Assembly (NCBI GenBank): GCA_903873415.1
Contig: CAIQOK010000134.1
Span: 1 to 63,859, forward strand
DNA from: an uncultured Verrucomicrobiota bacterium
GTDB lineage: Bacteria; Verrucomicrobiota; Verrucomicrobiia; Limisphaerales; CAIQOK01
DNA length: 63,859 nt
Direction: 5' to 3'
Numbering within the stretch: position 1 is the stretch's first letter; each line of letters opens with the position of its first letter. Positions 1-63,859 of the stretch are shown piece by piece. Under the pieces are notes generated by a model, which saw nothing but the letters and a program-made list of their open reading frames with translations, had not been told where the DNA came from and searched no databases. A program made the translations under genes and the position numbers.

Positions 1-45
1 AGCCTGTTCTGGATAATCGAATCGATAAGGGAGTTTTTAAAACGC

Positions 46-1389
46 TCAAACCGCCTGCCACGGCGCACGGTATTCCCGCGACAACCACTTCGACGCATCC
101 GGATCTCCGAGGATCCGCTCATGCTTGGCATCCCACCGAATCTTGCGACCGGTGACCATTGCGATCATTCCCAGATGCCCCGGGATGGCGGAGTGATGCG
201 CCGTTTTCGCGGGAGTGATCGTCGGCTGGCGGGACTTGATGCAGTCGATGAAGTTGCGCTGGTGGTGGGCTGATTTGTAAAGCTTCACCTTGCGCATCTC
301 TTCTGGCAGCGTCTTGTAATCACGCCACTCTGGATTGGACCCTTCAAAGGCGCCCCGGTCCACCCGGACCCAGCCGTCCGTCCCGATCCATTTGGTGCCG
401 CCCTTGATGTCGGGGTGGCCGCCGGCAATGGTCATGGTGACGTTGTTGGGATATTTCAGTTCAATGCGGTATTTGGTGCAGGTGTTCCAAACCGCATCGG
501 CTGCGGGGAATTCACCCCGCCCCTCGATTTCGGAAGGCCCGGAGTTGTCGCAATCCATTCCCCAATGCGCAATGTCGCAGTGATGGCCGATCCAATCCAA
601 AAGCTGGCCGCCGCCCGTGTTGTAATTCCAGCGCCAGTTCTTGTGGACACGGCCGCGGATGTAGGGCTCCATCTTCGAGGGTCCGATCCACATTTCGTAA
701 TCCAGTTCAGCCGGCGCCTGACTGGGGGTCATGAACTGCGCCGTGCCGCCAAAATCCGTGTGCCCGGAGGGCAATCCCACCTCGACATGCGTGAGTTTGC
801 CTATCAGTCCGTTGCGGACGATCTCCGCACCCTTATGAAAGTTGGCCACCGAGCGCTGCCACGAACCGGTCTGCCAGATCCGCTTGTGCTTGTGCACGGC
901 TTTGACAATGGCCTGCTGCTCGGCAATGGTTTTGGCCAGCGGCTTCTCCCCGTAGATATCCTTGCCGTGACGGGCCGCCTCAACGGCCACCAAAGCATGC
1001 CAGTGGTCCGGCACCGCCAGCATTACCGCATCAATATCCGTGCGCGCCATCAGCTCCCGGTAATCATGATAGGCCTTGCAGTCCTGATTCTGATAATGCT
1101 TGTTGATTGTGTTGACCGCGTCATCCAAATGCGTCTTGTCCAGATCGCACGCGGCCACCACCTGGCAATCGTCCAGCCCCAGAAAAGCGCTGGTGTTACC
1201 CGGCCCCTGCATGCCCCATCCCACCACGCCCAAGGTGATCCGGCTGGAGGGGGAGCTTTTGGCGCCTAATCCCAGCGCCCGGGACGGAATGATCGCAGGC
1301 AGAGCCAGTGCGGCACCGGCCGTGGCCAGAAAATGGCGTCGGCTCATCCCCGATTTCAATTTTTTTTGATTCATAGCTTTTTGGACCAT
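46..1389 (-). CDS. TAT-exported Gfo/Idh/MocA family oxidoreductase
   Basis: NAD(P)-dependent sugar or cyclitol oxidoreductase family, 447 aa. The N-terminus has a twin-arginine signal (SRRHFLATAGAALALPA at about residues 16-32), so the protein is probably exported folded with its cofactor. A Rossmann segment follows (ITLGVVGWGMQGPGN, then VVAACDLD). The family's EKP motif is present (DIYGEKPLAKT), as is the GGGQLLDWIGHH segment near the active site. The start at 1389 is the longest; an ATG at 1374 (MNQKKL) would still leave the whole TAT signal. It is divergent from the PLP enzyme at 1658, and no partner gene precedes it inside the window. The substrate cannot be read from sequence; exported PVC members often act on oligosaccharides. 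Confidence 0.9.
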   Translation of the reverse strand: MVQKAMNQKKLKSGMSRRHFLATAGAALALPAIIPSRALGLGAKSSPSSRITLGVVGWGMQGPGNTSAFLGLDDCQVVAACDLDKTHLDDAVNTINKHYQNQDCKAYHDYRELMARTDIDAVMLAVPDHWHALVAVEAARHGKDIYGEKPLAKTIAEQQAIVKAVHKHKRIWQTGSWQRSVANFHKGAEIVRNGLIGKLTHVEVGLPSGHTDFGGTAQFMTPSQAPAELDYEMWIGPSKMEPYIRGRVHKNWRWNYNTGGGQLLDWIGHHCDIAHWGMDCDNSGPSEIEGRGEFPAADAVWNTCTKYRIELKYPNNVTMTIAGGHPDIKGGTKWIGTDGWVRVDRGAFEGSNPEWRDYKTLPEEMRKVKLYKSAHHQRNFIDCIKSRQPTITPAKTAHHSAIPGHLGMIAMVTGRKIRWDAKHERILGDPDASKWLSREYRAPWQAV

Positions 1390-1657
1390 GCCCGCGTTCG
1401 TTTAACTCCCGGCAACCCCATACCCGGCCCGCACGGTGGGTTTTCAGAGTGCAATCCCGGAATCTTCCGGCCAGAGGATTACGGGGCTGGAGTTTCCTGT
1501 ATATCGTTCATTTGTGTAAAGCAAAAACACCGGTGCCGCACGGGTCGCAACACGCCCCAGCCATGCAACGTGCCGATGAGATGAGTTCTCAGTCTGAATT
1601 GATGAGAAGGCTTCTGTTTGGTAGTGAATTTATCCGGCGCGGGGATATTATCTGTCC

Positions 1658-2794
1658 ATGACCGATCCTGACACCTTGGAGCCTGTGCGAACCAATGAGG
1701 TCCGGTGGCGCGGCCGCACCCTGCTGCATTTTTCCGGCTGTGATTATTTCCGGATGGCCCGACATCCAGCCCTACGCGCTGCCGCCCGTTCCGTACTGTC
1801 CGGCCGCGGGCTGAATGTGGCGGCCTCGCGGCTGACGACCGGAAATCATCCGATCTACGGACAGCTTGAATTGGAGCTGGCCCGCTGGTTCGACTGCGAG
1901 AGCGCGGTTGTTTTGCCGGACGGGTATCTCGCGCCGGTTGCCGCCGCGCAAGCCCTGACTGGTGATTTTACTCATGCCCTGATCGATGAGGCATCCCACG
2001 GCGCGCTAGTGGATGCCTCGCGAATGCTCGATTGTCCGGTGATTCAATTTAAACACCGTGACGCTCTGGATCTTGCGCAGCGGTTACAAAATATCGGCCA
2101 GCCCAGCCGGATTGTTCTGCTCACCGACGGCCTGTTCGCAAGGGATGGCTCCGTTGCTCCGCTGCAGGCGTATTTGAAGGTCTTGCCGGCCCGGGCGTTG
2201 ATTTTGTTGGACGACGCGCATGGGGTTGGAATTCTGGGTGAAAACGGTCGCGGTACGCTGGAGCATGAAGGAGTGGATCGGCGTCGTGTGATTCAGTGCG
2301 GCACGTTGAGCAAGGCATTTGGCGCCTATGGCGGGATGGTGCTGGGGGTGCGCTCTTTGCGGGATAGGATTCTGGGACGCAGCCGCTGTTTTATCGGGAC
2401 GACGCCGCTGCCGCTGCCGCTGGCCGGGGCGGCATTGGCAGGCTTGAGACTTCTGGGTTCTGCCGGAGCGCGCCGGGTCCGGCTGCGGCGCAATGCAGGT
2501 TGGTTTCGAGCCGGATTGCAGGAGGCGGGATGGGAATGCGCGGAGACGCCCGGGCCGATTGTCCGGCTGCCGATGTGTGCGGAGAAGGTTTCGGAAGCGG
2601 TGAAGTTGCGTTTGTTGGAAGCGGGAATCTATCCGCCGTTTCTCAGGTATGGAGCCGGTTCGCCGCAGGGTGCCTTTCGCTTTGTTATCTCCAGCGAACA
2701 CACCCTGCCACAGTTAAGGGCTGCGCTGGGTGCATTGGCTGCATATGGTTCGGCCCCCCGCACAGGAACAATGGCTTCTAAGTCACGACGCTGA
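1658..2794 (+). CDS. PLP-dependent aminotransferase class I/II, BioF/KBL-like
   Basis: Alpha-oxoamine synthase-like fold type I PLP enzyme, 378 aa. The DDAHGVG segment (Asp186, His188) and the PLP lysine in GTLSKAFGAYGG (Lys219) are intact, and the substrate-entry segment GNHPIYGQLE is present. It would be annotated as 8-amino-7-oxononanoate synthase, but no other biotin gene is nearby. Instead it lies at the edge of the peptidoglycan-use locus, so biotin synthesis is not assured. It ends 35 bp from the convergent DUF5009 gene. A TATTAT hexamer at 1646-1651 lies 6 bp before the ATG and no Shine-Dalgarno sequence is visible, so a leaderless transcript is possible but unproven. The family is certain; the reaction is not. 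Confidence 0.85.
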   Translation: MTDPDTLEPVRTNEVRWRGRTLLHFSGCDYFRMARHPALRAAARSVLSGRGLNVAASRLTTGNHPIYGQLELELARWFDCESAVVLPDGYLAPVAAAQALTGDFTHALIDEASHGALVDASRMLDCPVIQFKHRDALDLAQRLQNIGQPSRIVLLTDGLFARDGSVAPLQAYLKVLPARALILLDDAHGVGILGENGRGTLEHEGVDRRRVIQCGTLSKAFGAYGGMVLGVRSLRDRILGRSRCFIGTTPLPLPLAGAALAGLRLLGSAGARRVRLRRNAGWFRAGLQEAGWECAETPGPIVRLPMCAEKVSEAVKLRLLEAGIYPPFLRYGAGSPQGAFRFVISSEHTLPQLRAALGALAAYGSAPRTGTMASKSRR

Positions 2795-2829
2795 TCATGC
2801 CGCGAGCGCAGCAGGCTGTGCGGTGGGGA

Positions 2830-4059
2830 TCACAGTCGGAGGAAGAGTTTGCGTTGGTAGAGAAAGCGGGCAAACCAGAAGAACAAGCCGACTCCTGCGA
2901 CTGCGATAACCATATCCCCCGCACCGCGAGCCAGATGGGAGTCGAAGAACGACTTGACAGGGCCACCGGCCAGTCGGCGGGCGAGTTTTTCGAAGCCCAG
3001 TCCGCCCATGAAATTGCTTGAGAGGTAGAGAGTTAATGGATTCATGCCGATCCACACAAAAGGCTGGAACCATGACCGGAGGCCTTTGACGTCAATGATC
3101 CAATAAAAGGTGCCCAGGAGAAGTGCGCTGTAGCCGCCGGCGACGAGCACGTAGGAGGAGGTCCAGATTTTTTTGATCACGGGGAATTCCAATCCCCAGA
3201 GCAAGCCCAGAGCGACGCCGGCGATGCCTGAACCGAGCAGCCACGCCGCCTTTTTTTGTTCCGGCATGGAGCGCTTCTTGAGGAGGAGTCCGGCAAAAAC
3301 ACCCAGCAAGCCGGTGGCAATTGCCGGCAGCGTGCTCAGGAGACCCTCCGGATCATAGGTGCCATCATATTTTCTCCCCGGGAGATATTTTTGATCGATA
3401 AAAGCGGTCAGGTTCACGCCTTGAATATAGGAGCCTCGGAGCAAATTGGTGCTGGTCAGGTTGAGTTGTGAAACATCCTTGAATCCTGCTTCGCGGGTGA
3501 TCGGAGCGCTACCGCCTAATACAGGGCGCACATCTGGGAAGGGAGCCAGTGCGAGCAGTGCCCAGTATCCTAGCAACAGGGCGGCAGCGATGGCTGCAAG
3601 ATTGCGGGGCTTAAAAAAGATAAAAAGCAGACCGCCGAAGGTGTAGCAGAGGGCGATCCGGTTGAGCACGCCCATCAATCGCATGTCCGGCCATGGATTG
3701 GTGAAGCCTCCCGAATAAACAAGGCCGAGAACAAAGAGCAGCAGCCCGCGGCGCAGAACGCGTTTGACGGCTGCCGCCCGGCCTTCGTTTTCGAGGATGC
3801 GATCCAGCGAGAACACGGTGGAGACACCCATCATAAAAACAAAGAGCGGAAAGATCAGGTCATAGAACCGGAACCCCTCCCATTCGGCATGTTCAAGCTG
3901 GCTGGCCATGAATTGGGTGGGGGCGCTCTGATTTAAGGTGCGCAACGCATGGAACAGCGATTCCCCTCCGAGGATCCAGAACATGTCGAAGCCGCGCAAA
4001 GCGTCCAGAGAAGTCAATCGCCGGTTGGAAGGGAACGCGTCAGTTTTGGTCGGCTGCAT
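2830..4059 (-). CDS. DUF5009 / heparan-alpha-glucosaminide N-acetyltransferase-like membrane protein (NagX-like)
   Basis: Polytopic inner-membrane protein, 409 aa. The N-terminal SLDALRGFDMFWILGG motif is typical of DUF5009/HGSNAT relatives, followed by about ten hydrophobic segments (for example FYDLIFPLFVFMMGVSTVFS). Relatives called NagX lie in GlcNAc-use loci and have been suggested to transport or acetylate amino sugars; neither activity can be shown here. It is divergent from the serine hydrolase/ldcA/dacB/namZ operon, with 140 bp between the starts, which fits a role in importing or processing peptidoglycan sugars. A second DUF5009 gene lies at 24072. Confidence 0.85.
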   Translation of the reverse strand: MQPTKTDAFPSNRRLTSLDALRGFDMFWILGGESLFHALRTLNQSAPTQFMASQLEHAEWEGFRFYDLIFPLFVFMMGVSTVFSLDRILENEGRAAAVKRVLRRGLLLFVLGLVYSGGFTNPWPDMRLMGVLNRIALCYTFGGLLFIFFKPRNLAAIAAALLLGYWALLALAPFPDVRPVLGGSAPITREAGFKDVSQLNLTSTNLLRGSYIQGVNLTAFIDQKYLPGRKYDGTYDPEGLLSTLPAIATGLLGVFAGLLLKKRSMPEQKKAAWLLGSGIAGVALGLLWGLEFPVIKKIWTSSYVLVAGGYSALLLGTFYWIIDVKGLRSWFQPFVWIGMNPLTLYLSSNFMGGLGFEKLARRLAGGPVKSFFDSHLARGAGDMVIAVAGVGLFFWFARFLYQRKLFLRL

Positions 4060-4199
4060 GACCCAAACCTATTAAGTCGTCCGTCAAATCGCCAGAAGGA
4101 ATCCCGGTCGTGATTTGTTCAAGAGCATTGGCTAACGGCAGTTAAAAAATTGGGTGGCCTTTTTCAACTCGCTTCGACCAAACTGCCCGGCGTGAACGT

Positions 4200-5603
4200 A
4201 TGGAATCAAAGTCACTTCTCATACCTGTCTTTCTGCTTGGGTGGATGAGTCTCACTGCCGCAACTGCAAGCCCGTTGGAAAGCGCATTGCTGGATGCCGT
4301 GCAAGCCGCCCATTTCGAGCAGGTGATCGATTTCGGTGCAGGCAACGAAAGCCATCCGGTCAAAACCCGCCTCAATCAAGCGGCTCCGCGGGTGGCTCAT
4401 CCTCCCAACGTCAATGTAGCGGTCATCCAACTAGATCCCCAAGGTCGGATGGTGGACCGGGCCTATGTGCTGCTGTCGCGTGATTATCCTAAGGGGCTGA
4501 TCGTGCCGCTGGAAGCGGACAGGGGAGCCGGCAGTGTGCGGTTTCTGCGCTGGAATATTGAAAGGTCGGATGGCGGAACGTTTGGTGCCGACGGCGCGCG
4601 ACTTTCCACCAAGGGCTGGGAGGATGGTCCGGCGCTGACAGCGCAAGAGGACCTTTTGTCCGGCCGACCTTCGGCCCCTTATCGATTCATGGCTCCCTAT
4701 CCAGCATCGCTGTTCAAGAGTCTGATCGCCTTTCATCTCATGCGGATGGTGGATGCCGGAAAGATTACTCTCGACCGGCAATATGAGTATGCTGTGTCTG
4801 GAGCGGCCCCTGAGAGGCGGCGGGTCCGTGATTGGATCGAGCCCATGATTACCGTCTCGGACAATCATGCCACAAGCGCCATGCTGAAGCTCCTGCATGA
4901 CTTTAAGGAGATCGAAGCGCTCAATCGCCAGTTCAGGGACTGGAATCTGGGCACGTTGCAGATTGAATCAACCAATCCGCTCGATGGCCGCGGCTGGCGG
5001 ACGGACCGTATCACCATGACGGCTTATGATGCGGTCCGGCTGTTCTGGCTGATCGATGGAGGTGCGGGCGTGCTATGGCGCGGAGCGGATGGCAGGCCGG
5101 TGTCCGCCGACGTCCTTTCAGACTCCTCGCGTTTTTTTCTAAAGCAGCTTCTGTTGGATCAAGGGTTCAATGATGTTCTGAGCACGGCAAATTTTCCCGG
5201 CGCTCCGCATGTGGCTCCGGGCATTCCACACGGAGTTCCCGAGCGGTGGATTAACCCGACCAACGGTCACGTTTATCTCGAGGGAACCGATTTCGGGGTG
5301 GATGTTCGCGAATCCAACCGGCGGGCGGAAGTGACTTTTGCTCACAAGACCGGCCTGACCTTCAACTATGCTTCGGATGCCGGTATTGTGAGGTCGCTGC
5401 CCGGCCAGCGCTACCGGCACTATGTCATCGCTCTCATCGCCAATCTGGGGCACCGCTATGCGGATGAAGTGTTTGCTTTGCGAAAGACCTTTCCTGCGTT
5501 TGATGCGGTGTCGCCGCTGGCCTACACGCAGCGGATTCCCGGGTTGGGTCGGGCTGTGGACGAAGCCCTCTGCAAACTCTCCGCCGCACGAATAAATCCT
5601 TGA
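4200..5603 (+). CDS. Secreted serine hydrolase, class A beta-lactamase/PBP-like fold
   Basis: Exported protein of 467 aa with an N-terminal signal peptide ending near TAATAS-P. The penicillin-recognising triad is intact: SxxK at Ser170-Lys173 (PASLFKSL), SDN at 220-222 (TVSDNHAT) and KTG in AHKTGLTFN near residue 383. At 467 aa it is longer than a true class A beta-lactamase (about 290 aa), with about 140 extra N-terminal residues, so a cell-wall peptidase or esterase is more likely than a resistance enzyme. It is the first gene of a four-gene run, with ldcA starting 3 bp after its stop, which points to peptidoglycan peptide trimming. No clear Shine-Dalgarno sequence precedes the ATG. Confidence 0.82.
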   Translation: MESKSLLIPVFLLGWMSLTAATASPLESALLDAVQAAHFEQVIDFGAGNESHPVKTRLNQAAPRVAHPPNVNVAVIQLDPQGRMVDRAYVLLSRDYPKGLIVPLEADRGAGSVRFLRWNIERSDGGTFGADGARLSTKGWEDGPALTAQEDLLSGRPSAPYRFMAPYPASLFKSLIAFHLMRMVDAGKITLDRQYEYAVSGAAPERRRVRDWIEPMITVSDNHATSAMLKLLHDFKEIEALNRQFRDWNLGTLQIESTNPLDGRGWRTDRITMTAYDAVRLFWLIDGGAGVLWRGADGRPVSADVLSDSSRFFLKQLLLDQGFNDVLSTANFPGAPHVAPGIPHGVPERWINPTNGHVYLEGTDFGVDVRESNRRAEVTFAHKTGLTFNYASDAGIVRSLPGQRYRHYVIALIANLGHRYADEVFALRKTFPAFDAVSPLAYTQRIPGLGRAVDEALCKLSAARINP

Positions 5604-5606
5604 ATC

Positions 5607-6566
5607 ATGCCGAACCGACACAAGCCGAAACGACTTCGCCATGGAGACCCCGTTGGGGCGGTGGCTCCGGCCAGTGCCCCGCCCGATCCCTCCTCGATTG
5701 ATGCGGCCGTCCCCGCTCTGGACGGGTTCGGGTTCAAGCCGGCACTGGCAAAAAATATCCGCACCCAACACGGCTTTCTGGCCAAAACCGATCGGGAGCG
5801 GGCCGTCGATCTGATGCAGAGGTTCTGCGACAGGCGGGTGCGAACCATCTTCTGTCTGCGCGGCGGCTACGGTTCGGCAAGGACCCCGGGCCGGCTGGAC
5901 TATGACCTCATTGCGGAAAATCCCAAGCTGCTGTGCGGCTGCAGCCACATTACCTCTCTGCATTGCGCGTTGTTGCATAACCTGAATCTTGCGACCCTCA
6001 ACAGGCCGACGCTGAGCGGGGCGCTGGCCGATCCGCAGGTTCCCGCCTTCACACGCAATTCCTTTTTCCGGAATACAATCGAACCCATCCCGGCCGGAAG
6101 CGTCTGTGCAAGCTCTGAGGGCGAGACCATTTCAGTGTTGCGCGGCGGCAAGGCCATGGGCCGGTTGGCGGGAGGCTATCTCTGCTTGATCTGCGCAAGT
6201 CTTGCCACCCCCTTCGCACCCAGCTTACGGGAAACGATTCTTTTCCTGGAGGAAGTCGGAAACAAACCGTATCGGATGGATCGGATGCCGGGGCATTTGT
6301 TAAACAACGGCATCCTCAATCAGGTGGCCGGTGTGGAGATTGGGATTAACCATGACTGTCATGACTCGTCAGCCCGGGCGGGAGGAGAGTTTCGCCAGTC
6401 AGCACGGGATGTGATCTGCGAGCGCCTTGGCGGATTGAGTGTGCCCGTGGTCATGGGGCTGCCATCCGGCCACGTGGCGCCGAAAGCAACCATCCCCCTC
6501 GGGGTCAAAGGGGAGTTCGATGCGGATCGTGGCGACCTGATGATCCAGGAATCTGCGTTGAACTAA
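5607..6566 (+). CDS. ldcA: L,D-carboxypeptidase (muramoyltetrapeptide carboxypeptidase, peptidase S66)
   Basis: Removes the terminal D-Ala from muropeptide tetrapeptides, normally in the cytoplasm; 319 aa with no signal peptide, as expected. The S66 landmarks are GDPVGAVAPAS at the start, LRGGYGSAR (85-92), the nucleophile Ser113 in GCSHITSLH, Glu215/216 in FLEEVGNKPYRMDR and His289 in GLPSGHV. The nucleophile motif is usually GYSD or GFSD; here it is GCSH, an unusual change next to the catalytic serine, although the Ser-Glu-His triad is kept. It starts 3 bp after the serine hydrolase and ends 9 bp before dacB, so it is surely co-transcribed with them. Confidence 0.9.
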   Translation: MPNRHKPKRLRHGDPVGAVAPASAPPDPSSIDAAVPALDGFGFKPALAKNIRTQHGFLAKTDRERAVDLMQRFCDRRVRTIFCLRGGYGSARTPGRLDYDLIAENPKLLCGCSHITSLHCALLHNLNLATLNRPTLSGALADPQVPAFTRNSFFRNTIEPIPAGSVCASSEGETISVLRGGKAMGRLAGGYLCLICASLATPFAPSLRETILFLEEVGNKPYRMDRMPGHLLNNGILNQVAGVEIGINHDCHDSSARAGGEFRQSARDVICERLGGLSVPVVMGLPSGHVAPKATIPLGVKGEFDADRGDLMIQESALN

Positions 6567-6575
6567 TCTTGATTT

Positions 6576-8156
6576 ATGCTCACAGGAAGACGTTTTATCC
6601 GGTGTAAGAGACAGGGTCAGGGTTCCAGCCCGTGGTCCCTCCTTCTGCTCGCAGCATTCGTCGCCTTGCTGTCTCCTGCGCCCACCTTTGCCGCTGACAC
6701 CAACATTGCGCTTGCCACCCGGCAGCTGGCTCAGGCCATGACATCGTATCTGTCCCAACCCCGATTTGATTCCGCCATATGGGGTATTAAAGTCGTCTCG
6801 CTGGATACCGGCCAGACACTGTTTGAGAATCATGCAGACCGGTTGATGAGTCCGGCATCGAACAGCAAGCTCTACACCGGAGCCCTTGGGCTGGATCGTC
6901 TGGGGGGCGGCCACCGGATTTCCACACCGGTTTATGCGGTCGGAACCGTGGGTCGCTCCGGTGACCTGCGCGGTGATCTGGTTGTTGTGGGCCGGGGCGA
7001 TCCGAGCTGGCATGCGCGTCGAGCAGGAACAAACTTCTGGGACCTTTTTGAGCCCTTTGTGCAAGTCTTAAAACGTTCCGGCGTCCGTCGTGTCCACGGT
7101 GATCTTATTGCGGATGCCACCTGGTTTCGAGGCAAGCCAACGGGCTCGAGTTGGACTATCGACGATTTGCGGGACGCAGAGGTGGGACATGTCTGCGCGC
7201 TGACGCTAAACGACAATCTAACCACGATCCGGATTGCCGCGGGCAGGGTGCCTGGAGTCGCATGCGAACTTACGACGCTTCATCCCGGCACCGGTTTGAT
7301 TTTCAGCAATCACACCGTGACCGTTGCGAGCAATCAGGTGGGCCGGTTGGAAACGTTTCAACCCGCGGGCAGCGGTGTCGTCTCCGTCCTCGGGCAATGG
7401 CCCGTCGGGGCGGATCCGCGGCTTCTCGATGTGGTGGTTCCATTACCAGCGGACTGGTTCGCGGCTGCTTTAAAGGCGGCGCTTAAACGGCGTGGAATCA
7501 CGGTGGCAGGCCGGGCATATGGCGTGGTTTGGCCGCAGTCGGCGCAATGGTCCCGGTCCTCCGCGCTCAAGCTCGGGGAGGTGCTCTCGCCGCCGGTGGC
7601 TGACCTGGTGCGCGATTTCATGAAGCCCTCTCAAAATCTGGAGACCGACCTTTTGCTGGCGGATGTGGGAGAAACTGCCCGGGCCGACCGCAGTCTGCCC
7701 GGCCCGACCTCGGAAGATGCCGGCCTGGTCGAGCTACGCGCATTTCTATCATCCATGGGGGCACCCGTTGCCGATCTCCATTTTGATGAGGGCTCCGGCC
7801 TGTCTAGAAACAACCTGACGACGGCCAATCTGACAGTGGCCCTGTTGCAGTCGATGTCCCGGCATCGGGAGTCTGCTGCCTTTCTCGATTCCCTGCCGGT
7901 GGCCGGGGTGGACGGGTCGCTGCGCTTCCGTTTCCGCGACACGGCGGCGGCAGGGAACCTCAGAGCTAAAACCGGGACCTTGCGATGGTCTCATGCCCTG
8001 TCGGGCTATCTCGCCTCGGCTTGCGGCGAAAGGTTGGCTTTCTGCATCATGCTGAACCGCTATTTTTCTGGAACGTCGCGCAGCGGGCACGATGAGATCG
8101 ATCCCCTTGTCCTCATGCTGGCAGACTTCCGGGGGCGCTCCGACCAATCGCCCTAA
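6576..8156 (+). CDS. dacB: D-alanyl-D-alanine carboxypeptidase/endopeptidase (PBP4 type)
   Basis: Periplasmic penicillin-binding protein of family S13, 526 aa, cutting D-Ala-D-Ala ends and D-Ala-mDAP cross-links. A signal peptide (hydrophobic core SLLLLAAFVALLSPAPTFAA) precedes the mature part. The three catalytic motifs are SxxK at Ser95-Lys98 (SPASNSKLYT), SxN in PSQNLETDLL and KTG in LRAKTGTLRWSHALSGYL. The long insert between SxxK and SxN is typical of DacB. Third gene of the peptidoglycan operon, 9 bp after ldcA and 23 bp before the NamZ-like gene. Confidence 0.92.
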   Translation: MLTGRRFIRCKRQGQGSSPWSLLLLAAFVALLSPAPTFAADTNIALATRQLAQAMTSYLSQPRFDSAIWGIKVVSLDTGQTLFENHADRLMSPASNSKLYTGALGLDRLGGGHRISTPVYAVGTVGRSGDLRGDLVVVGRGDPSWHARRAGTNFWDLFEPFVQVLKRSGVRRVHGDLIADATWFRGKPTGSSWTIDDLRDAEVGHVCALTLNDNLTTIRIAAGRVPGVACELTTLHPGTGLIFSNHTVTVASNQVGRLETFQPAGSGVVSVLGQWPVGADPRLLDVVVPLPADWFAAALKAALKRRGITVAGRAYGVVWPQSAQWSRSSALKLGEVLSPPVADLVRDFMKPSQNLETDLLLADVGETARADRSLPGPTSEDAGLVELRAFLSSMGAPVADLHFDEGSGLSRNNLTTANLTVALLQSMSRHRESAAFLDSLPVAGVDGSLRFRFRDTAAAGNLRAKTGTLRWSHALSGYLASACGERLAFCIMLNRYFSGTSRSGHDEIDPLVLMLADFRGRSDQSP

Positions 8157-8179
8157 CCTTCCGATAAAGTGCACTGCGC

Positions 8180-9487
8180 ATGAATCAACCTTGTCTCTTT
8201 ATTGCAGCCCTGGCAGTCCTCATAGCCGGGTGCCATACCATGTCTCCGCACAAATCCATCTCAGCCCCGCAGGTGAAGCCGGGTGTCGAAGTTCTTTTTG
8301 AAAAGCATCTGGATCTGATCCGCGGCAAACGGGTGGGGCTGATCACCAATCCGACGGGGGTGGACAATCGCTTGGAAAGCAGCATCGAACGGTTCCGCTC
8401 TCAACCGGAAGTCAAGTTGGTGGCGCTCTACGGCCCCGAGCACGGCGTCCGCGGAAATGCCCAGGCCGGCGAATACGTGCCTTTCTATTTCGACGACCAT
8501 TTCCAGTTGCCAGTGTTCAGCCTTTATGGGCAGACCAGCAAGCCGCCGGCGGATATGATGACCAACATCGACCATTACATGCGGTCATTTGATATCCGGC
8601 ATGAAGGGAAGCAGGTGGAGTCCGGAATGATGAGGTCCGTGGAGTTAATGGTTTTTGATCTGCAGGATGCGGGCACGCGGGTTTACACCTACATCGCAAC
8701 GATGGCGTATGCGATGCAGGCGGCGGCCGAGGCGGACATTCCCTTTGTCGTTCTAGACCGGCCGAATCCCATCGGCGGGGAGATTCTGGAGGGGCCGCTG
8801 CTGGAATTTCCCCGGCACAGTTCGTTTATCGGGCTGTATCCGATTCCGTTACGGCATGGCATGACTTCAGGTGAGCTGGCGCGATTATTCAATGACAGGT
8901 TTCTGCCGAAAAAAGTGAAGCTGATCGTAGTGCCGATGGAAAACTGGAAGCGGGAGCAGTGGTTTGATGAGACATCGCTGCCATGGGTGCTGCCATCGCC
9001 CAACCTGCCCACGCTGGAGTCAGCCACGGTTTATCCCGGCCAGGTCATTTTGGAGGGGACCAATCTTTCGGAAGGCCGGGGAACGACCAGGCCCTTTGAG
9101 ATATTCGGCGCTCCTTGGCTGGACGGCTTTCTGCTGGCCAGGGAACTTAACGCCTTAAATCTTCCCGGGGTCGTGTTTCGCGAAATCTGGTTCACGCCCT
9201 CCTTCTCCAAATTCCAGGGCGAGCGTTGCGGCGGATGTCAGCTTCATGTCACCAATCGCGCGGCTTATCGGCCCGTGGCGACGACGCTCGCCGTTTTGGC
9301 GGCGGTGAGAAAGCAGCCGGGTTCGCGGTTGGAACTGCATGCCGACTATTTCGACAAGGTCATGGGGACCTGTGCGGTGAGGGAGGCGTTGGAGCGGGGC
9401 CAAACGGCCGGGAGAATTGTGGAAGGGTTTGCGCCGGGGCTGGCAGCATTTGAAAAACTGCGGGCCCCCTACCTACTCTATCCCTGA
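8180..9487 (+). CDS. namZ: Lipoprotein exo-beta-N-acetylmuramidase NamZ-like (DUF1343)
   Basis: DUF1343 proteins include NamZ, which releases MurNAc from the non-reducing end of peptide-free glycan. The 435-aa product begins with a lipoprotein signal (lipobox LIAGC), so it should be anchored in a membrane facing the periplasm or the cell surface. Conserved blocks of the family are all present: KRVGLITNPTGVDN, LYGPEHGVRG, MVFDLQDAGTRVYTY, VVLDRPNPIGG and EGTNLSEGRGTTRPFE. It is the last gene of the operon starting at 4200. Next to an amidase, a hexosaminidase and two peptidases it supplies the missing glycosidase for MurNAc release. Confidence 0.88.
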   Translation: MNQPCLFIAALAVLIAGCHTMSPHKSISAPQVKPGVEVLFEKHLDLIRGKRVGLITNPTGVDNRLESSIERFRSQPEVKLVALYGPEHGVRGNAQAGEYVPFYFDDHFQLPVFSLYGQTSKPPADMMTNIDHYMRSFDIRHEGKQVESGMMRSVELMVFDLQDAGTRVYTYIATMAYAMQAAAEADIPFVVLDRPNPIGGEILEGPLLEFPRHSSFIGLYPIPLRHGMTSGELARLFNDRFLPKKVKLIVVPMENWKREQWFDETSLPWVLPSPNLPTLESATVYPGQVILEGTNLSEGRGTTRPFEIFGAPWLDGFLLARELNALNLPGVVFREIWFTPSFSKFQGERCGGCQLHVTNRAAYRPVATTLAVLAAVRKQPGSRLELHADYFDKVMGTCAVREALERGQTAGRIVEGFAPGLAAFEKLRAPYLLYP

Positions 9488-9682
9488 CAAGATTCCCACG
9501 GGTTTTGCCATTCATCGCATTCTGCTCATCTTTTGAAGGTGGCCGCCACACCACACCTGCTGTGATGCTTCTGGCGCATCGCGGAGACGCGCAGCTATCG
9601 GCGTCTGTGCGGATCTATGTCCCGGAGTTGAGCGGCGGTGTCGGTGATCGGGTGGCGGTTTGGTCCAGCTGCTTCAAGGCTT

Positions 9683-10744
9683 TCAACGCGGGCTGATGCG
9701 CAAGCCATGCGTCTCGGTGGCGCCGGAAAAGGAAAGTAATCCGCCCCGGGCTGTCACTCCCGCGAACGGGTCGTTTGTGATCAGAAGGTTTCCATCGATG
9801 TCCAGATAGTCGGTGAGTGCGGCCAGATGGGCTGCCGCAGTGATGAGGACGCTGGTTTCTATCATGCACCCGATCATGGTTTTGAGCCCGGCCTTGCGCG
9901 CGGCCTGGAGTGTTTCATACGCCATGCTGACACCGCCGGTTTTGACCAGTTTCACATTGATCCCATGAAAGCATTCGGCGCAGCGGGGGATATCGCGGAC
10001 GGTATGGCAAGACTCGTCTGCAAAGAGAGGCAGGGGCGAACGCTCCTTGAGCCACCCCAGATCGGCGGTGGAGGCGGAGCGGTGAAGGGGTTGTTCCACG
10101 AACTGAATGCGGCCGTCACGGGCAAGCCATTCGAGCCCGCGGAGGGCCTCTTCCTTGTTGCTCCAGCCTTCGTTGGCATCGACACGAACCGGTTTTCGCG
10201 GCGCAACCGATCGGAGTGAAGCGAGGTTTTCATGGTCCTGACGATCGCCTATTTTAAGTTTAAGCACGGGGAATCCAGAGGCTTCCAGCACCTTTCTGCG
10301 CACCAGCTCCGGAGCATCGATGCCAATGCTGAAAGAGGTGACGTGATGGTCCTCCTTGAAATCCAGACCCAGAAAGCGATGCAGGGGCAGACCGGCTCGC
10401 CGGGCTGCGCCGTCCAACATGGCCACGTTCAAGGCGCAACGGGCCGCCATCGGCAGGTCATGGATTGTCGAGAGATAATCCATGCCTGCCGCCACGTCGG
10501 CGAAACTAAGCTGCCGGGGATCGACGCGCTGAGCAAAGGCTGCAAGGACGCCTGCCACGGACTCGCCGTAGAGGGAAGAGGGAGCGGCCTCGCCGATTGC
10601 CGTCATACCATCGGAGTCGGTCAATCTGACGATCACTGTGCGCCGGAGTGAGGAAGCGGGCGCGCCGGCGATTTTCCAGGGGTTCGCCATGTGGAGTTCA
10701 CAGGCTTGAGCATCAAGTTGCACCGGCAGACATTGAAATTGCAC
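9683..10744 (-). CDS. Dipeptide epimerase (L-Ala-D/L-Glu epimerase type, enolase superfamily)
   Basis: Converts L-Ala-D-Glu from muropeptides to L-Ala-L-Glu in the cytoplasm. I chose a GTG start at 10744 (353 aa) because the first beta strand begins at once (VQFQCLPVQLDAQACELH); an upstream ATG at 10855 adds 37 unrelated residues. Catalytic landmarks: the KxK lysine in PVLKLKIGDR, metal ligands in VRVDANEGW, FVEQPL and FADESCH, and the opposite-face lysine in NVKLVKTGG. The DxD motif that marks dipeptide epimerases is present in YLDIDGNLL. It converges on the namZ operon and is divergent from the amidase lipoprotein gene, with 121 bp between the starts. Confidence 0.88.
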   Translation of the reverse strand: MQFQCLPVQLDAQACELHMANPWKIAGAPASSLRRTVIVRLTDSDGMTAIGEAAPSSLYGESVAGVLAAFAQRVDPRQLSFADVAAGMDYLSTIHDLPMAARCALNVAMLDGAARRAGLPLHRFLGLDFKEDHHVTSFSIGIDAPELVRRKVLEASGFPVLKLKIGDRQDHENLASLRSVAPRKPVRVDANEGWSNKEEALRGLEWLARDGRIQFVEQPLHRSASTADLGWLKERSPLPLFADESCHTVRDIPRCAECFHGINVKLVKTGGVSMAYETLQAARKAGLKTMIGCMIETSVLITAAAHLAALTDYLDIDGNLLITNDPFAGVTARGGLLSFSGATETHGLRISPR

Positions 10745-10865
10745 ATTCCGGTTGTCAATCCGATTGATTGAGTCCTGAGCCACCGGAATATTTGAAGGGC
10801 GGATGTTGAAAGGTTGCGACCCGCGAAAGAATGGGGTTTTATCCCACCCGGACACTCGATTTTTT

Positions 10866-11936
10866 ATGAACGCAGGATCTATTTTTGCCGGTCTCGCGAT
10901 GGCTTGGTTGGTGGCCGGCTGCAGAATCCCGTTTCCCGCCGGGCAGGAGGTGCGGAGGGGAGGCGATGAGATTGTCGCCGCCGGCCGTTTTTTTCACACC
11001 GGCACGCCGGTGGTGCTGTGGATGGATCCCGGCGGGTATGACGGCTATCGGGTGGAACGGCGTTTTTCGCCATTGGAAAAATCGAACTGGTCGGATTCCC
11101 GCGCAGAGGTGGCCACCCTGAGGACTCCCAACCGATATGGACTACGCCAGAAAAGGTTGACGGAATCCCAGGTGGAATCAGTGCGCGGGGGAGGGTGGGA
11201 TCTCCCGCTGCTGCAGAGCGTGGTGGATCAGTTTGTGATTCACTTTGATGCGTGTGGCACCAGCCGGACCTGTTTTCGCGTCCTTCATGACGACCGTGAT
11301 TTGAGCGTTCATTTCCTTCTCGATCTCGACGGCACAGTCTATCAGACACTGGATTTAAAGGAATGCGCCTGGCACGCAACCACCTCCAATGATCGTTCCA
11401 TCGGGATCGAGATTGCGAATATTGGCGCCTATCCTGCCGGCGGGCGGAATCCTTTCCCGGAGTGGTATCAAACCAATCGGCAGGGAGAGCTGGAGATCAC
11501 ATTGCCTGCCCGGTTCGGGGATGGGGGGATTCGCGCTTCCGGGTTTGTAGGGCATCCGGCCAGGCAACAACCCGTGCGGGGCATGGTTCAGGGCCGGGAG
11601 CTGATTCAATACGATTTCACGCCGGAACAGTATGCGGCGCTGACGCGTTTGACGGCAGCACTATGCCGCGTTTTTCCAAGGTTGCAATGCCGCTATCCGG
11701 TGGACTCACAAGGCAGGTTGGTAGCCCATAAACTGGCCGACGACCAATTGAAAGCGTATCAGGGTGTTCTTGGGCATTATCATGTGCAGACCAACAAGGA
11801 TGATCCGGGTCCGGCCTTCGACTGGGATCAGGTGATCGGTGGGGCCGCGACGATTTTGGAGTGTCAAACCGAGCCGTGCCTGAGTCCCCGAGCCAGGGAA
11901 AATCACAGGCCTGCTATCCGATCCCGGAAGGAATGA
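10866..11936 (+). CDS. N-acetylmuramoyl-L-alanine amidase (AmiD-like lipoprotein, Amidase_2)
   Basis: Zinc amidase that cuts the MurNAc-L-Ala bond. The ATG at 10866 gives a compact lipoprotein signal (MNAGSIFAGLAMAWLVAGC, lipobox VAGC); longer in-frame starts at 10803 would bury it. Zinc ligands are visible as His in FVIHFDACGT, His in LGHYHVQ and Asp in DDPGPAFDWD. The block IGIEIANIGAYP is also typical of this family. Length 356 aa, with about 110 residues ahead of the catalytic fold. It is divergent from the dipeptide epimerase and convergent with the GH20 gene (25 bp gap). Acting outside the cytoplasmic membrane, it would feed free peptides to the epimerase pathway. Confidence 0.87.
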   Translation: MNAGSIFAGLAMAWLVAGCRIPFPAGQEVRRGGDEIVAAGRFFHTGTPVVLWMDPGGYDGYRVERRFSPLEKSNWSDSRAEVATLRTPNRYGLRQKRLTESQVESVRGGGWDLPLLQSVVDQFVIHFDACGTSRTCFRVLHDDRDLSVHFLLDLDGTVYQTLDLKECAWHATTSNDRSIGIEIANIGAYPAGGRNPFPEWYQTNRQGELEITLPARFGDGGIRASGFVGHPARQQPVRGMVQGRELIQYDFTPEQYAALTRLTAALCRVFPRLQCRYPVDSQGRLVAHKLADDQLKAYQGVLGHYHVQTNKDDPGPAFDWDQVIGGAATILECQTEPCLSPRARENHRPAIRSRKE

Positions 11937-11961
11937 AGGTGAGGCCGGTTCACGCACTCTT

Positions 11962-13053
11962 CTAAAGGGGCTTGGTTTTCCAGCGCGGCAGGATTTCTTT
12001 CAAGGGAGGCCAGTCGGGCAGATGGGTGATGTTGGTCGCGTTCCACGTTGTGACCAGCCAGCCGATAATCTCCCGGTTCGTTTGCGCCATGGAAAAGTCG
12101 CTGAATGCGGCTGCGGCCTTCAGCGGCATGAAGCCGGAAGGCCAAACCCGGAACCCGTGCGCGGCGAGAAAGGGCACGGAGGGATAGGCCGGTCTTTGCT
12201 CGTAATGCCAATCGCAGAGAATCACGTTCTTGGGAATCCAATCGAGTGCCGCGCTCAGATCATTTCCGGCATTGTCGTATTTGGAATGTCCCTGAAACTT
12301 CACTCCGATGAGCCGGTCGGCCCACATGAGCATTTGCAGATGCCGTTCGCCGACAATATGTCCGTGCAGTGCATTCACCTGACGTGCGAAGAGCCGGGCA
12401 GGATTCTTGCCACGACAGCGATCGCACTCGCCCAGCCCTCCTAAATACACTTCATCCATTCCCACATGCACCGCATCGGCTCGGAAGACATCAGCCAGTT
12501 CATCAATCAGGGAGAAAATCAGGGCATCCAGCCCGGGGGCCTGAGGGCACCATTCAAGGCAATAGACTGAGGGGTTAGTGAGCGCGAGCGAAGGGGCTTC
12601 GTTGAATTCAGGATGCATTCTGAGCAGGGGCTCGATGCGGCGTCCAAAAGACTGGTGCCCGAGGCAATTGAACTCGGGGATCAACCGGATGCCGCAGCGG
12701 GCGGCATGGTCTGCCAGGCTTGAGGCGGCTGATCGGGTGATGAAATGGGGGTTGCGAAGCTCGGGGTGTTGCAGGAATTCAAAGCTGTAATTCACCTCGG
12801 CAACAATCGTATTCACGCCGTTCTGCGCGAGTCGTGGCAGTGTGTCCTCCAATTCCTTTGCTGCCTCCTTCCGATCGAGCCAGACATGCAGCCCGCGCCA
12901 AGGGGAGGCCTGCATCGGGGAGGAGACCGGCGATGCGGGTTGGGACCAAAGGCTTTGCTCCCGGCCGAGATAGGCAGCCAATATCAGCGCGAAGGCGTAA
13001 CGGGTTGCTCTGGGGCTCCACTGTCGCCGGAGCATTCGGGGGTAGGGATTCAT
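11962..13053 (-). CDS. Secreted GH20-type beta-N-acetylhexosaminidase-like protein
   Basis: TIM-barrel glycosidase of 363 aa. The Asp-Glu pair used by family GH20 is seen in AVHVGMDEVYLGG, and the earlier barrel strand LIPEFNCLGHQSF matches GH20 'H-x-x-x-x' substrate-binding segments. A signal peptide-like hydrophobic stretch (YAFALILAAYLG) is present near residue 20. There is no accessory N-terminal GH20b domain, so it is a single-domain form. Probably releases GlcNAc from glycan fragments, complementing the NamZ-like exo-muramidase nearby. It ends 25 bp from the convergent amidase gene; its start is 24 bp downstream of the response-regulator stop on the same strand, so read-through from the kinase/regulator operon is possible. 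Confidence 0.78.
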   Translation of the reverse strand: MNPYPRMLRRQWSPRATRYAFALILAAYLGREQSLWSQPASPVSSPMQASPWRGLHVWLDRKEAAKELEDTLPRLAQNGVNTIVAEVNYSFEFLQHPELRNPHFITRSAASSLADHAARCGIRLIPEFNCLGHQSFGRRIEPLLRMHPEFNEAPSLALTNPSVYCLEWCPQAPGLDALIFSLIDELADVFRADAVHVGMDEVYLGGLGECDRCRGKNPARLFARQVNALHGHIVGERHLQMLMWADRLIGVKFQGHSKYDNAGNDLSAALDWIPKNVILCDWHYEQRPAYPSVPFLAAHGFRVWPSGFMPLKAAAAFSDFSMAQTNREIIGWLVTTWNATNITHLPDWPPLKEILPRWKTKPL

Positions 13054-13077
13054 CTGCAGATCGGATTGAGGGCGGGC

Positions 13078-13704
13078 TTACTTGTGGAGGTATTTGGCGA
13101 CGGCCTCCCCGCGCGAATGGACGTGGAGCTTTCCGTAGATGCCTTTGATATGCATGCGGACGGTGTCGATGCTCAGGGAAAGGGCGTGTGCGATTTCTTT
13201 GTAGGCGATGCCTTCGGCCAGACGCTCGAGAACCTCCCGCTCGCGTCTGGAGAGTTTCTCCAGCTCATTGTCGGCCGCGCCCCGCAGGTTGAAGTATTGC
13301 ACCACCTTCCGCGCAATGTGCCCGCTCATCGGAGAATTGCCCTTATGCACGTTGGAGATGGCCTCGATGATTTCACCCAGAGGGGTGCGCTTGAGCAGGT
13401 AGCCGCTGGCTCCCGCAAGCAGGGAGTTGAAAATCTTGTCGCTGTCCTCGAAGACGGTGAGCATCAGAATTTGCAACGCCGGATGCGATTGTTTGATCTT
13501 CCGGACACACTCGATGCCGTTCATTCTGGGGAGGTTGATGTCCACCAGAATGACCTCAGGTAATTCCAGGGGAATATGTGAGAGTGCGTCCTCCGCATTC
13601 CGATAGGCCTTGACGAGGGTGAAGCCCGGAGTCTGACGTATCTGGGTTGAGAGGTTCTCCCGAATCCAGTCGTCGTCTTCAATAATGGAAACTTTTATGG
13701 GCAT
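13078..13704 (-). CDS. NarL/FixJ-family response regulator
   Basis: Transcription factor of 208 aa: a receiver domain (acidic pair in SIIEDDDW, phospho-acceptor Asp in VILVDINLPRMNG, Lys in YLLKRTPLGE) and a C-terminal LuxR-type helix-turn-helix (LSRREREVLERLAEGIAYKE, then SIDTVRMHIKGIYGKL). It lies 81 bp downstream of the Reg_prop histidine kinase on the same strand, and the two are surely a cognate pair. Only 24 bp separate it from the GH20 gene on the same strand, so the operon may continue into that gene, which would tie the two-component system to peptidoglycan or glycan use. Confidence 0.93.
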   Translation of the reverse strand: MPIKVSIIEDDDWIRENLSTQIRQTPGFTLVKAYRNAEDALSHIPLELPEVILVDINLPRMNGIECVRKIKQSHPALQILMLTVFEDSDKIFNSLLAGASGYLLKRTPLGEIIEAISNVHKGNSPMSGHIARKVVQYFNLRGAADNELEKLSRREREVLERLAEGIAYKEIAHALSLSIDTVRMHIKGIYGKLHVHSRGEAVAKYLHK

Positions 13705-13785
13705 GGTCGGCGCGATCTGTCGTGAGTATTGCCACGCATCTGGATCAATTCAATCTCCACAAACATGTGTGTCGGCCCTTCTCTA

Positions 13786-16758
13786 TCACCTCCACAAGCC
13801 CCGGATTTTCAAGGTGAGTTTTGTTCCGGCACCAGATCGGGTTTCCAGCTGAAGCTGGCCTCCGACCTCCTTGAGACGCTGCCGCATGTTGATGAGTCCG
13901 TTCCCGATCTTGGCCGGGGTGGAATCCGGCATGCCCCGGCCGTTGTCACTGATGCTCAACGTTATCCAGTCCCCGGTTACAGCCAGGGCGACGCGGGCCT
14001 CGGTGGCCTGGGCATGTTTAAGAATATTGTTCAGCGCCTCCTTCACGGCCATGAAGAGGTGATGTCGCTCCCGGGTGGAGATTCTGTGTGAGGGGAGCTC
14101 CGGAGGCAGATCAAGCAGGCAGCGGATGCCGGTGTCCTGGAAATAATCCTCCGCATAGTGGAATATGTAGTTCGCCAAATTCTCCAGCGTGTCGTTGCGC
14201 GGATTAATGGTCCAGACGATTTCATCCATGGCGAGAGTGATGTCGCGGATGGTTGCGGAGATGTTTTCCACATGTCGTTTGGCGGGGTTATTCGCGGAGG
14301 TCTGCCCGTTCAGGGACTCGGTGACCATGGCAACCTTGGTCAGGCGCGATCCAACATCATCGTGCAGGTCTGATGCGATTTGGATTCTAAGTTGTTCGAT
14401 CTCGCGGAGCCGCGCGATGCGGAAGCGATAGAAAGCGACGATGAGGAGTCCAGCCAGGAGGGCGACGGCGGGGTTGAACCACCAGGTTTGCCAGAAATAG
14501 GATTGGACGCGGATGGGCAGGGATTGACCAGCGGCGGACCAGACTCCGTCGTTGTTACACGCTTGGAGTCGAAACAGGTAGTTGCCCGGACGTATCATGT
14601 GGTAATTGGCCACCCGCCGCCGACCGGCGCTGACCCAGTCGGTGTCGATTCCCTCGAGTCGATATTTGAAACTGTTTTTCTCGGGGAGCTGGAAGCTCAA
14701 GGCGGTGTAGTGGATTTCAATCTCGCGGGTGCCTGCGGGGATGGTGAGCGGCCCCGCCGTTTCGAGTGGTGGGGAAGCCGGGCGGAGAAGTTCGCGGTCG
14801 GCATAGACCTCTTCAATGGCCAGGGGCGGGGGGAGCATGTTGGTTTTGATGCGCGGTTCCACCGCCATGGGTCCGCGAATGGTGGCGAACCATAGCCGCC
14901 CATCCGCCCCCTTCCAGCCGCCCGGCTTGGCAATGCCATTGCATTGAGCCGTGTCCATCCCGTCCTCACGGCCAAACGCAGTGCAGCCCAGACGCGGAAT
15001 CCTCCCCAGGTCCAGATCCTCCAGTTGCCGGCGGGGGAGTGAGAAAACACCCTTGCGGCAACTCATCCACAGCGTCTGGTAGTCGTCTTCAAGAATATCA
15101 AAGATTTCATTGCTAAAGAGGCCTTCCCTCATGGTATAGGCCTTGATCTGTCCTTTGCGATAGCGGTTGAGGCCTCCCCCCTTGGTGCCGATCCAGAGAT
15201 CATGTTTTGAATCCTCATGAATGGCGCTCACGGAGTTATGCGACAGTCCCTGGCGGGTGCTGATCGTGTCCAGCCAATGATCGCGCGACCAGCGGCTGAT
15301 ACCGCCGCTCGTGCCGACCCAAAGGATCCGGTTGCTGTCCTCGAAGAGTGTGGTGACGTTATCGCCTGCCAATCCATTGGTGGTGGCGTAGGTCTTAGCC
15401 AGTGAATTCTCGAGCACCAGCAAGCCTTTACCTGTGCCCAGCCACAGGCGTCCTTGGTCATCCTCATAAATGGTATGGATGGGAGCATTGTTCAGTTTCA
15501 GTCGGTTGGTGAAAATGTTTTTAAATTCGGCGTTCAGTTTGTTCAGTCCTCGTCCCAGATCCATTCCAACCCACAATCCGCCATCCCGGCTGTTCTGGAG
15601 CGACATGACGGAATCGTCGGTCAATCCGTTGGTGCTGTGTATTTGCGTGATGGTTTTTCCGCTGATGCGGCTGAGCCCACCCAACCAGCTGGCGGCCCAG
15701 ATTGCGCCGGTGGCATCTTCGCAAATTGAGATCGTATCGTTGGCGGCCAATCCCTGTTGGGTTGTAAAGTTCATGAAGCGGGCCGGGGTAAGGCGATAGA
15801 GCCCATCCCGGCCCCCTAGCCAGATGTTTGCCTCACTATCTTCAAAGAGGGTGTAGATCAGATCCCCGGTTTCCGGCTGGTGCAGCGGCCACTCGACGAT
15901 TTCGTCTCCTATCAAGCGCACAACGCCCCGGTAGGTTCCCACCCACTGCTGGCCCGAACTGTCCTGCATCAGGCTGGAGACCACCTGCTGCCTTAGGCTG
16001 GTGCTTTTAATCACGGGCGCGAGGGAGTCGGCCGCGAAGTAGCGCAAGCCTCCTGAGCCTCCTATCCACACGTTGCCTTCCCGATCCGCACAGGTCGCTT
16101 TGAGCGGATAGGTGATGGGCCCCGGCCCGAAGTTGTCCCGGCTAAGGTGCCCGGCGGGATTCAAGCTCCAGAGTCCTCCTCGGGTTGCAATTCTTAGGAT
16201 GCCCTTTGAGTCTTCGCATAAGGCACTAATCGAGGGATCTCCCAACGGCGCATCCGCATGAAACGGTTGCAGATCTACATTTCGCCAGCGGGCCAAACCC
16301 TGATCGGTGCCGATCCAGAGGATTCCTGTCTTGGCTATTAAAAGACAACGGATTTCGTTTCCAGGCAGACCGTTGGTTGATGTGAAGTGGTCGTAGTGCC
16401 CTTCATGGAGCCGCCAGAGTCCATTCGCTGTGGTGCCAATCCAGAGGCTCCCATCGTATGCGGCCTTCAGGCTGCTGATGGGGCAGTGACGCAACAGACG
16501 CCCTGCCTGCCCACCCAGCTCAGTAAAGCGAATGCCATCAAAACGAACCAATCCATCCTCGGTGCCCACCCATAAAAAGCCATCGGGGGTCTGGGTAATG
16601 GCATGAACGGAGTTCTGGGGAAGGCCGTCATCGGTTTGCCAGACCCGATAGTTATACTGGATCGGGGCTTGGAGGGAGGCCACAGCGGAAGGAAGCGGCG
16701 CGGCGACGACCAGCAGCAGTAGGAAAGCGCTAAGGAGCTGCATGTAATGGCTTATCAT
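13786..16758 (-). CDS. Histidine kinase with periplasmic two-component-regulator propeller and Y_Y_Y domains
   Basis: About 990 aa from the ATG at 16758 (signal core LLSAFLLLLVVAAPLP, with a GGAAG eight bases upstream); a longer start at 16830 exists. The periplasmic half is a chain of Reg_prop propeller repeats (recurring patterns such as DGFLWVGTEDGLVRF and SLWIGTTANGLWRL), then a Y_Y_Y domain (near FKYRLEGIDTDWVSAG), one membrane span (WWFNPAVALLAGLLIVAFYRF) and a HisKA_3 dimerisation region with the phospho-His in ASDLHDDVGSRLTK. The HATPase_c domain (SISDNGRGMP) ends the protein. Bacteroidetes often fuse such sensors to their regulator; here the regulator is a separate gene. The ligand is probably an oligosaccharide, by analogy with such sensors. 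Confidence 0.9.
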   Translation of the reverse strand: MISHYMQLLSAFLLLLVVAAPLPSAVASLQAPIQYNYRVWQTDDGLPQNSVHAITQTPDGFLWVGTEDGLVRFDGIRFTELGGQAGRLLRHCPISSLKAAYDGSLWIGTTANGLWRLHEGHYDHFTSTNGLPGNEIRCLLIAKTGILWIGTDQGLARWRNVDLQPFHADAPLGDPSISALCEDSKGILRIATRGGLWSLNPAGHLSRDNFGPGPITYPLKATCADREGNVWIGGSGGLRYFAADSLAPVIKSTSLRQQVVSSLMQDSSGQQWVGTYRGVVRLIGDEIVEWPLHQPETGDLIYTLFEDSEANIWLGGRDGLYRLTPARFMNFTTQQGLAANDTISICEDATGAIWAASWLGGLSRISGKTITQIHSTNGLTDDSVMSLQNSRDGGLWVGMDLGRGLNKLNAEFKNIFTNRLKLNNAPIHTIYEDDQGRLWLGTGKGLLVLENSLAKTYATTNGLAGDNVTTLFEDSNRILWVGTSGGISRWSRDHWLDTISTRQGLSHNSVSAIHEDSKHDLWIGTKGGGLNRYRKGQIKAYTMREGLFSNEIFDILEDDYQTLWMSCRKGVFSLPRRQLEDLDLGRIPRLGCTAFGREDGMDTAQCNGIAKPGGWKGADGRLWFATIRGPMAVEPRIKTNMLPPPLAIEEVYADRELLRPASPPLETAGPLTIPAGTREIEIHYTALSFQLPEKNSFKYRLEGIDTDWVSAGRRRVANYHMIRPGNYLFRLQACNNDGVWSAAGQSLPIRVQSYFWQTWWFNPAVALLAGLLIVAFYRFRIARLREIEQLRIQIASDLHDDVGSRLTKVAMVTESLNGQTSANNPAKRHVENISATIRDITLAMDEIVWTINPRNDTLENLANYIFHYAEDYFQDTGIRCLLDLPPELPSHRISTRERHHLFMAVKEALNNILKHAQATEARVALAVTGDWITLSISDNGRGMPDSTPAKIGNGLINMRQRLKEVGGQLQLETRSGAGTKLTLKIRGLWR

Positions 16759-16930
16759 CCACTGAGCTTCCGCTTCGGCATGGAGTGGACCACTCTGAAT
16801 CGGGCTGTGATCAGGGGTGTAACGAGACATCCGTGTCTGTCAGGCCGGTCCGGGTTCACATGAATATGTCTTCGGGGGATGGTGCATTTTAGTTGCCAGC
16901 TTACGAGGCTCAGGCTTAAAAATAGATCTT

Positions 16931-17821
16931 ATGGACAGAAGCTTGTCAAGCAAGGCCTCTACTCCGGTTCGACGCACTGAATCATTGCGCCTCTCCGCTG
17001 CGCTTGATCGTCCCGGGTATGCCTTTCTCCCCAAGTGTCCCCCACCCCGCAAATCGGTTGGGTTCACCTTGATCGAGTTGCTGGTGGTCATTGCGATTAT
17101 TGCCATTCTGGCCGCCATGCTGCTGCCGGCTTTGGCAAAGGCCAAATCAAAGGCCCTTACGACCAACTGCCTTAGTAATACCAAGCAGCTCACTTTGGCT
17201 TGGATGCTCTACTCCGTGGACAATCAGGGGCGACTCGTCAATAACTACACCAAGGGCAATGGATCGTGTGGGACCGCAGCTTGGGTGACGGGCGGCTCTG
17301 TTCTGGGACTGGGCACCTGGACAGGAAATCCCCAGACCGATCCCACCAACCACTCCATCACTTACGGCAAACTATTCGATTATAACAAATCAACCGGCAT
17401 CTACCGTTGTCCGGGCGATCGCTCGACCGTGGTGAGCACCGGTGGACCGCGCTGCCGAAGCTACTCCATGAGCACAGGGTTGAACTGGATCGATGAGGGC
17501 GGCGGCGGAACTCCTGCCATAGCTAAGGAATCCGCCATCGTCAACCCGGGCTCCTCCAAGGCTTCGGTGTTTCTGGATGAAAAAGAGGACAGCATCGACA
17601 ACAACGCATTGGGCATATGGCCGCCCAGTTTTGGCCAGTATGGTTACTGGAATGTGCCCGCCTCCACCCGGCATCAGGGCGGCTGCGTTCTTTCTTTTGC
17701 CGACGGCCATTCCGAGTTCTGGAAGTGGCTCGATTCCTACATCGCCACCGCCAAGCAGTTCGATCAAACCTCCTCCACCGACCGCGACTACAAGCGCCTT
17801 TCTGAAACGGTGCCCGACTGA
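16931..17821 (+). CDS. Type II secretion-like pseudopilin with H-X9-DG motif
   Basis: Secreted pilin-like protein of 296 aa. The prepilin peptidase site and helix are unmistakable ([20 protein letters not shown]), preceded by an unusually long 43-residue basic leader. The C-terminal part has the H-X9-DG motif (His in RHQGGCVLS followed by FADGHSEFW), a mark of the multi-copy PVC pseudopilin family. These are very numerous in PVC genomes and usually stand alone among secreted enzymes rather than with gsp genes. It is divergent from the histidine kinase and 73 bp upstream of the large secreted protein, with which it may be co-transcribed. Confidence 0.88.
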
Positions 17822-17894
17822 TGACAGGGCCTTTCGAGACTTTCAAGATTCAACCCATTTGCCCCGAATCAGCAGTCACAACCAAACTCAAAAT

Positions 17895-20800
17895 ATGATA
17901 AACTCCAACTCCCACCCCCTGCCAAACCCCGGATCGGGATCCGTTCTGTTGCGAACTAAACCAGTCCCTGAGTTGCTCCTGTGGACGACGGCTATTCTGC
18001 TGTGCCTGTCCGCTTTGAGCTCCCGCGCCCAGACGTATGCCCTGTCCAATGTCTGGACCGTCGCCACCAACGTTGTTGGTGTTAACAACCTCATCGTCAG
18101 CGGCGATAACAACCGCAGCCTTGCCTACAACGCCGTTTCAAATCAGGTGCTTGTGGCTGCCAGAGGCGGCGGCTCTCCGGCTCCGGGCATTGAGGTGCTG
18201 GACGGCTCCACCGGGGGCTATCTTGGCTTGCTGGATAAAACAGGCATTAGCGGCGGATCCATCGCCGTATTAAGCCAGACTCGAGTGGCAGACGATGGAG
18301 TAATCTATGCCGCCAACTGGACCGCGGCCCTTCCCAGCAGTCCGGTTAAACTCTATCGATGGTCGGATTGGCTGAGTATTCCCACCACGGCCTACTCCGG
18401 CAATGCTGTTTCCAACACCGCCACCGCAGGTGGATTCTCCGTCTACGGCAATAATCGTGTGGGGGATACCATGGCAATCCGGGGAAGCGGAACGGACACG
18501 AAAATCCTACTCCCAGTGGCAACTTCCGGCAATGTTGTCACCACAAACCTGATTCTCTTCACCACTGCGGATGGCACCAATTTCAGCCCGCATATTCTGG
18601 CAGTGACAGGTTTCGCGGCTTCATCGAGCGGTATTCTGGGTGCGACCTTCTACACCAATAACACCTTCCTGCTGCGCCTCGGTGGTAGTGCAGGCAACAA
18701 TGGTCTGCTGATGCAGTATCCGGCGAACATTGACAGTCTGGGAGCAGGTCCGATCGCGGCCTCGCAGATCGGATCCTTCTCCCTGCCCGGCGTTTTGAGC
18801 ACAACGGCGTTTATTGACTACAAGGCCACCGGCCAAGGCGGTTTACTGGCTCTTGTCAGCCCCCAGAACGCCGGCGGTGTGAGTGCGTCTCATCAGGTTG
18901 CGCTCTATGTGGATCCTGTCCTCGGTAATGGTGGATGTCCGGTGCTCCAGGCAACCACAAACTATGCCCATCTGCAAAGTAACGGAAATCTCGCGGGTGC
19001 TGTTGCACTGGGAGGCTCCTCCTTCAACCAATTCATTTATTCTTTGGATTGCAACAATAGCGTCCGTTGTTCGGCTATTATCACCATTCCTCCTCAGGCA
19101 CCGTCCATCTCTTCCCAACCCGTGGGTCTGGGCGGCAGTGGAGCCTATGCCCCCTATACGCTCAGCGTCTCGGCCTCCGGCTATTGCCCTCTCGTCTATC
19201 AGTGGCAGGCGAGCACGAATAACTCCTCAACGGCATCAACGTTCACTAACATCCCCGGCGCCAACTCCACCACCTATTCCATCCCCGGCGCCTCCACCAA
19301 TTACTACCGCGTGGTCGTTACCAACTCCATCGCTCCGGCAGCAACCAGCGCCGCCGTTCAAGTAGCTGTCAAGGCGAGCCTGTCCAATGCGGCCGTCACT
19401 CAGCTCTGGCGCGTGAATGCGGGATCCACGATCAGCTATCTGGATACCGGAAATAACTGTCGCGGCCTGGCCTATGACACGAACTCCGACCGGCTTGCCG
19501 TCGCATATGTCAACAGTGCCGCCGTGAATCTGATTCATGGCACCTATGGCACGAACCTTGGCAGCCTCAGCGTGTCGGGGCTCGCCACAGGCAGCGGCGC
19601 TGTCTTTAACATCGATCAGGTGGGCATCGCCGATGACGGTGCCGTCTATGCCTGTAATCTCACGGCTGCTCCCAGCGGATTCCAGAATCCGGTTGTGATC
19701 AACCGGTGGAATGGCCCGGTGGTCGCAGCCCCTCCGCTGACAGGCGGCGCGTATAATGGGGTTCCATTCGGCACCGGAGAGCGCTACGGCGACAATATGG
19801 CTGTTCGCGGCGCCGGCGCTAATACCCAGATCCTTCTTCCTTCCAGCACATCGCCGATCTCGGGCGTCGGTCCCGGCACCAATGTGCTTCTCTTCACGAC
19901 ACTGGATGGCACGAACTTCACCGTCACAGTGCTCGGTGTGTCGGGTGCCCCGGCCGGATTCGCCAACCAGGGCATTGCTTTTGGTGATGGAAACACCTTT
20001 TGGGCCAAGAATCAGAACGGCAATCTCTATCAGATCTCGTTCGATCCCTCCACCGGTGCTGCCAGCGTGCTGTTTAATTATAGCGCTGTGCCTTCCGGAA
20101 CCATGGGGCTTGCGGTCGATCCGGCTCTCTCCATTCTAGCCACCATTGCCCAGAACAGCACGCCCGATGACGTTCAGCTCTTCCAGTTGACAGGAGGCGC
20201 CGCTCCCCCCGTGCTCTTCCATCAAGCCCTTATGTCAAACAATGCCAATGCAAATGCCAACGCCGCCATTGCGATGAAGAACAAGAGACTTTATGCGCTG
20301 GATGTGAACAACGGCATTTTGGCGCTCTCTTACAACGTTCCTGTGGCGACCCCGCCCACGATTGCAACGCCTCCTTCTTCCACCACGGCCTATTCCAGTG
20401 CGGCGGCATATTTCTCCGTGGCCGCTTCCGGCACCCTGACCCTCAACTACCAATGGCGCTCAAATGGCGTTGCCATCCCCGGAGCGATCGACACCACCTA
20501 CATTCTCGCGAATCCCTCCCTCAGTGCCAATGGGGCGTTGATTGATGTGGTGGTGCAGAACACCGCCGGAGTGGTGACCAGTACGCCGCCTGCCGTGCTC
20601 ACGGTTAAATCCCCGGCATCCAGCCCCACAGCCACCAATCTCTGGAGCATGGCTGCGGGTTCCAATCCCGGCATCCCCACGCTTGACGAGTCCAGCTATT
20701 CTGTGCGCGGTCTGGCCTACGACGCCACGCTGGGGCGGCTCCTCGTCGCGGATCATTTCAGCATCTATGCGCTGAACGCCACCAACCAGGCCTATCTCGA

Positions 20801-21815
20801 GAGCCTCAACACCATCGGTGTCCCGGACGTGGGATTGAGCAGCTGGGTGTTGAGTCAGATACGGGTGGCGGACGATGGTGCCCTCTACGCATGCAACATT
20901 CAGGACACTTACTACCGTCCAAATTCCTTCTGCATCACCCGCTGGTCCACATCCGACAGTTCCGCTTCCCTCAGCGCAGCCTGGGGTGGGACCACCGGGG
21001 CGGATCCCGGAGTGGGAGACCGTATCGGTGACACCATGGCCATCCGTGGCGCAGGGGCCAACACCCAGATTCTGCTGGGAACGGCCTCTTCAAGCAATGT
21101 GGTGCTCTTTACCACGGTCGATGGGCTCACCTTTACTCCGACGGTGATATACGTCACCAACGCGCCCAACGGGTTCTCCTCCGGTGGCGTCGCGTTCGGG
21201 CCCGGTGCAAATACCTTCTGGGCCAAGGGCGACACGGGGTATAACTTGCGTCTGGCAACTTTCGATCTGGCTAATCCGGGGGCTGGCTCCGCCACATCCG
21301 TTTATACTGCCGGCAGCCAGGTGCCAAGCACTCTTGTTGGATTGGGCTTCGACGCCGCCCGCAATATTCTGGCAGGTGTGAATCTGGACAACACCCCTGA
21401 CGACCTGCAGCTGTTCCTCACCAGCGGCAATTCGAATGCCCCGTCGTTGATTCATCAGGCGTTTTTTGCATCCAACAACGCCAACATCAATCGCAATGCG
21501 GTCGTGGATATCAAGTTCCCCTGGGTGTTCGCGTTGGATGATAACAATGGCATCGTGGCGCTAAACTATGGCAACGGCACCCCGACTGCTCCCGCAGTCA
21601 CGCTCACGGCCGTATCCCGCGTGTCCGGTGGCTTGTCACTCACCTGGAATAACGTCTTCAGCGGACATGGTTATCAGGTTCAATACAGCACCGCACTAAA
21701 CCCGTCCGTTTGGGTGAATCTTGGTTCTCCTGTGACCCCTGTCGGAGAAACCGGAACCTATACTGACACCGCGCCCGGTGACACGGCGAGGTTCTATCGC
21801 GTCGTCAGTCAGTAA
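17895..21815 (+). CDS. Large secreted three-repeat protein with Ig-like linkers
   Basis: Function not recognised. The start at 17895 gives 1306 aa with a signal peptide (LLLWTTAILLCLSALSSRA); the frame stays open further upstream only inside the pseudopilin gene. The protein contains three related blocks beginning near residues 52, 500 and 913, each with a pattern like R-(S/G)-L-A-Y-(N/D), then an 'ADDG-x-(I/V/L)-YA(A/C)N' motif, 'GDxMA(I/V)RG-(S/A)-G' and 'D(D)-x-QLF'. This repeating order suggests beta-propeller units. Ig-like linkers (QPVGLGGSGAYAPYTLSVSA; PPSSTTAYSSAAAYFSV) separate them. The last 70 residues (GGLSLTWNNVFSGHGYQVQY onwards) are the verrucomicrobial C-terminal module of exported proteins. 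Probably a carbohydrate-binding or surface protein upstream of the oxidoreductase operon. Confidence 0.8.
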   Translation: MINSNSHPLPNPGSGSVLLRTKPVPELLLWTTAILLCLSALSSRAQTYALSNVWTVATNVVGVNNLIVSGDNNRSLAYNAVSNQVLVAARGGGSPAPGIEVLDGSTGGYLGLLDKTGISGGSIAVLSQTRVADDGVIYAANWTAALPSSPVKLYRWSDWLSIPTTAYSGNAVSNTATAGGFSVYGNNRVGDTMAIRGSGTDTKILLPVATSGNVVTTNLILFTTADGTNFSPHILAVTGFAASSSGILGATFYTNNTFLLRLGGSAGNNGLLMQYPANIDSLGAGPIAASQIGSFSLPGVLSTTAFIDYKATGQGGLLALVSPQNAGGVSASHQVALYVDPVLGNGGCPVLQATTNYAHLQSNGNLAGAVALGGSSFNQFIYSLDCNNSVRCSAIITIPPQAPSISSQPVGLGGSGAYAPYTLSVSASGYCPLVYQWQASTNNSSTASTFTNIPGANSTTYSIPGASTNYYRVVVTNSIAPAATSAAVQVAVKASLSNAAVTQLWRVNAGSTISYLDTGNNCRGLAYDTNSDRLAVAYVNSAAVNLIHGTYGTNLGSLSVSGLATGSGAVFNIDQVGIADDGAVYACNLTAAPSGFQNPVVINRWNGPVVAAPPLTGGAYNGVPFGTGERYGDNMAVRGAGANTQILLPSSTSPISGVGPGTNVLLFTTLDGTNFTVTVLGVSGAPAGFANQGIAFGDGNTFWAKNQNGNLYQISFDPSTGAASVLFNYSAVPSGTMGLAVDPALSILATIAQNSTPDDVQLFQLTGGAAPPVLFHQALMSNNANANANAAIAMKNKRLYALDVNNGILALSYNVPVATPPTIATPPSSTTAYSSAAAYFSVAASGTLTLNYQWRSNGVAIPGAIDTTYILANPSLSANGALIDVVVQNTAGVVTSTPPAVLTVKSPASSPTATNLWSMAAGSNPGIPTLDESSYSVRGLAYDATLGRLLVADHFSIYALNATNQAYLESLNTIGVPDVGLSSWVLSQIRVADDGALYACNIQDTYYRPNSFCITRWSTSDSSASLSAAWGGTTGADPGVGDRIGDTMAIRGAGANTQILLGTASSSNVVLFTTVDGLTFTPTVIYVTNAPNGFSSGGVAFGPGANTFWAKGDTGYNLRLATFDLANPGAGSATSVYTAGSQVPSTLVGLGFDAARNILAGVNLDNTPDDLQLFLTSGNSNAPSLIHQAFFASNNANINRNAVVDIKFPWVFALDDNNGIVALNYGNGTPTAPAVTLTAVSRVSGGLSLTWNNVFSGHGYQVQYSTALNPSVWVNLGSPVTPVGETGTYTDTAPGDTARFYRVVSQ

Positions 21816-21831
21816 CCCGAAACACGTTCAC

Positions 21832-21864
21832 AATCCCGCCGGCGGCCTGACCGTCGGCGGGATT
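21832..21864 (+). promoter_or_regulatory. Perfect 10-bp stem-loop in front of the oxidoreductase start
   Basis: The arms AATCCCGCCG (21832-21841) and CGGCGGGATT (21855-21864) pair perfectly around a 13-nt loop. The 3' arm ends six bases before the ATG at 21871, so it contains whatever ribosome-binding sequence that gene has (GGCGGG). It could attenuate read-through from the large secreted protein or mask the start of the next gene. No U-run follows, so it is not a standard intrinsic terminator. Confidence 0.55.
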
Positions 21865-21870
21865 CTTATC

Positions 21871-23193
21871 ATGCAAAAACTCAATCGTCGCAGCTTCCTA
21901 GGGAAGACCGCCGCTCTGACTCTCGCGGCTGGAACGCCTTCCTTTCCCTTCATCCGCTCGGTGCGCGCCGGCGAACCCGGCCCGAATGACAAGATCCGTC
22001 TCGGGCTGATCGGTTCCGGAGGCCAAGGTCTTGTGGACTTGAAGTGTTTTTTCCTCAATCCGGAGATTGATTGCGCCGTGGTCTGCGATGTGGATGACGC
22101 GCAACTAGCCAAGGGCGTTGCGCTTTGCAACGAGCAGCGGGGCAAGCGTCCCGATACCGTAAAGGATTTCCGTCGCGTTCTGGACCGGAAAGACATCGAT
22201 GTTGTCTTGATCGCCACCCCGGATCACTGGCATGCGATGACCACGGTCATGGCGGCCCAGGCAGGCAAGGATATTTATGTGGAAAAGCCCCTCGCCAAGA
22301 CGATCGACGAAGGTCATGCCATGGTTGAGGCCGCCAGACGCCATGAGCGTGTGGTTCAGATGGGGTCCCAGTGGCGAAGCTGCGCCCATATCGTCGAGGC
22401 GGCGGAGCTGATTCGTTCCGGTAAGCTCGGCAAGGTCAGCATGGCCCGAGGCTGGGCGTATCTCGACTGGTTGCCCAGCCTCGGACATGTGCCCGACACC
22501 GCTGCTCCAGCCGGGGTGGACTATGACTTCTGGCTTGGGCCGGCTCCGCTGCGCCCCTTCAACCCGAACCGGTTTCATTTCAACTTCCGTTGGTTCTGGG
22601 ACTACGGCGGCGGCCTCATGACCGATTGGGGGGTGCACCTGATCAACATGCTCGAGATGGCCATGCCTGCGGACGCTCCCAGAACCGTCTCGTCCTGTGG
22701 CGGCAAATTCACTTTCGACGACGATTCCGAAACACCCGATTCACAGGTCACGGTCTATGAATTTCCAACCTATCAGCTCGTCTGGGAGCACCGGGCTGGA
22801 TTAAACAACGGCTTGAACGGCCGTTCCTGGGGCGTGGAATGGAATGGCACCGAGGGAACTATCATCCTTGACGATTCCGGTTACGAAATCCTCACCGAGA
22901 GGAAAAGGGCTAATCTCGAATCAGGCCGCAGGAAAGGCCTCGGCGATCCGCGTCCGGCGCATGTCCGGAATTTTCTGGATTGCGTGAAATCGAGGCTCCA
23001 GCCGGTTCTCAACCTGGAGGCAGGCCAGCGTGTTTCCACCCTCGCGCACCTCGGCAACATCGCCTACCGGACCGGCCGCAAAATCGTCTGGGACGGGGTG
23101 AATGAAAAGATTGTCGGCGATCCTGGAGCGGATAAGCTCGTTGGCGTGAAATACAGAAAACCCTGGCATCTTCCCTACACGCGCCGGGGCTGA
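21871..23193 (+). CDS. TAT-exported Gfo/Idh/MocA family oxidoreductase
   Basis: Second member of the family in the window, 440 aa from the ATG at 21871, which directly heads a TAT signal (NRRSFLGKTAALTLAAGTPS). Rossmann segment IRLGLIGSGGQGLVDL, acid in VVCDVDDAQ, EKP motif in DIYVEKPLAKTID and the GGGLMTDWGVH segment are present. It begins a tight run (gaps 21, 8, 3 and 7 bp) with a TAT sugar isomerase-like protein, a DUF5009 protein and two FAD oxidoreductases. Pairs of Gfo/Idh/MocA oxidases and AP-endonuclease-fold isomerases are known to make and process 3-keto-glycosides, and that is the most likely job here, but the substrate is unknown. Confidence 0.9.
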   Translation: MQKLNRRSFLGKTAALTLAAGTPSFPFIRSVRAGEPGPNDKIRLGLIGSGGQGLVDLKCFFLNPEIDCAVVCDVDDAQLAKGVALCNEQRGKRPDTVKDFRRVLDRKDIDVVLIATPDHWHAMTTVMAAQAGKDIYVEKPLAKTIDEGHAMVEAARRHERVVQMGSQWRSCAHIVEAAELIRSGKLGKVSMARGWAYLDWLPSLGHVPDTAAPAGVDYDFWLGPAPLRPFNPNRFHFNFRWFWDYGGGLMTDWGVHLINMLEMAMPADAPRTVSSCGGKFTFDDDSETPDSQVTVYEFPTYQLVWEHRAGLNNGLNGRSWGVEWNGTEGTIILDDSGYEILTERKRANLESGRRKGLGDPRPAHVRNFLDCVKSRLQPVLNLEAGQRVSTLAHLGNIAYRTGRKIVWDGVNEKIVGDPGADKLVGVKYRKPWHLPYTRRG

Positions 23194-23214
23194 TCCACAA
23201 ATCCATTAAGAGCC

Positions 23215-24063
23215 ATGCAAACCAATTCGAACTTAGACCGCCGTCGCTTTATCAAACTCACCGCTGCCAGCCTTGGCACCGCCTCGCTGGGATTGTCCGG
23301 CTGCGTTGCCGGCAAGGCCAAGCATGCCAAAATCCCCGTCGGCCTGGAGCTGTATTCCGTCCGCAACGAATGCAAGGCGGACTTTCCAAGAACCATGGCT
23401 GCCGTGGCGCAGATGGGATATAAGGGGGTGGAGTTTGCCGGCTACTGGGGGCGCACGGCAGGCGAAGTCCGGAAGATGCTTGATGAGAACGGGCTGGTCG
23501 CCTGCGGCACTCATACCCAATACGCAGACCTCCAGCCGGCCAAGCTGGAGGCCACCCTTGAATTCAATCACATCATCGGCAACAAGTTTGTCATCTGTCC
23601 CTACATGACCGGCAAGACGCGTCAGGAATGGCTGGACAAGGCGGCCGAATTCAATGCCTTGGCCGATAAGTTGCGCCCTTTGGGCATGTCCATTGGCTAT
23701 CATGCCCATGCCCACGATTTCCATCGTTTCGACGGGGAAACGGCATGGGATCTCTTCTTCGGCAACACCCATCCCGAAGTCATCATGCAGTTGGATACCA
23801 GCAACTGCCGTGAGGGTGGAGCGGATCCCGTCGAGGTTCTCAATCGCTATCCGGGCCGAGCCAGAACCATTCACATCAAACCCAATGGCGGTGGCCAGGA
23901 AGCTGTGATTGGCGAGGATAAAATCAACTGGGCCGGAGTTTTTGATGTGTGCGAGCACCAAGGTCACACCCAATGGTATGTCGTCGAGCATGAGACCAGC
24001 CACCAGCCTGTGGACGCGGTCCGCCGGACTCTGGCAGCTCTGAAGAGGCTCGGAAAAGTTTGA
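23215..24063 (+). CDS. TAT-exported sugar phosphate isomerase/epimerase-like TIM barrel (AP endonuclease family 2)
   Basis: 282-aa xylose isomerase-like TIM barrel. The TAT motif is DRRRFIKLTAASLGTASLGL and is followed by LSGC, so it may be both TAT-exported and lipidated. The usual metal-binding positions are seen in GVEFAGYWG, SIGYHAHAHDFHRF, MQLDTSNC and RTIHIKPN. It lies 21 bp after the oxidoreductase and 8 bp before the DUF5009 gene. Proteins of this type next to Gfo/Idh/MocA oxidases can isomerise or cleave oxidised (3-keto) sugars; the true substrate is not evident. Confidence 0.85.
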   Translation: MQTNSNLDRRRFIKLTAASLGTASLGLSGCVAGKAKHAKIPVGLELYSVRNECKADFPRTMAAVAQMGYKGVEFAGYWGRTAGEVRKMLDENGLVACGTHTQYADLQPAKLEATLEFNHIIGNKFVICPYMTGKTRQEWLDKAAEFNALADKLRPLGMSIGYHAHAHDFHRFDGETAWDLFFGNTHPEVIMQLDTSNCREGGADPVEVLNRYPGRARTIHIKPNGGGQEAVIGEDKINWAGVFDVCEHQGHTQWYVVEHETSHQPVDAVRRTLAALKRLGKV

Positions 24064-24071
24064 ACGGTTCC

Positions 24072-25490
24072 ATGAGCCAGAATCGCGCCCTCGCCCTGGA
24101 TGCCCTGCGAGGGGTGGCGATTCTGGCCATGCTCCTTTCAGGCCAACTCCCCTTCGGGGGCAATTCCCTGCCTGCTTGGATGTACCATGCCCAGTCCCCC
24201 CCTCCGGCCCACCAATGGATTGGAACCCTCCCGGGAATAACCTGGGTGGATCTTGTCTTTCCCGTTTTTCTCTTTTCTCTGGGCGCGTCTATCCCTTTGG
24301 CCTTGAGCCGCAGAATGGATCGGTGTGATTCCGTTTGGAGGTGTGGCTTGGGAATAGTGGAGCGGGGATTCCTGCTGGGGTTCTTTGCACTCTTTGTTCA
24401 GGCGATCCGCCCTTACACCCTGAGTTCTCATCCTACTGCCGCGGTTTGGTTGCGGGCTCTCGCCGGGTTTCTTCTTTTGTTTCCCATCCTTTCACGCCTG
24501 CCTCCGGGCTGGTCTTTACCGCTCAGGCTCCTGATCCGTATCGGTGGCTGGCTTGGCGCTGCGCTTTTTCTGGCCCTTGCCACCTACCCGGATGGCAGCG
24601 GATTCAAGCTGACGCGCAGCGACATTATCATCGTCGTGCTTGCCAACATGTCCGTGTTCGGAGCTGTGGTCTGGATGCTGACGCGTCGCCAATGGCTGCC
24701 GCGAGCCGGCGTTTTGGGGATCCTCTTGGCAGTCCGGGTCTCAAATATGCCGCAGCCGGTTGAGGGTTGGGTTCACGACCTCTGGAAATTCTCTCCCGCC
24801 CCATGGATTTACCAGCTTTACTACCTTCAGTATCTTTGCATCGTCATTCCCGGAACCTTCGCCGGTGATCTGCTGCTGGACTGGCTGCAGGGCCCGGCAC
24901 CCTCCACGGTTGTCGCAGAGGGGGCAAGAAAGTCTTTCGCGACAGCACTGGTCATGTTTTCATTCGTTCCGCTTCTGCTCTGGGGACTCCAGACCCGCTG
25001 CCTCCTTCCGGTGACGCTCCTGTGTCTCTTGCTCTGCGGGGTTGGACTTTGGTTGCTGTCCCGCCCATCCAACCCTGCCGAGCTGCTCCACCGCAGACTC
25101 TTTCTTTGGGCTTTGTATTGGCTGGTTTTAGGGCTCTTTTTCGAGCCCTATGAGGGAGGGATCAAAAAAGACCGCGCCACTGTCAGCTACTACTTTGTCA
25201 CCTCCGGATTGGCTCTTTGCCTGCTGATCGGATTTTCAATCGTGGTGTCGGCATGCCGGAAGGCGCGGTGGTTGGGGTTGCTGATCGAGAACGGGCAGAA
25301 TCCCATGATCGCCTATGCTGGCATCAACAATTTCATCACCCCCTTGCTTGGCTTGACTGGAGTCAATACGGTTTTGGCCCAGTGGGCCACCACTCCCTGG
25401 CTTGGTTTCTGGCGGGCTTTGATGGTGACTCTGCTCATGGCGGCGACAGTTGGATATCTTACCCGGCGCAGGGTCTTCTGGCGCACCTGA
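24072..25490 (+). CDS. DUF5009 / HGSNAT-like membrane protein
   Basis: Second DUF5009 protein, about 472 aa and many membrane spans. The ATG at 24072 heads the family motif LALDALRGVAILAMLLSG; a TTG four codons earlier overlaps the upstream stop (TTGA). The block PGITWVDLVFPVFLFSLGAS matches the family signature. Sits between the sugar isomerase-like gene and the FAD oxidoreductase in one operon, so it might move or acetylate the sugar product. It is distant in sequence from the copy at 2830, sharing mainly the N-terminal motif. Confidence 0.82.
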   Translation: MSQNRALALDALRGVAILAMLLSGQLPFGGNSLPAWMYHAQSPPPAHQWIGTLPGITWVDLVFPVFLFSLGASIPLALSRRMDRCDSVWRCGLGIVERGFLLGFFALFVQAIRPYTLSSHPTAAVWLRALAGFLLLFPILSRLPPGWSLPLRLLIRIGGWLGAALFLALATYPDGSGFKLTRSDIIIVVLANMSVFGAVVWMLTRRQWLPRAGVLGILLAVRVSNMPQPVEGWVHDLWKFSPAPWIYQLYYLQYLCIVIPGTFAGDLLLDWLQGPAPSTVVAEGARKSFATALVMFSFVPLLLWGLQTRCLLPVTLLCLLLCGVGLWLLSRPSNPAELLHRRLFLWALYWLVLGLFFEPYEGGIKKDRATVSYYFVTSGLALCLLIGFSIVVSACRKARWLGLLIENGQNPMIAYAGINNFITPLLGLTGVNTVLAQWATTPWLGFWRALMVTLLMAATVGYLTRRRVFWRT

Positions 25491-25493
25491 ATC

Positions 25494-27221
25494 ATGAATA
25501 CAAATGGAAAGAAACTGGGAAGGCGCGCCTTTCTTCAGCGCATGGGGCTTGCGGCACCGTTGGTCCGCACTGCGCTCACCGGGTCTGCAGCCTTAGCGGC
25601 TGTTCCCTCCGAAGCCCGCCCTTTTGCATCCCGTGTCCGCGAAATGTCGGCCTCCTTGGTCGTTCTCGGGGGAGGATTGGGAGGATGCGCAGCTGCGCTG
25701 GCTGCGGCGCGAAACGGGCTTGATGTCATTCTGACTGAGGAGACCGACTGGATTGGGGGGCAGCTAACCCAGCAGGCTGTGCCTCCCGACGAGAATAAAT
25801 GGATTGAAACCTTCGGTGGAACGGGCAGTTATCAGGCGCTGCGAAACGGAATCCGCAATTATTACAAGAGCCACTATCCATTGACCGCGAAGGCCAAGGC
25901 CGATCCACTGCTCAACCCGGGCAATTGCTGGGTCTCGCGCATCGGAAGCGAACCCCGGGTCGCGCTTTCTGTGCTCTACCAGATGCTGGCCCCGTATCTG
26001 GGAAACGGGCGGATCCGGCTGCTGCTGCGGCACAAGCTGCTGGCGGCTTCCACGCGGGGGGATGAGGTGGAGGCTGTCCGCGTCCGGGATCTGGACACAG
26101 GACATGAGGTGGTTTTGCACGGGCGTTTTTTTGCCGATGCCACTGAGCAGGGCGATCTGCTGCCCGCGAGCAAAACTGAATATGTGGTCGGGGCGGAGTC
26201 GAACGCACAAACCGGCGAGCCGCATGCGAAAGACCATCCGCAGCCCGACAACCTTCAAGGGTTCACTTTCTGTTTTGCCTTGGACTATCGGCCCGGCGAG
26301 GAGCATACCATCCCCCGCCCGGAGCAATATTCCCGCTGGCGGGATGTGATGATGGAAGCGCCGGCGCAGAAGCCCTATCCTCTTCTGAGTTTTGAGGATG
26401 CAGGCTCAAAAAAGTTTGGATTCGATCCCCAGCTGCGCAAGGGCTTCTGGACCTATCGCCGCATTGCAGACCGCGATCTTTTCGAGCCGGGATTTTATGA
26501 GGGTGATCTCACCATTATCAATTGGCCGCACAATGACTACTCGTTCGGACGGATTTGCGATGTCACCGAGGGGGAGGCCGAGAAGCATCGCATTGCGGCA
26601 AAGCAGTTGAGCCTTTCGCTTTGCTATTGGCTGCAAACGTCGGCTCCGCGACCGGATGGAGGGGCAGGATGGAAAGGATTGCGGCTGCGTCCGGATATTG
26701 TGGGAACTTCGGATGGTCTGGCCAAGTATCCCTACATCCGCGAGGGCCGCCGCCTTCAGGCCGAGTTCACCGTCTGCGAGCAGCATGTCACAACTTCCGC
26801 CCGGATGAGGGAGACGGGCCTCAAGAAGGACTTTGTCCGCGCCACTCCGTTCGCCGATTCGGTCGGGATTGGCAGCTATCACATGGACCTCCATATCACC
26901 ACACGGGGAGATCATGCCGAGTTTGGCAGCACGCTCCCGTTTCAAATTCCTCTGGGGGCACTCATTCCGCGGCGCGTGGAAAACCTGATCGCAGCATGCA
27001 AAAATCCCGGCGTGACCCATCTTACCAACGGGTGTTACCGGCTGCATCCGGTGGAGTGGAATGTAGGTGAAGCCGCCGGCGCCCTGGCCGCGTTTTGTTC
27101 GCATCATAAAAAAATGCCGAGGCAGGTGCGCAATGACTCCCGACTGCTGGGGGAATTTCAAGGGCTTCTAACCTCGGACGGAGTCCGGCTGCATTGGCCG
27201 GCAGAGGCGGGGGCCATATGA
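25494..27221 (+). CDS. TAT-exported FAD-dependent oxidoreductase
   Basis: 575-aa flavoprotein of the FAD_oxidored type. TAT signal GRRAFLQRMGLAAPLVRTAL, then dinucleotide-binding glycines in VVLGGGLGGCAAALAAAR and the FAD-contact segment EETDWIGGQLTQQAVP. A late FAD-binding segment is seen around NLIAACKNPGVTHLTNG. It starts 3 bp after the DUF5009 stop and ends 7 bp before a second FAD protein, so the two are co-expressed. Proteins of this class are frequent in PVC and Bacteroidetes polysaccharide loci but few have known substrates. Confidence 0.87.
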   Translation: MNTNGKKLGRRAFLQRMGLAAPLVRTALTGSAALAAVPSEARPFASRVREMSASLVVLGGGLGGCAAALAAARNGLDVILTEETDWIGGQLTQQAVPPDENKWIETFGGTGSYQALRNGIRNYYKSHYPLTAKAKADPLLNPGNCWVSRIGSEPRVALSVLYQMLAPYLGNGRIRLLLRHKLLAASTRGDEVEAVRVRDLDTGHEVVLHGRFFADATEQGDLLPASKTEYVVGAESNAQTGEPHAKDHPQPDNLQGFTFCFALDYRPGEEHTIPRPEQYSRWRDVMMEAPAQKPYPLLSFEDAGSKKFGFDPQLRKGFWTYRRIADRDLFEPGFYEGDLTIINWPHNDYSFGRICDVTEGEAEKHRIAAKQLSLSLCYWLQTSAPRPDGGAGWKGLRLRPDIVGTSDGLAKYPYIREGRRLQAEFTVCEQHVTTSARMRETGLKKDFVRATPFADSVGIGSYHMDLHITTRGDHAEFGSTLPFQIPLGALIPRRVENLIAACKNPGVTHLTNGCYRLHPVEWNVGEAAGALAAFCSHHKKMPRQVRNDSRLLGEFQGLLTSDGVRLHWPAEAGAI

Positions 27222-27228
27222 CCGGAAC

Positions 27229-29997
27229 ATGAGAAGGATCCGGATGAAGGCCAGAATGATTCTGGGTTCGATTCTGCTCTGCAGCAGCCTTGGACTACTG
27301 CGCGCTGAGGGGGTGATCGATTCGGATATTTGCATCTACGGAGGCACTTCAGGCGGAGTTGTGGCGGCCGTTGCGGCAGCCCGCTTGGGCAAGAACGCGG
27401 TAGTGATTTCGGCAGGTAATCACGTGGGCGGCATGACCGCCAGCGGTCTGGGCGTGACGGACAAGGGCAACACGGCTTCGGTGGGCGGTCTGGCGGCGGA
27501 GTTTTATCGCCGGGTCGGCAGAGCTTATGCCTCCACCAATCCTGTCTATTGGTTCGAGCCGCATGTGGCGGAGCAGACGTTTCTTCAAATGCTGTCCGAA
27601 GCCGGGGTCCGTCGCTTTACCAACCAGCAGCTGGCTTCCGTAACAGTCTCCAATCGCAGCATCACCCGGATTGTCACCTCGGATGGAACCATCTATCGGG
27701 CCAGGGAATTTATAGACGCAAGCTACGAAGGTGATCTCATGGCCATGTCCGGCGTGACCTATACCTGGGGCCGTGAAGGAACCAATGTTTATAACGAATC
27801 ATTGGCCGGTGTGCACCTCAACAGTCTGCTCTATCGCTGCGATCCGTATGTTGTCCCCGGCAACCCCGCCAGCGGGCTTCTGCCCCTGATCCAACCCGAC
27901 GCTCCGGGCGCTCCGGGTCAGGGAGATTATCGGGTGCAGACCTACAACTTCCGGCTCTGCCTGACGCAAAATGCCACCAATAAAATTCCAATCATGGCTC
28001 CGACAAACTACACAGAGGCTACCTACGAGCTGCTGCATCGATATATCGTCGCCTATATTGCAACGAACGGATCCATTCCGTTGAACCGTATTATTGACGT
28101 TCAGACCATCATTCCGAACGGAAAAACAGACATCAATGCCTATGCCGACGTCTCAACCGATTTCATCGGCTATAACTACACCTATCCGACCAATACGCCT
28201 GAGGGTCGCGCAGGAATCTGCCGGCAGCATAAGGATTACCTCTCCGGCCTTTTATATTATCTGGGGAACAGCACGAACGTGCCAGTCAACGTTCGCACAA
28301 ACATGCTGTCTTGGGGGTATGCCAGGGACGAGTTCCAGGATAACAGCGGGTGGCCCTATGGATTATATGTTCGTGAGGCCCGGCGGATGATAGGCGATTA
28401 TGTCATGCTCCAGCAGGACGCTCAGGGAAGCCGTGTTGCGCCGGATCCCGTGGCTCTTGCCAGCTACACCCTGGACTGCCACCCGGCCGCGCGGTTGGCT
28501 CTAAACGGTGTCGCAGTGTGGGAGGGGAGTATCGGAACAGCGGTTCCGTACCCCTATCCCGTCAGCTATCGCTCCATTGTTCCAAAAGCGGGGGAATGTC
28601 AGAACCTGTTTTGCACCTTTGCACTCTCCGCCAGCCACGTTGGCTTCGCTTCCGTCCGCATGGAGCCGGTTTTCATGATGACCAGTCAGAGTGCGGCCAC
28701 TGCAGCCTGCTTTGCCATCGATGACAATGTTGCTGCTCAACAGGTGAATTATGCGAAGCTCGCCGCGCAGCTCCTTGCCGACGGTCAGGTCCTCAAATGG
28801 AACCCGGGCCAGAGTGTCAGCACCAACGGCATCCTCTTAACTGTCACATCCGCTTCCGGCATTACTGCGAGTGCCGGCTGGGCATCCGGAGCCAATGCCG
28901 GGGGATGGCCTTTGCCTGCGGGAACCTATTGGCATGACGGCAATGCCGGAAAAGGAACCCGCTTCGTTAGATTTAATCCTACCCTTCCCACCAATGTCTA
29001 CTATGATGTCTATCTCTGGTGGGTTCAGGATCCCAATCGGGCTTCCAATACCCCCGTGGATATCGCAGGTCCAACTTATACCAACACGGTTGCGGTGAAC
29101 CAGCAGATCAACGGCAGCGCCTGGATCAAGGTGGCATCCAGTAACTATTTCGAGAGCGGAACAGGCGCCAATGTGACCGTTCGGAACGATGGCACCACCG
29201 GCTATGTGGTCGCTAATGCAGCGCGCTGGATGCCCCTTGGATCAATCGCTTCAGCAAGTTCCACGGCTTTGCCGGGCATCGGAGTCATTGCCAGCGACCC
29301 GGTTGCGGGTGTGTTTGGCACCAACAGTGGCCGGTTCACGTTGGTGTGTCTTGATGGGACCAACCCTGCTCCGCTGACTTTGAACTATTCCATCGGTGGC
29401 ACTGCCTTGGCCGGCGCGGATTACGCCCCGATTCCCGCCAGCATTTTGCTGGCTGCCGGAATGGTAGCTACCAACCTCTTCGTCACCCCTTTGGGAAACA
29501 ACCTCACCAGGGATCAGGCCACCGTAACCCTTTCAATATCACCTTCATCCTCTTACACGGTCGGCAACTTCCAAACGGCGGCCGTGACAATTCAGGACCG
29601 ACCCATCCACAAGTGGTTGCGCGATTCCTTTACCCCCGACGAGTTGAATAATCCGGCTTTGAGCGGAGATGCTGCCGACCCCGATCAGGACGGATTGCCA
29701 AATCTACTGGAGTATGCTCTGGGACTTTCCCCTAAAGTGCCTGATCCTTTCCCCTTCAGTACCACCCTCAGAGGTGGTTTTTTGCAGCTTTCATTCCCCT
29801 CGGCACCCGCTGCGATTGATGCGGGCGTAAGTGTGGTTGGATTGGATATAGCGACGGGAGCCACAGTCCAGGGAATTTTTTTTCAACAGCCTATGTTCGT
29901 TGAGACGTCTAGTAATCGGATGATCTTAATTCAATCTGACCGACCGGTATTAACGAACAGTCCGCTCTTCTTCCGGCTTGAGGCTTGGCGCTACTAA
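27229..29997 (+). CDS. Secreted FAD-dependent oxidoreductase with golvesin-like and Calx-beta-like C-terminal domains
   Basis: 922 aa. A Sec signal peptide (ILGSILLCSSLGLLRAEG) precedes an FAD_oxidored domain with IYGGTSGGVVAAVAAARLGK and HVGGMTASGLGVTD (about residues 25-510). A golvesin-like/xanthan lyase-like module follows (WHDGNAGKGTRFVRFN to VVANAARW, about 545-665), then a Calx-beta-like segment (LNYSIGGTALAGADYAPI), and a calcium-binding-type DPDQDGLPNLLEYALG motif before the last barrel-like region. Such C-termini are typical of verrucomicrobial exported proteins. Last gene of the operon from 21871. Unlike its neighbour at 25494 it appears to use Sec, not TAT, export, which is odd for a flavoprotein. 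Confidence 0.85.
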   Translation: MRRIRMKARMILGSILLCSSLGLLRAEGVIDSDICIYGGTSGGVVAAVAAARLGKNAVVISAGNHVGGMTASGLGVTDKGNTASVGGLAAEFYRRVGRAYASTNPVYWFEPHVAEQTFLQMLSEAGVRRFTNQQLASVTVSNRSITRIVTSDGTIYRAREFIDASYEGDLMAMSGVTYTWGREGTNVYNESLAGVHLNSLLYRCDPYVVPGNPASGLLPLIQPDAPGAPGQGDYRVQTYNFRLCLTQNATNKIPIMAPTNYTEATYELLHRYIVAYIATNGSIPLNRIIDVQTIIPNGKTDINAYADVSTDFIGYNYTYPTNTPEGRAGICRQHKDYLSGLLYYLGNSTNVPVNVRTNMLSWGYARDEFQDNSGWPYGLYVREARRMIGDYVMLQQDAQGSRVAPDPVALASYTLDCHPAARLALNGVAVWEGSIGTAVPYPYPVSYRSIVPKAGECQNLFCTFALSASHVGFASVRMEPVFMMTSQSAATAACFAIDDNVAAQQVNYAKLAAQLLADGQVLKWNPGQSVSTNGILLTVTSASGITASAGWASGANAGGWPLPAGTYWHDGNAGKGTRFVRFNPTLPTNVYYDVYLWWVQDPNRASNTPVDIAGPTYTNTVAVNQQINGSAWIKVASSNYFESGTGANVTVRNDGTTGYVVANAARWMPLGSIASASSTALPGIGVIASDPVAGVFGTNSGRFTLVCLDGTNPAPLTLNYSIGGTALAGADYAPIPASILLAAGMVATNLFVTPLGNNLTRDQATVTLSISPSSSYTVGNFQTAAVTIQDRPIHKWLRDSFTPDELNNPALSGDAADPDQDGLPNLLEYALGLSPKVPDPFPFSTTLRGGFLQLSFPSAPAAIDAGVSVVGLDIATGATVQGIFFQQPMFVETSSNRMILIQSDRPVLTNSPLFFRLEAWRY

Positions 29998-30614
29998 GTC
30001 GGGATCTTGCGCACAATACTGAGACCGGACTGCAAAACCGACTTTCATATGCTGCCAGCAGGCGGGAAATCACGCAAACCAATTAGCCCCACTGTTCCAG
30101 ACGCTAGGTGGCAACGGCCTGCTCCAAAATCTGAGCGCGATCAACCACATGCTCTCTATCGAGGATGCGGCAGCGAGGGTCAGCAACCGGATCAGCGCGA
30201 ACACTTCCCTGCGGGTCGTCTGCCGTGAGCCGGACCTCAACGCCCGCACCTTCGGCGGTATGCTTGAGAACCAGACGACACCCAACCCGATTAAGCCCTT
30301 CGTCGGCCATATGGTGCTGGCGCCAGAAACAAGCCCAGCCTCTTTCTTGGTAGCGGCTGCTGCTGCCGGTAGCCCGGGAGCTTACTGTGTCCCAAAATTT
30401 TCTTCAACGTCTGCCGGTGCCTCCACGTCTCCCGGAGGATCTGCCGCCGGCTAACACCCTCCACCAGCACTCTTCTTCGAATCCAGGTCAAGTCATCCAT
30501 ATTCCGATGCATGCTTCGTGGTTAATGAAGATGCCGCACTTTTCAACCGCCGTTTACAAAACGCAGCCCAGAACATTTTGCATAGTATCTGCGCCGGCAA
30601 GTGCTCAGCTCAGC
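29998..30614. other. 617-bp intergenic region with decayed coding sequence
   Basis: No intact gene seen. On the minus strand, 30291-30512 holds the broken start of an IS21-type istA (separate entry). On the plus strand the frame through 30149-30454 stays open for about 100 codons with ordinary composition, but its product matches nothing I recognise and it has no convincing start. The region looks like the scar of a mobile element between the FAD oxidoreductase operon and dnaG. Confidence 0.5.
30291..30512 (-). pseudogene. IS21-family transposase istA, 5' remnant
   Basis: The 73-codon reading frame encodes a start like that of IS21 IstA proteins: WIRRRVLVEGVSRRQILRET, then TLKKILGHSKLPGYR, the N-terminal helix-turn-helix region and the proline-rich hinge. 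The frame decays and stops after LGLFLAPAPYGRRRA, about 60 residues into a protein that is normally 350-500 aa. No istB and no terminal inverted repeats are visible. I recognise the family from the conserved N-terminal motif only. Confidence 0.6.
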
Positions 30615-32459
30615 TCAAGCGGGCGGAGGAATCGGTTGACGTTTGAGCTGCCTAATCTCCGGTTGCCGCCGCAGCAGGGCATCGCGCTCATCATCCCCGA
30701 TCCCCGACTGGTTGGCGCGGTGAATCAGGGCCTGAATCTGACGGTCCAGATGCTGGTTGCGCAACCAGGTGGCCACATCGGCGAACTGCTGGGCCGGGTT
30801 TTTCAAAGGCCGATCCTCCGCCACGGCGGCGGTCACCAGATTTCGCATCTCAGACGAGTCGCATTCTTCAAGAAAAGAACCCAGGCTGGTCCAGGACTCT
30901 TCGCGCTGCATCTCCAAGCGGCGGGCGACCAACTGGCGCACTTGGGCGTGAGCGATCCACTCAGGGTCAAGCCGGGAGACACACCACCCTGCGAACTCCT
31001 CGTGCCGGAAAATCAGTTTGAGCAGCCAAGATTCCTGCAGGTTGGGCGGCACGGAGGGAACCTCGACTTGGACCGGCTCATGCGGAGCGGCATGGGCCTG
31101 GGCGGGCCGGCCGGGGGCGGCTTTTTTGAATTCGCTGCGGACAGATTCGGGCGAAACGCCCAAGCGCAGAGCGGTTTTCTGGGCGTATTTATCAACCAAC
31201 ACCATATTCCCGGACTTGTGAACCGCCTCGGCCATGCTCCTAAGAATGGCCAGCCGGCCCTTGTCACTTCCAGCGTCGTTGATGACGCAGAGCCGGTTGA
31301 GATAATAATCAAAGAACCCGCCGGCGGCCTGAATCAGATTTGCAAACGCCTGACCCCCGTGTTCCTTGATGAAACTATCCGGATCGTGGGGCGCGGGGAC
31401 CACCGCCACGCGCACCGCCAAGCCGCAAGCCAGCAAATGATCCTGCGAGCGCACGGCCGCGTTTTGACCGGCGGCGTCCGAATCGAAGCACAACACCACC
31501 TCGTCCACATATCGTTTAAGGATCCGGGCATGCTGATCGGTCAGGGCGGTGCCCTGGGGTGCGACGATGTTTTGCACGCCAGCCATAAAACAGGCGATGA
31601 GGTCCAACTGTCCTTCGCAAACAATGGCCCGGCCCGCATCAAGAATGGCGCGTTTGGATTTGTCCAAGCCGAAGAAGACCTTGCTCTTGGTAAAAATGGG
31701 CGTTTCGGGGGAATTCACGTATTTGGCCGCCTTGGCGTCCGCGGACAAAATGCGGCCGCTGAACCCGATCACCCGCCCCTGCTCGTCGCAGATAGGGAAC
31801 ATAAGCCGGCCGCGGAACCGATCGTAAAAATTCCGGGTCTGGGCTCTGAACTCCGGAGCACCGGAAGGAATGTCCGGCCCTTCGGACTTCCGGATGACAA
31901 GTCCGGCCTTCTCGACCACTTCCAGTTCATGATGCTTGCCCACGGCCCAGTTGACGGTGTCGTCCCACAGTTCCGGGGCGGCGCCCAGACGGAACAGGCG
32001 GATTGCGTCGGCGCCGACGCCGCGGCGGTCCAGATACTCGCGGGCGGGCTGACCGGCCGCCTCGTTGAGAAGGCACTGGTGCCAACGCTGGGCAATCTGC
32101 TCGTGGATCTGGAGCAACTGGTCTTTGAGGTGGCGGGATATCTGCTCGCCGGCACCCTGCTCGGATTCAAGGGGGATCTTAGCCCGGTCTGCCAGCCGCT
32201 TGACCGCTTCGGGAAAGGTCAGGTTCTCGTATTCCTTGACGAAGGCGAAGACATCCCCGCCCTTCTGGCAGCCGAAGCAATGAAAGATCTGGCGGTTCGG
32301 ACTGACATTGAAGCTGGGGGACTTCTCCTTGTGAAAGGGGCACAGGGCCACGAAGTTCGCTCCAGCGCGCTTGAGCGGCAGCGCGGAACCGATCACATCC
32401 ACGATGTCGCTGGCGGCGCGGATCTGCTCGAGAGTGGTCGGGGAAAAGAAGCCGGGCAT
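30615..32459 (-). CDS. dnaG: DNA primase
   Basis: Makes RNA primers for replication; 614 aa, typical length. The CHC2 zinc finger ligands are Cys40, His43, Cys61 and Cys64 (ALCPFHKEK, FHCFGCQKGG). The TOPRIM domain includes AIVCEGQLDLIAC and the metal-binding acids in LCFDSDAAGQ. The C-terminal part (about 440-614) would be the helicase-interaction domain. A cvpA gene lies just upstream on the same strand (40 bp gap) and the IS21 remnant just downstream. The usual neighbours rpsU and rpoD are not in the window. Confidence 0.97.
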   Translation of the reverse strand: MPGFFSPTTLEQIRAASDIVDVIGSALPLKRAGANFVALCPFHKEKSPSFNVSPNRQIFHCFGCQKGGDVFAFVKEYENLTFPEAVKRLADRAKIPLESEQGAGEQISRHLKDQLLQIHEQIAQRWHQCLLNEAAGQPAREYLDRRGVGADAIRLFRLGAAPELWDDTVNWAVGKHHELEVVEKAGLVIRKSEGPDIPSGAPEFRAQTRNFYDRFRGRLMFPICDEQGRVIGFSGRILSADAKAAKYVNSPETPIFTKSKVFFGLDKSKRAILDAGRAIVCEGQLDLIACFMAGVQNIVAPQGTALTDQHARILKRYVDEVVLCFDSDAAGQNAAVRSQDHLLACGLAVRVAVVPAPHDPDSFIKEHGGQAFANLIQAAGGFFDYYLNRLCVINDAGSDKGRLAILRSMAEAVHKSGNMVLVDKYAQKTALRLGVSPESVRSEFKKAAPGRPAQAHAAPHEPVQVEVPSVPPNLQESWLLKLIFRHEEFAGWCVSRLDPEWIAHAQVRQLVARRLEMQREESWTSLGSFLEECDSSEMRNLVTAAVAEDRPLKNPAQQFADVATWLRNQHLDRQIQALIHRANQSGIGDDERDALLRRQPEIRQLKRQPIPPPA

Positions 32460-32499
32460 TGGGTTGTTCCGCTGGGCCGCCTGCCGCGGCCGATTTGGC

Positions 32500-33111
32500 C
32501 TAGGGCAGAACGAACTCTTTTTGCTTGGGTTGACTGAGATCCGGCGCAGTGGACTGGATCAGGAGCGAAGGGAACCGTTTTTTAATCCATGACCCTGCCA
32601 GTGATCGCTCGAACACCTGCGCCTGAACGGAGTGGAGGGTAGGAAAAAAACTGCTTCCGTAAACATCATTCTGATAGCGGAGGTGTGCCTTGACCTCGGC
32701 AGCGGTATAGGCACGGGCGTTAAGCAGGGCCAACCCGACAACAAGGACGCAGGTGAACCGGACCCCTCCGGCAACCATGCCCAGATAGAATTCGCTGCCA
32801 CCAAAGAAATCCGTTCCCACCAGTTTGTCCCCGAGCATGCCTTTGATGGCCAGAAAGAGGCCGGCAACAACCAACCCGCTGGCCACATAGGCAAAGAGGT
32901 AACTGTAAAGCCGGCTGACCGAGCCGCTCTGGGCCAAAAGCCGCCCCAGCGGCTCGTACATAAAGGCGCAACCAAAAACAATCGCCACCCACTGCAGCAT
33001 GCCAATCAGCTCCACCGACAAGCCCGCCCGTCGCCCCTGCCTGAGCCCCAACCCTAAAACGAGAAGCAGCACCACATCGAACCAGTTCACCGGTAAACGC
33101 CCTGAATTCAT
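32500..33111 (-). CDS. cvpA: CvpA family inner-membrane protein
   Basis: Four-span membrane protein. I chose the ATG at 33111 (203 aa, MNSGRLPVNWFDVV...) because it places the first span at once, has GGGA upstream and avoids overlap with the TPR gene; an ATG at 33228 would add 39 hydrophilic residues. Family features are the NWFDVVLLLVLGLGLRQGRR start and later glycine-rich spans. CvpA is linked to colicin V export and cell-envelope stress elsewhere; its molecular role is unclear. It sits between a TPR lipoprotein and dnaG on one strand. Confidence 0.82.
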   Translation of the reverse strand: MNSGRLPVNWFDVVLLLVLGLGLRQGRRAGLSVELIGMLQWVAIVFGCAFMYEPLGRLLAQSGSVSRLYSYLFAYVASGLVVAGLFLAIKGMLGDKLVGTDFFGGSEFYLGMVAGGVRFTCVLVVGLALLNARAYTAAEVKAHLRYQNDVYGSSFFPTLHSVQAQVFERSLAGSWIKKRFPSLLIQSTAPDLSQPKQKEFVLP

Positions 33112-33203
33112 AAAGATCCCAGCATCCTGCCATCGGCCGGAGTGGCGGCGGGCTGAAGAAGAAAACTGACGGGTTCCATGTTCAATTGAGGCCGCATTGA
33201 ACT

Positions 33204-34679
33204 CTATCGGGTGTGGATGGTCAACCAATCGCGGATCGCCGCGGCTTGCGACAGATGGGGATCAGCCTCCAGCGCCTTGAGGTAATGTTCTCTGGCCCGG
33301 GCCGGCTGGCGCAGGTTTTTGGCATAAAGATCGGCCGCCGCCAAGTGCGCCCGGGCCTGACCTGGACTGGTGGACAGAAGCCGCTCCAGTTCATTGGCGG
33401 CATCCACAAAAAAACCACCCTGTTTGAGGGCAAGTCCGAAGTAATAACGCGCATCCAGTGAGTCCGGCCGCAACACCAAGGCGGTTTCCAAGGCGTTCAG
33501 AGCCTGTGTCAGACGCCCCGCCGAGGTGGCGGCCAGCCCAAGGTCGTAGTAAGCGTCAAAATAAGCCGGGTCCAACTGGATTGCTTGGGCGTAGAATTGC
33601 ATCGCCTCCGGCAGCCGGGACTCCTGATGCGCCAAGATCCCCTGCTGCAAAACCCGATGCGCCGCGGCAGTATCCCCCGCCACGGCTGGTTTGGGTGCCG
33701 CATAAGCGTAGCGCTCGCCGCCCGCAATGGGAACGGTTGCGGGCGGCGAAGACGGCCGGGCGGGTTCGGCTCCGGAACCAGACGGTTCAGAAACGGTTCC
33801 AACCCCGCGGGATGCGGGCGGGTTTCCAGCCGCAGCCGGGCGGGACGCGCTGTTGGTCGGGGCATGAGCGGCGGGAGGGGCCTCGTACGGCCGGGGAGTG
33901 CCCCCACCCGATTCAACTTGGATTCTTTGGATTGCGGCATTGACCGCCTCCCAGGCGGCGCCTCGAACGGGCAGGGCGAGATAGTCCCGGTATTTTTGCA
34001 GAGCCAACTCACGGTTGTTGAGATAGACCTGCGCCACCACTCCCAAATTAAGCAGTGCGGGCGCATAATCTTTTTGCTGGCGCAGCGCGGCCTCGAAATA
34101 TTGCACCGCCTCGCGGGGCCTGCTTCGCTCCAACCGCGTCAGCCCGATGCCATTGAGGGCTTCGGGGTTCAGGGCGGACAGACGCAGCGCCTCGGTGAAA
34201 CTGCGCTCGGCGGTAAGCAGCTCGCGCGATTGGGGTTCGACCCGGGCGGAGCGCAACTGGGCCGAACCGAGCTTCAGCCAGCCTTCCACCGCGTTAGGCC
34301 GACGCAATGTGTAGGTGGTGAATTCCAACTTGGCCGGATCCATCCGGTTTTGATCCATCCACGCGCACCCCAGATTGTAGTGCGCCTCGAAAAGGTCATG
34401 ATCCAGAAGCAGCGCGCGCTGATATGCCAGAATGGCACCGGGCAGATCCCCGGAACGATGGCAGGCGATCCCAAGATAGTTCCAAGCCGGAGCATTGGTG
34501 GAAAGCAGCTCCGCGGCCCGCCGCAGACAAGGCAGCGCGCCCGCAGTGTCACCCCGATCCAACCGTTTGATGCCGTCCAAAAGGGCGTGCGGACCGGAAG
34601 GACTGCACCCTTGCAACAGCAGAACCAGGCCGAGGGAAATCACCGGGATTTTTTCAGCCCAATTTTTTATGGTCAGCAT
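33204..34679 (-). CDS. TPR-repeat lipoprotein
   Basis: About 491 aa from the ATG at 34679, giving a lipoprotein signal with lipobox LLQGC (SLGLVLLLQGCSPSG). A second ATG lies six codons upstream. TPR repeats occupy two blocks, roughly 30-240 and 335-490 (AWNYLGIACHRSGDLPGAIL, FEAHYNLGCAWMDQNR, FDAYYDLGLAATSAGRLTQ), joined by a Pro/Ala/Ser-rich low-complexity linker. Likely a protein-interaction scaffold at the outer or inner membrane. It is divergent from the DUF362 gene: its start is only about 30 bp from the GTG of that gene, so promoters must overlap. Confidence 0.82.
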   Translation of the reverse strand: MLTIKNWAEKIPVISLGLVLLLQGCSPSGPHALLDGIKRLDRGDTAGALPCLRRAAELLSTNAPAWNYLGIACHRSGDLPGAILAYQRALLLDHDLFEAHYNLGCAWMDQNRMDPAKLEFTTYTLRRPNAVEGWLKLGSAQLRSARVEPQSRELLTAERSFTEALRLSALNPEALNGIGLTRLERSRPREAVQYFEAALRQQKDYAPALLNLGVVAQVYLNNRELALQKYRDYLALPVRGAAWEAVNAAIQRIQVESGGGTPRPYEAPPAAHAPTNSASRPAAAGNPPASRGVGTVSEPSGSGAEPARPSSPPATVPIAGGERYAYAAPKPAVAGDTAAAHRVLQQGILAHQESRLPEAMQFYAQAIQLDPAYFDAYYDLGLAATSAGRLTQALNALETALVLRPDSLDARYYFGLALKQGGFFVDAANELERLLSTSPGQARAHLAAADLYAKNLRQPARAREHYLKALEADPHLSQAAAIRDWLTIHTR

Positions 34680-34709
34680 TGCGGCTGGTGGTAACATCCA
34701 TACCCTGAC

Positions 34710-35780
34710 GTGTCAAGTAACGCACAGTTGAGAGCCCTCTTTTCCGGCTGGATTTTCCCAGCCTGGCTTTGCCTTGCCCTGACCACTCAGCCCGCCCAAG
34801 CCCAAGCGTATCCACCCTTTCCCGCCGGTCAGGGCAAGCAGGCGGAGATCTGGGTGGTCGAGGACGCCCAGGCCACCGAAGCTTTCCAGGCCAACCGCGC
34901 CCGCGTCCGGCTCATGGTCGACCGGGCCATCACCAACCTCACCTGTCAGACGAGTGTCATCGCCGCGTGGCGCAGCCTGATCCGCACCAACGACACGGTC
35001 GGGCTGAAGGTTTTTTCCGAGCCCGGCCCGAACAGCGGCACCCGCCCGGCCGTGGTGGCAGCGGTGATCGAAGGACTGCTGGCCGCCGGACTGCCGGCGG
35101 GGCGGATGGTGATCTGGGACAGGCATCTGACGGATTTGCGGCTGGCGGGTTTTTTCGAGTTGGGCCGGGAATTCGGGGTCCGGCTGGCCGGCAGCGCGGA
35201 AAGCGGCTACGATGAGGCCAATTTTTATGACACCCCGCTTCTGGGCCGGCTGGTCTGGGGCGATTTAGAATTCGGCAAGAAAACCATCGGCACGGGGCGT
35301 AAATCCTTCGTCTCAAAACTCGTCAGCCTCGAACTGACCCGTATCATCAACATCACCCCATTGATGAACCACAACCAGGTGGGTGTCTGCGGCAACCTCT
35401 GGAGCTTGGCCATGGGCAGCGTGGACAACATCAACCGGTTCGAGTCCGATCCGGCGCGGCTGCCCGTCGCCGTTCCGGACATTTACAACCTCCCTGGCCT
35501 GGGCGACCACGTCGTTCTGAACATCGTTGATGCGCTTGTCTGCCAGTATGAGGGCGGGGAGCGAAGCCTTTTGCATTACTCGGTGCCCCTCAACCAGTTG
35601 CGCTTTAGCCGTGATCCGGTGGCTCTGGACGTCACATCGATTGCGGAACTCAACCGCCAGCGCCGGATCGCCAAAGCCCCCCCTGTCGCCCCTCAATCCG
35701 AACTCTACAACAACGCATCGTCTCTGCTCGAACTGGGTGTGGGAGAACTCAAGGACATCCGGATCCATACCCTGCACTAG
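34710..35780 (+). CDS. Secreted DUF362-like protein
   Basis: 356 aa with a GTG start at 34710 and a Sec signal peptide (WIFPAWLCLALTTQPAQAQA). The body matches DUF362: NDTVGLKVFSEPGPNSGTRP, LPAGRMVIWDRH, RIINITPLMNHNQVGVCGN and LGDHVVLNIVDALVCQYEGG. The four-cysteine clusters for Fe-S centres found in some DUF362 proteins are absent. Function unknown. Divergent from the TPR lipoprotein with a very short spacer. Confidence 0.75.
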   Translation: MSSNAQLRALFSGWIFPAWLCLALTTQPAQAQAYPPFPAGQGKQAEIWVVEDAQATEAFQANRARVRLMVDRAITNLTCQTSVIAAWRSLIRTNDTVGLKVFSEPGPNSGTRPAVVAAVIEGLLAAGLPAGRMVIWDRHLTDLRLAGFFELGREFGVRLAGSAESGYDEANFYDTPLLGRLVWGDLEFGKKTIGTGRKSFVSKLVSLELTRIINITPLMNHNQVGVCGNLWSLAMGSVDNINRFESDPARLPVAVPDIYNLPGLGDHVVLNIVDALVCQYEGGERSLLHYSVPLNQLRFSRDPVALDVTSIAELNRQRRIAKAPPVAPQSELYNNASSLLELGVGELKDIRIHTLH

Positions 35781-35927
35781 GTTCCAGCTCAGGTTGTTAA
35801 CCCAACCCGGCTCAGGCCAACCTCAGGGTCGACCACCGCCCCAACAAACTTTTCCGGGTCGGACACCCAATCATGCCTCTTGCGCCGGGCGTTGTTTTTG
35901 AGGATGTTCCAGCCCCTGTTTACAATT

Positions 35928-37130
35928 ATGAACACACTACCCACTGTCTTGGTAAGACCGGGCGAGGCGGACCGCATCCTCGCCGGACATCCTTGGATCT
36001 ACCACGGATCCATCTTGCGCGTCACCCACACGCCTGCTGACGGGGACCTCGTTCAGGTCAAGGACCACCGGCAGCGTTTGCTGGGCGTGGGTTGCTTCAA
36101 TTCCAAATCCAAGATCCATGTGCGGGTGCTGGCACCGGACAGGATCGAACTGGATCTGGCCTTCTTCGAGCAGCGGATTCGCGAATCCCTGGCCGTGCGG
36201 CAGAAGCACCTTCCCGACGCCACATCCTTCCGGGTGGTCAACGCCGAAAGCGATTTTCTGAGCGGCGTGATCGTGGACAAATACGAAGACGTGCTCGTCT
36301 TGCAGATTTCCTCCTTGGGCATGGACCTGCGGAAGGATCTGATCATCAGCGCGCTGGAAAAGATCTTCAACCCGCGGGCGATCCTGGAACGGAGCGAGGC
36401 GGCCTCGCGCAAATTCGAAGGGCTGGCCGAATCCAGCGGAATCCTCCGGGGCGAACTGACCGGACCGATCAACGTCCGGCTCAACGGACTAAAGTTTGAA
36501 ACTGATCCGGTCGCCGGCCACAAGACCGGGCTGTATCTCGACCAGCAGGCCAATTACCAAGCCGTGGCCAGGTTCGCTCCCGGGGCGCACGTGCTCGATT
36601 GCTTCAGCTTCCTGGGCGGTTTCGGACTCCACGCCGCCCATGCAGGTGCCGCCAGCGTCCACCTGCTCGACCAGAGTGCCGAGGCCGTTGCAGCCAGCCA
36701 GCGCAATGCCGCGGCCAATGGGCTGGCGGAAAAGTGCTCTTTTGAAACAACCAATGTGTTTGACTGGCTCAAGGCCCAGACCCGCACCGAGGCCAATGAG
36801 AAACTCGTCCCAAAGTTCGACCTGATCATTCTGGATCCCCCGTCCTTCACCCGCAACCGCGCCTCGGTACCCGACGCGCTGCGCGGCTACAAGGAAATCC
36901 ATCTCCGCGCGCTCAAACTGCTGCGGCCGCGCGGCATCCTCGCCACATTCTGCTGCTCGCATCATGTCGACGCGGAGCTGTTCCAAGACAGCCTGCTTTC
37001 GGCGGCCTTTGACGCCCACAAGATCCTGCGCCGCGTCGCCACTTACTCCCAAGGACTCGACCACCCGGTCATCCCGATGATTCCGGAGACGGAGTATCTC
37101 AAGGGCTTTGCCTTTGAACTGGTCCGGTGA
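35928..37130 (+). CDS. Class I SAM-dependent rRNA methyltransferase (RlmI-like)
   Basis: Probably methylates a cytosine in 23S rRNA. The ATG at 35928 gives 400 aa and heads the PUA-like start (VLVRPGEADRILAGHPWIYH). A linking beta domain follows (FNSKSKIHVRVLAPD) and the SAM-binding domain holds KTGLYLDQQANY, LDCFSFLGGFGLHAA and the catalytic-type motif LIILDPPSFTRN, with CCSHHV at the end, as in RlmI. A TTG 16 codons upstream is open but poorly conserved. It converges on the ZIP transporter gene, with a strong hairpin between them. Confidence 0.9.
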   Translation: MNTLPTVLVRPGEADRILAGHPWIYHGSILRVTHTPADGDLVQVKDHRQRLLGVGCFNSKSKIHVRVLAPDRIELDLAFFEQRIRESLAVRQKHLPDATSFRVVNAESDFLSGVIVDKYEDVLVLQISSLGMDLRKDLIISALEKIFNPRAILERSEAASRKFEGLAESSGILRGELTGPINVRLNGLKFETDPVAGHKTGLYLDQQANYQAVARFAPGAHVLDCFSFLGGFGLHAAHAGAASVHLLDQSAEAVAASQRNAAANGLAEKCSFETTNVFDWLKAQTRTEANEKLVPKFDLIILDPPSFTRNRASVPDALRGYKEIHLRALKLLRPRGILATFCCSHHVDAELFQDSLLSAAFDAHKILRRVATYSQGLDHPVIPMIPETEYLKGFAFELVR

Positions 37131-37143
37131 TTCCGGGCAGGAA

Positions 37144-37177
37144 GGGCCGCCAGTCCGGGATTTCCGGAGGGCGGCCC
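37144..37177. terminator. Two-tier hairpin between convergent genes
   Basis: GGGCCGCC (37144-37151) pairs perfectly with GGCGGCCC (37170-37177), and inside it TCCGG (37154-37158) pairs with CCGGA (37164-37168) around GATTT. It lies 14 bp after the RlmI-like stop and 15 bp before the ZIP stop on the other strand, where a bidirectional terminator is expected. No U-tract follows on either strand, so Rho or an unusual mechanism may be needed. Confidence 0.6.
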
Positions 37178-37191
37178 GATAAGAGGCAAGG

Positions 37192-38097
37192 TTAGCCTGC
37201 CAAACCGCTGCCAAGCGAAGCGCTCGCTCCGGCTTCCAGGCGACCAATCAGCACCGCCGCCGTCAAGCCCAAGATCAGCGCGATGGAGAGCTTGAACCTG
37301 TCATGGGAATGGAACTGCAGTTCCGGCAGCAGGTCGCTTCCCGCAATACAGAGAAAGGTGCCGGCGCAAAATGCCAACGCGCATCCCAGAAACACCGCGT
37401 TGGAATCCGTGTATTGCCCCGCCCCGAAATAAAACAGTGCGGCCCCCAAGGGGGTGGCCAAGGCAAACAGGCCGTTGAGGAGCTGGCGCGAAAACCTCGA
37501 ACTCCCACCAGCTGTCATCAGGGTGGCCACAGCCATGGCGTCGAAGGGCTTATGAAGAATCACCGCCAGAGCCACACCCAAACCGGCCAGCCCGGCATGA
37601 CCATGAATGCCTGCCTCCACCGCAGCAGCCAGAGCCAATCCATCCAGAAGCGAGTGCAGGCTTAATCCCAGAGCGGTCCCCACCCAGGACAACTGCTTGG
37701 CCGATTTATCCGCCAAGGTGTGTGCGTGGCTTGCCACCACGGTGCCGGCGCTCCCACCCGGACCGGATTGATCCTCTTGATCATGGGAACAACAATCCTC
37801 CGGATCACCTTCCGGCAGGTCGTGATGGTGGAAATGAAAGAAGCGCTGCAGAAAAAACATCACCAGAAATCCGGCCAGCACCCAGACCACAGCCCGGTCA
37901 GCTGAGTGCAATTGCACCGCCGCCTCCGGCAGGAAATGCAGCAACGCAATCCCCAGCATGAGTCCGGCAACAAAACTTGTCGCCAACTGCAAGCGTGTGT
38001 GAGTTAGATGGATAAGAAGTGGAAGAGACCCGCCTGCCAGCGAGGCAAAAAGGACAAGAAAACAATAAATGGCCAGCAACCAACCGGTCGAAATCAT
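37192..38097 (-). CDS. ZIP family metal transporter
   Basis: Zinc/divalent metal permease, about 301 aa from the ATG at 38097 (MISTGWLLAIYC); an ATG ten codons upstream is also open. Eight hydrophobic segments. The metal site is in LGLSLHSLLDGLALAAAVE and ALAVILHKPFDAMAVAT. A cytoplasmic His-rich loop (FHFHHHDLPEGDPEDCCSHD) between spans 3 and 4 is usual for ZIPs. The canonical HExPE-type motif is replaced by HKPFD. Alone between the che operon and the rRNA methyltransferase. Confidence 0.88.
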   Translation of the reverse strand: MISTGWLLAIYCFLVLFASLAGGSLPLLIHLTHTRLQLATSFVAGLMLGIALLHFLPEAAVQLHSADRAVVWVLAGFLVMFFLQRFFHFHHHDLPEGDPEDCCSHDQEDQSGPGGSAGTVVASHAHTLADKSAKQLSWVGTALGLSLHSLLDGLALAAAVEAGIHGHAGLAGLGVALAVILHKPFDAMAVATLMTAGGSSRFSRQLLNGLFALATPLGAALFYFGAGQYTDSNAVFLGCALAFCAGTFLCIAGSDLLPELQFHSHDRFKLSIALILGLTAAVLIGRLEAGASASLGSGLAG

Positions 38098-38452
38098 CCC
38101 CAACTGATATTTGATCCGGAGCCCCAACGCCAGTGGAAAGAGCCCCCACGCGATGGCTGAAAATCCCTCAGGGCCTCACGCCCCAGTTTCCGTAATTTTC
38201 CCTGGGGTCAGCGGAAGACAAAACCACAGTTGGCAGCGTCCGATTCCGAGTATCCTTAGCTGTGGGCTTGTTTTGAAAAAAGTAAGAACATCCGATGAAG
38301 GACACCATTTACAAGACGGAAAAACCCTTCAGGAATCGGCCTTAAAAATATCCGCGTGACTCTTCCGCTCTCGTTTCAAAATCGAGGCAAAATCAGAGGG
38401 GCACAAACGGGAACATCAAAGCCTCCCGGCGTGGAGCCGCCTGGGGTCCGGA
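38098..38452. other. 355-bp spacer between the ZIP gene and the che operon end
   Basis: No gene seen. Just after the che operon (minus strand) a hairpin with a bulged T, CCCGGCG/CGCC-T-GGG (38425-38445), could end transcription, although no U-tract follows. A second pair, CCCCAG (38181-38186) and CTGGGG (38202-38207), lies nearer the ZIP start and might be an operator or leader stem. I found no zinc-box (Zur) palindrome. Confidence 0.4.
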
Positions 38453-39739
38453 TCAAAATTGGACCCGAACAATTGAAAAATCATCATCCAGCGGACCTTC
38501 TCCGTGACGTGCCCGCAACCACTGAAAAAGGCGCTCTAACCCATCGGGTTGGGGCCCGTGTTGCTGCATGAACCGCTCAAATTCATCAAACTCCAGCATC
38601 CTACCCGCGGAATCAGCCACCTCGTAACATCCGTCACACAATACCAGCAACTGCGAACCAGGCGGCACCTGACAGGACTGGGCAGTATAAACCATATCCT
38701 CCATCGCCCCAATGATCAGTCCGGGAGCCAGCAAACGCTGACTGGTGCTGCCACCCGCCGTAGAAGGAGTCAATAATAAGGATGCAGGATGTCCACCGCT
38801 GGCATGACGCAGGGTCCGGGTCGGTGCATGATAAACGCCGTACCAAAGCGTGAAATACATATTGTTCTGGCGCTCCATCAGGAATGCATTGTTGAGCGCC
38901 GACAGAACCGCCCCGGGATCGCGGAAGTCTGTATTGGGCAACGAGCCAGACCGGATCACGTTGATGGCCGTAACCGATAACAGGGAGGCCCCGACGCCAT
39001 GCCCGCAAACATCGAGGAGGTAAACGGCAAAATTTTCGCTGTCAATCCAGTGATAACCAAAGGCGTCTCCGCCCAGCTCGGTAGAGGGTTGATGCTGCCA
39101 ATCTACCGGGAGTGGGGATTTCGAGGGAGCCGGAAAAATGGAGCGCACATAGATCTCGGCCTCCGCCAACTCCTTGTCGAGCCGCCGCTTTGTCTGCTCC
39201 AACAACTCCTTCTCGGCCTGCAATTGAGCTAATCGCACCCGGTCCAATTCGCGGAGGCGCTGCTTCTCGATCGACGAGGTGACGCGAGCCCGGAGCAAGG
39301 TGGGATTGAAAGGTTTTGGCAAATAGTCTTCCGCACCCGCCTCGATGCATTTCACCGCATTGTCCACCTGCTCGGCTCCGGAAATCACAATGACCGGCAG
39401 TCCCCGCAGCTGAGGATCCCCTTTGATGGCCACCAAAACCTCCATCCCGTTCATCTCCGGCATTTCCATGTCCAGCAGCATCAGCCCGAACGGGTGCTTC
39501 TGCGCCAGCTCGACCGCCTGGCGCCCATCTGCAGCTTCGGTAATATTTTCAAAGCCCAGCGCCTTCAGAGACCGGATTAAAGCCAGCCGCATGGTGCGAC
39601 TATCGTCCACCACCAATACGGGCGTTGACTTAAGCGCAGCGGAGGGGTCGTCCACCAGCACTGCCACTGCGGGAATATCGCTCTTCGGGAGCGGGATATT
39701 GGCAGCGGCTGCGACCGGAGATGGAATTTGATTGGACAT
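38453..39739 (-). CDS. Response regulator with C-terminal PP2C (RsbU/SpoIIE-type) phosphatase
   Basis: 428 aa. Receiver domain with phospho-Asp90 (GLMLLDMEMPEMNG) and Lys in DYLPKPFN, a helical coiled linker (RLAQLQAEKELLEQTKRRL) and a SpoIIE-type serine phosphatase domain: GGDAFGYHWID, LLDVCGHGVGASLLS, LWYGVYHAPTRTLRHASGGH and the terminal DDFSIV. The acidic residues that bind manganese in this family appear present. Last gene of the cheA operon, 54 bp after cheY. CheA phosphorylation of the receiver would be expected to switch the phosphatase, whose usual targets are phosphorylated STAS proteins; one is encoded at 47727. Confidence 0.93.
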   Translation of the reverse strand: MSNQIPSPVAAAANIPLPKSDIPAVAVLVDDPSAALKSTPVLVVDDSRTMRLALIRSLKALGFENITEAADGRQAVELAQKHPFGLMLLDMEMPEMNGMEVLVAIKGDPQLRGLPVIVISGAEQVDNAVKCIEAGAEDYLPKPFNPTLLRARVTSSIEKQRLRELDRVRLAQLQAEKELLEQTKRRLDKELAEAEIYVRSIFPAPSKSPLPVDWQHQPSTELGGDAFGYHWIDSENFAVYLLDVCGHGVGASLLSVTAINVIRSGSLPNTDFRDPGAVLSALNNAFLMERQNNMYFTLWYGVYHAPTRTLRHASGGHPASLLLTPSTAGGSTSQRLLAPGLIIGAMEDMVYTAQSCQVPPGSQLLVLCDGCYEVADSAGRMLEFDEFERFMQQHGPQPDGLERLFQWLRARHGEGPLDDDFSIVRVQF

Positions 39740-39793
39740 AATTTTTTAGAAATAACTTCAGTTCAACAAATGGGGAGGGGTCTGGAATTATGC

Positions 39794-40174
39794 CTACGCA
39801 CGAGGCACGAGGGGAATCAATCTTGCCGCTTTTGCCAAAAGCTTATCGTCCTGAAAGGGCTTGATGATATAGTCCCTTACGCCCAGTCGGGCGACGATGG
39901 CGATTTTCTCAGGACTTGAATCTGCCGTCAACATGATGACCGGAGTCCTTTTAAGTTCCGGATTAGCGCGCAGGTTCTGCAGCATCGCAATGCCATCCAT
40001 GACCGGCATATTGTAGTCCAGTATAATCAAGTCCGGACGCTCGCGGGCAGCCACAGCCAACCCCTCCTCGCCGTTTGCGGCCTCGAGCATTTCACATTCA
40101 AAAGGACGAAACACACGGCCGAGCAGGACCCGGATGGTTTTGCTGTCATCAACGCTTAGAATTTTGGGAGGCAT
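39794..40174 (-). CDS. cheY: CheY-type single-domain response regulator
   Basis: 126 aa from the ATG at 40174 (MPPKILSVDDSKTIR). Acidic pair Asp9-Asp10, phospho-acceptor Asp53 (DLIILDYNMPVMDG), Thr/Ser in VIMLTADSS and Lys in YIIKPFQDD. No output domain. It lies 7 bp after cheX, which encodes a CheY-P phosphatase. In a motile cell it would carry the signal from CheA to the flagellar switch. A longer frame to 40249 lacks support. Confidence 0.95.
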   Translation of the reverse strand: MPPKILSVDDSKTIRVLLGRVFRPFECEMLEAANGEEGLAVAARERPDLIILDYNMPVMDGIAMLQNLRANPELKRTPVIMLTADSSPEKIAIVARLGVRDYIIKPFQDDKLLAKAARLIPLVPRA

Positions 40175-40181
40175 AACGACC

Positions 40182-40661
40182 TCAGTAGGTTTTGATTTCC
40201 AGACTGAACCACTGTCCTGCACAACACCAGTGTGTGCAGACATCCTCATGCCCGGGTGTTAAATCGACTTTGTAATCAGGCTCAATCCGAACCACCGGAG
40301 GGCTCAGAAGGCAGGGCTTTCCATTGGAAATCCAATGCGCGGCCACCCGGCCGGCTAACATATTACAAATCTCGCCGACAATATCCTTTAGCTCGGCGGC
40401 GGGCACCTCGTTCGGATCCGCATGACCAAAGACCCGTGCAGCGGCGGCCCGGGCAAGGTCCGGGGCAAACCGAAGGGTAACCGTGCAAAGAGCGCGGCCA
40501 TCGGAAATCGTCACCACCCCATCAAGACAGGGAATTACAGCGGCAGGAATCCTGGAATCGCCCTCGCTGAGGACAACCACGGGCAAGGACAACAATTGCG
40601 GCAGGACGGCGGTGATAGCCGACTCAGCCAGCTGGCGCGATTGAAGTGCGGAAAGTGACAT
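40182..40661 (-). CDS. cheX: CheX-like CheY-P phosphatase
   Basis: 159 aa, single CheC/CheX-like domain. The catalytic E-x-x-N signature is seen in ELKDIVGEICNMLAGRV (Glu and Asn of EICN). Dephosphorylates CheY-P. No CheZ, CheC or CheD is encoded nearby, so this is the only visible way to reset CheY-P. 3 bp after cheB and 7 bp before cheY in the same operon. Confidence 0.82.
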   Translation of the reverse strand: MSLSALQSRQLAESAITAVLPQLLSLPVVVLSEGDSRIPAAVIPCLDGVVTISDGRALCTVTLRFAPDLARAAAARVFGHADPNEVPAAELKDIVGEICNMLAGRVAAHWISNGKPCLLSPPVVRIEPDYKVDLTPGHEDVCTHWCCAGQWFSLEIKTY

Positions 40662-40664
40662 GAA

Positions 40665-41726
40665 TTATGAATGGGAGGGGCGGGACAAAGCACTAAGAAT
40701 GGCTTGGGCAATTCTTGGCAGGGGCTGGATGTCGACAGCCGCATTGAGTTTAATCGCCGCCTGAGGCATGCCGTAAACAACACAGCTGTCCTCATGTTCA
40801 GCCAGGGTGTAGGCACCCGCCGCACGAAGGGCGAGCAACCCTCGGGCACCATCCACTCCCATACCGGTCAGAAGAGCCGCCACCGCGTTACGCCCGGCCA
40901 GTTCCGCACCGGAGCGAAAAAGCAAATCCACCGCCGGCCTGCAATGATGCACAGGCGGCGACTGGGTCAGCCGAACCTTGTATCCGCGCCCTCCCGGCAT
41001 CAGAATCAAATGAAAATCCCCCGGAGCCACCACGCAAAGCCCCGGATGCAACTCCTCACCATCCACAGCCTCGCGCACCGTGAACGGGCACATTTGATCA
41101 AGGTGTTGGGCCATAATACGCGAAAAAGTGCTTGGAATATGCTGCACAATCACGATCGGAGGCAGCCCGTTGGGCAGCTGCGGGAGCAGGGAACGCAACG
41201 CCTCGACGCCTCCCGTCGAAGAACCGATAAGAATGATCCGGCGACTGGAGAATTGGCCGGGCACGACAGGCGCCAGAGCCGGACTGGATGGAACAGCAGC
41301 CACCGTTTTAGGCTGGCGCCGCCTTGATCGTGCCGCCGCTTTGACGAGGCTCGCCAGTTTCCGGGACAACTGTCGCAAATTGCGGCTGCCATCCGGTTTG
41401 CCCAGCACATCCAAGGCTCCTGCGTTTAGCGCCTCCAAAGCCTTCGCGGATCCAGCCGGGGTCAGGGAACTGACCACAATCACCGGGACGGGATGATGCT
41501 CCTGTAAAATTTTGAGAAAGGTCAGCCCATCCATCCGAGGCATCTCCAGATCCAACGTGATGACGTCGGGTTCCAGCTGGAGGATTTTCTCCCGGGCATC
41601 GTAAGGATCGCTTGCCAAAGCAACGACCTCGATCTCCGGATCCTGCGCCAGGGCATCCCGGATAGCCAGACGGGCCAACGCGGAATCGTCGACCACAATC
41701 ACCCGGATTTTTTGTGCGGGTTTCAT
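40665..41726 (-). CDS. cheB: Chemotaxis methylesterase/glutamine deamidase CheB
   Basis: 353 aa. Receiver domain with phospho-Asp59 (DVITLDLEMPRMDGLTF), a linker, then the methylesterase domain with catalytic Ser170 in LIGSSTGGVEAL, His in VQHIPSTFSRIMAQ and Asp in TGMGVDGARGLL. Removes methyl groups from the MCP. It begins 6 bp after the small frame at 41733 and ends 3 bp before cheX. No clear Shine-Dalgarno precedes its ATG, so translation may depend on the upstream frame. Confidence 0.95.
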   Translation of the reverse strand: MKPAQKIRVIVVDDSALARLAIRDALAQDPEIEVVALASDPYDAREKILQLEPDVITLDLEMPRMDGLTFLKILQEHHPVPVIVVSSLTPAGSAKALEALNAGALDVLGKPDGSRNLRQLSRKLASLVKAAARSRRRQPKTVAAVPSSPALAPVVPGQFSSRRIILIGSSTGGVEALRSLLPQLPNGLPPIVIVQHIPSTFSRIMAQHLDQMCPFTVREAVDGEELHPGLCVVAPGDFHLILMPGGRGYKVRLTQSPPVHHCRPAVDLLFRSGAELAGRNAVAALLTGMGVDGARGLLALRAAGAYTLAEHEDSCVVYGMPQAAIKLNAAVDIQPLPRIAQAILSALSRPSHS

Positions 41727-41732
41727 TGACGC

Positions 41733-41954
41733 TTATTTTTCCGCGAGTCGCGCCCCGACCCGGATGGTTTTAGAAACGCGGGATTCGGGAAGCCTCAGAG
41801 CCGCGCGCGATCCGGAAGTGGTTTGCATGGATTGAATGAGACCCAAGAACCCGAGTGGCCGCAAGCCGTTAAAGTGACCCGGCAAACAATGCGACCCCCA
41901 CCCTGCGGCGGCAGGCGGCATGGACGCGGCCGGGCATTCTAAAAAAACATTCAT
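41733..41954 (-). CDS. Small hypothetical protein between cheR and cheB
   Basis: A 73-codon frame that fills the space between cheR and cheB almost exactly (8 bp after the cheR stop, 6 bp before the cheB start). Its ATG follows AAGGATGA, an acceptable if close Shine-Dalgarno. The product (start MNVFLECPAASMPPAAAGWG) matches no family I know, and it does not have the CheD signature HTLLGSC. It may be a real small protein, a translation-coupling leader or chance. Confidence 0.4.
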   Translation of the reverse strand: MNVFLECPAASMPPAAAGWGSHCLPGHFNGLRPLGFLGLIQSMQTTSGSRAALRLPESRVSKTIRVGARLAEK

Positions 41955-41962
41955 CCTTCAAG

Positions 41963-42805
41963 TCAGGGCCGGCGATAAATTCCTTGCTTAATGGAGACCA
42001 GCCCATGCCGGATTCCGAGTAGACTTTCCGAGTGCCCCACAAACAGGTAGCCACCCGGAGCCAGATATCGGGCCAGTCGCTGCACCGCAATCGCCCGGGA
42101 GGGGGGATCAAAATATATCATCACATTCCGGCAGAAAATCACATGCTGTTTCAGGGGCACGGGATATTCATTCTGGAACAGGTTGACGCGCTCGAAACGG
42201 ACCCGCTGGCGCAGCTCCGGCTTAAAGCGGCAATACCCCTCGGCGGGTCCTACTCCCTTTTGAAAATACCGCTTTAGCAATTCCACCGGGACGGGCTGAA
42301 CCGAATCCATGCTGTAGACGGCCTGTTGAGCCTTTGCAATCATTCTGCGGGAAATGTCCGAAGCAATCAGATTCCAGTCCGCAGAGGGATAAGCTCGGAG
42401 ATATTCGCTGAGTACGATGGCGAGAGTATAGGGCTCCTCACCGGATGAGGCAGCCGCAGACCAGATTCTCAGGGGCGTCTTTTCAGAAAGCAACTGAGGC
42501 ATCAACCCCGGAAGAATACTCCTGGTGAGAAAATTGAAATGTTCGGGCTCGCGATAGAACTTTGTATGGTTGGTGGAAATCAGATCCACCAAATGCTCAA
42601 TTTCCTCCACTCCGTTCACTGACTGAAGAAGATCACAATACTCGTCGTAGGATGAAATCCCCAGTGTGATCAGACGTTTGCGGAGGCGATTTGTCAGCAG
42701 CGTATGCTTATCGGAGCCCAACCGGATCCGGCTGTGCTTGTAGACCAGCTCGACCAGCGTCTGATAGGCCTTTTCGGAAAAATCCGCCTCTGAGGAGAAT
42801 CTCAT
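41963..42805 (-). CDS. cheR: Chemotaxis methyltransferase CheR
   Basis: 280 aa. Short N-terminal helical domain (LVELVYKHSRIRLGSDKHTL) and a SAM-binding domain with LRIWSAAASSGEEPYTLAIV and VIFCRNVMIYFDPPSR, ending YLFVGHSESLLGI. Methylates glutamates of the MCP signalling domain using SAM. Lies 32 bp after the MCP gene in the same operon. The MCP ends in NFRNF, which may be its docking pentapeptide. Confidence 0.95.
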   Translation of the reverse strand: MRFSSEADFSEKAYQTLVELVYKHSRIRLGSDKHTLLTNRLRKRLITLGISSYDEYCDLLQSVNGVEEIEHLVDLISTNHTKFYREPEHFNFLTRSILPGLMPQLLSEKTPLRIWSAAASSGEEPYTLAIVLSEYLRAYPSADWNLIASDISRRMIAKAQQAVYSMDSVQPVPVELLKRYFQKGVGPAEGYCRFKPELRQRVRFERVNLFQNEYPVPLKQHVIFCRNVMIYFDPPSRAIAVQRLARYLAPGGYLFVGHSESLLGIRHGLVSIKQGIYRRP

Positions 42806-42837
42806 TCAACTCGACCGCCGATGACCTCCTCAGAGTC

Positions 42838-44475
42838 CTAGAAATTACGGAAGTTTCCATCTTCCTTGCCAGCGGCCATCACTCCGTCCTCGGGCATCGG
42901 GATGGATTTGCGGCCGTTGTTTGAGGAGGAAACTCCGGCCTTTGCACGGGCATGGCCCCGGGCATGATTGGACGATGAGACTACTGCAGATTGGTGATTT
43001 GTGGATTGATGCGTGGAAGGCCCGCCCACCCCCGCGCCACCGACCAGCAAACGCAATTGCCCGACGAGATCCTTTAGAGTCTCTGATTGGGCGTCCAGCT
43101 CTTCGGCGGCGCTGGCACTCTCCTCGGCACTGGCTGCATTACTCTGGGTGACCTTGTCCATCTGAGCGATGGCGTTGTTAATCTGCTCAATACCCTGCGC
43201 CTGTTCCCGGGCGGCAGTGGCAATGTCTGCCACAAGCGTATCGGTCGCGGAAACCTTTTCGGCGATCTGGGTGAGAGCCTCTTCCACCTTGGCCGTGCTC
43301 TGGGAGCCCTTGCGGCTGTTCGCAATCGCAGCCTCGATCTTATCGGCTGTTTCCTTGGCTGCGGCGGCGCTGCGCTGTGCCAGCGAGCGAACTTCGTCGG
43401 CCACGACTGCAAACCCTGCACCCGCCTCGCCCGCACGAGCCGCCTCGACCGCCGCGTTCAGCGCCAGAATATTCGTCTGGAAAGCAATCTCATCGATGTT
43501 CTTCACAATCTTGGCAACCTCGGCACTGGAGGAGTCGATGGCGGCCATCGCCTGGGTCATCTCGACCATTGTTTTGGAACCGGCTTGGGCCACACCACGG
43601 GCTTCCGAGGCCAGAGATTTAGCCTTCTGCGCATTCTCCGCAGTCGCCCGGATCATGCTGGACATCTCCTCCAGCGACGTGCTGGTCTCCTCAACAGAGG
43701 AAGCCTGCTCGCTGGATCCGGAGGAAAGGGTCTGGCTGGCCATGGAGACCTGGCGGGCAGCGGCGGCTGTCTGCAGAGCTCCGCGGTCGAGGTTGGAGGC
43801 AATGTCCTGAAGCGCCTTGTTGGTGGTGCTGGTCACCTTCCAGGCCACAACAAGAGCCACCACCACGGCTATGCCCAGGGCAATACTGATCAAAAAAATG
43901 GCAGAGGCGGCATTGGACTCGCCTTTGTTGGCAGCGGCATTGCCCAGCTCAACATTGTAGTCCAAGTCAGCTTTAACAGCCTTGAGGGTGGCATCATACA
44001 AAGGATCAAGGGTGCCCTGAAGATACTTTGAAAGCTCCGAGGCGGTCTCGGCTGTCGATGTCATGTTCCTGGCCAGCAGTTCCTGCGTCTTGTTGATCGA
44101 TGCAGTCAGGGCTTCGTTCTGTTTGGTGGCTTCGTTCCAGAAGGATTTGTCCTGAGCGTCCGAGAGGAGCGGCTCATACTTTTTAAGAAGATCTGAGGCC
44201 TTTTGGATTGAAGCATTCAACCGCTTCGTGAGCTCCGCGCGGCGTTCCGTGGAAATCGTGTCGTTGAGCTGCTGGATGGCGATCATCTTCTCCTGCACGG
44301 CGGCCATGATTTCAGCCTGCAGCTCCAGGCTGGGCATCGTGTTTTTCCCCAAATCAAAAATGTTTTGCTTCAGGCCTGTTGCCCGAATGAGGGAGAAGCC
44401 ACCCAGAGCCACTGTGATGAACAGCAGAACGACAAAACCGGTGATGATCCGGCGTGATACGGTCCAGTTTTTCAT
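42838..44475 (-). CDS. Methyl-accepting chemotaxis protein
   Basis: 545 aa transmembrane receptor. First span [16 protein letters not shown], a four-helix-bundle-type periplasmic sensor (about 35-190), second span [20 protein letters not shown], a weak HAMP-like region and a signalling domain whose hairpin tip is [20 protein letters not shown], with methylation helices before and after. A flexible Ser/Asn/His-rich tail ends in EDGNFRNF, whose last five residues fit x-[HFYW]-x-x-[HFYW], the CheR/CheB docking pentapeptide. Its ATG overlaps the cheW stop by 4 bp (ATGA). It is the only full MCP in the window. Confidence 0.95.
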
Positions 44476-45020
44476 GATTTCAATTCAGGTTGTTGGGTTT
44501 CGGAGGTGTTTTTTGATTTAGAAATGGCAGGGAGAACAATGGCTCCATCCTCAAGAAAGATTTTTTCGATGTTCAGCAGCGTCTTGACTCCTCCTCGAAT
44601 GGTGGCGACGCCAAAAATAAAATGGGTGTCCGGCGCCCCTCCAAAATCGGGCGTGGGCTCAATATCCGCCGCGCTGAGGTGAACCACTTCCTCCACCGCA
44701 TCCACGATGGCGCCCATGTGGGTGTTTTGGCCCGAGTGGCCTTTGATCTGAACCACAATGATGCAGGCCCTCTCGCCTTGCTGAATGGAGGAGAGCTGGA
44801 ATTTCGCGCGCAAGTCCAGCACCGCAATGACCGTTCCGCGCAGATTGATCACACCCTTGATGTGTCCCGGCATGCGGGGCACCGGTGTGATCGGGCAGAG
44901 GCGGATGATTTCACGCACGTTCAAAACAGGAATGCCGTAGGACTCGGCCCCCAGGGAGAAGGTGAGATAGCGGCTGGTTTTAACATCCGCCTGCTTCAGG
45001 TTGTTATTGCTCGGCTTCAT
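44472..45020 (-). CDS. cheW: Chemotaxis coupling protein CheW
   Basis: 182 aa. Links the MCP to CheA. Motifs [39 protein letters not shown] and [13 protein letters not shown] are typical. The ATG at 45020 shares its first A with the cheA stop (TAATG), and its own stop overlaps the MCP start, so the three genes are translationally coupled. The C-terminal tail ([17 protein letters not shown]) is longer than usual. Confidence 0.95.
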
Positions 45021-47329
45021 TAGTTTAGAGTAGGTGCGGCAGGTTTGGGGACCCGTTGCGGGTTGGGTAACTTAACCAGCGTGTCCACATCGAGAATCAA
45101 TCCAACCCAACCGTCCCCAAGCACGGCCGCTCCGGCAAGCAGATTCTGGCCCTGAAAAGTTTCACCCAGGCTCTTGATAACCACCTCCTGCTTGCCGATC
45201 AGTTCGTCCACCAGCAATCCACGAGCGGCATCCCCGGATTCCACCACCACGATGATGCCTTCCTCCGGCGTCGTCGCGCGGTGACTGGATCCGAGATATT
45301 GGCCCAGCCTCAAGAGCGGAGTCTGTCGGCCCCTTACGCTGACAATCTCCCCCCGCTCATGGACTGTGGTGACCATGCCGGGCCGGGGTCGGAAAGATTC
45401 CCTCACCGAGAGGGTAGGAATGATGTAGCGGTCCTCGCCTATCCCCACCAGCAGGCCGTCAATAATCGCAAGGGTGAGCGGCAGAAGAATAGTAAACGTG
45501 GTCCCCTCCCCCAACACGGAATGGGTTTCGATGCTGCCTCTCAGGTTTTCAATATTGCGCTGCACCACGTCCATTCCCACGCCGCGACCGGAAACATCGG
45601 TGATTTTTTCAGCCGTGGAAAAACCCGGGAGAAAAATCAGAGAATAGATTTCTGAATCGGTCAGGTCCGCATTCGGTTTGATCAGCCCGCGTTCCAAGGC
45701 CTTGGCCAATATGCGATCACGGTTCAGCCCGCGGCCATCATCCTCAATCCGGATCACAATGCCGCCACGCTGGTGGGACGCACTCAGCCGAACAGTCCCT
45801 TGGGGCGCCTTGCCTTGCGCAACCCGGTCAGCAGGGAGTTCGATTCCATGATCCACCGAGTTGCGAATCATGTGAACCAGCGCATCGCCAAGCTTTTCAA
45901 CAATGTTGCGATCCAGTTCGGTGTCTTCCCCTGCCAGTTCTAGTTGAACCTGCTTTTGCTGGTGCGCTGCAAGATCACGAACCAGCCGGGACATCTTGTT
46001 GAAGGTGCCGCGGATGGGCACCATCCGGAGCGACATGGCATTGCGCTGCAACTCGGTCGTGATACGACTCAGCTGCCGCAGCGCACGCGCCAAGGCCAGA
46101 CTATTGATCTTCGAGACGTCCGGATTCTGCACCACCATCGACTGGGCAATCACCAACTCCCCCACCAGATCCACCAGGTTGTCCAGCTTCGACGTGTCCA
46201 GCTTTACAAAACTCGACGCCGCTCCGGAACCGGACGTCTCCTTCGCGGTCGCGGGTAGGGGTGCAGCCTCGTTTTTTTCGGATCCTTGCTTTATCGGCGC
46301 AGGCTGGACAACCGCTGCCGGCGGAGGATCCATGGAAGGCACTGCAACGACGGGCGGCTTGGGGGATGGAACGGACGGGGAGACCGGGGTGGCCGGGGGA
46401 GGAACCGCCTCGACCACTGGAACCACAGGAACCTGAGCCACAAGTTCGGGTGCGCACTTCACCTCCACTTCGCCTTTCAGAGCCGCCTTCAGACGTCGGA
46501 TGAGCTGGGAGGTGGGGACAATGATAGGACCGTGACAACCGGGGTCCTGGAGTTGGGCACCGATTTCCCGGGTGAATTTTTTAAGCGCATCCGCACCCGC
46601 CAAAACCAAGTCAATGATCCCAGAGGTGATCTGCAACTCGGATCGCCGGACCGCGTCCAGCAACGATTCCAGCTCGTGCGCAAGATCACGCATGGCGTCC
46701 AGATGCAGAAACCCGGCCCCCCCCTTGAACGTGTGAAACGCCCGGAAGATGGAATTGATCGTCGTGCTGTCCTTGGGCTTTTCCTCCAGCACCAGCAATC
46801 CCTGCTCGATGTTCTGCAGCAGCTCAAGCGATTCGGAGTGGAATTCGCGAAGCAGATCCAGGTCCTCTGATAAGTTAAGGAGGATGGCCGGCTCGGAGCC
46901 CTGGGAGTCTTCCCCAATCACGGACTCCACCGAAGCACTTGGAGCTGCAGCCTGGGTCGCCGCCCCCGCAGATTTCAAAGCCATCCCCCAAGCCGCCGGC
47001 GCATCAGGAACGGCCTCACCCTCTTCCAAAGCTGCCAAGAGCCCCGAAACCCACTCGTGCCACTCATTGAACTTCTGGATGGAATCAGCCGTGAACTTAC
47101 CCGTACCGTCCAGAATCCCATTCAGCCATTGACGAGCAACATTAATTGCCGCTGAGAAGGAGGCTGGCGCCCCAGCTTCCGCCAACTCTTCCAGATCCAT
47201 AACAATGCCATTGATGGGGAGCAGACCAGAGTCAAGATCCGGAACAAGAAAAGCCATCTCCTCCCCCATCTGACCAAGCAATTCCGAGGCTTTGGAGAAC
47301 TTGAATGCGTTGGTGGCGTGCGGCGTCAT
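45020..47329 (-). CDS. cheA: Chemotaxis histidine kinase CheA
   Basis: 769 aa. After an extra helical segment of about 150 residues, the P1 Hpt domain carries phospho-His199 (FRAFHTFKGGAGFL). In place of the P2 domain there is a Pro/Val-rich linker (PSVPSPKPPVVAVPSM). P3 (GELVIAQSM), the P4 ATPase (MIRNSVDHGIELP, RIEDDGRGLNRD, GRGVGMDVV) and the C-terminal CheW-like P5 follow. It is the first gene of the nine-frame operon, divergent from the STAS gene with a 397-bp control region between. The N-terminal segment lacks a His in a KG context and looks like no P1 copy I recognise. Confidence 0.95.
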   Translation of the reverse strand: MTPHATNAFKFSKASELLGQMGEEMAFLVPDLDSGLLPINGIVMDLEELAEAGAPASFSAAINVARQWLNGILDGTGKFTADSIQKFNEWHEWVSGLLAALEEGEAVPDAPAAWGMALKSAGAATQAAAPSASVESVIGEDSQGSEPAILLNLSEDLDLLREFHSESLELLQNIEQGLLVLEEKPKDSTTINSIFRAFHTFKGGAGFLHLDAMRDLAHELESLLDAVRRSELQITSGIIDLVLAGADALKKFTREIGAQLQDPGCHGPIIVPTSQLIRRLKAALKGEVEVKCAPELVAQVPVVPVVEAVPPPATPVSPSVPSPKPPVVAVPSMDPPPAAVVQPAPIKQGSEKNEAAPLPATAKETSGSGAASSFVKLDTSKLDNLVDLVGELVIAQSMVVQNPDVSKINSLALARALRQLSRITTELQRNAMSLRMVPIRGTFNKMSRLVRDLAAHQQKQVQLELAGEDTELDRNIVEKLGDALVHMIRNSVDHGIELPADRVAQGKAPQGTVRLSASHQRGGIVIRIEDDGRGLNRDRILAKALERGLIKPNADLTDSEIYSLIFLPGFSTAEKITDVSGRGVGMDVVQRNIENLRGSIETHSVLGEGTTFTILLPLTLAIIDGLLVGIGEDRYIIPTLSVRESFRPRPGMVTTVHERGEIVSVRGRQTPLLRLGQYLGSSHRATTPEEGIIVVVESGDAARGLLVDELIGKQEVVIKSLGETFQGQNLLAGAAVLGDGWVGLILDVDTLVKLPNPQRVPKPAAPTLN

Positions 47330-47726
47330 TTACAACATTCAAAGCTTATCGAGTCGCACCCGACGAAAACAAGTCATTTGTAAGACTGTTTGATTGCAAT
47401 CACGCAACAGAGTGATTGGCAAAAAAGGAAAATTGTCCAAAACAATTCACTATTCTACTACACCAAAATCAGGAGAAACCCGGGCGGCCCTCCGGCTGCC
47501 TCTCTTATCAAAATCCGCCTGAGCGGTGGCGCGCCTGAAATCAGATGGAATCGAACCGCCGGGATCAGCTGCACCCACTTTACGGCTTTGGCTCTTGACT
47601 TGCCCGGAGGCCCCCTTAGTTTTCGTTCATTCAACTGGGATATTAAGACGACAAGACTATTAAAAACGCCCGGAACAAATCCAAAAACCCGCAAACAAGC
47701 ACGCATCCAACCAACCACTCTTCACC
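47330..47726. other. 397-bp divergent control region between cheA and the STAS gene
   Basis: No gene is supported here. It must hold promoters for both the che operon and the STAS-glutaminase pair. A palindrome cluster near cheA is entered separately. I did not find a convincing sigma-28 promoter (TAAAGTTT-N11-GCCGATAA) on either strand; CTCGATAA at about 47345-47352 (minus strand) is a partial -10 match only. The STAS side has no clear ribosome-binding site. Confidence 0.5.
47392..47418. promoter_or_regulatory. Operator-like nested palindromes upstream of cheA
   Basis: GATTGCAATC (47392-47401) is a perfect 10-bp palindrome. Its second half also forms a 22-bp dyad, CAATCAC (47397-47403), eight bases, GTGATTG (47412-47418). 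Three GATTG half-sites in alternating orientation within 27 bp look like a dimer-binding operator. The nearest edge is about 63 bp from the cheA start. Confidence 0.45.
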
Positions 47727-48041
47727 ATGCAAAACATAAGCATCATCGAGCTCAGAGGCCGCATCGACAATTCAACCTCCGCCGAAATCGAGGCGAAAAT
47801 CAACGCAGCCTTGGACACCACGCCCAAGGGACTTATCTTGGACATGGCCGCGGTCGATTTCGTCAGCAGTCTCGGGTTGCGCGTCATGCTTTCCACCGCA
47901 AAGCGTTGCCGCAAACAAAACACCAAGATCGCGCTACAAGCTGTCATCCCCCAGGTGGCCGAGGTTTTCCAGCTCAGCGGCCTGGCTGCGTTTTTCCCGA
48001 TGCACCCCAATCGGGAGGCTGCCACTGCCGCGGTTGCATGA
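47727..48041 (+). CDS. STAS-domain anti-sigma factor antagonist
   Basis: 104 aa, a single STAS domain like SpoIIAA/RsbV. The phosphorylatable serine region is DFVSSLGLRVML (Ser47/Ser48). In the usual partner switch an anti-sigma kinase phosphorylates it and a PP2C phosphatase such as the one at 38453 restores it. It is the first gene of a two-gene unit with glutaminase A, 24 bp apart. No anti-sigma kinase gene is visible, so it might instead act on the glutaminase. Confidence 0.9.
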   Translation: MQNISIIELRGRIDNSTSAEIEAKINAALDTTPKGLILDMAAVDFVSSLGLRVMLSTAKRCRKQNTKIALQAVIPQVAEVFQLSGLAAFFPMHPNREAATAAVA

Positions 48042-48065
48042 AAACCAACGCCCGCAGGCATCCAT

Positions 48066-49025
48066 ATGAGCGACCTAGCGCATCTTAAGAACTACATCTC
48101 CGAGCTCCACGAGCGCTATCGAAACAACCACGACGGGACCCTTGCCACCTATATTCCAGAATTGGGCAAAGCCAACCCCGACCACTTCGGCATCACTATG
48201 GTCACCGCCGACGGACAGGAATTCTCCGTAGGTGATGTCCAGCAGGAATTCACCATTCAGTCCATCTGCAAGCCGCTGGCCTTCCTAATGGCACTTGAGC
48301 GCTATGGCCGCGAGGAGACCCTCAGGCACGTCGGCATCGAACCCAGCGGCGAGGCGTTCAACTCCATCCAACTCGACCGATCCAATCGACCCTTCAATCC
48401 AATGGTTAATGCCGGAGCGATCGCCGTGGCATCGCTGATCAAGGGCGACTCCCCGGAATCGGGTGTGAATGACTTCGTGAAGCGCCTCAGCCTGGCTGCC
48501 GGGCGGGAGTTGCGCGTCGACAGTTCGGTATGCGCTTCCGAATCCGCAACAGGCAACCGCAACCGCTCAATCGCTTATCTCCTCCGGAACTTCGAGGTCG
48601 TCGACGATCAGGTAGACCACAGCCTGCACCAATACTTTTCGCAGTGCTCGGTCCTGGTCAACACCCGAGACCTCGCCATGATCGGGGCCACCCTGGCCAA
48701 CATCGGGGAAAATCCACTCACCCACGAAGAGGTGTTTGACATGCGCTACGTCAAGGACGCCCTGTCTGTGATGCTGACCTGCGGCATGTATGATTATGCA
48801 GGGGAGTGGGCCTATCGTGTGGGCGTGCCGGCCAAAAGCGGGGTCGCCGGGGGAATTCTGGCGGTGGTCAACCGCCAATTGAGCATCGCCGTCTATTCCC
48901 CTCGACTTGATGCGCGCGGAAACAGCGTTCGCGGCATCAAAGTGTGCACCGATCTGGCCGAGGAGTACGGTCTGCACGCCTTCGACTTCATGAACTTCGG
49001 CTCCAATTTCATCAAGGCTCTCTGA
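48066..49025 (+). CDS. glsA: Glutaminase A
   Basis: 319 aa, hydrolyses glutamine to glutamate and ammonia. Beta-lactamase-like fold with SxxK at Ser66-Lys69 (FTIQSICKPLAF), the NPMVNAGAIAVASL block and VPAKSGVAGGILAVVN near the C-terminus. It lacks a C-terminal extension, but some actinobacterial glutaminases carry a STAS-like C-terminal domain; here the STAS protein is a separate gene directly upstream. It is followed 32 bp later by the convergent Na/Pi cotransporter gene. Confidence 0.93.
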   Translation: MSDLAHLKNYISELHERYRNNHDGTLATYIPELGKANPDHFGITMVTADGQEFSVGDVQQEFTIQSICKPLAFLMALERYGREETLRHVGIEPSGEAFNSIQLDRSNRPFNPMVNAGAIAVASLIKGDSPESGVNDFVKRLSLAAGRELRVDSSVCASESATGNRNRSIAYLLRNFEVVDDQVDHSLHQYFSQCSVLVNTRDLAMIGATLANIGENPLTHEEVFDMRYVKDALSVMLTCGMYDYAGEWAYRVGVPAKSGVAGGILAVVNRQLSIAVYSPRLDARGNSVRGIKVCTDLAEEYGLHAFDFMNFGSNFIKAL

Positions 49026-49057
49026 GCGGAAACCCCTTTGAACCTAAGGCGCTTGGT

Positions 49058-50674
49058 TCAGACAGCTTGTTCCACCGCTTCCTTTACGAGCAGCATCCCT
49101 AGACGCCGAAGCAGCCAGATGATCCGTTCAAACAAGGCCGTCAGCGCCAGTAAAGTTTGATAGTGCTGCGGATCCATGTTTTTTTCGCCCGCCAGGGATC
49201 GGCGCATCTGAACCATCATGTCAGCCCGGTCCGAAGTCAGTTCCTGCAGCATGAAAAAACTATCCTCATCCGGCGTCTCCGCACTTTCCACCGCAGTGGT
49301 GAGGATCATGTGAAGCGCCTCCGCGGACCGCTGACTGAACGAAGCCAGACGCTCGACGTCTTTGGATTCCACAGACACGGTGACAAACTCGTCCAAGGCT
49401 CCTGCAAGAGAGCCCAACAAGTCAAATCGGCTCTGGAGATTCAACGCCCGCTCCAGTCCGTCCCGGGACTGCTGGCGTCCCATAACAGCGGTGACAAATC
49501 CCTTCACCTCGCCCGAGACGGAGGCCAGGGCTTTGGAAAGGACAGCCGAGGAGGTCTTGACACTCTGCGAGGTTTCCTCCCTCGCCGCATCCAGAAAATC
49601 AGGTAAATGCCGGACAAGTCTCAGGCACTCCTTTTCCGCCAGATCCAGCGCTGTCTCGGGCTCCTCCAAGGCCTGCTCATAGATGTATTGCGGCCGGTTC
49701 AACTCCTCCTCAGCCGAGGCCGGACAGATGCGCTGCATCAGCCTTAGAACGAGAGAAGACGTGGCTGCAAGAACACCGGTCGCCGCGAGCTGAAAGAAGA
49801 GAAAGACATAGGCCATCTGCTTCCCGAAATCGCCGCTTAAAAAGCGCGCAAATGCCTGAACACCGGGGATATTCAAATAAATCTCAAGGTAAAACCACGG
49901 CACCAGCACCACGGATCCGGCAACCTTGAAAAGGGCCTGATAAAGGGCCAGTTGCCGCGAGCTCCCCCTCAGATTGGAGGACATAAACCACACACTCAGA
50001 CCCGAACCAAAATTGGAGCCATAGATGATCATCAAGGTCTGCTCCTGCCCCAGAAGTCCGGCTCGAGCCATGGCAATGGCCACCACCGCCACCGTCGTCG
50101 AGGATTGCGCCACGAGCGTCACCAGCGCGGCAGCAAGAAATGCCAGCAGATACGAGGTCTTGGTATAACTCAGAAACTGGGCCAGCCAGGTCACTTGTTT
50201 GAGTGGGGCCGCACCCGCCTTCATGAAAATCAAACCCGTCATCAGCATCCCCAGCCCCATGCCAGCCCCGACAATCGTCCGGTGCCGGTCCGACTTGTCC
50301 AAGTTCATGTAGTAGCACACCCCGATCCCCCCCATCAAAAAAAGCGCAATCAGCCTCAGATCCAACACCGCCAAGAGCACAATGAGCGAATTACCAATGT
50401 TGGCCCAGGCAATAATCGGCATCGATTTGGACACACTGAGCAACCGCCCTGAAACCAGGCTGGTCATGATGAAGGTCACTGCGGTGGCACTCTGCACCAA
50501 CGCGCCGGAAATCAAACCAGCCAGAGCCGAAAGAAGGGGATTTCGGGTGAGAAATCCGACGAAGCGACGAAAGCCGCGCCCGGCCATCTGCTTCATATTC
50601 TCCCCGATGAATTTGACTCCAATAAAGAAGAGAGCGAGACCAGCCAGAAGGTTGGCGGCGATTTCAATTCCCAT
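49058..50674 (-). CDS. Na/Pi cotransporter family protein with PhoU-like domain
   Basis: 538 aa. The two inverted Na/Pi repeats each have the QS motif (GALVQSATAVTFIMTS, VAQSSTTVAVVAIAM), and the C-terminal about 200 residues form a PhoU-like helical domain. Known members move phosphate with sodium or pair with PhoU-type regulation. Its ATG overlaps the stop of the upstream sensor-like gene by 11 bp, so the two proteins are made together. Confidence 0.9.
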   Translation of the reverse strand: MGIEIAANLLAGLALFFIGVKFIGENMKQMAGRGFRRFVGFLTRNPLLSALAGLISGALVQSATAVTFIMTSLVSGRLLSVSKSMPIIAWANIGNSLIVLLAVLDLRLIALFLMGGIGVCYYMNLDKSDRHRTIVGAGMGLGMLMTGLIFMKAGAAPLKQVTWLAQFLSYTKTSYLLAFLAAALVTLVAQSSTTVAVVAIAMARAGLLGQEQTLMIIYGSNFGSGLSVWFMSSNLRGSSRQLALYQALFKVAGSVVLVPWFYLEIYLNIPGVQAFARFLSGDFGKQMAYVFLFFQLAATGVLAATSSLVLRLMQRICPASAEEELNRPQYIYEQALEEPETALDLAEKECLRLVRHLPDFLDAAREETSQSVKTSSAVLSKALASVSGEVKGFVTAVMGRQQSRDGLERALNLQSRFDLLGSLAGALDEFVTVSVESKDVERLASFSQRSAEALHMILTTAVESAETPDEDSFFMLQELTSDRADMMVQMRRSLAGEKNMDPQHYQTLLALTALFERIIWLLRRLGMLLVKEAVEQAV

Positions 50675-51380
50675 AGCGGTATTTTTTTGAAGGCGCCTTT
50701 TCCGAAACCCAGGCCAGAAGCAAAACGATCAGAACACCCGCGACACTGCCTCCAAAACACAAGATCCTCGAAATTTCATAGCCATACCGGGTCTTCCTAG
50801 CCGCACTCTCCAAAAGCACATCAACCCCACCCATCATTTCTGCCACAACCCGATCCATCTGGTCAGTCGGCTCCCGATCGATCCCTCGCACTTTCTCATC
50901 GGTCCTTTTGCTGCTGGCCGTATCTTCGGGATGATGCTCCTTAAGGGCACTGCGATACCTAACGCCAAGATCCCTGTGGGCCTGAAGCAACTGCTCAAGC
51001 TCGCTGGCCGCCACAAAATCCAGCCCCCCCGCCAAAACAGTCAGGGAATTAAGATCTTCGGCAACTTGATGCTCCTCCTGCTCAAACAATCCAACGTGCC
51101 GCACCATTTGCTGATGATCGTGCCCTCTGAGTAAAATATTCTTCCATTCCTGAACCTGCTTTTTCAGATGCACCTGAGCCGAACGGGCTTTTTCCATCGC
51201 TTGGGTCATCCGCTTCAGGCGCTTCAAATCGGCCAGATGCTGCTCATTGGCTTGGCTGAGCTGAAACAGAGCGATAGCAGCATTCACCAGAAGAATAAGG
51301 CAAAGAAAACAGGTCAATCGGAGAATATTTCTTCCGCGCTCGACTGGTTTTGCCGAGGAATTGGGGCTATCGGTTTTCAT
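50664..51380 (-). CDS. Stand-alone MCP-type periplasmic sensor domain, two transmembrane spans
   Basis: 238 aa. Span 1 (LTCFLCLILLVNAAIALF), a helical domain with KKQVQEWKNILLRGHDHQQM and later KVRGIDREPTDQMDR, and span 2 (ILCFGGSVAGVLIVLLLAW) with only about 15 cytoplasmic residues. The QEWKNILLRG and GIDREPT blocks are those of the periplasmic sensor of many MCPs. There is no HAMP and no signalling domain, and the frame is intact to a normal stop, so this is not a truncated pseudogene by frameshift. It overlaps the Na/Pi gene by 11 bp and probably senses for, or binds, that transporter. Confidence 0.8.
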   Translation of the reverse strand: MKTDSPNSSAKPVERGRNILRLTCFLCLILLVNAAIALFQLSQANEQHLADLKRLKRMTQAMEKARSAQVHLKKQVQEWKNILLRGHDHQQMVRHVGLFEQEEHQVAEDLNSLTVLAGGLDFVAASELEQLLQAHRDLGVRYRSALKEHHPEDTASSKRTDEKVRGIDREPTDQMDRVVAEMMGGVDVLLESAARKTRYGYEISRILCFGGSVAGVLIVLLLAWVSEKAPSKKYRYGN

Positions 51381-51646
51381 CTTTGCAAACGGATCGGGAC
51401 AGGATTACAGACCCGGCAACAGCCTGCTTATCTTCTGTCGTTTGTAGACTAGTCAAACAGCCTCGTCAGTCAATTTTGAGATTGTTACAACTTGGAAACT
51501 TATTCGACGGGAGAGGTCGTTTGAATCCCCCCCGGAAGAGCCCGCGCCGCAAAAACAAATAAATTGTGCAGTCGCTGTTTCAAACTAAAGTCTAAGACGT
51601 TGATCCTGTATCGTACGAAAAGACGTGACAGTCGATCTGCCGTGAT

Positions 51647-52231
51647 ATGAGCCGAGATTATTGGGAAAACCGCTATCAAACAAAGGACATGCCCTGGGAA
51701 AAGGGCGGACCGTCGCCCGGTCTGGTGGACTTTCTGGAGACGTTGCCGCCGCCGACTGACCAGACAGTCTGCGTCCCGGGCTGCGGCACGGGACACGATG
51801 TCCGCGCCTTTGCCAGAGCTGGTTTTCACGCCTCTGGATTCGATCTGGCACCCAGCGGAATCAGGCTGGCAGTGGAAAAAACCGCCCTCGCGGGGCTGTC
51901 CGCTCGGTTCCAACTCGCCGACTTCCTGCTTGATCCCCCGCCCCGCCCTTTTGACTGGATCTTTGAGCACACTTTGTTCTGCGCCATTCAACCCGCCGAA
52001 CGGGGCGCCTACGTCCAGTCCGTCCTGCGCTGGCTCAAGCCCGGCGGACAATTCCTTGCGGTGCACTACCTGATTCCCGATACGGACGGCCCGCCCTTTG
52101 GCACAACACGCGAAGAGGTATTACGGATGTTTTTGCCGCACTTTGACCTTCTCTCGGAATGGATCCCCCGGTCCTACCCCAATCGCACCGGCTTGGAACT
52201 GATGCTCTGGTGGCGGCGGAAAACGGGCTGA
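51647..52231 (+). CDS. SAM-dependent methyltransferase, TPMT (thiopurine methyltransferase) family
   Basis: 194 aa. Motifs YWENRYQTKDMPWEKGGPSP, the SAM site VCVPGCGTGHDVRAFARAG and FDWIFEHTLFCAIQP are those of the TPMT family, whose bacterial members act on thiols, selenium or tellurium compounds. The substrate is not given by sequence. Monocistronic as far as can be seen; 106 bp to the apbE gene. Confidence 0.88.
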   Translation: MSRDYWENRYQTKDMPWEKGGPSPGLVDFLETLPPPTDQTVCVPGCGTGHDVRAFARAGFHASGFDLAPSGIRLAVEKTALAGLSARFQLADFLLDPPPRPFDWIFEHTLFCAIQPAERGAYVQSVLRWLKPGGQFLAVHYLIPDTDGPPFGTTREEVLRMFLPHFDLLSEWIPRSYPNRTGLELMLWWRRKTG

Positions 52232-52337
52232 ACCCTTGATTCTAGAACGATCGCCCGCATCTCTTGCCTTAAATCTTCCCCCGCAAGAAAACGCCAATCA
52301 AACTGAGAGCAGCCCGGGACAGCCCCCTTCTTGACAC

Positions 52338-53288
52338 ATGACAACTCCCGTGACCCTTGCTCTTCACGCCATGGCGACACGCTTTGAACTGGTGCTGCAC
52401 GGCTCAAACCCAGCCAACCTGCGGGCGGCCGGCGAGGAAGCCCTGCTGGAAATTGAACGGCTTGAGGCCCGTCTAAGCCTCTATCGCCCCGGCAGCGACA
52501 TCGCCCAAGTCAATTCCCGCGCAGCCGTCCAACCTGTCGTCGTCACACCCGAAGTTTTCTCCCTGCTGCAGCAAGCCCGGACACTTCATGATCAAACCGA
52601 AGGGGCTTTCGACGTCACCATCGCTCCCTTGGTGCGCTGCTGGGGTTTCATGGGGGGCGGTGGCAGCCTTCCCACCCCCGAAGCGGTGACGGACGCGCGG
52701 TCGAAAGTGGGCATGAATCTCGTACACCTCAACGCCGCCGATTACAGCGTTCGGTTTGAACGCCCCGGGGTGATGCTTGATCTGGGGGCCATTGGCAAGG
52801 GGTATGCCGTGGAAAAGGCCGTGGAAATCCTGCGCGAGGGTGGCGTGACCAGCGCCCTAATCCACGGGGGAACCAGCACGATTTACGGATTGGGCACCCC
52901 GCCGGATGAGGAGAGTTGGGTGGTGGGTATCGACAGACCGCCCGGCCGGGAAGGCGGACCGGGAACGAAGCCCTCAATGCTCACTAAAGTCCCACTTCGA
53001 GATGAATCGCTCTCGATTTCCGCTGTGTGGGGGAAGTTTTTTGAAAGCCGCGGCAAAACTTTCGGCCATGTTCTTGATCCTCGCAATGGCGCTCCGGTGA
53101 CAGGCGCCTTGCTGGCGGCAATCGCACTCCCATCCGCCATGGAAACCGACGCGCTCTCCACCGCCCTGCTCGTCTCGGGTCGGGCCGGCTTGGAAAAACT
53201 GGCGCGACTGCGCCCCGGGAGCAAAGCGCTGCTGCTCATGAAATCCGGCGACGGGTTTGACGCATCTTCTGCAGGAATCTCACTCTGA
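52338..53288 (+). CDS. apbE: FAD:protein FMN transferase
   Basis: 316 aa. Transfers FMN from FAD to Thr/Ser of flavoproteins such as NqrB/NqrC. Motifs AMATRFELVLHG, EGAFDVTIAPLVRCWGF, LDLGAIGKGYAVEKA, GGTSTIYGLG and METDALSTALLVSG are typical. There is no signal peptide or lipobox, so it seems to be cytoplasmic, unlike the usual periplasmic lipoprotein. No nqr or rnf gene is nearby. Confidence 0.9.
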   Translation: MTTPVTLALHAMATRFELVLHGSNPANLRAAGEEALLEIERLEARLSLYRPGSDIAQVNSRAAVQPVVVTPEVFSLLQQARTLHDQTEGAFDVTIAPLVRCWGFMGGGGSLPTPEAVTDARSKVGMNLVHLNAADYSVRFERPGVMLDLGAIGKGYAVEKAVEILREGGVTSALIHGGTSTIYGLGTPPDEESWVVGIDRPPGREGGPGTKPSMLTKVPLRDESLSISAVWGKFFESRGKTFGHVLDPRNGAPVTGALLAAIALPSAMETDALSTALLVSGRAGLEKLARLRPGSKALLLMKSGDGFDASSAGISL

Positions 53289-53336
53289 ACCGAAGAAGCG
53301 CGTTGAAAAAACACTCTGCGGCGGCTAGTGTGGCGC

Positions 53337-54206
53337 ATGCTTGAGGATCGGGATTACATGCGCGAAGCGCCACGCCGCTTTGAGTGGTCGGCCTCCATAG
53401 GATTGGTGATCCTGAATGCGGTTGCCTTCCTGCTGCAAAACACATTGTTCCCCAGCCTGATCTCGGAGAACCATCTTGCGTTGAGTCTGGAAGGATTAAG
53501 CCATGGCCGCGTCTGGCAGTTGCTTACCTTTCAGTTCTTGCACAGCGGTTTATGGCACCTTCTCTTCAACTGCTGGGCTCTCTATGTTTTCGGCCGGGAG
53601 GTGGAGGATGAACTGGGCCGGACTCGCTTTCTGCTCCTCTATCTGGCCAGCGGCGTGGGTGGCGGACTCCTGCACGCCTTCGCGGCCTTCGCTTGGCCAA
53701 GCTACTTCAACTCCCCCGTGGTCGGCGCCTCGGCCGGTGTCTTCGGCGTTGTGTCCGCCTTTGCAATGCTGTGGCCTGACCGTCGCTTGACCCTGCTCTT
53801 GTTCTTTGTCATCCCCCTCAATCTGCGGGCCCGCAGCCTGCTTCTGGTCAATCTGGCCCTGACCGGTTTGGGCATCGCTTTTCCCCGTTCCTTCTTCGCC
53901 GGCAATGTGGCACATGTGGCACATCTGGGCGGCATCCTGACCGGTCTGGCCTTCGTGCGCTGGAATGAAACCCTCGCCCGGGCCTTCAACCGGGCGCAGG
54001 CCGCCGCACGAAAACCTTCCCTCTTCAATTCCCCTCAGGGCACCAGCCCCAAAAACAAGCTCCCAGCTAAACCCGCATCCGAGAACTATATCAGCCGCGA
54101 AGTGGATCCAATTCTCGACAAGATATCCGCCCACGGCATTCAGAGCCTCACGGAGCAGGAACGCAAAACCCTGGAAGCGGCCCGCAAGCACATGAGCCGC
54201 CCTTGA
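53337..54206 (+). CDS. Rhomboid family intramembrane serine protease
   Basis: 289 aa from the ATG at 53337 (a GTG at 53328 is also possible). Six or more spans; the conserved HLLFN is in span 2, the catalytic serine in VVGASAGVFGVVS and the catalytic histidine in HVAHLGGILTG. The C-terminal tail (VDPILDKISAHGIQSLTEQE) is a small helical domain found on rhomboids of Bacteroidetes and PVC bacteria. Its stop overlaps the start chosen for the EamA gene by 4 bp. Confidence 0.92.
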   Translation: MLEDRDYMREAPRRFEWSASIGLVILNAVAFLLQNTLFPSLISENHLALSLEGLSHGRVWQLLTFQFLHSGLWHLLFNCWALYVFGREVEDELGRTRFLLLYLASGVGGGLLHAFAAFAWPSYFNSPVVGASAGVFGVVSAFAMLWPDRRLTLLLFFVIPLNLRARSLLLVNLALTGLGIAFPRSFFAGNVAHVAHLGGILTGLAFVRWNETLARAFNRAQAAARKPSLFNSPQGTSPKNKLPAKPASENYISREVDPILDKISAHGIQSLTEQERKTLEAARKHMSRP

Positions 54207-55198
54207 TCCCCGCCCCCGCTATTTTCACAGGACAACGCCCGCGAGCCGCCCGAATGCTCGTGGCTTGCACCCTCTTCTGGGGCCTGAGCTTCACCTCAAT
54301 GAAGGCTCTGGAACTCACCCAACAACAACTCCTGCCCGGGGCTGACAGTTGGTTTTTCACGGCCCTGTGCGTGACAGCCCGGTTTGCCATCGCCGCTTTG
54401 CTCCTCCTGCCCTTTGCGTGGAATCAAATCCGCACCCTGCGCCGGCGCGAGGTCGAACAGGCCCTGCTCATGGCCGCTTTCGGCGGATCGGGACTTTTAT
54501 TCCAAATGGACGGCCTGGCCTACACTTCCGCCTCCACCTCGGCGTTTCTAACCCAGGGCTACTGCGTCTTCATCCCGATTTGGGTGGCGTGCTCCAACCG
54601 ATCGGCTCCTTCGCCCAGGACCGTCCTAAGCATCCTCCTGGTGATGACCGGAGGCGGAATTCTGGCCGGCATCCGGGGTAACGAGTTCAAACTCGGACGC
54701 GGCGAACTTGAAACACTCGTCGCCTCGTTCTGTTTCAGCGGCCAGATCCTTTCACTGGAACATCCCCGTTTCACCGCAAACCGTCCTCTGGGCCTGACGG
54801 TCTTGATGCTCTTTGCCACATCACTGCTGGCGCTGCCACTGACACTGCTCACCGCCCCTTCCGCTTCCGCCTGCTGGCAGGCCTATTCCGTTCCTGCCAC
54901 CGGCGCGTTTCTGGCCATCCTCGTCCTGTTTTGCACCCTTACGGCTTTCCTGCTCATGAACATCTGGCAACGCCAGATCAGCGCCACCGAAGCCGGCGTC
55001 ATCTACACCATGGAACCGGTGTTCGCCAGCCTCATGGCCCTGTTCCTGCCGGCCGTTTTTTCGCAGTGGGCCGGGATTCATTATCTCAATGAAACCCTGA
55101 CCTCCCGACTGCTCCTCGGTGGCGGCCTGATCACCGCCGCCAACCTCGTCGTCCACCTGCCCGGGCGGAAATCCCCGACTCTAAAAACCCCGGCTTGA
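54203..55198 (+). CDS. EamA/DMT family transporter
   Basis: About 331 aa and ten spans in two EamA repeats (MLVACTLFWGLSFTSMKALE; ITAAN... at the end of the second). The TTG at 54203 overlaps the rhomboid stop (TTGA), suggesting coupling; an ATG at 54254, directly before the first span, is the alternative. The end of repeat 2 carries ISATEAGVIYTMEPVFASL, a typical EamA block. Substrate unknown (small metabolites). Confidence 0.85.
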   Translation: MIPAPAIFTGQRPRAARMLVACTLFWGLSFTSMKALELTQQQLLPGADSWFFTALCVTARFAIAALLLLPFAWNQIRTLRRREVEQALLMAAFGGSGLLFQMDGLAYTSASTSAFLTQGYCVFIPIWVACSNRSAPSPRTVLSILLVMTGGGILAGIRGNEFKLGRGELETLVASFCFSGQILSLEHPRFTANRPLGLTVLMLFATSLLALPLTLLTAPSASACWQAYSVPATGAFLAILVLFCTLTAFLLMNIWQRQISATEAGVIYTMEPVFASLMALFLPAVFSQWAGIHYLNETLTSRLLLGGGLITAANLVVHLPGRKSPTLKTPA

Positions 55199-55236
55199 AG
55201 AGTGTTCCCCACCCGGTCGTCCCGCCGGAGCGTGCT

Positions 55237-55262
55237 TGCGATTTAACACGTGCGATTTAACA
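55237..55262 (+). repeat. Paired 12-bp direct repeat upstream of purB
   Basis: TGCGATTTAACA occurs at 55237-55248 and again at 55251-55262, a 14-bp period, 38 bp before the purB ATG. Position and spacing suit tandem binding of a regulator in the purB leader, or simply a small duplication. Confidence 0.5.
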
Positions 55263-55299
55263 TTTTCCACTCCGCCCCGGTTCCGTTATTTTCCGCACC

Positions 55300-56634
55300 A
55301 TGATTACGCGCTATTCCCGCCCGGAGATGCGGGCCATTTGGACGGACGAAAACAAACTCAAACTCTGGCTGCAAATTGAACTGCTCGCCAGCGAAGCTTT
55401 GGTGAAGGAAAAAACCGTCCCCGCCGGCGACTTCGCCAAAATCAAGGCCGGCTGCGACAAGTGGTTCGCCGACCTCCCGGGACTGGTCGCCCGCCAGCGC
55501 GAGCTGGAGAAAACCCTAAACCACGACGTCATCGGCTTCACCACCGCCGTGGCCGAGGCCATCAACGACCCAGCCAGCCGCTGGTTCCATTTCGGCCTGA
55601 CCAGCAGCGATGTGGGCGACACCTGCTACGCAGCGCAGATGACCCAGAGCGCAGACCTATTGGTTGCCGATGTCCAGCTCCTCCTCAAGTCCATCGCCAA
55701 ACGGGCCCAAGAACACAAGTTCACCCCCTGCATCGGCCGCAGTCACGGAATCCATGCCGAGCCCACCACCTTTGGTTTGAAACTGGCGCTGATGCACGAT
55801 GAATTCGGCCGGGCCCTGCGCCGGCTCAAAACCGTCAGGGATGTGGTCGCCGTCGGCAAGGTTTCCGGCGCCGTCGGCACCAGCGCGCATCTCTCCCCCC
55901 GCGTCGAGGCCCATGTCTGCAAACAACTGGGCTTGGCCCCCGCCCCCATCGCCACACAAGTGGTTCAGCGCGATATCCATGCCGAATTTCAAACCACCCT
56001 GGCAATCGTCGGAGCCAGCATCGAGCGCTGGGCTGTGGAATTCCGCCACCTCCAGCGCACCGAAGTGCTGGAGGCCGAGGAGCCCTTTACCAAAGGGCAG
56101 AAGGGCTCCAGCGCGATGCCGCACAAACGCAACCCCATCACCTGGGAACGACTCACCGGCTTGGCCCGCGTGCTTCGCGGCAACGCCGTCGCCGCCTTGG
56201 AAAACGTCGCCCTATGGCATGAACGCGACATCTCTCATTCCTCCGTCGAACGCATCATCTTCCCCGATTCCTGCACGCTTCTGGACTATATGTTCGGACT
56301 GCTCATCCGGCTCATGGACGGCCTGGTGGTTTACCCGGCCAACATGCGCAAAAACCTCGCCCTCTCGCTCGGGATGTGGAACTCACAGACCGTCCTGTTG
56401 GCATTGATCAAAAAAGGACTGACCCGGGAAGCCGCCTACCAACTGGTTCAGGACGCCGCAATGAAAACCTGGGAGGTCAAACACGCCGGCCGCGACGATG
56501 CCGACTTCGTCGAGCAGCTCAAGTCCAACCCTGAAGTATCCAGACATTTCAAGAAGGGCGAACTGGAAAAACTTTGCTCGCTCGATTTCCACTTCAAGGA
56601 AGTCGATAACCGCTTCAAAAAACTGGGACTTTAA
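55300..56634 (+). CDS. purB: Adenylosuccinate lyase
   Basis: 444 aa. Two steps of purine synthesis (SAICAR to AICAR; adenylosuccinate to AMP). The fumarase-superfamily signature is KGSSAMPHKRNPITWE, the catalytic His segment is CIGRSHGIHAEPTTFG, and LTSSDVGDTCYAAQ is the early family block. Starts MITRYSRPEMRAIW, usual for this subfamily. Monocistronic. Confidence 0.97.
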   Translation: MITRYSRPEMRAIWTDENKLKLWLQIELLASEALVKEKTVPAGDFAKIKAGCDKWFADLPGLVARQRELEKTLNHDVIGFTTAVAEAINDPASRWFHFGLTSSDVGDTCYAAQMTQSADLLVADVQLLLKSIAKRAQEHKFTPCIGRSHGIHAEPTTFGLKLALMHDEFGRALRRLKTVRDVVAVGKVSGAVGTSAHLSPRVEAHVCKQLGLAPAPIATQVVQRDIHAEFQTTLAIVGASIERWAVEFRHLQRTEVLEAEEPFTKGQKGSSAMPHKRNPITWERLTGLARVLRGNAVAALENVALWHERDISHSSVERIIFPDSCTLLDYMFGLLIRLMDGLVVYPANMRKNLALSLGMWNSQTVLLALIKKGLTREAAYQLVQDAAMKTWEVKHAGRDDADFVEQLKSNPEVSRHFKKGELEKLCSLDFHFKEVDNRFKKLGL

Positions 56635-56773
56635 CCGGACCCGTTTCATCGCATCAGAGCCCCCTGCTCATGACTGGAACGGAAAGAAAACACACCACGG
56701 GTTTTGCCGGGCGAATGCAGGCTGGAGGCTAGCCACCCAACCGTTCAGGCCATAAGCCAAAAAATCCAAAACC

Positions 56774-57283
56774 ATGAAACTCTCGCATTTGAAAGAACAG
56801 TTGGGCAAAAAGCCCGAGGCCAACCTGCGTTTCCGCCTGCCCAGCGGCCAAACCATTCCGGATCACGCGCACGTCACCGAGGTGGCGCTTATCAATAAGC
56901 GCTTTGTCGATTGCGGCGGCACTCTGCGCAGCGACACCTGCTGCCGCCTGCAAACCTGGGTGGCCAACGACCTGCACCACCGGCTCACTGCGGCGAAACT
57001 CCTGAAAATCCTCGATAAAGCCGTGTCTTTCCTCGGCTCCGCTGATCTGGAGGTGGATGTGGAGCATGAAGTCGGCTACATCAGCCAATTCCCGCTCAAA
57101 AACGCCGAACTCACGCCTGAGGGATTTCTACTCAGTTTGGGCACCCGTCATACGGCCTGTCTGGCCCCTGAAAAATGCCTGCCACCGCCCCGGGCGGTTT
57201 CCGACTTCAACCCGATGAAATTCGTTTTCCACCACCCAAATCACGTTCCGCCCTCAAGCGGCACCCCCGCTCCAACCGGATAG
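56774..57283 (+). CDS. DUF6428 family protein
   Basis: 169 aa, cytoplasmic. The N-terminus (MKLSHLKEQLGK) and the blocks PDHAHVTEVALINKRFVDCG and LQTWVANDLHHRLTAAKLLK fit DUF6428, a family often seen near arsenic or stress genes. Function unknown. The tail after residue 130 is Pro-rich and variable. No arsenic genes nearby. Confidence 0.7.
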   Translation: MKLSHLKEQLGKKPEANLRFRLPSGQTIPDHAHVTEVALINKRFVDCGGTLRSDTCCRLQTWVANDLHHRLTAAKLLKILDKAVSFLGSADLEVDVEHEVGYISQFPLKNAELTPEGFLLSLGTRHTACLAPEKCLPPPRAVSDFNPMKFVFHHPNHVPPSSGTPAPTG

Positions 57284-57533
57284 AAAACACGCGCAACCCG
57301 ACACCGCACGCCCGCGGCCAACCCAATCCGATTGCGAAAACAAAACCCGAACCCACCCCCCCCCATCCCACTGCCGATCAATCTCCTCGGGCTATTGCAA
57401 CAGTTTGATTTTCATTCTATTCCAGATTGCCCCACCGCCGATTGGATAGGATCAAGGCTGGGGGATCATGACTCCCTTCGGCACAGGCGCACCGGATATT
57501 AATCAGCCCCAAAATGAATTCGGCCTCAAAAGC

Positions 57534-57911
57534 CTAATGACCACCGGCAACGGTGTAACCAGCCCGGCGCAAATCCTCCGCCAGATCCTTTTCCATCCGC
57601 ACCGCCGCCTCAAAAGGCATCGGGTTAAGATGCTCGAAAAGTTCCGGCAACAACCGCAATCCGTAGCGCCTCACCACCCACGCATCTTTAATCCCTGCCT
57701 TGTGATTGGCCAGACGATGCTGAGGCGTCAACCCGGTCATTCCCACATACACACAGGGCATGAGCGGATCGCGCCCGGGGTTTTCCGCCCGCACTTTGCG
57801 GGTCCTTGCTGCGAGGGGTTCAAGCAGCACAACATAAACATGGTGATGATGCCCGGTGGCTTGGCCCCCGGCACGCAGATGCGTCAGAGTCCGGCGTTTC
57901 ATGGATGGCAT
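57534..57911 (-). CDS. GIY-YIG-like nuclease family protein
   Basis: 125 aa. HVYVVLLEPLAA and PCVYVGMTGLTPQHRLANHK form a GIY-YIG-type start in which the usual GIY is replaced by HVY; WVVRRYGLRLLPELFEHLNP and EAAVRMEKDLAEDLRRAGY complete the small domain. Start is the ATG at 57911 (alternative at 57902). Solitary; whether it is a nuclease is not shown. Confidence 0.68.
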   Translation of the reverse strand: MPSMKRRTLTHLRAGGQATGHHHHVYVVLLEPLAARTRKVRAENPGRDPLMPCVYVGMTGLTPQHRLANHKAGIKDAWVVRRYGLRLLPELFEHLNPMPFEAAVRMEKDLAEDLRRAGYTVAGGH

Positions 57912-58345
57912 CTTGCCACCCTATTGCCGCCCGGTCCAAGACCTTTGCGCAAACGCTCATGTTCCATTCAGAACCTCAGCGGCAATCATGCCCCGCCTGC
58001 CGGGCACACCCACACCCAAAAAACGGCTCTCGGAAAACTGCGGCCCGGCCGGCCGGAATCTGAATCCTTCCACCTAAGTCCGTCACCGGAAAGAATAACG
58101 GATTGTGGCCAAGCGCCAACATGCCCCGGTTTCAAACAAAAAACACCGGAAAGAAACTCTCCCGTTAGTTTTCAGCGCAAAACTTAACCTACCCCTTCGC
58201 CAATCCGCGCCGCCGCCGCTTTATTTTTGGGGGGGATGGGACGAAGTTGGAGCTGGGCGATTTGAAATCACCCGCCCTCACGGGAGCGCCAGCAACCCCG
58301 GAGAGACGCCAAAAAATTCTGGCACCAAAGGGAAAGATTGATCCT
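57912..58345. other. 434-bp leader region of hsp20
   Basis: No gene is supported. Two copies of CACCGGAAAGAA lie at 58084-58095 and 58144-58155, 60 bp apart. I see no CIRCE inverted repeat (TTAGCACTC-N9-GAGTGCTAA). The hsp20 ATG at 58346 follows GGGAAAGATTGATCCT. Confidence 0.45.
58084..58155 (+). repeat. Two copies of CACCGGAAAGAA, 60 bp apart, upstream of hsp20
   Basis: Identical 12-bp boxes at 58084-58095 and 58144-58155 with different flanks, so they are not part of a longer duplication. Six helical turns of spacing would place both on one DNA face. Possible binding sites for a heat-shock regulator. Confidence 0.4.
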
Positions 58346-58807
58346 ATGAGCACATTGATTCGTTGGAACCCCTTCCAAGAAATGGAAGCCATGCAGCGCC
58401 AAATGGCGTCGCTGTTCGACTGGCCCCAAACCCGCCCCGGTCTGGTGAGCACAGCCCAGGAATCCCTCGCCCCGGCGATGTGGACACCGTTGGTGGATAT
58501 CACCGAGGATGGGAAAGAATACCTGATCAAAGTGGAACTCCCCGGAATGCAGCGGGAGGACGTCAGGTTGACGATGGAAGCCGGCACACTGAGCATCAGC
58601 GGAGAAAGGAAAGCGGAGCCGGAGGAAAAAGGACGTACCTTCCACCGGGTGGAACGGGCTTACGGACGGTTTGAACGAAGCTTTGAACTGCCGGAGGACG
58701 CCACAACCGAAAACATCAAGGCCGAGTTCCAGGATGGCCTGCTGCGGGTCCATGTGACCAAGAACGAGAAGGCGCAACCGCACCTGATCGAAGTGAAAAT
58801 CGACTAA
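58346..58807 (+). CDS. hsp20: Hsp20/alpha-crystallin small heat-shock protein
   Basis: 153 aa from the ATG at 58346 (MSTLIRWNPFQEMEAMQRQM). The alpha-crystallin domain spans about 45-145 (LVDITEDGKEYLIKVELPGM, GRFERSFELPEDA, AEFQDGLLRVHV). ATP-independent holdase chaperone. A longer frame upstream to 58247 has no support. Ends 22 bp before a strong terminator. Confidence 0.95.
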   Translation: MSTLIRWNPFQEMEAMQRQMASLFDWPQTRPGLVSTAQESLAPAMWTPLVDITEDGKEYLIKVELPGMQREDVRLTMEAGTLSISGERKAEPEEKGRTFHRVERAYGRFERSFELPEDATTENIKAEFQDGLLRVHVTKNEKAQPHLIEVKID

Positions 58808-58829
58808 CCCGCTTGTCAACAAAACATTC

Positions 58830-58856
58830 GGGAGCGCGCCCAAAGGGTGCGCTCCC
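58830..58856 (+). terminator. Strong intrinsic-type hairpin after hsp20
   Basis: GGGAGCGC (58830-58837) pairs with GCGCTCCC (58849-58856); inside, a G-T wobble and CCC/GGG continue the stem to a 3-nt AAA loop, giving 12 bp in all. GCTTTCATT follows. Lies 22 bp after the hsp20 stop. Confidence 0.75.
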
Positions 58857-59260
58857 GCTTTCATTCCTCCCGGATAACGGTTGGTGCCGGGCGAGGCCTC
58901 CATGGCAAGCCCCAGGCAACCGGCTTGGAGGAACCAGAACGCCAAAGCACACCCATTAAAAAACCGTGGGGTGGGTAGTGCAAAGGGACGTACAAAACCG
59001 CGGCATCCAATCGGTATCGGGAGCCCAAGCTCCTCCCTGTGTGGCATCGACTTGAATATCCTACTCCCCGGCGCCCGCCCCTACGGACCGGTAAGACTTT
59101 GCTCACAGGACCTTGACAGGTGGCAAAACGCAAAAAGGATTTCGTTGAATGCCCTCCCCGCTTGGAAGGGAGAAACACTCCCCAACTGACGCTCCCCGGT
59201 TGTGAGGGGCTTGGATCTTGGCCCTGTCTGAAACAGGGCTTGGGAAGCGCGCAGGCCCGG
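58857..59260. other. 404-bp intergenic region
   Basis: No gene supported. It contains several CTCCCC motifs (around 59072, 59150, 59180 and 59193) and one clear hairpin, GCCCTGT-CTGAA-ACAGGGC (59221-59239), which lies just downstream of the TPR gene on the minus strand and could help end its transcription. Otherwise nothing recognisable. Confidence 0.4.
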
Positions 59261-60820
59261 CTAGCTGGCCGGTTTTGATTGAACCAAAGCAGCTTTAACT
59301 TTTCCAAGCAGCAACCGCGTTTCTCTCGGATCTGCCAGCCGGTCGACGGCAAATTCCAAGTCGCGCACCGCCGCCTCGTTGCGCCCGAGCCCGGCTAAAA
59401 TCCGTCCTCGGGTCTCACGGAACCCCGGATAGGAGGGAAACTTTTCAATCACCGCATCAATGATGGCCCTGCCGCGTTCCAAATCCTGACGCTGGCCGGT
59501 GGTGGCAAGATCCATGGCAATATCGTTTTGAATATGCGGGATTTGCGAACCGAATTTCTCCGCGGTTTTTAAATACGCCCGCCCCGTGGCCAGATCCCCC
59601 CTCATCCGGGCATCACGCCATAAAAGTAAATACCACCACGCGGCGGCGGGACCTGTGGCATCGGCCAGTGCCCCGTCCAACGTTTTCTTGGCTTCCACGG
59701 CGGTAGGTCCAAGAGCATGCGTGGCCTCAATCAACAACCAACATAATTTCAGGTTCAGCGGAGTGTTTCGCAGGCCTTTTTGAATCAACCTCAGCCGCTC
59801 GCCTGTTTGCGAAAGGGGAAGTTTCCCAACCCAATCCACGCAAATGTCGGCCACCGCCGCAGGATAAACCGGGCTGGGACTGATATGGGCGGCACGGTCC
59901 AGGATTTCCAGCGCAGCCCAGTATTTCTGTGCGCGCTTCAGTTCACGCACCAAATCAAGCCATACGGCTATCCGGTTCTGCGGGACCGCATTGGTGCCCG
60001 TAAGCATGGCCCGTTCAACGGGATCCTTCAGCGGCGAATATTTCCCCTTGATCCACACGGCTTGGACCAACTCCAAGCGGTCGGCTGAAGTGACCTCGGG
60101 GGCCAGAGCGACCAGGCGATCACGAACGGCTCTAACCGCCAAATTGCCCCAGCGCAGCGCCTCGGTGCCGTTCTTCTCCATATCGTAGCTGATGGCAATC
60201 AGAAAGGCGGCGGCGGGTTGGGCGGGATAGATGTTGAGGAATCGCGCTCGGGCCAGGGCGGGTCGCTGCGTGTTGAGATAAAAACGTCCCAGCAATTCGT
60301 TGGCGCCTGACAGTTGGGGTTCCAAAACCAGGGCGGCCTGCAAATGCTGCTCGGCCTGGCCAAGCTGACTGCGGGTCAGGTTGGTGGCATTCAAAAATGT
60401 TTGTGCCACAAGCAAATGGGCCTTGGCCCAACCCGCGCGATTCAGCGGTGAGGCTGCGACCAGCAAATCGGAGGCCGCCGCCGAATTCCCCAAACCATTC
60501 ATCGCCATAGACAGATAAAAAAGCCATTCCGGCCGGCGTTGCTCGTTTCTCTCCTCCTCCAGCCCTCGCAAGCAGGCCACCCGCGCCACCTCAAACCTGT
60601 TCCCTACCAAGGCTGAGAGTGCCAGATGATGATACCGAGCCTGCAATCTGGCATGACGTTCCCGGATGAAAAACACCATTCCCACAGCCACCACCAAAAC
60701 AACGCCCGCCATCAATGCCGGCAGACAGAACTTGAAGCGCCGCCACTGCCGTCGCTGCAGCCAAAGAGTTATCCTATTGCTCAGGATAAGATTGATCGCC
60801 CATGCAAAAAGACTCATCAT
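59261..60820 (-). CDS. Membrane-anchored TPR-like protein, exosortase partner
   Basis: 519 aa. One N-terminal span (LMAGVVLVVAVGMVFFIRE) then TPR-like helical repeats to the end (EWLFYLSMAMNGLGNSAAAS, LEPQLSGANELLGRFYLN, IQNDIAMDLATTGQRQDL). It starts 58 bp after the exosortase gene on the same strand. TPR proteins often lie with exosortase (Eps) genes and take part in export or assembly of exopolysaccharide; specific function unknown. Confidence 0.75.
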   Translation of the reverse strand: MMSLFAWAINLILSNRITLWLQRRQWRRFKFCLPALMAGVVLVVAVGMVFFIRERHARLQARYHHLALSALVGNRFEVARVACLRGLEEERNEQRRPEWLFYLSMAMNGLGNSAAASDLLVAASPLNRAGWAKAHLLVAQTFLNATNLTRSQLGQAEQHLQAALVLEPQLSGANELLGRFYLNTQRPALARARFLNIYPAQPAAAFLIAISYDMEKNGTEALRWGNLAVRAVRDRLVALAPEVTSADRLELVQAVWIKGKYSPLKDPVERAMLTGTNAVPQNRIAVWLDLVRELKRAQKYWAALEILDRAAHISPSPVYPAAVADICVDWVGKLPLSQTGERLRLIQKGLRNTPLNLKLCWLLIEATHALGPTAVEAKKTLDGALADATGPAAAWWYLLLWRDARMRGDLATGRAYLKTAEKFGSQIPHIQNDIAMDLATTGQRQDLERGRAIIDAVIEKFPSYPGFRETRGRILAGLGRNEAAVRDLEFAVDRLADPRETRLLLGKVKAALVQSKPAS

Positions 60821-60878
60821 AAACTCCGTTTCACCCGCAACCCGGCTCTGCAGGCCGCCCCTTGGCGGACATGTCTTT

Positions 60879-62492
60879 TCACTTGCCGGGCTCCTTTCGC
60901 AATTGGTCCACCATTTGGGGCACTAAGAGCTGCCGGGCCTGGAAAAAAAGATCCTGACTGACAGCCGCCGCCGAACTCGATAACGGAGCGTATCCCCCCG
61001 TGATCAATTGAATCCTATAACCAGCCGCAAAACGGCTCGGGGAATCCCCAAACTTCACACCCAACGAGGTCTGCTCCGAAAGCCATCCCCCATGCCCGTC
61101 CATCACCGAATGGTAAACCATGGCGTGCCGGATTGTTTTCTGAAGCGTCAGCCTGATGGCATGGAGTATTTCGCGGCCTGGCGGACGGAACAACTCCTCT
61201 TGCGAAGCAACCTGCCAACCGTTCCCCAGATAGCACGTCTTCACATTGTGAAAACCGTTCAACGGATAGTCCACCGCCACCACCGCTTCGATCCCATTGC
61301 GCTGGAAATGCCAGACGGTGGAATGAACCCCCAGGGTTTGAACCAGTGTCTGCTCGCCCACGTTCGAGCTCATCCTTTGCCAACCCGCCAAACTCTCAGG
61401 CATTGACAGCTTGAGTTCCGGCACTGAAGGGAACATCGGCAAGGCCGCAAGGGCCGGCCCGCCCTTGGCGAAAAGGTGGGCGATGAAAAAACTCAAACCC
61501 GTCACCGCAAAAAAGACCCCGGCAAACCGAAACCCGAACACGGGGCCGCAGCTGCGCGACTCATCCGGCAACCCGGCCCGCATTGATGGTGCCGCGACCT
61601 CTTGCGCAGCGGGTTCCGCTGGAGGTTCCTCGTCCGACCTGGTCAGAAACAGGAGCAAGTGATCCGTGCTCCAGATCAGGAGGCAGTAGCCCATCAACAA
61701 CCCCAAACCGAAGCTTTCATGCGGCCAACCGGTCAGCAGATTCACCTGCCAGTAGTAATCCGCCACAGTGGCCAGCGTGATGCGAAGCACGTTGCCCAGA
61801 ACCACAAAGAGGCTGATAACCGGCAGGCTCAGCAGCAACCAACGCAGAGGACGACGGCGCCATAGCCCCCAAAAAAGACCGGCGACGTTGCACAAAACAA
61901 ACGAGTTGATCCCGCTGCAAGCCTCTTCCACAAGCAGGTTCTTTCCAGGCAACAACAGAGTGTTGCCGTCCCGCACATGAAGCACGTGCATAAAATCCAG
62001 CAGCGCACTGCTGGCATCCACCGCCACCGAACGCAGCCACAGCGTCAGAATCTGATCCCCGCCCAATGGCGGCGGAAGCATGGCCAACAGCAGCAGAAAT
62101 ACCGGCACAAAAGCTTTCAATAACGCTCTGCCCCCCACCCCCCATAAACCGGCCATCAGCCCCAGTAAAAAAGCAAGATAAGCCAGCCATGGGGACCACA
62201 AAAGATTGGCCGCCAAACACACTCCGCCGGCAGCCAGCGTCAACAAGCGGGTCAGCCTCAGGCTTCCGGCCCCGCCGACCAACCCGGTTTGCCTTATCGC
62301 CCGCCACCCCAGCATCACAACCCCAACCAACGCCAACGGGAAAAACTGATAAGCCGGCCGGCTCCAGGACAAACGGAAAAACAAACCCAGCAGCGGTAAA
62401 AAACCCAGACATGCCAGCGCAACACCCACCCACCGGGCCTGAACCCGAGACAGTAAAATGTACCTGTGTAAACTGGTCACTCCGATGTTCAT
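60879..62492 (-). CDS. Exosortase with fused C-terminal EpsI-like domain
   Basis: 537 aa. Eight or more spans. The exosortase catalytic residues are Cys192 (VEEACSGINSF), Arg237 (GNVLRITLA) and His258 (TGWPHESFGLG). Residues after about 360 form an EpsI-like domain outside the membrane (SMPESLAGWQRMSSNVGE, AVDYPLNGFHNVKTCYLGNG). Exosortases cut PEP-CTERM-type sorting signals and attach proteins to the surface. No PEP-CTERM or VPDSG-CTERM target is visible in this window. With the TPR gene downstream it forms one operon. Confidence 0.9.
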   Translation of the reverse strand: MNIGVTSLHRYILLSRVQARWVGVALACLGFLPLLGLFFRLSWSRPAYQFFPLALVGVVMLGWRAIRQTGLVGGAGSLRLTRLLTLAAGGVCLAANLLWSPWLAYLAFLLGLMAGLWGVGGRALLKAFVPVFLLLLAMLPPPLGGDQILTLWLRSVAVDASSALLDFMHVLHVRDGNTLLLPGKNLLVEEACSGINSFVLCNVAGLFWGLWRRRPLRWLLLSLPVISLFVVLGNVLRITLATVADYYWQVNLLTGWPHESFGLGLLMGYCLLIWSTDHLLLFLTRSDEEPPAEPAAQEVAAPSMRAGLPDESRSCGPVFGFRFAGVFFAVTGLSFFIAHLFAKGGPALAALPMFPSVPELKLSMPESLAGWQRMSSNVGEQTLVQTLGVHSTVWHFQRNGIEAVVAVDYPLNGFHNVKTCYLGNGWQVASQEELFRPPGREILHAIRLTLQKTIRHAMVYHSVMDGHGGWLSEQTSLGVKFGDSPSRFAAGYRIQLITGGYAPLSSSAAAVSQDLFFQARQLLVPQMVDQLRKEPGK

Positions 62493-63027
62493 GTTCGATG
62501 GGGCTTTAAAAATAATCGATCCGAGTCAACCTGATTGTCGTCAGTGTAGGCGAAATTCTTACCACAGCAATACTCATAAAGACACTGTTTCCCCTGCAAC
62601 ACGCCCTTCTCCTTGCTCTGCCTGGCGGGCAATCCGATAAAACCGCGACACGAATCACGAATGTTTGGTGTCCGGTTTTCTTGGTGTCCGGTTTTCTGTA
62701 AATACCGTTGCCACAGCACCAGTGTGCCGATCGATTGTGAGCCCCCATCGCAGCGGGCATGGGAACCAGGCAATTAGCGCCGAAAAAATTGACTCGGACA
62801 CAGCTGGATGAGGAATCTCGCCAAATCAGGCTCTCGAACCTCCTCTGCGGCACAAATTGCAGTTTAAGGTTCCTGAGCAGCAGGCAAAAAACTCCCCCAG
62901 CCCCTCCTATCGCCACGCCGGTGCTTCCACCCCGCACAATCCCCCATTCAAAACGCCTAAAAAACACCCTCCACCACCATTTAGAAAAACTGGCAAACTA
63001 AATGCTGACACTCGCCTTGAATTGCAA
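62493..63027. other. 535-bp intergenic region with a tandem repeat
   Basis: No gene supported. Both strands are open in short frames but with no recognisable product. A perfect 16-bp tandem repeat is at 62665-62696. The promoters for the exosortase (minus) and for the small membrane protein/sigma factor pair (plus) should lie here; none is evident. Confidence 0.45.
62665..62696 (+). repeat. Perfect tandem repeat, 2 x 16 bp
   Basis: TTGGTGTCCGGTTTTC at 62665-62680 is followed at once by an identical copy at 62681-62696. It could be a slipped duplication, a regulator site pair or the edge of an old element; no matching inverted copy is seen nearby. Confidence 0.6.
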
Positions 63028-63273
63028 ATGAAAGCCGTAACGCTCCTCGGAGCACTTGTGGGATTCCTGATCGGAGCCGGGTTTGGACTGACCGGCAGCA
63101 GTCCTTGGCCGGCCGCCTTGTGGCGGGCTTGCGCCGCCGCCCTAGCCGTCGCCCTGCTCGCGCGTTGGTGGAGCCGCATCTGGATTCAAAGCCTGCGCCA
63201 ATCTTTGAAAGATCAACAGGTCCTTCGCCATTCCCCGCCCGCCATCCTCAACCCGTCTCCTAAGAAACTATGA
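63028..63273 (+). CDS. Small two-span membrane protein upstream of the sigma factor
   Basis: 81 aa. The ATG at 63028 gives two hydrophobic spans (LLGALVGFLIGAGFGLTG and LWRACAAALAVALLARWW) and a basic tail. Function not recognised. Its stop overlaps the start of the FliA-type sigma factor (ATGA), so the two are translationally coupled; a link to flagellar assembly or to control of the sigma factor is an inference from this overlap only. Confidence 0.65.
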   Translation: MKAVTLLGALVGFLIGAGFGLTGSSPWPAALWRACAAALAVALLARWWSRIWIQSLRQSLKDQQVLRHSPPAILNPSPKKL

Positions 63274-63859
63274 GCCCAGCCACCTGCGAACTGATGCTGC
63301 CAGTCTTGGTCGAACCCAAGCCCACCCCTAATGAGCTCTGGGAGCGTTATCACCAGCTCACCGACAGCCATGCGGAAAACGCCTTGGTCGAACAATATCT
63401 CCCGCTGGTCCGCTCCGCCCTGGGCCGCCTTGCCATGACCCTGCCCGATCATGTGGACCATGACGACTTGCACAGCGCCGGGACCATCGGACTGCTGCAG
63501 GCACTGCGCAATTATGATCCGAACTGCGGCAACTCTTTCGAGGCTTACGCCCGCCTGCGCATCCGCGGCGCCATGCTCGATGAGTTGCGAAGAATGGATT
63601 GGGTGCCCCGAACCATCCACGAAAAGGCCCGCAAATTTCAGGCCACCATAAGCCAATTGGAGCAGCAACTCGGCCGCAAGCCCACGGAGACGGAGCTGGC
63701 ACACGCTCTGGGGTTGAGCCCACGCGACTATCGCGAACTGGTCGATGAAATCCGGCCCGCGGCATTTGTCTGTCTGGATTCCGCCTGCAGCTCGGAGAGC
63801 GGCGAAATGGGCAGCCTCTACGAGGTGGTTGCCCTTCCCGACCAGGACAGTCCGGTGGA
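63270..63859 (+). CDS. fliA: FliA/WhiG-type (sigma-28) RNA polymerase sigma factor, 3' end beyond the window
   Basis: The first 196 codons are present; the frame is still open at the window edge. Region 2 is clear: LVEQYLPLVRSALGRLAM, DDLHSAGTIGLLQALRNYDP, SFEAYARLRIRGAMLDELRR, then MDWVPRTIHEKARKFQATI, as in FliA and WhiG, and region 3 begins at QLGRKPTETELAHALGLSP. This class transcribes late flagellar and chemotaxis genes. Starts inside the stop of the 81-aa membrane protein (ATGA). Suggests that flagellar genes lie to the right. Confidence 0.9.
   Translation, partial: MSPATCELMLPVLVEPKPTPNELWERYHQLTDSHAENALVEQYLPLVRSALGRLAMTLPDHVDHDDLHSAGTIGLLQALRNYDPNCGNSFEAYARLRIRGAMLDELRRMDWVPRTIHEKARKFQATISQLEQQLGRKPTETELAHALGLSPRDYRELVDEIRPAAFVCLDSACSSESGEMGSLYEVVALPDQDSPV

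Follow-up and report, generated by a model that had tools for sequence, protein, structure and literature searches.

A conserved set of chemosensory, partner-switch and glutaminase genes in an uncultured Verrucomicrobiota bacterium

The window, the whole 63,859-nucleotide stretch of DNA analysed here, appears from its sequence to hold most of a conserved chemosensory-to-partner-switch module that has the glutaminase GlsA as its output by one route or another, a reading to which we assign a probability of about 0.55. Its parts differ in strength: the partner-switch module is very likely real, the functional placement of GlsA under the switch is somewhat favoured, and any effect of the switch on GlsA is something that we infer.

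The che operon lies on the minus strand and encodes CheA (45020..47329; Hpt, H-kinase_dim, HATPase_c and CheW domains, with about 150 residues matching no family ahead of Hpt), CheW (44472..45020), a chemoreceptor with a 4HB_MCP_1 sensor and an MCPsignal domain (42838..44475), the methyltransferase CheR (41963..42805), the methylesterase CheB (40665..41726), a CheX-like CheY phosphatase (40182..40661; CheX, 45.2 bits), a CheY-like single receiver (39794..40249; Response_reg, 93.7 bits) and, as its last gene, a receiver-PP2C phosphatase of the SpoIIE type (38453..39739; Response_reg, 101.6 bits; SpoIIE, 128.7 bits), all by Pfam; CheA, CheW, the receptor, CheR and CheB make up the gene set of a chemosensory pathway. 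Divergent from it across a gap of about 397 bp, the plus strand carries a stand-alone STAS gene of the RsbV/SpoIIAA type (47727..48041; PF01740, 73.9 bits; TIGR00377 ant_ant_sig above its cut-off) and, 24 bp later, the gene for a stand-alone GlsA (48066..49025; PF04960, 380.7 bits; TIGR03814 above its cut-off). Next to these on the minus strand are a Na+/Pi cotransporter gene (49058..50674; PF02690, Pfam) and, overlapping it, the gene of a 238-aa membrane protein (50664..51380) that gave no match above cut-off in searches of curated families. Every gene and domain named in the initial annotation, including the DFVSS segment of the STAS protein and its spacing from glutaminase A, was found in place. 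The che operon is complete. FlhA was not found in this genome (97.8% complete), so the system is probably not one for flagellar chemotaxis and "chemosensory operon" is a better name than the "chemotaxis operon" of the initial annotation; FlhA (PF00771) is absent from genomes G000, G097 and G098 and present in four others.

The receiver of the receiver-PP2C protein has the aspartate motif LLDMEMP, and the metal-binding motifs of the phosphatase domain (GGD, DVCGHG, CDG and DDDF) are intact; Pfam finds these two domains only, with no HATPase (anti-sigma) domain. In a phospho-site alignment (PDB 1th8_B and 1tid_B), S48 of the STAS protein falls at the phospho-serine position of SpoIIAA, and this serine is kept in STAS proteins linked to stand-alone GlsA. 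It had been noted earlier that no anti-sigma kinase gene was visible, with the suggestion that one be sought elsewhere in the genome. This is accurate for the window but not genome-wide: the one stand-alone RsbW-type kinase (HATPase_c_2, 92 bits) is encoded on another contig (C10:35224-35646), where it adjoins a paralogous receiver-PP2C gene and has two STAS partners of its own, a point against the reading preferred below; in homologous clusters the RsbW gene is adjacent. From these features of the sequence we infer that the STAS protein may be a substrate reversibly phosphorylated by RsbW and dephosphorylated by the receiver-PP2C protein.

The linkage of cheA, receiver-PP2C, STAS and glsA, which the initial annotation had proposed as a check, recurs in relatives. 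Three Burkholderiales metagenome-assembled genomes share one collinear cluster in which RsbW is divergent from STAS, followed by GlsA, the membrane protein, the Na/Pi cotransporter, CheA, CheW, the receptor, CheR, CheB, CheX, CheY and receiver-PP2C; CheB matches that of the window at 67% and the CheY-like receiver at 68-69%, and in L053 the flanking genes, judged by sequence, are unrelated ones, clpX and lon among them. Among Verrucomicrobiota relatives, RsbW is divergent from STAS-glsA in L050/L039, glsA-STAS is faced by a che operon ending in receiver-PP2C in L266, and RsbW directly follows such an operon in L269. Receiver-PP2C orthologs hold the same terminal position in L162-L164 (62-63%) and L160 (80%). 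Methylotrophs have a second layout, with GlsA beside CHASE2-PP2C, STAS and RsbW. This recurrence in other Verrucomicrobiota and in Burkholderiales argues that the arrangement is not due to chance. Receiver-PP2C and RsbW occur together in 62 of 384 genomes of the class (16.5 expected), RsbW lies within 5 kb of 43 of 91 receiver-PP2C matches, and it is present in the fetched flanks of 10 of 30 GlsA loci of the stand-alone clade compared with 0 of 50 other GlsA loci, counts that are not independent since the GlsA-linked loci fall in two clades. Against GlsA as output, this type of GlsA is missing from most genomes of the class that have receiver-PP2C and RsbW.

The same loci bear on what the switch might control. 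One alternative is that the true output is not GlsA but the Na/Pi cotransporter with its overlapping membrane protein. Che clusters with or without a nearby GlsA carry both (L051-L053 and L277, where the membrane protein homologs adjoin the cotransporter), and the cotransporter itself is found in L051-L054 (34-35%), L160 (58%) and L277 (31%); neither, however, occurs where GlsA sits in the methylotroph layout or beside RsbW only, and in the window both lie on the strand opposite STAS-glsA. We consider this explanation improbable. A second, somewhat unlikely, is that GlsA travels with the module as a metabolic or sensory accessory, supplying glutamate or ammonium near an amino-acid transporter or receptor, and is not regulated by the switch. 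A TrpXYZ-like ABC transporter adjoins GlsA and a STAS gene in L059 and L272, such a pair adjoins an RsbW-STAS-transporter module in L050, and some clusters have lost GlsA; yet the partners of GlsA vary from layout to layout (che, CHASE2-PP2C/FecR or ABC transporter) while STAS, RsbW or PP2C recurs.

A third alternative, to which we give less credence than to GlsA as output, is sigma control of the conventional kind: the target of the che/receiver-PP2C/STAS/RsbW switch would be a sigma factor, either RpoS-like or of the FliA/WhiG type encoded at the end of the window (63270-63857), and glsA would be a mere metabolic neighbour or a member of the regulon. Two known chemosensory systems point that way: the CrsR/CrsA partner switch of Shewanella oneidensis Che1, which has chemosensory input (PMC9855816), and the HsbR/HsbA switch of P. 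aeruginosa (PMC6482189) each target RpoS, and in each a regulator of the receiver-PP2C type and a STAS antagonist are encoded within the chemosensory cluster. Relatives hold sigma factors of 290-420 aa with region 3, and STAS is retained beside decayed glsA: in L272 glsA is frameshifted and STAS intact, and in L274 glsA is cut to its last ~38 codons while STAS, che and receiver-PP2C are intact, indicating that the switch can be kept without GlsA. Against this, the switch genes have no sigma gene next to them at any of the loci whose neighbours were read, and the recurrence of GlsA is left unexplained. A FliA/WhiG-type factor as a consistent target was rejected for lack of association, being above cut-off in 8 of 20 switch-bearing genomes (the split gene of this genome included) and 13 of 20 without it (p 0.2); the seven other genomes whose receiver-PP2C is closest all lack it, and of the Burkholderiales with the full cluster two show only RpoD-size and FliA region-3 sigma factors and the third none. 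An RpoS-like or other sigma factor may yet be the target. The locus also differs from the two RpoS systems in that CrsR and HsbR hold an anti-sigma domain that is here a separate RsbW gene, and in that the cluster has cheX but no cheD that we could find, and a glutaminase rather than a sigma factor is linked.

Switches that control an enzyme have precedents as well (PMC7647112, PMC8457831, PMC5085249). In SiaABCD, HsbA-HsbD and BgrUWV-BgrR, genes for a PP2C phosphatase, a kinase and a STAS or STAS-like protein likewise adjoin an enzyme gene, and the state of the STAS protein controls the activity of the enzyme (PMC7647112, PMC8457831); the known enzyme targets are diguanylate cyclases, whereas the enzyme linked here, a candidate target, is a glutaminase. 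The nearest precedents are Che1-CrsR/CrsA for the step from chemosensory array to partner switch and HsbA-HsbD/SiaC-SiaD for that from switch to enzyme. Stage-1 F7 chemosensory clusters also have STAS and serine phosphatase genes inside the che cluster, but they differ in gene order and membership (CheD, an Aer2-like receptor) and no glutaminase is reported in them (PMC7184735). In the open-access literature we found no paper that treats glutaminase together with partner-switching, and searches for glutaminase with a STAS domain or anti-sigma factor antagonist gave only matches that were off-topic by title.

Physical contact between the STAS protein and GlsA is doubtful. The initial annotation drew a parallel to glutaminases fused to STAS, and the two domain types are indeed those of the glutaminase-STAS(-cNMP) fusions (Micrococcus luteus Mglu, 3agd/3if5; NCBIfam NF002134, which matches both proteins of the window in separate pieces), 3agd being the nearest solved relative of GlsA. 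The window, however, has separate reading frames with STAS upstream, the reverse of the fusion order, and keeps the phospho-serine, whereas 34 of 38 natural fusions examined lack both Ser and Thr at that site and none among the loci checked has RsbW or PP2C as a neighbour; reversed order, degenerate site and missing RsbW together weaken the Rosetta-stone argument. An AlphaFold model of STAS read in frame through its TGA into GlsA gave STAS a pLDDT below 50, with the STAS-only alignment rows most likely misaligned, and so holds no interface information. A natural Gls-STAS-cNMP fusion gave a good model (pLDDT 87), but when both domains are compared with Mglu the rmsd is ~11 A, and the docking position therefore does not look conserved.

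In the reading that we prefer, with GlsA as output, signalling through the receptor, CheW and CheA, most likely non-flagellar here, would phosphorylate the receiver of the terminal receiver-PP2C protein and thereby set its phosphatase activity; the phosphatase would dephosphorylate S48 of STAS, and the RsbW-type kinase would re-phosphorylate it. GlsA would be a regular output gene whose activity or amount most likely tracks the STAS/RsbW state, through contact with unphosphorylated STAS, sequestration by RsbW or control of a shared transcript. A more specific version is tentative: that the array controls the glutaminase post-translationally, with unphosphorylated STAS or RsbW binding GlsA directly, and that the module has moved between Verrucomicrobiota and Burkholderiales with its parts re-used under CHASE2-PP2C and ABC-transporter inputs. 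The chain from CheA through phosphatase and STAS to a sigma factor or the glutaminase, as first proposed, gains from the conserved linkage, the RsbW gene, its co-occurrence with receiver-PP2C and the kept phospho-serine, but its glutaminase end is left less secure by the fusions and by STAS persisting where glsA has decayed.

Known targets of partner switches are sigma factors and diguanylate cyclases, and a few of these switches are known to receive chemosensory input. That a sensing cluster, a phosphorylation switch and a glutaminase recur together in distant bacteria suggests, at the level of gene content, that sensing probably controls the enzyme or the nitrogen metabolism around it. With the collinear clusters of Burkholderiales at hand, a small number of proteins would be enough to test the idea. 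A conserved set of this kind would extend partner-switch logic to nitrogen metabolism and would hint at a role for che clusters in bacteria without flagella.

The minus strand of the window carries a complete chemosensory operon, recognized by its Pfam domains: cheA (47329-45020), cheW, an MCP gene with a four-helix-bundle sensor, cheR, cheB, cheX and cheY, and, at the operon end, a 428-aa protein (38453-39739) that joins a receiver to a SpoIIE-type phosphatase (receiver-PP2C) and keeps its receiver and phosphatase motifs intact. Divergent from the operon and about 397 bp away, the plus strand encodes a 104-aa STAS protein, whose S48 occupies the SpoIIAA phospho-serine position in alignments to solved antagonists, and, 24 bp 3' of it, glutaminase (glsA). 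The gene positions of the initial annotation were borne out, and Pfam confirmed every domain. The window also encodes a membrane protein of 238 aa (50664-51380) that bears a QVQEWKNILLRG motif and whose gene overlaps that of a Na/Pi cotransporter by 11 bp, a pair that stays together in several che clusters; a further membrane protein (60879-62492, minus strand) is exosortase-like by eye.

The statement that no anti-sigma kinase is visible holds for the window and fails for the genome, whose sole clear stand-alone RsbW-type kinase (PF13581, 92 bits) lies on another contig, at C10:35224-35646. The remaining PF13581 matches of the genome fall in long reading frames of 372-1147 aa, sizes that fit histidine kinases; SpoIIE matches total three and STAS matches six. 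The kinase operon (C10:33761-41680, equivalent to L026:7762-15681) also encodes a second receiver-PP2C, 68% identical to that of the window, two STAS proteins, an ABC transporter (ABC_sub_bind, BPD_transp_2, and ABC_tran domains), and a protein of 418 aa that begins with a STAS domain and whose C-terminal region has no assigned domain. This locus may couple a partner switch to a TrpXYZ-like transporter, and the transporter and 418-aa protein recur together in L047/L050, L059 (Acidobacteria), and L272. Of 384 genomes in the class, 71 contain receiver-PP2C relatives and 89 contain RsbW relatives; with kinship ignored, both occur in 62 genomes against 16.5 expected, and RsbW lies within 5 kb of 43 of the 91 receiver-PP2C matches. 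The most economical reading is that CheA would act on receiver-PP2C, which would dephosphorylate STAS, with RsbW counteracting this step and GlsA being one output of the switch; gene content, linkage, and motifs are observed, and we infer all phosphotransfers and the effect on GlsA.

Close GlsA relatives, sought in one genome per species, numbered 80 loci. The che/receiver-PP2C/STAS/glsA linkage that the initial annotation proposed to look for did recur, in Burkholderiales and Verrucomicrobiota. Three Burkholderiales MAGs (L051, L053, and L054; extended as L164, L162, and L163, respectively) share the order RsbW, divergent STAS, GlsA, a 244-291 aa protein, Na/Pi cotransporter, CheA, CheW, MCP, CheR, CheB, CheX, CheY, and receiver-PP2C, with 74-75% (GlsA) and 62-63% (receiver-PP2C) identity to the window. 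The window holds every member of this cluster except RsbW, with the STAS-glsA and cotransporter blocks differing in order and strand. In two of these three MAGs, BLAST links the 244-291 aa protein to the window's 238-aa membrane protein, and a GPP34-type (Golgi phosphoprotein 3-like) gene separates STAS from glsA in two clusters (L053:9275-9937, where the domain was checked, and the same position in L054). In Verrucomicrobiota subdivision 3 (L050, from G043/G097), GlsA and STAS are 82% and 72% identical to those of the window, and the STAS-glsA pair lies divergent to RsbW and to the STAS/transporter module also seen on C10; a separate contig of that genome bears a che cluster with receiver-PP2C (80%) and the Na/Pi cotransporter. 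Elsewhere, glsA-STAS is convergent with a che operon carrying receiver-PP2C (L266), RsbW lies directly 3' of the che operon's receiver-PP2C (L269), or the operon ends in receiver-PP2C, a 238-aa homolog, and the Na/Pi cotransporter (L277). At L160:11420-16400, 3' of receiver-PP2C and before the Na/Pi cotransporter, are genes for two proteins that combine an N-terminal STAS with a TCAD9 or an APH (kinase-like) domain.

A second layout, in which GlsA adjoins STAS, RsbW, and a PP2C protein (of the CHASE2-PP2C type in the two loci checked, L067 and L073), is found in Novimethylophilus, Methylotenera, another Methylophilaceae MAG, Marinobacterium, and Methylophaga, with small downstream genes that are FecR-domain- and OmpA-like by eye. 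This conserved locus of methylotrophs and Marinobacterium is represented by L067, L071-L073, L076, and L077, the last a short contig with PP2C and GlsA only. In the GlsA tree, che-linked and CHASE2-linked genes form separate groups inside a stand-alone GlsA clade. RsbW is present in the fetched flanks of 10/30 loci of this clade versus 0/50 GlsA loci outside it (Fisher p 2e-5), which are for the most part Gls-STAS-cNMP fusions, and any of RsbW, STAS, or PP2C in 15/30 versus 0/50, counts that are inflated by kinship and include several contigs stopping a few kb from glsA. One GlsA (L070), from a MAG labelled Bordetella parapertussis, groups firmly with Acidobacteriota, and the label is probably wrong.

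The switch may instead target an RpoS-like sigma factor, a possibility suggested by analogy with Shewanella Che1-CrsR/CrsA (PMC9855816) and HsbR/HsbA (PMC6482189). A FliA/WhiG-family sigma gene (63270-63857, plus strand) is cut by the contig end and probably continues on another contig of this genome, where a matching C-terminal part lies at C175:26955-27173; FlhA is absent from this genome, and this sigma factor is therefore unlikely to serve flagella. FliA/WhiG genes show no enrichment with the switch in relatives (8/20 genomes with it versus 13/20 without) and occur in none of the seven further genomes whose receiver-PP2C is closest.

Several observations weigh against direct control of GlsA by the switch. 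GlsA of this type is missing from most genomes having receiver-PP2C and RsbW; in one locus (L274) glsA is reduced to its last ~38 codons beside intact STAS and receiver-PP2C, and in another (L272) a frameshifted glsA, possibly an assembly error, stands beside an intact STAS. Natural Gls-STAS fusions, which the initial annotation offered as a parallel, have the opposite domain order to the window's STAS-glsA pair, and only four of 38 have a Ser (two) or Thr (two) as phospho-site residue, so that they do not qualify as phospho-switches of the kind proposed here. Partner-switch genes in chemosensory clusters have precedents (PMC9855816, PMC7184735), as do enzyme-controlling partner switches, with diguanylate cyclases as targets (PMC7647112, PMC8457831, PMC5085249). 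In the open-access literature we found no description joining either to a glutaminase, and the novel case would be the direct-control form, in which the switch acts directly on GlsA.
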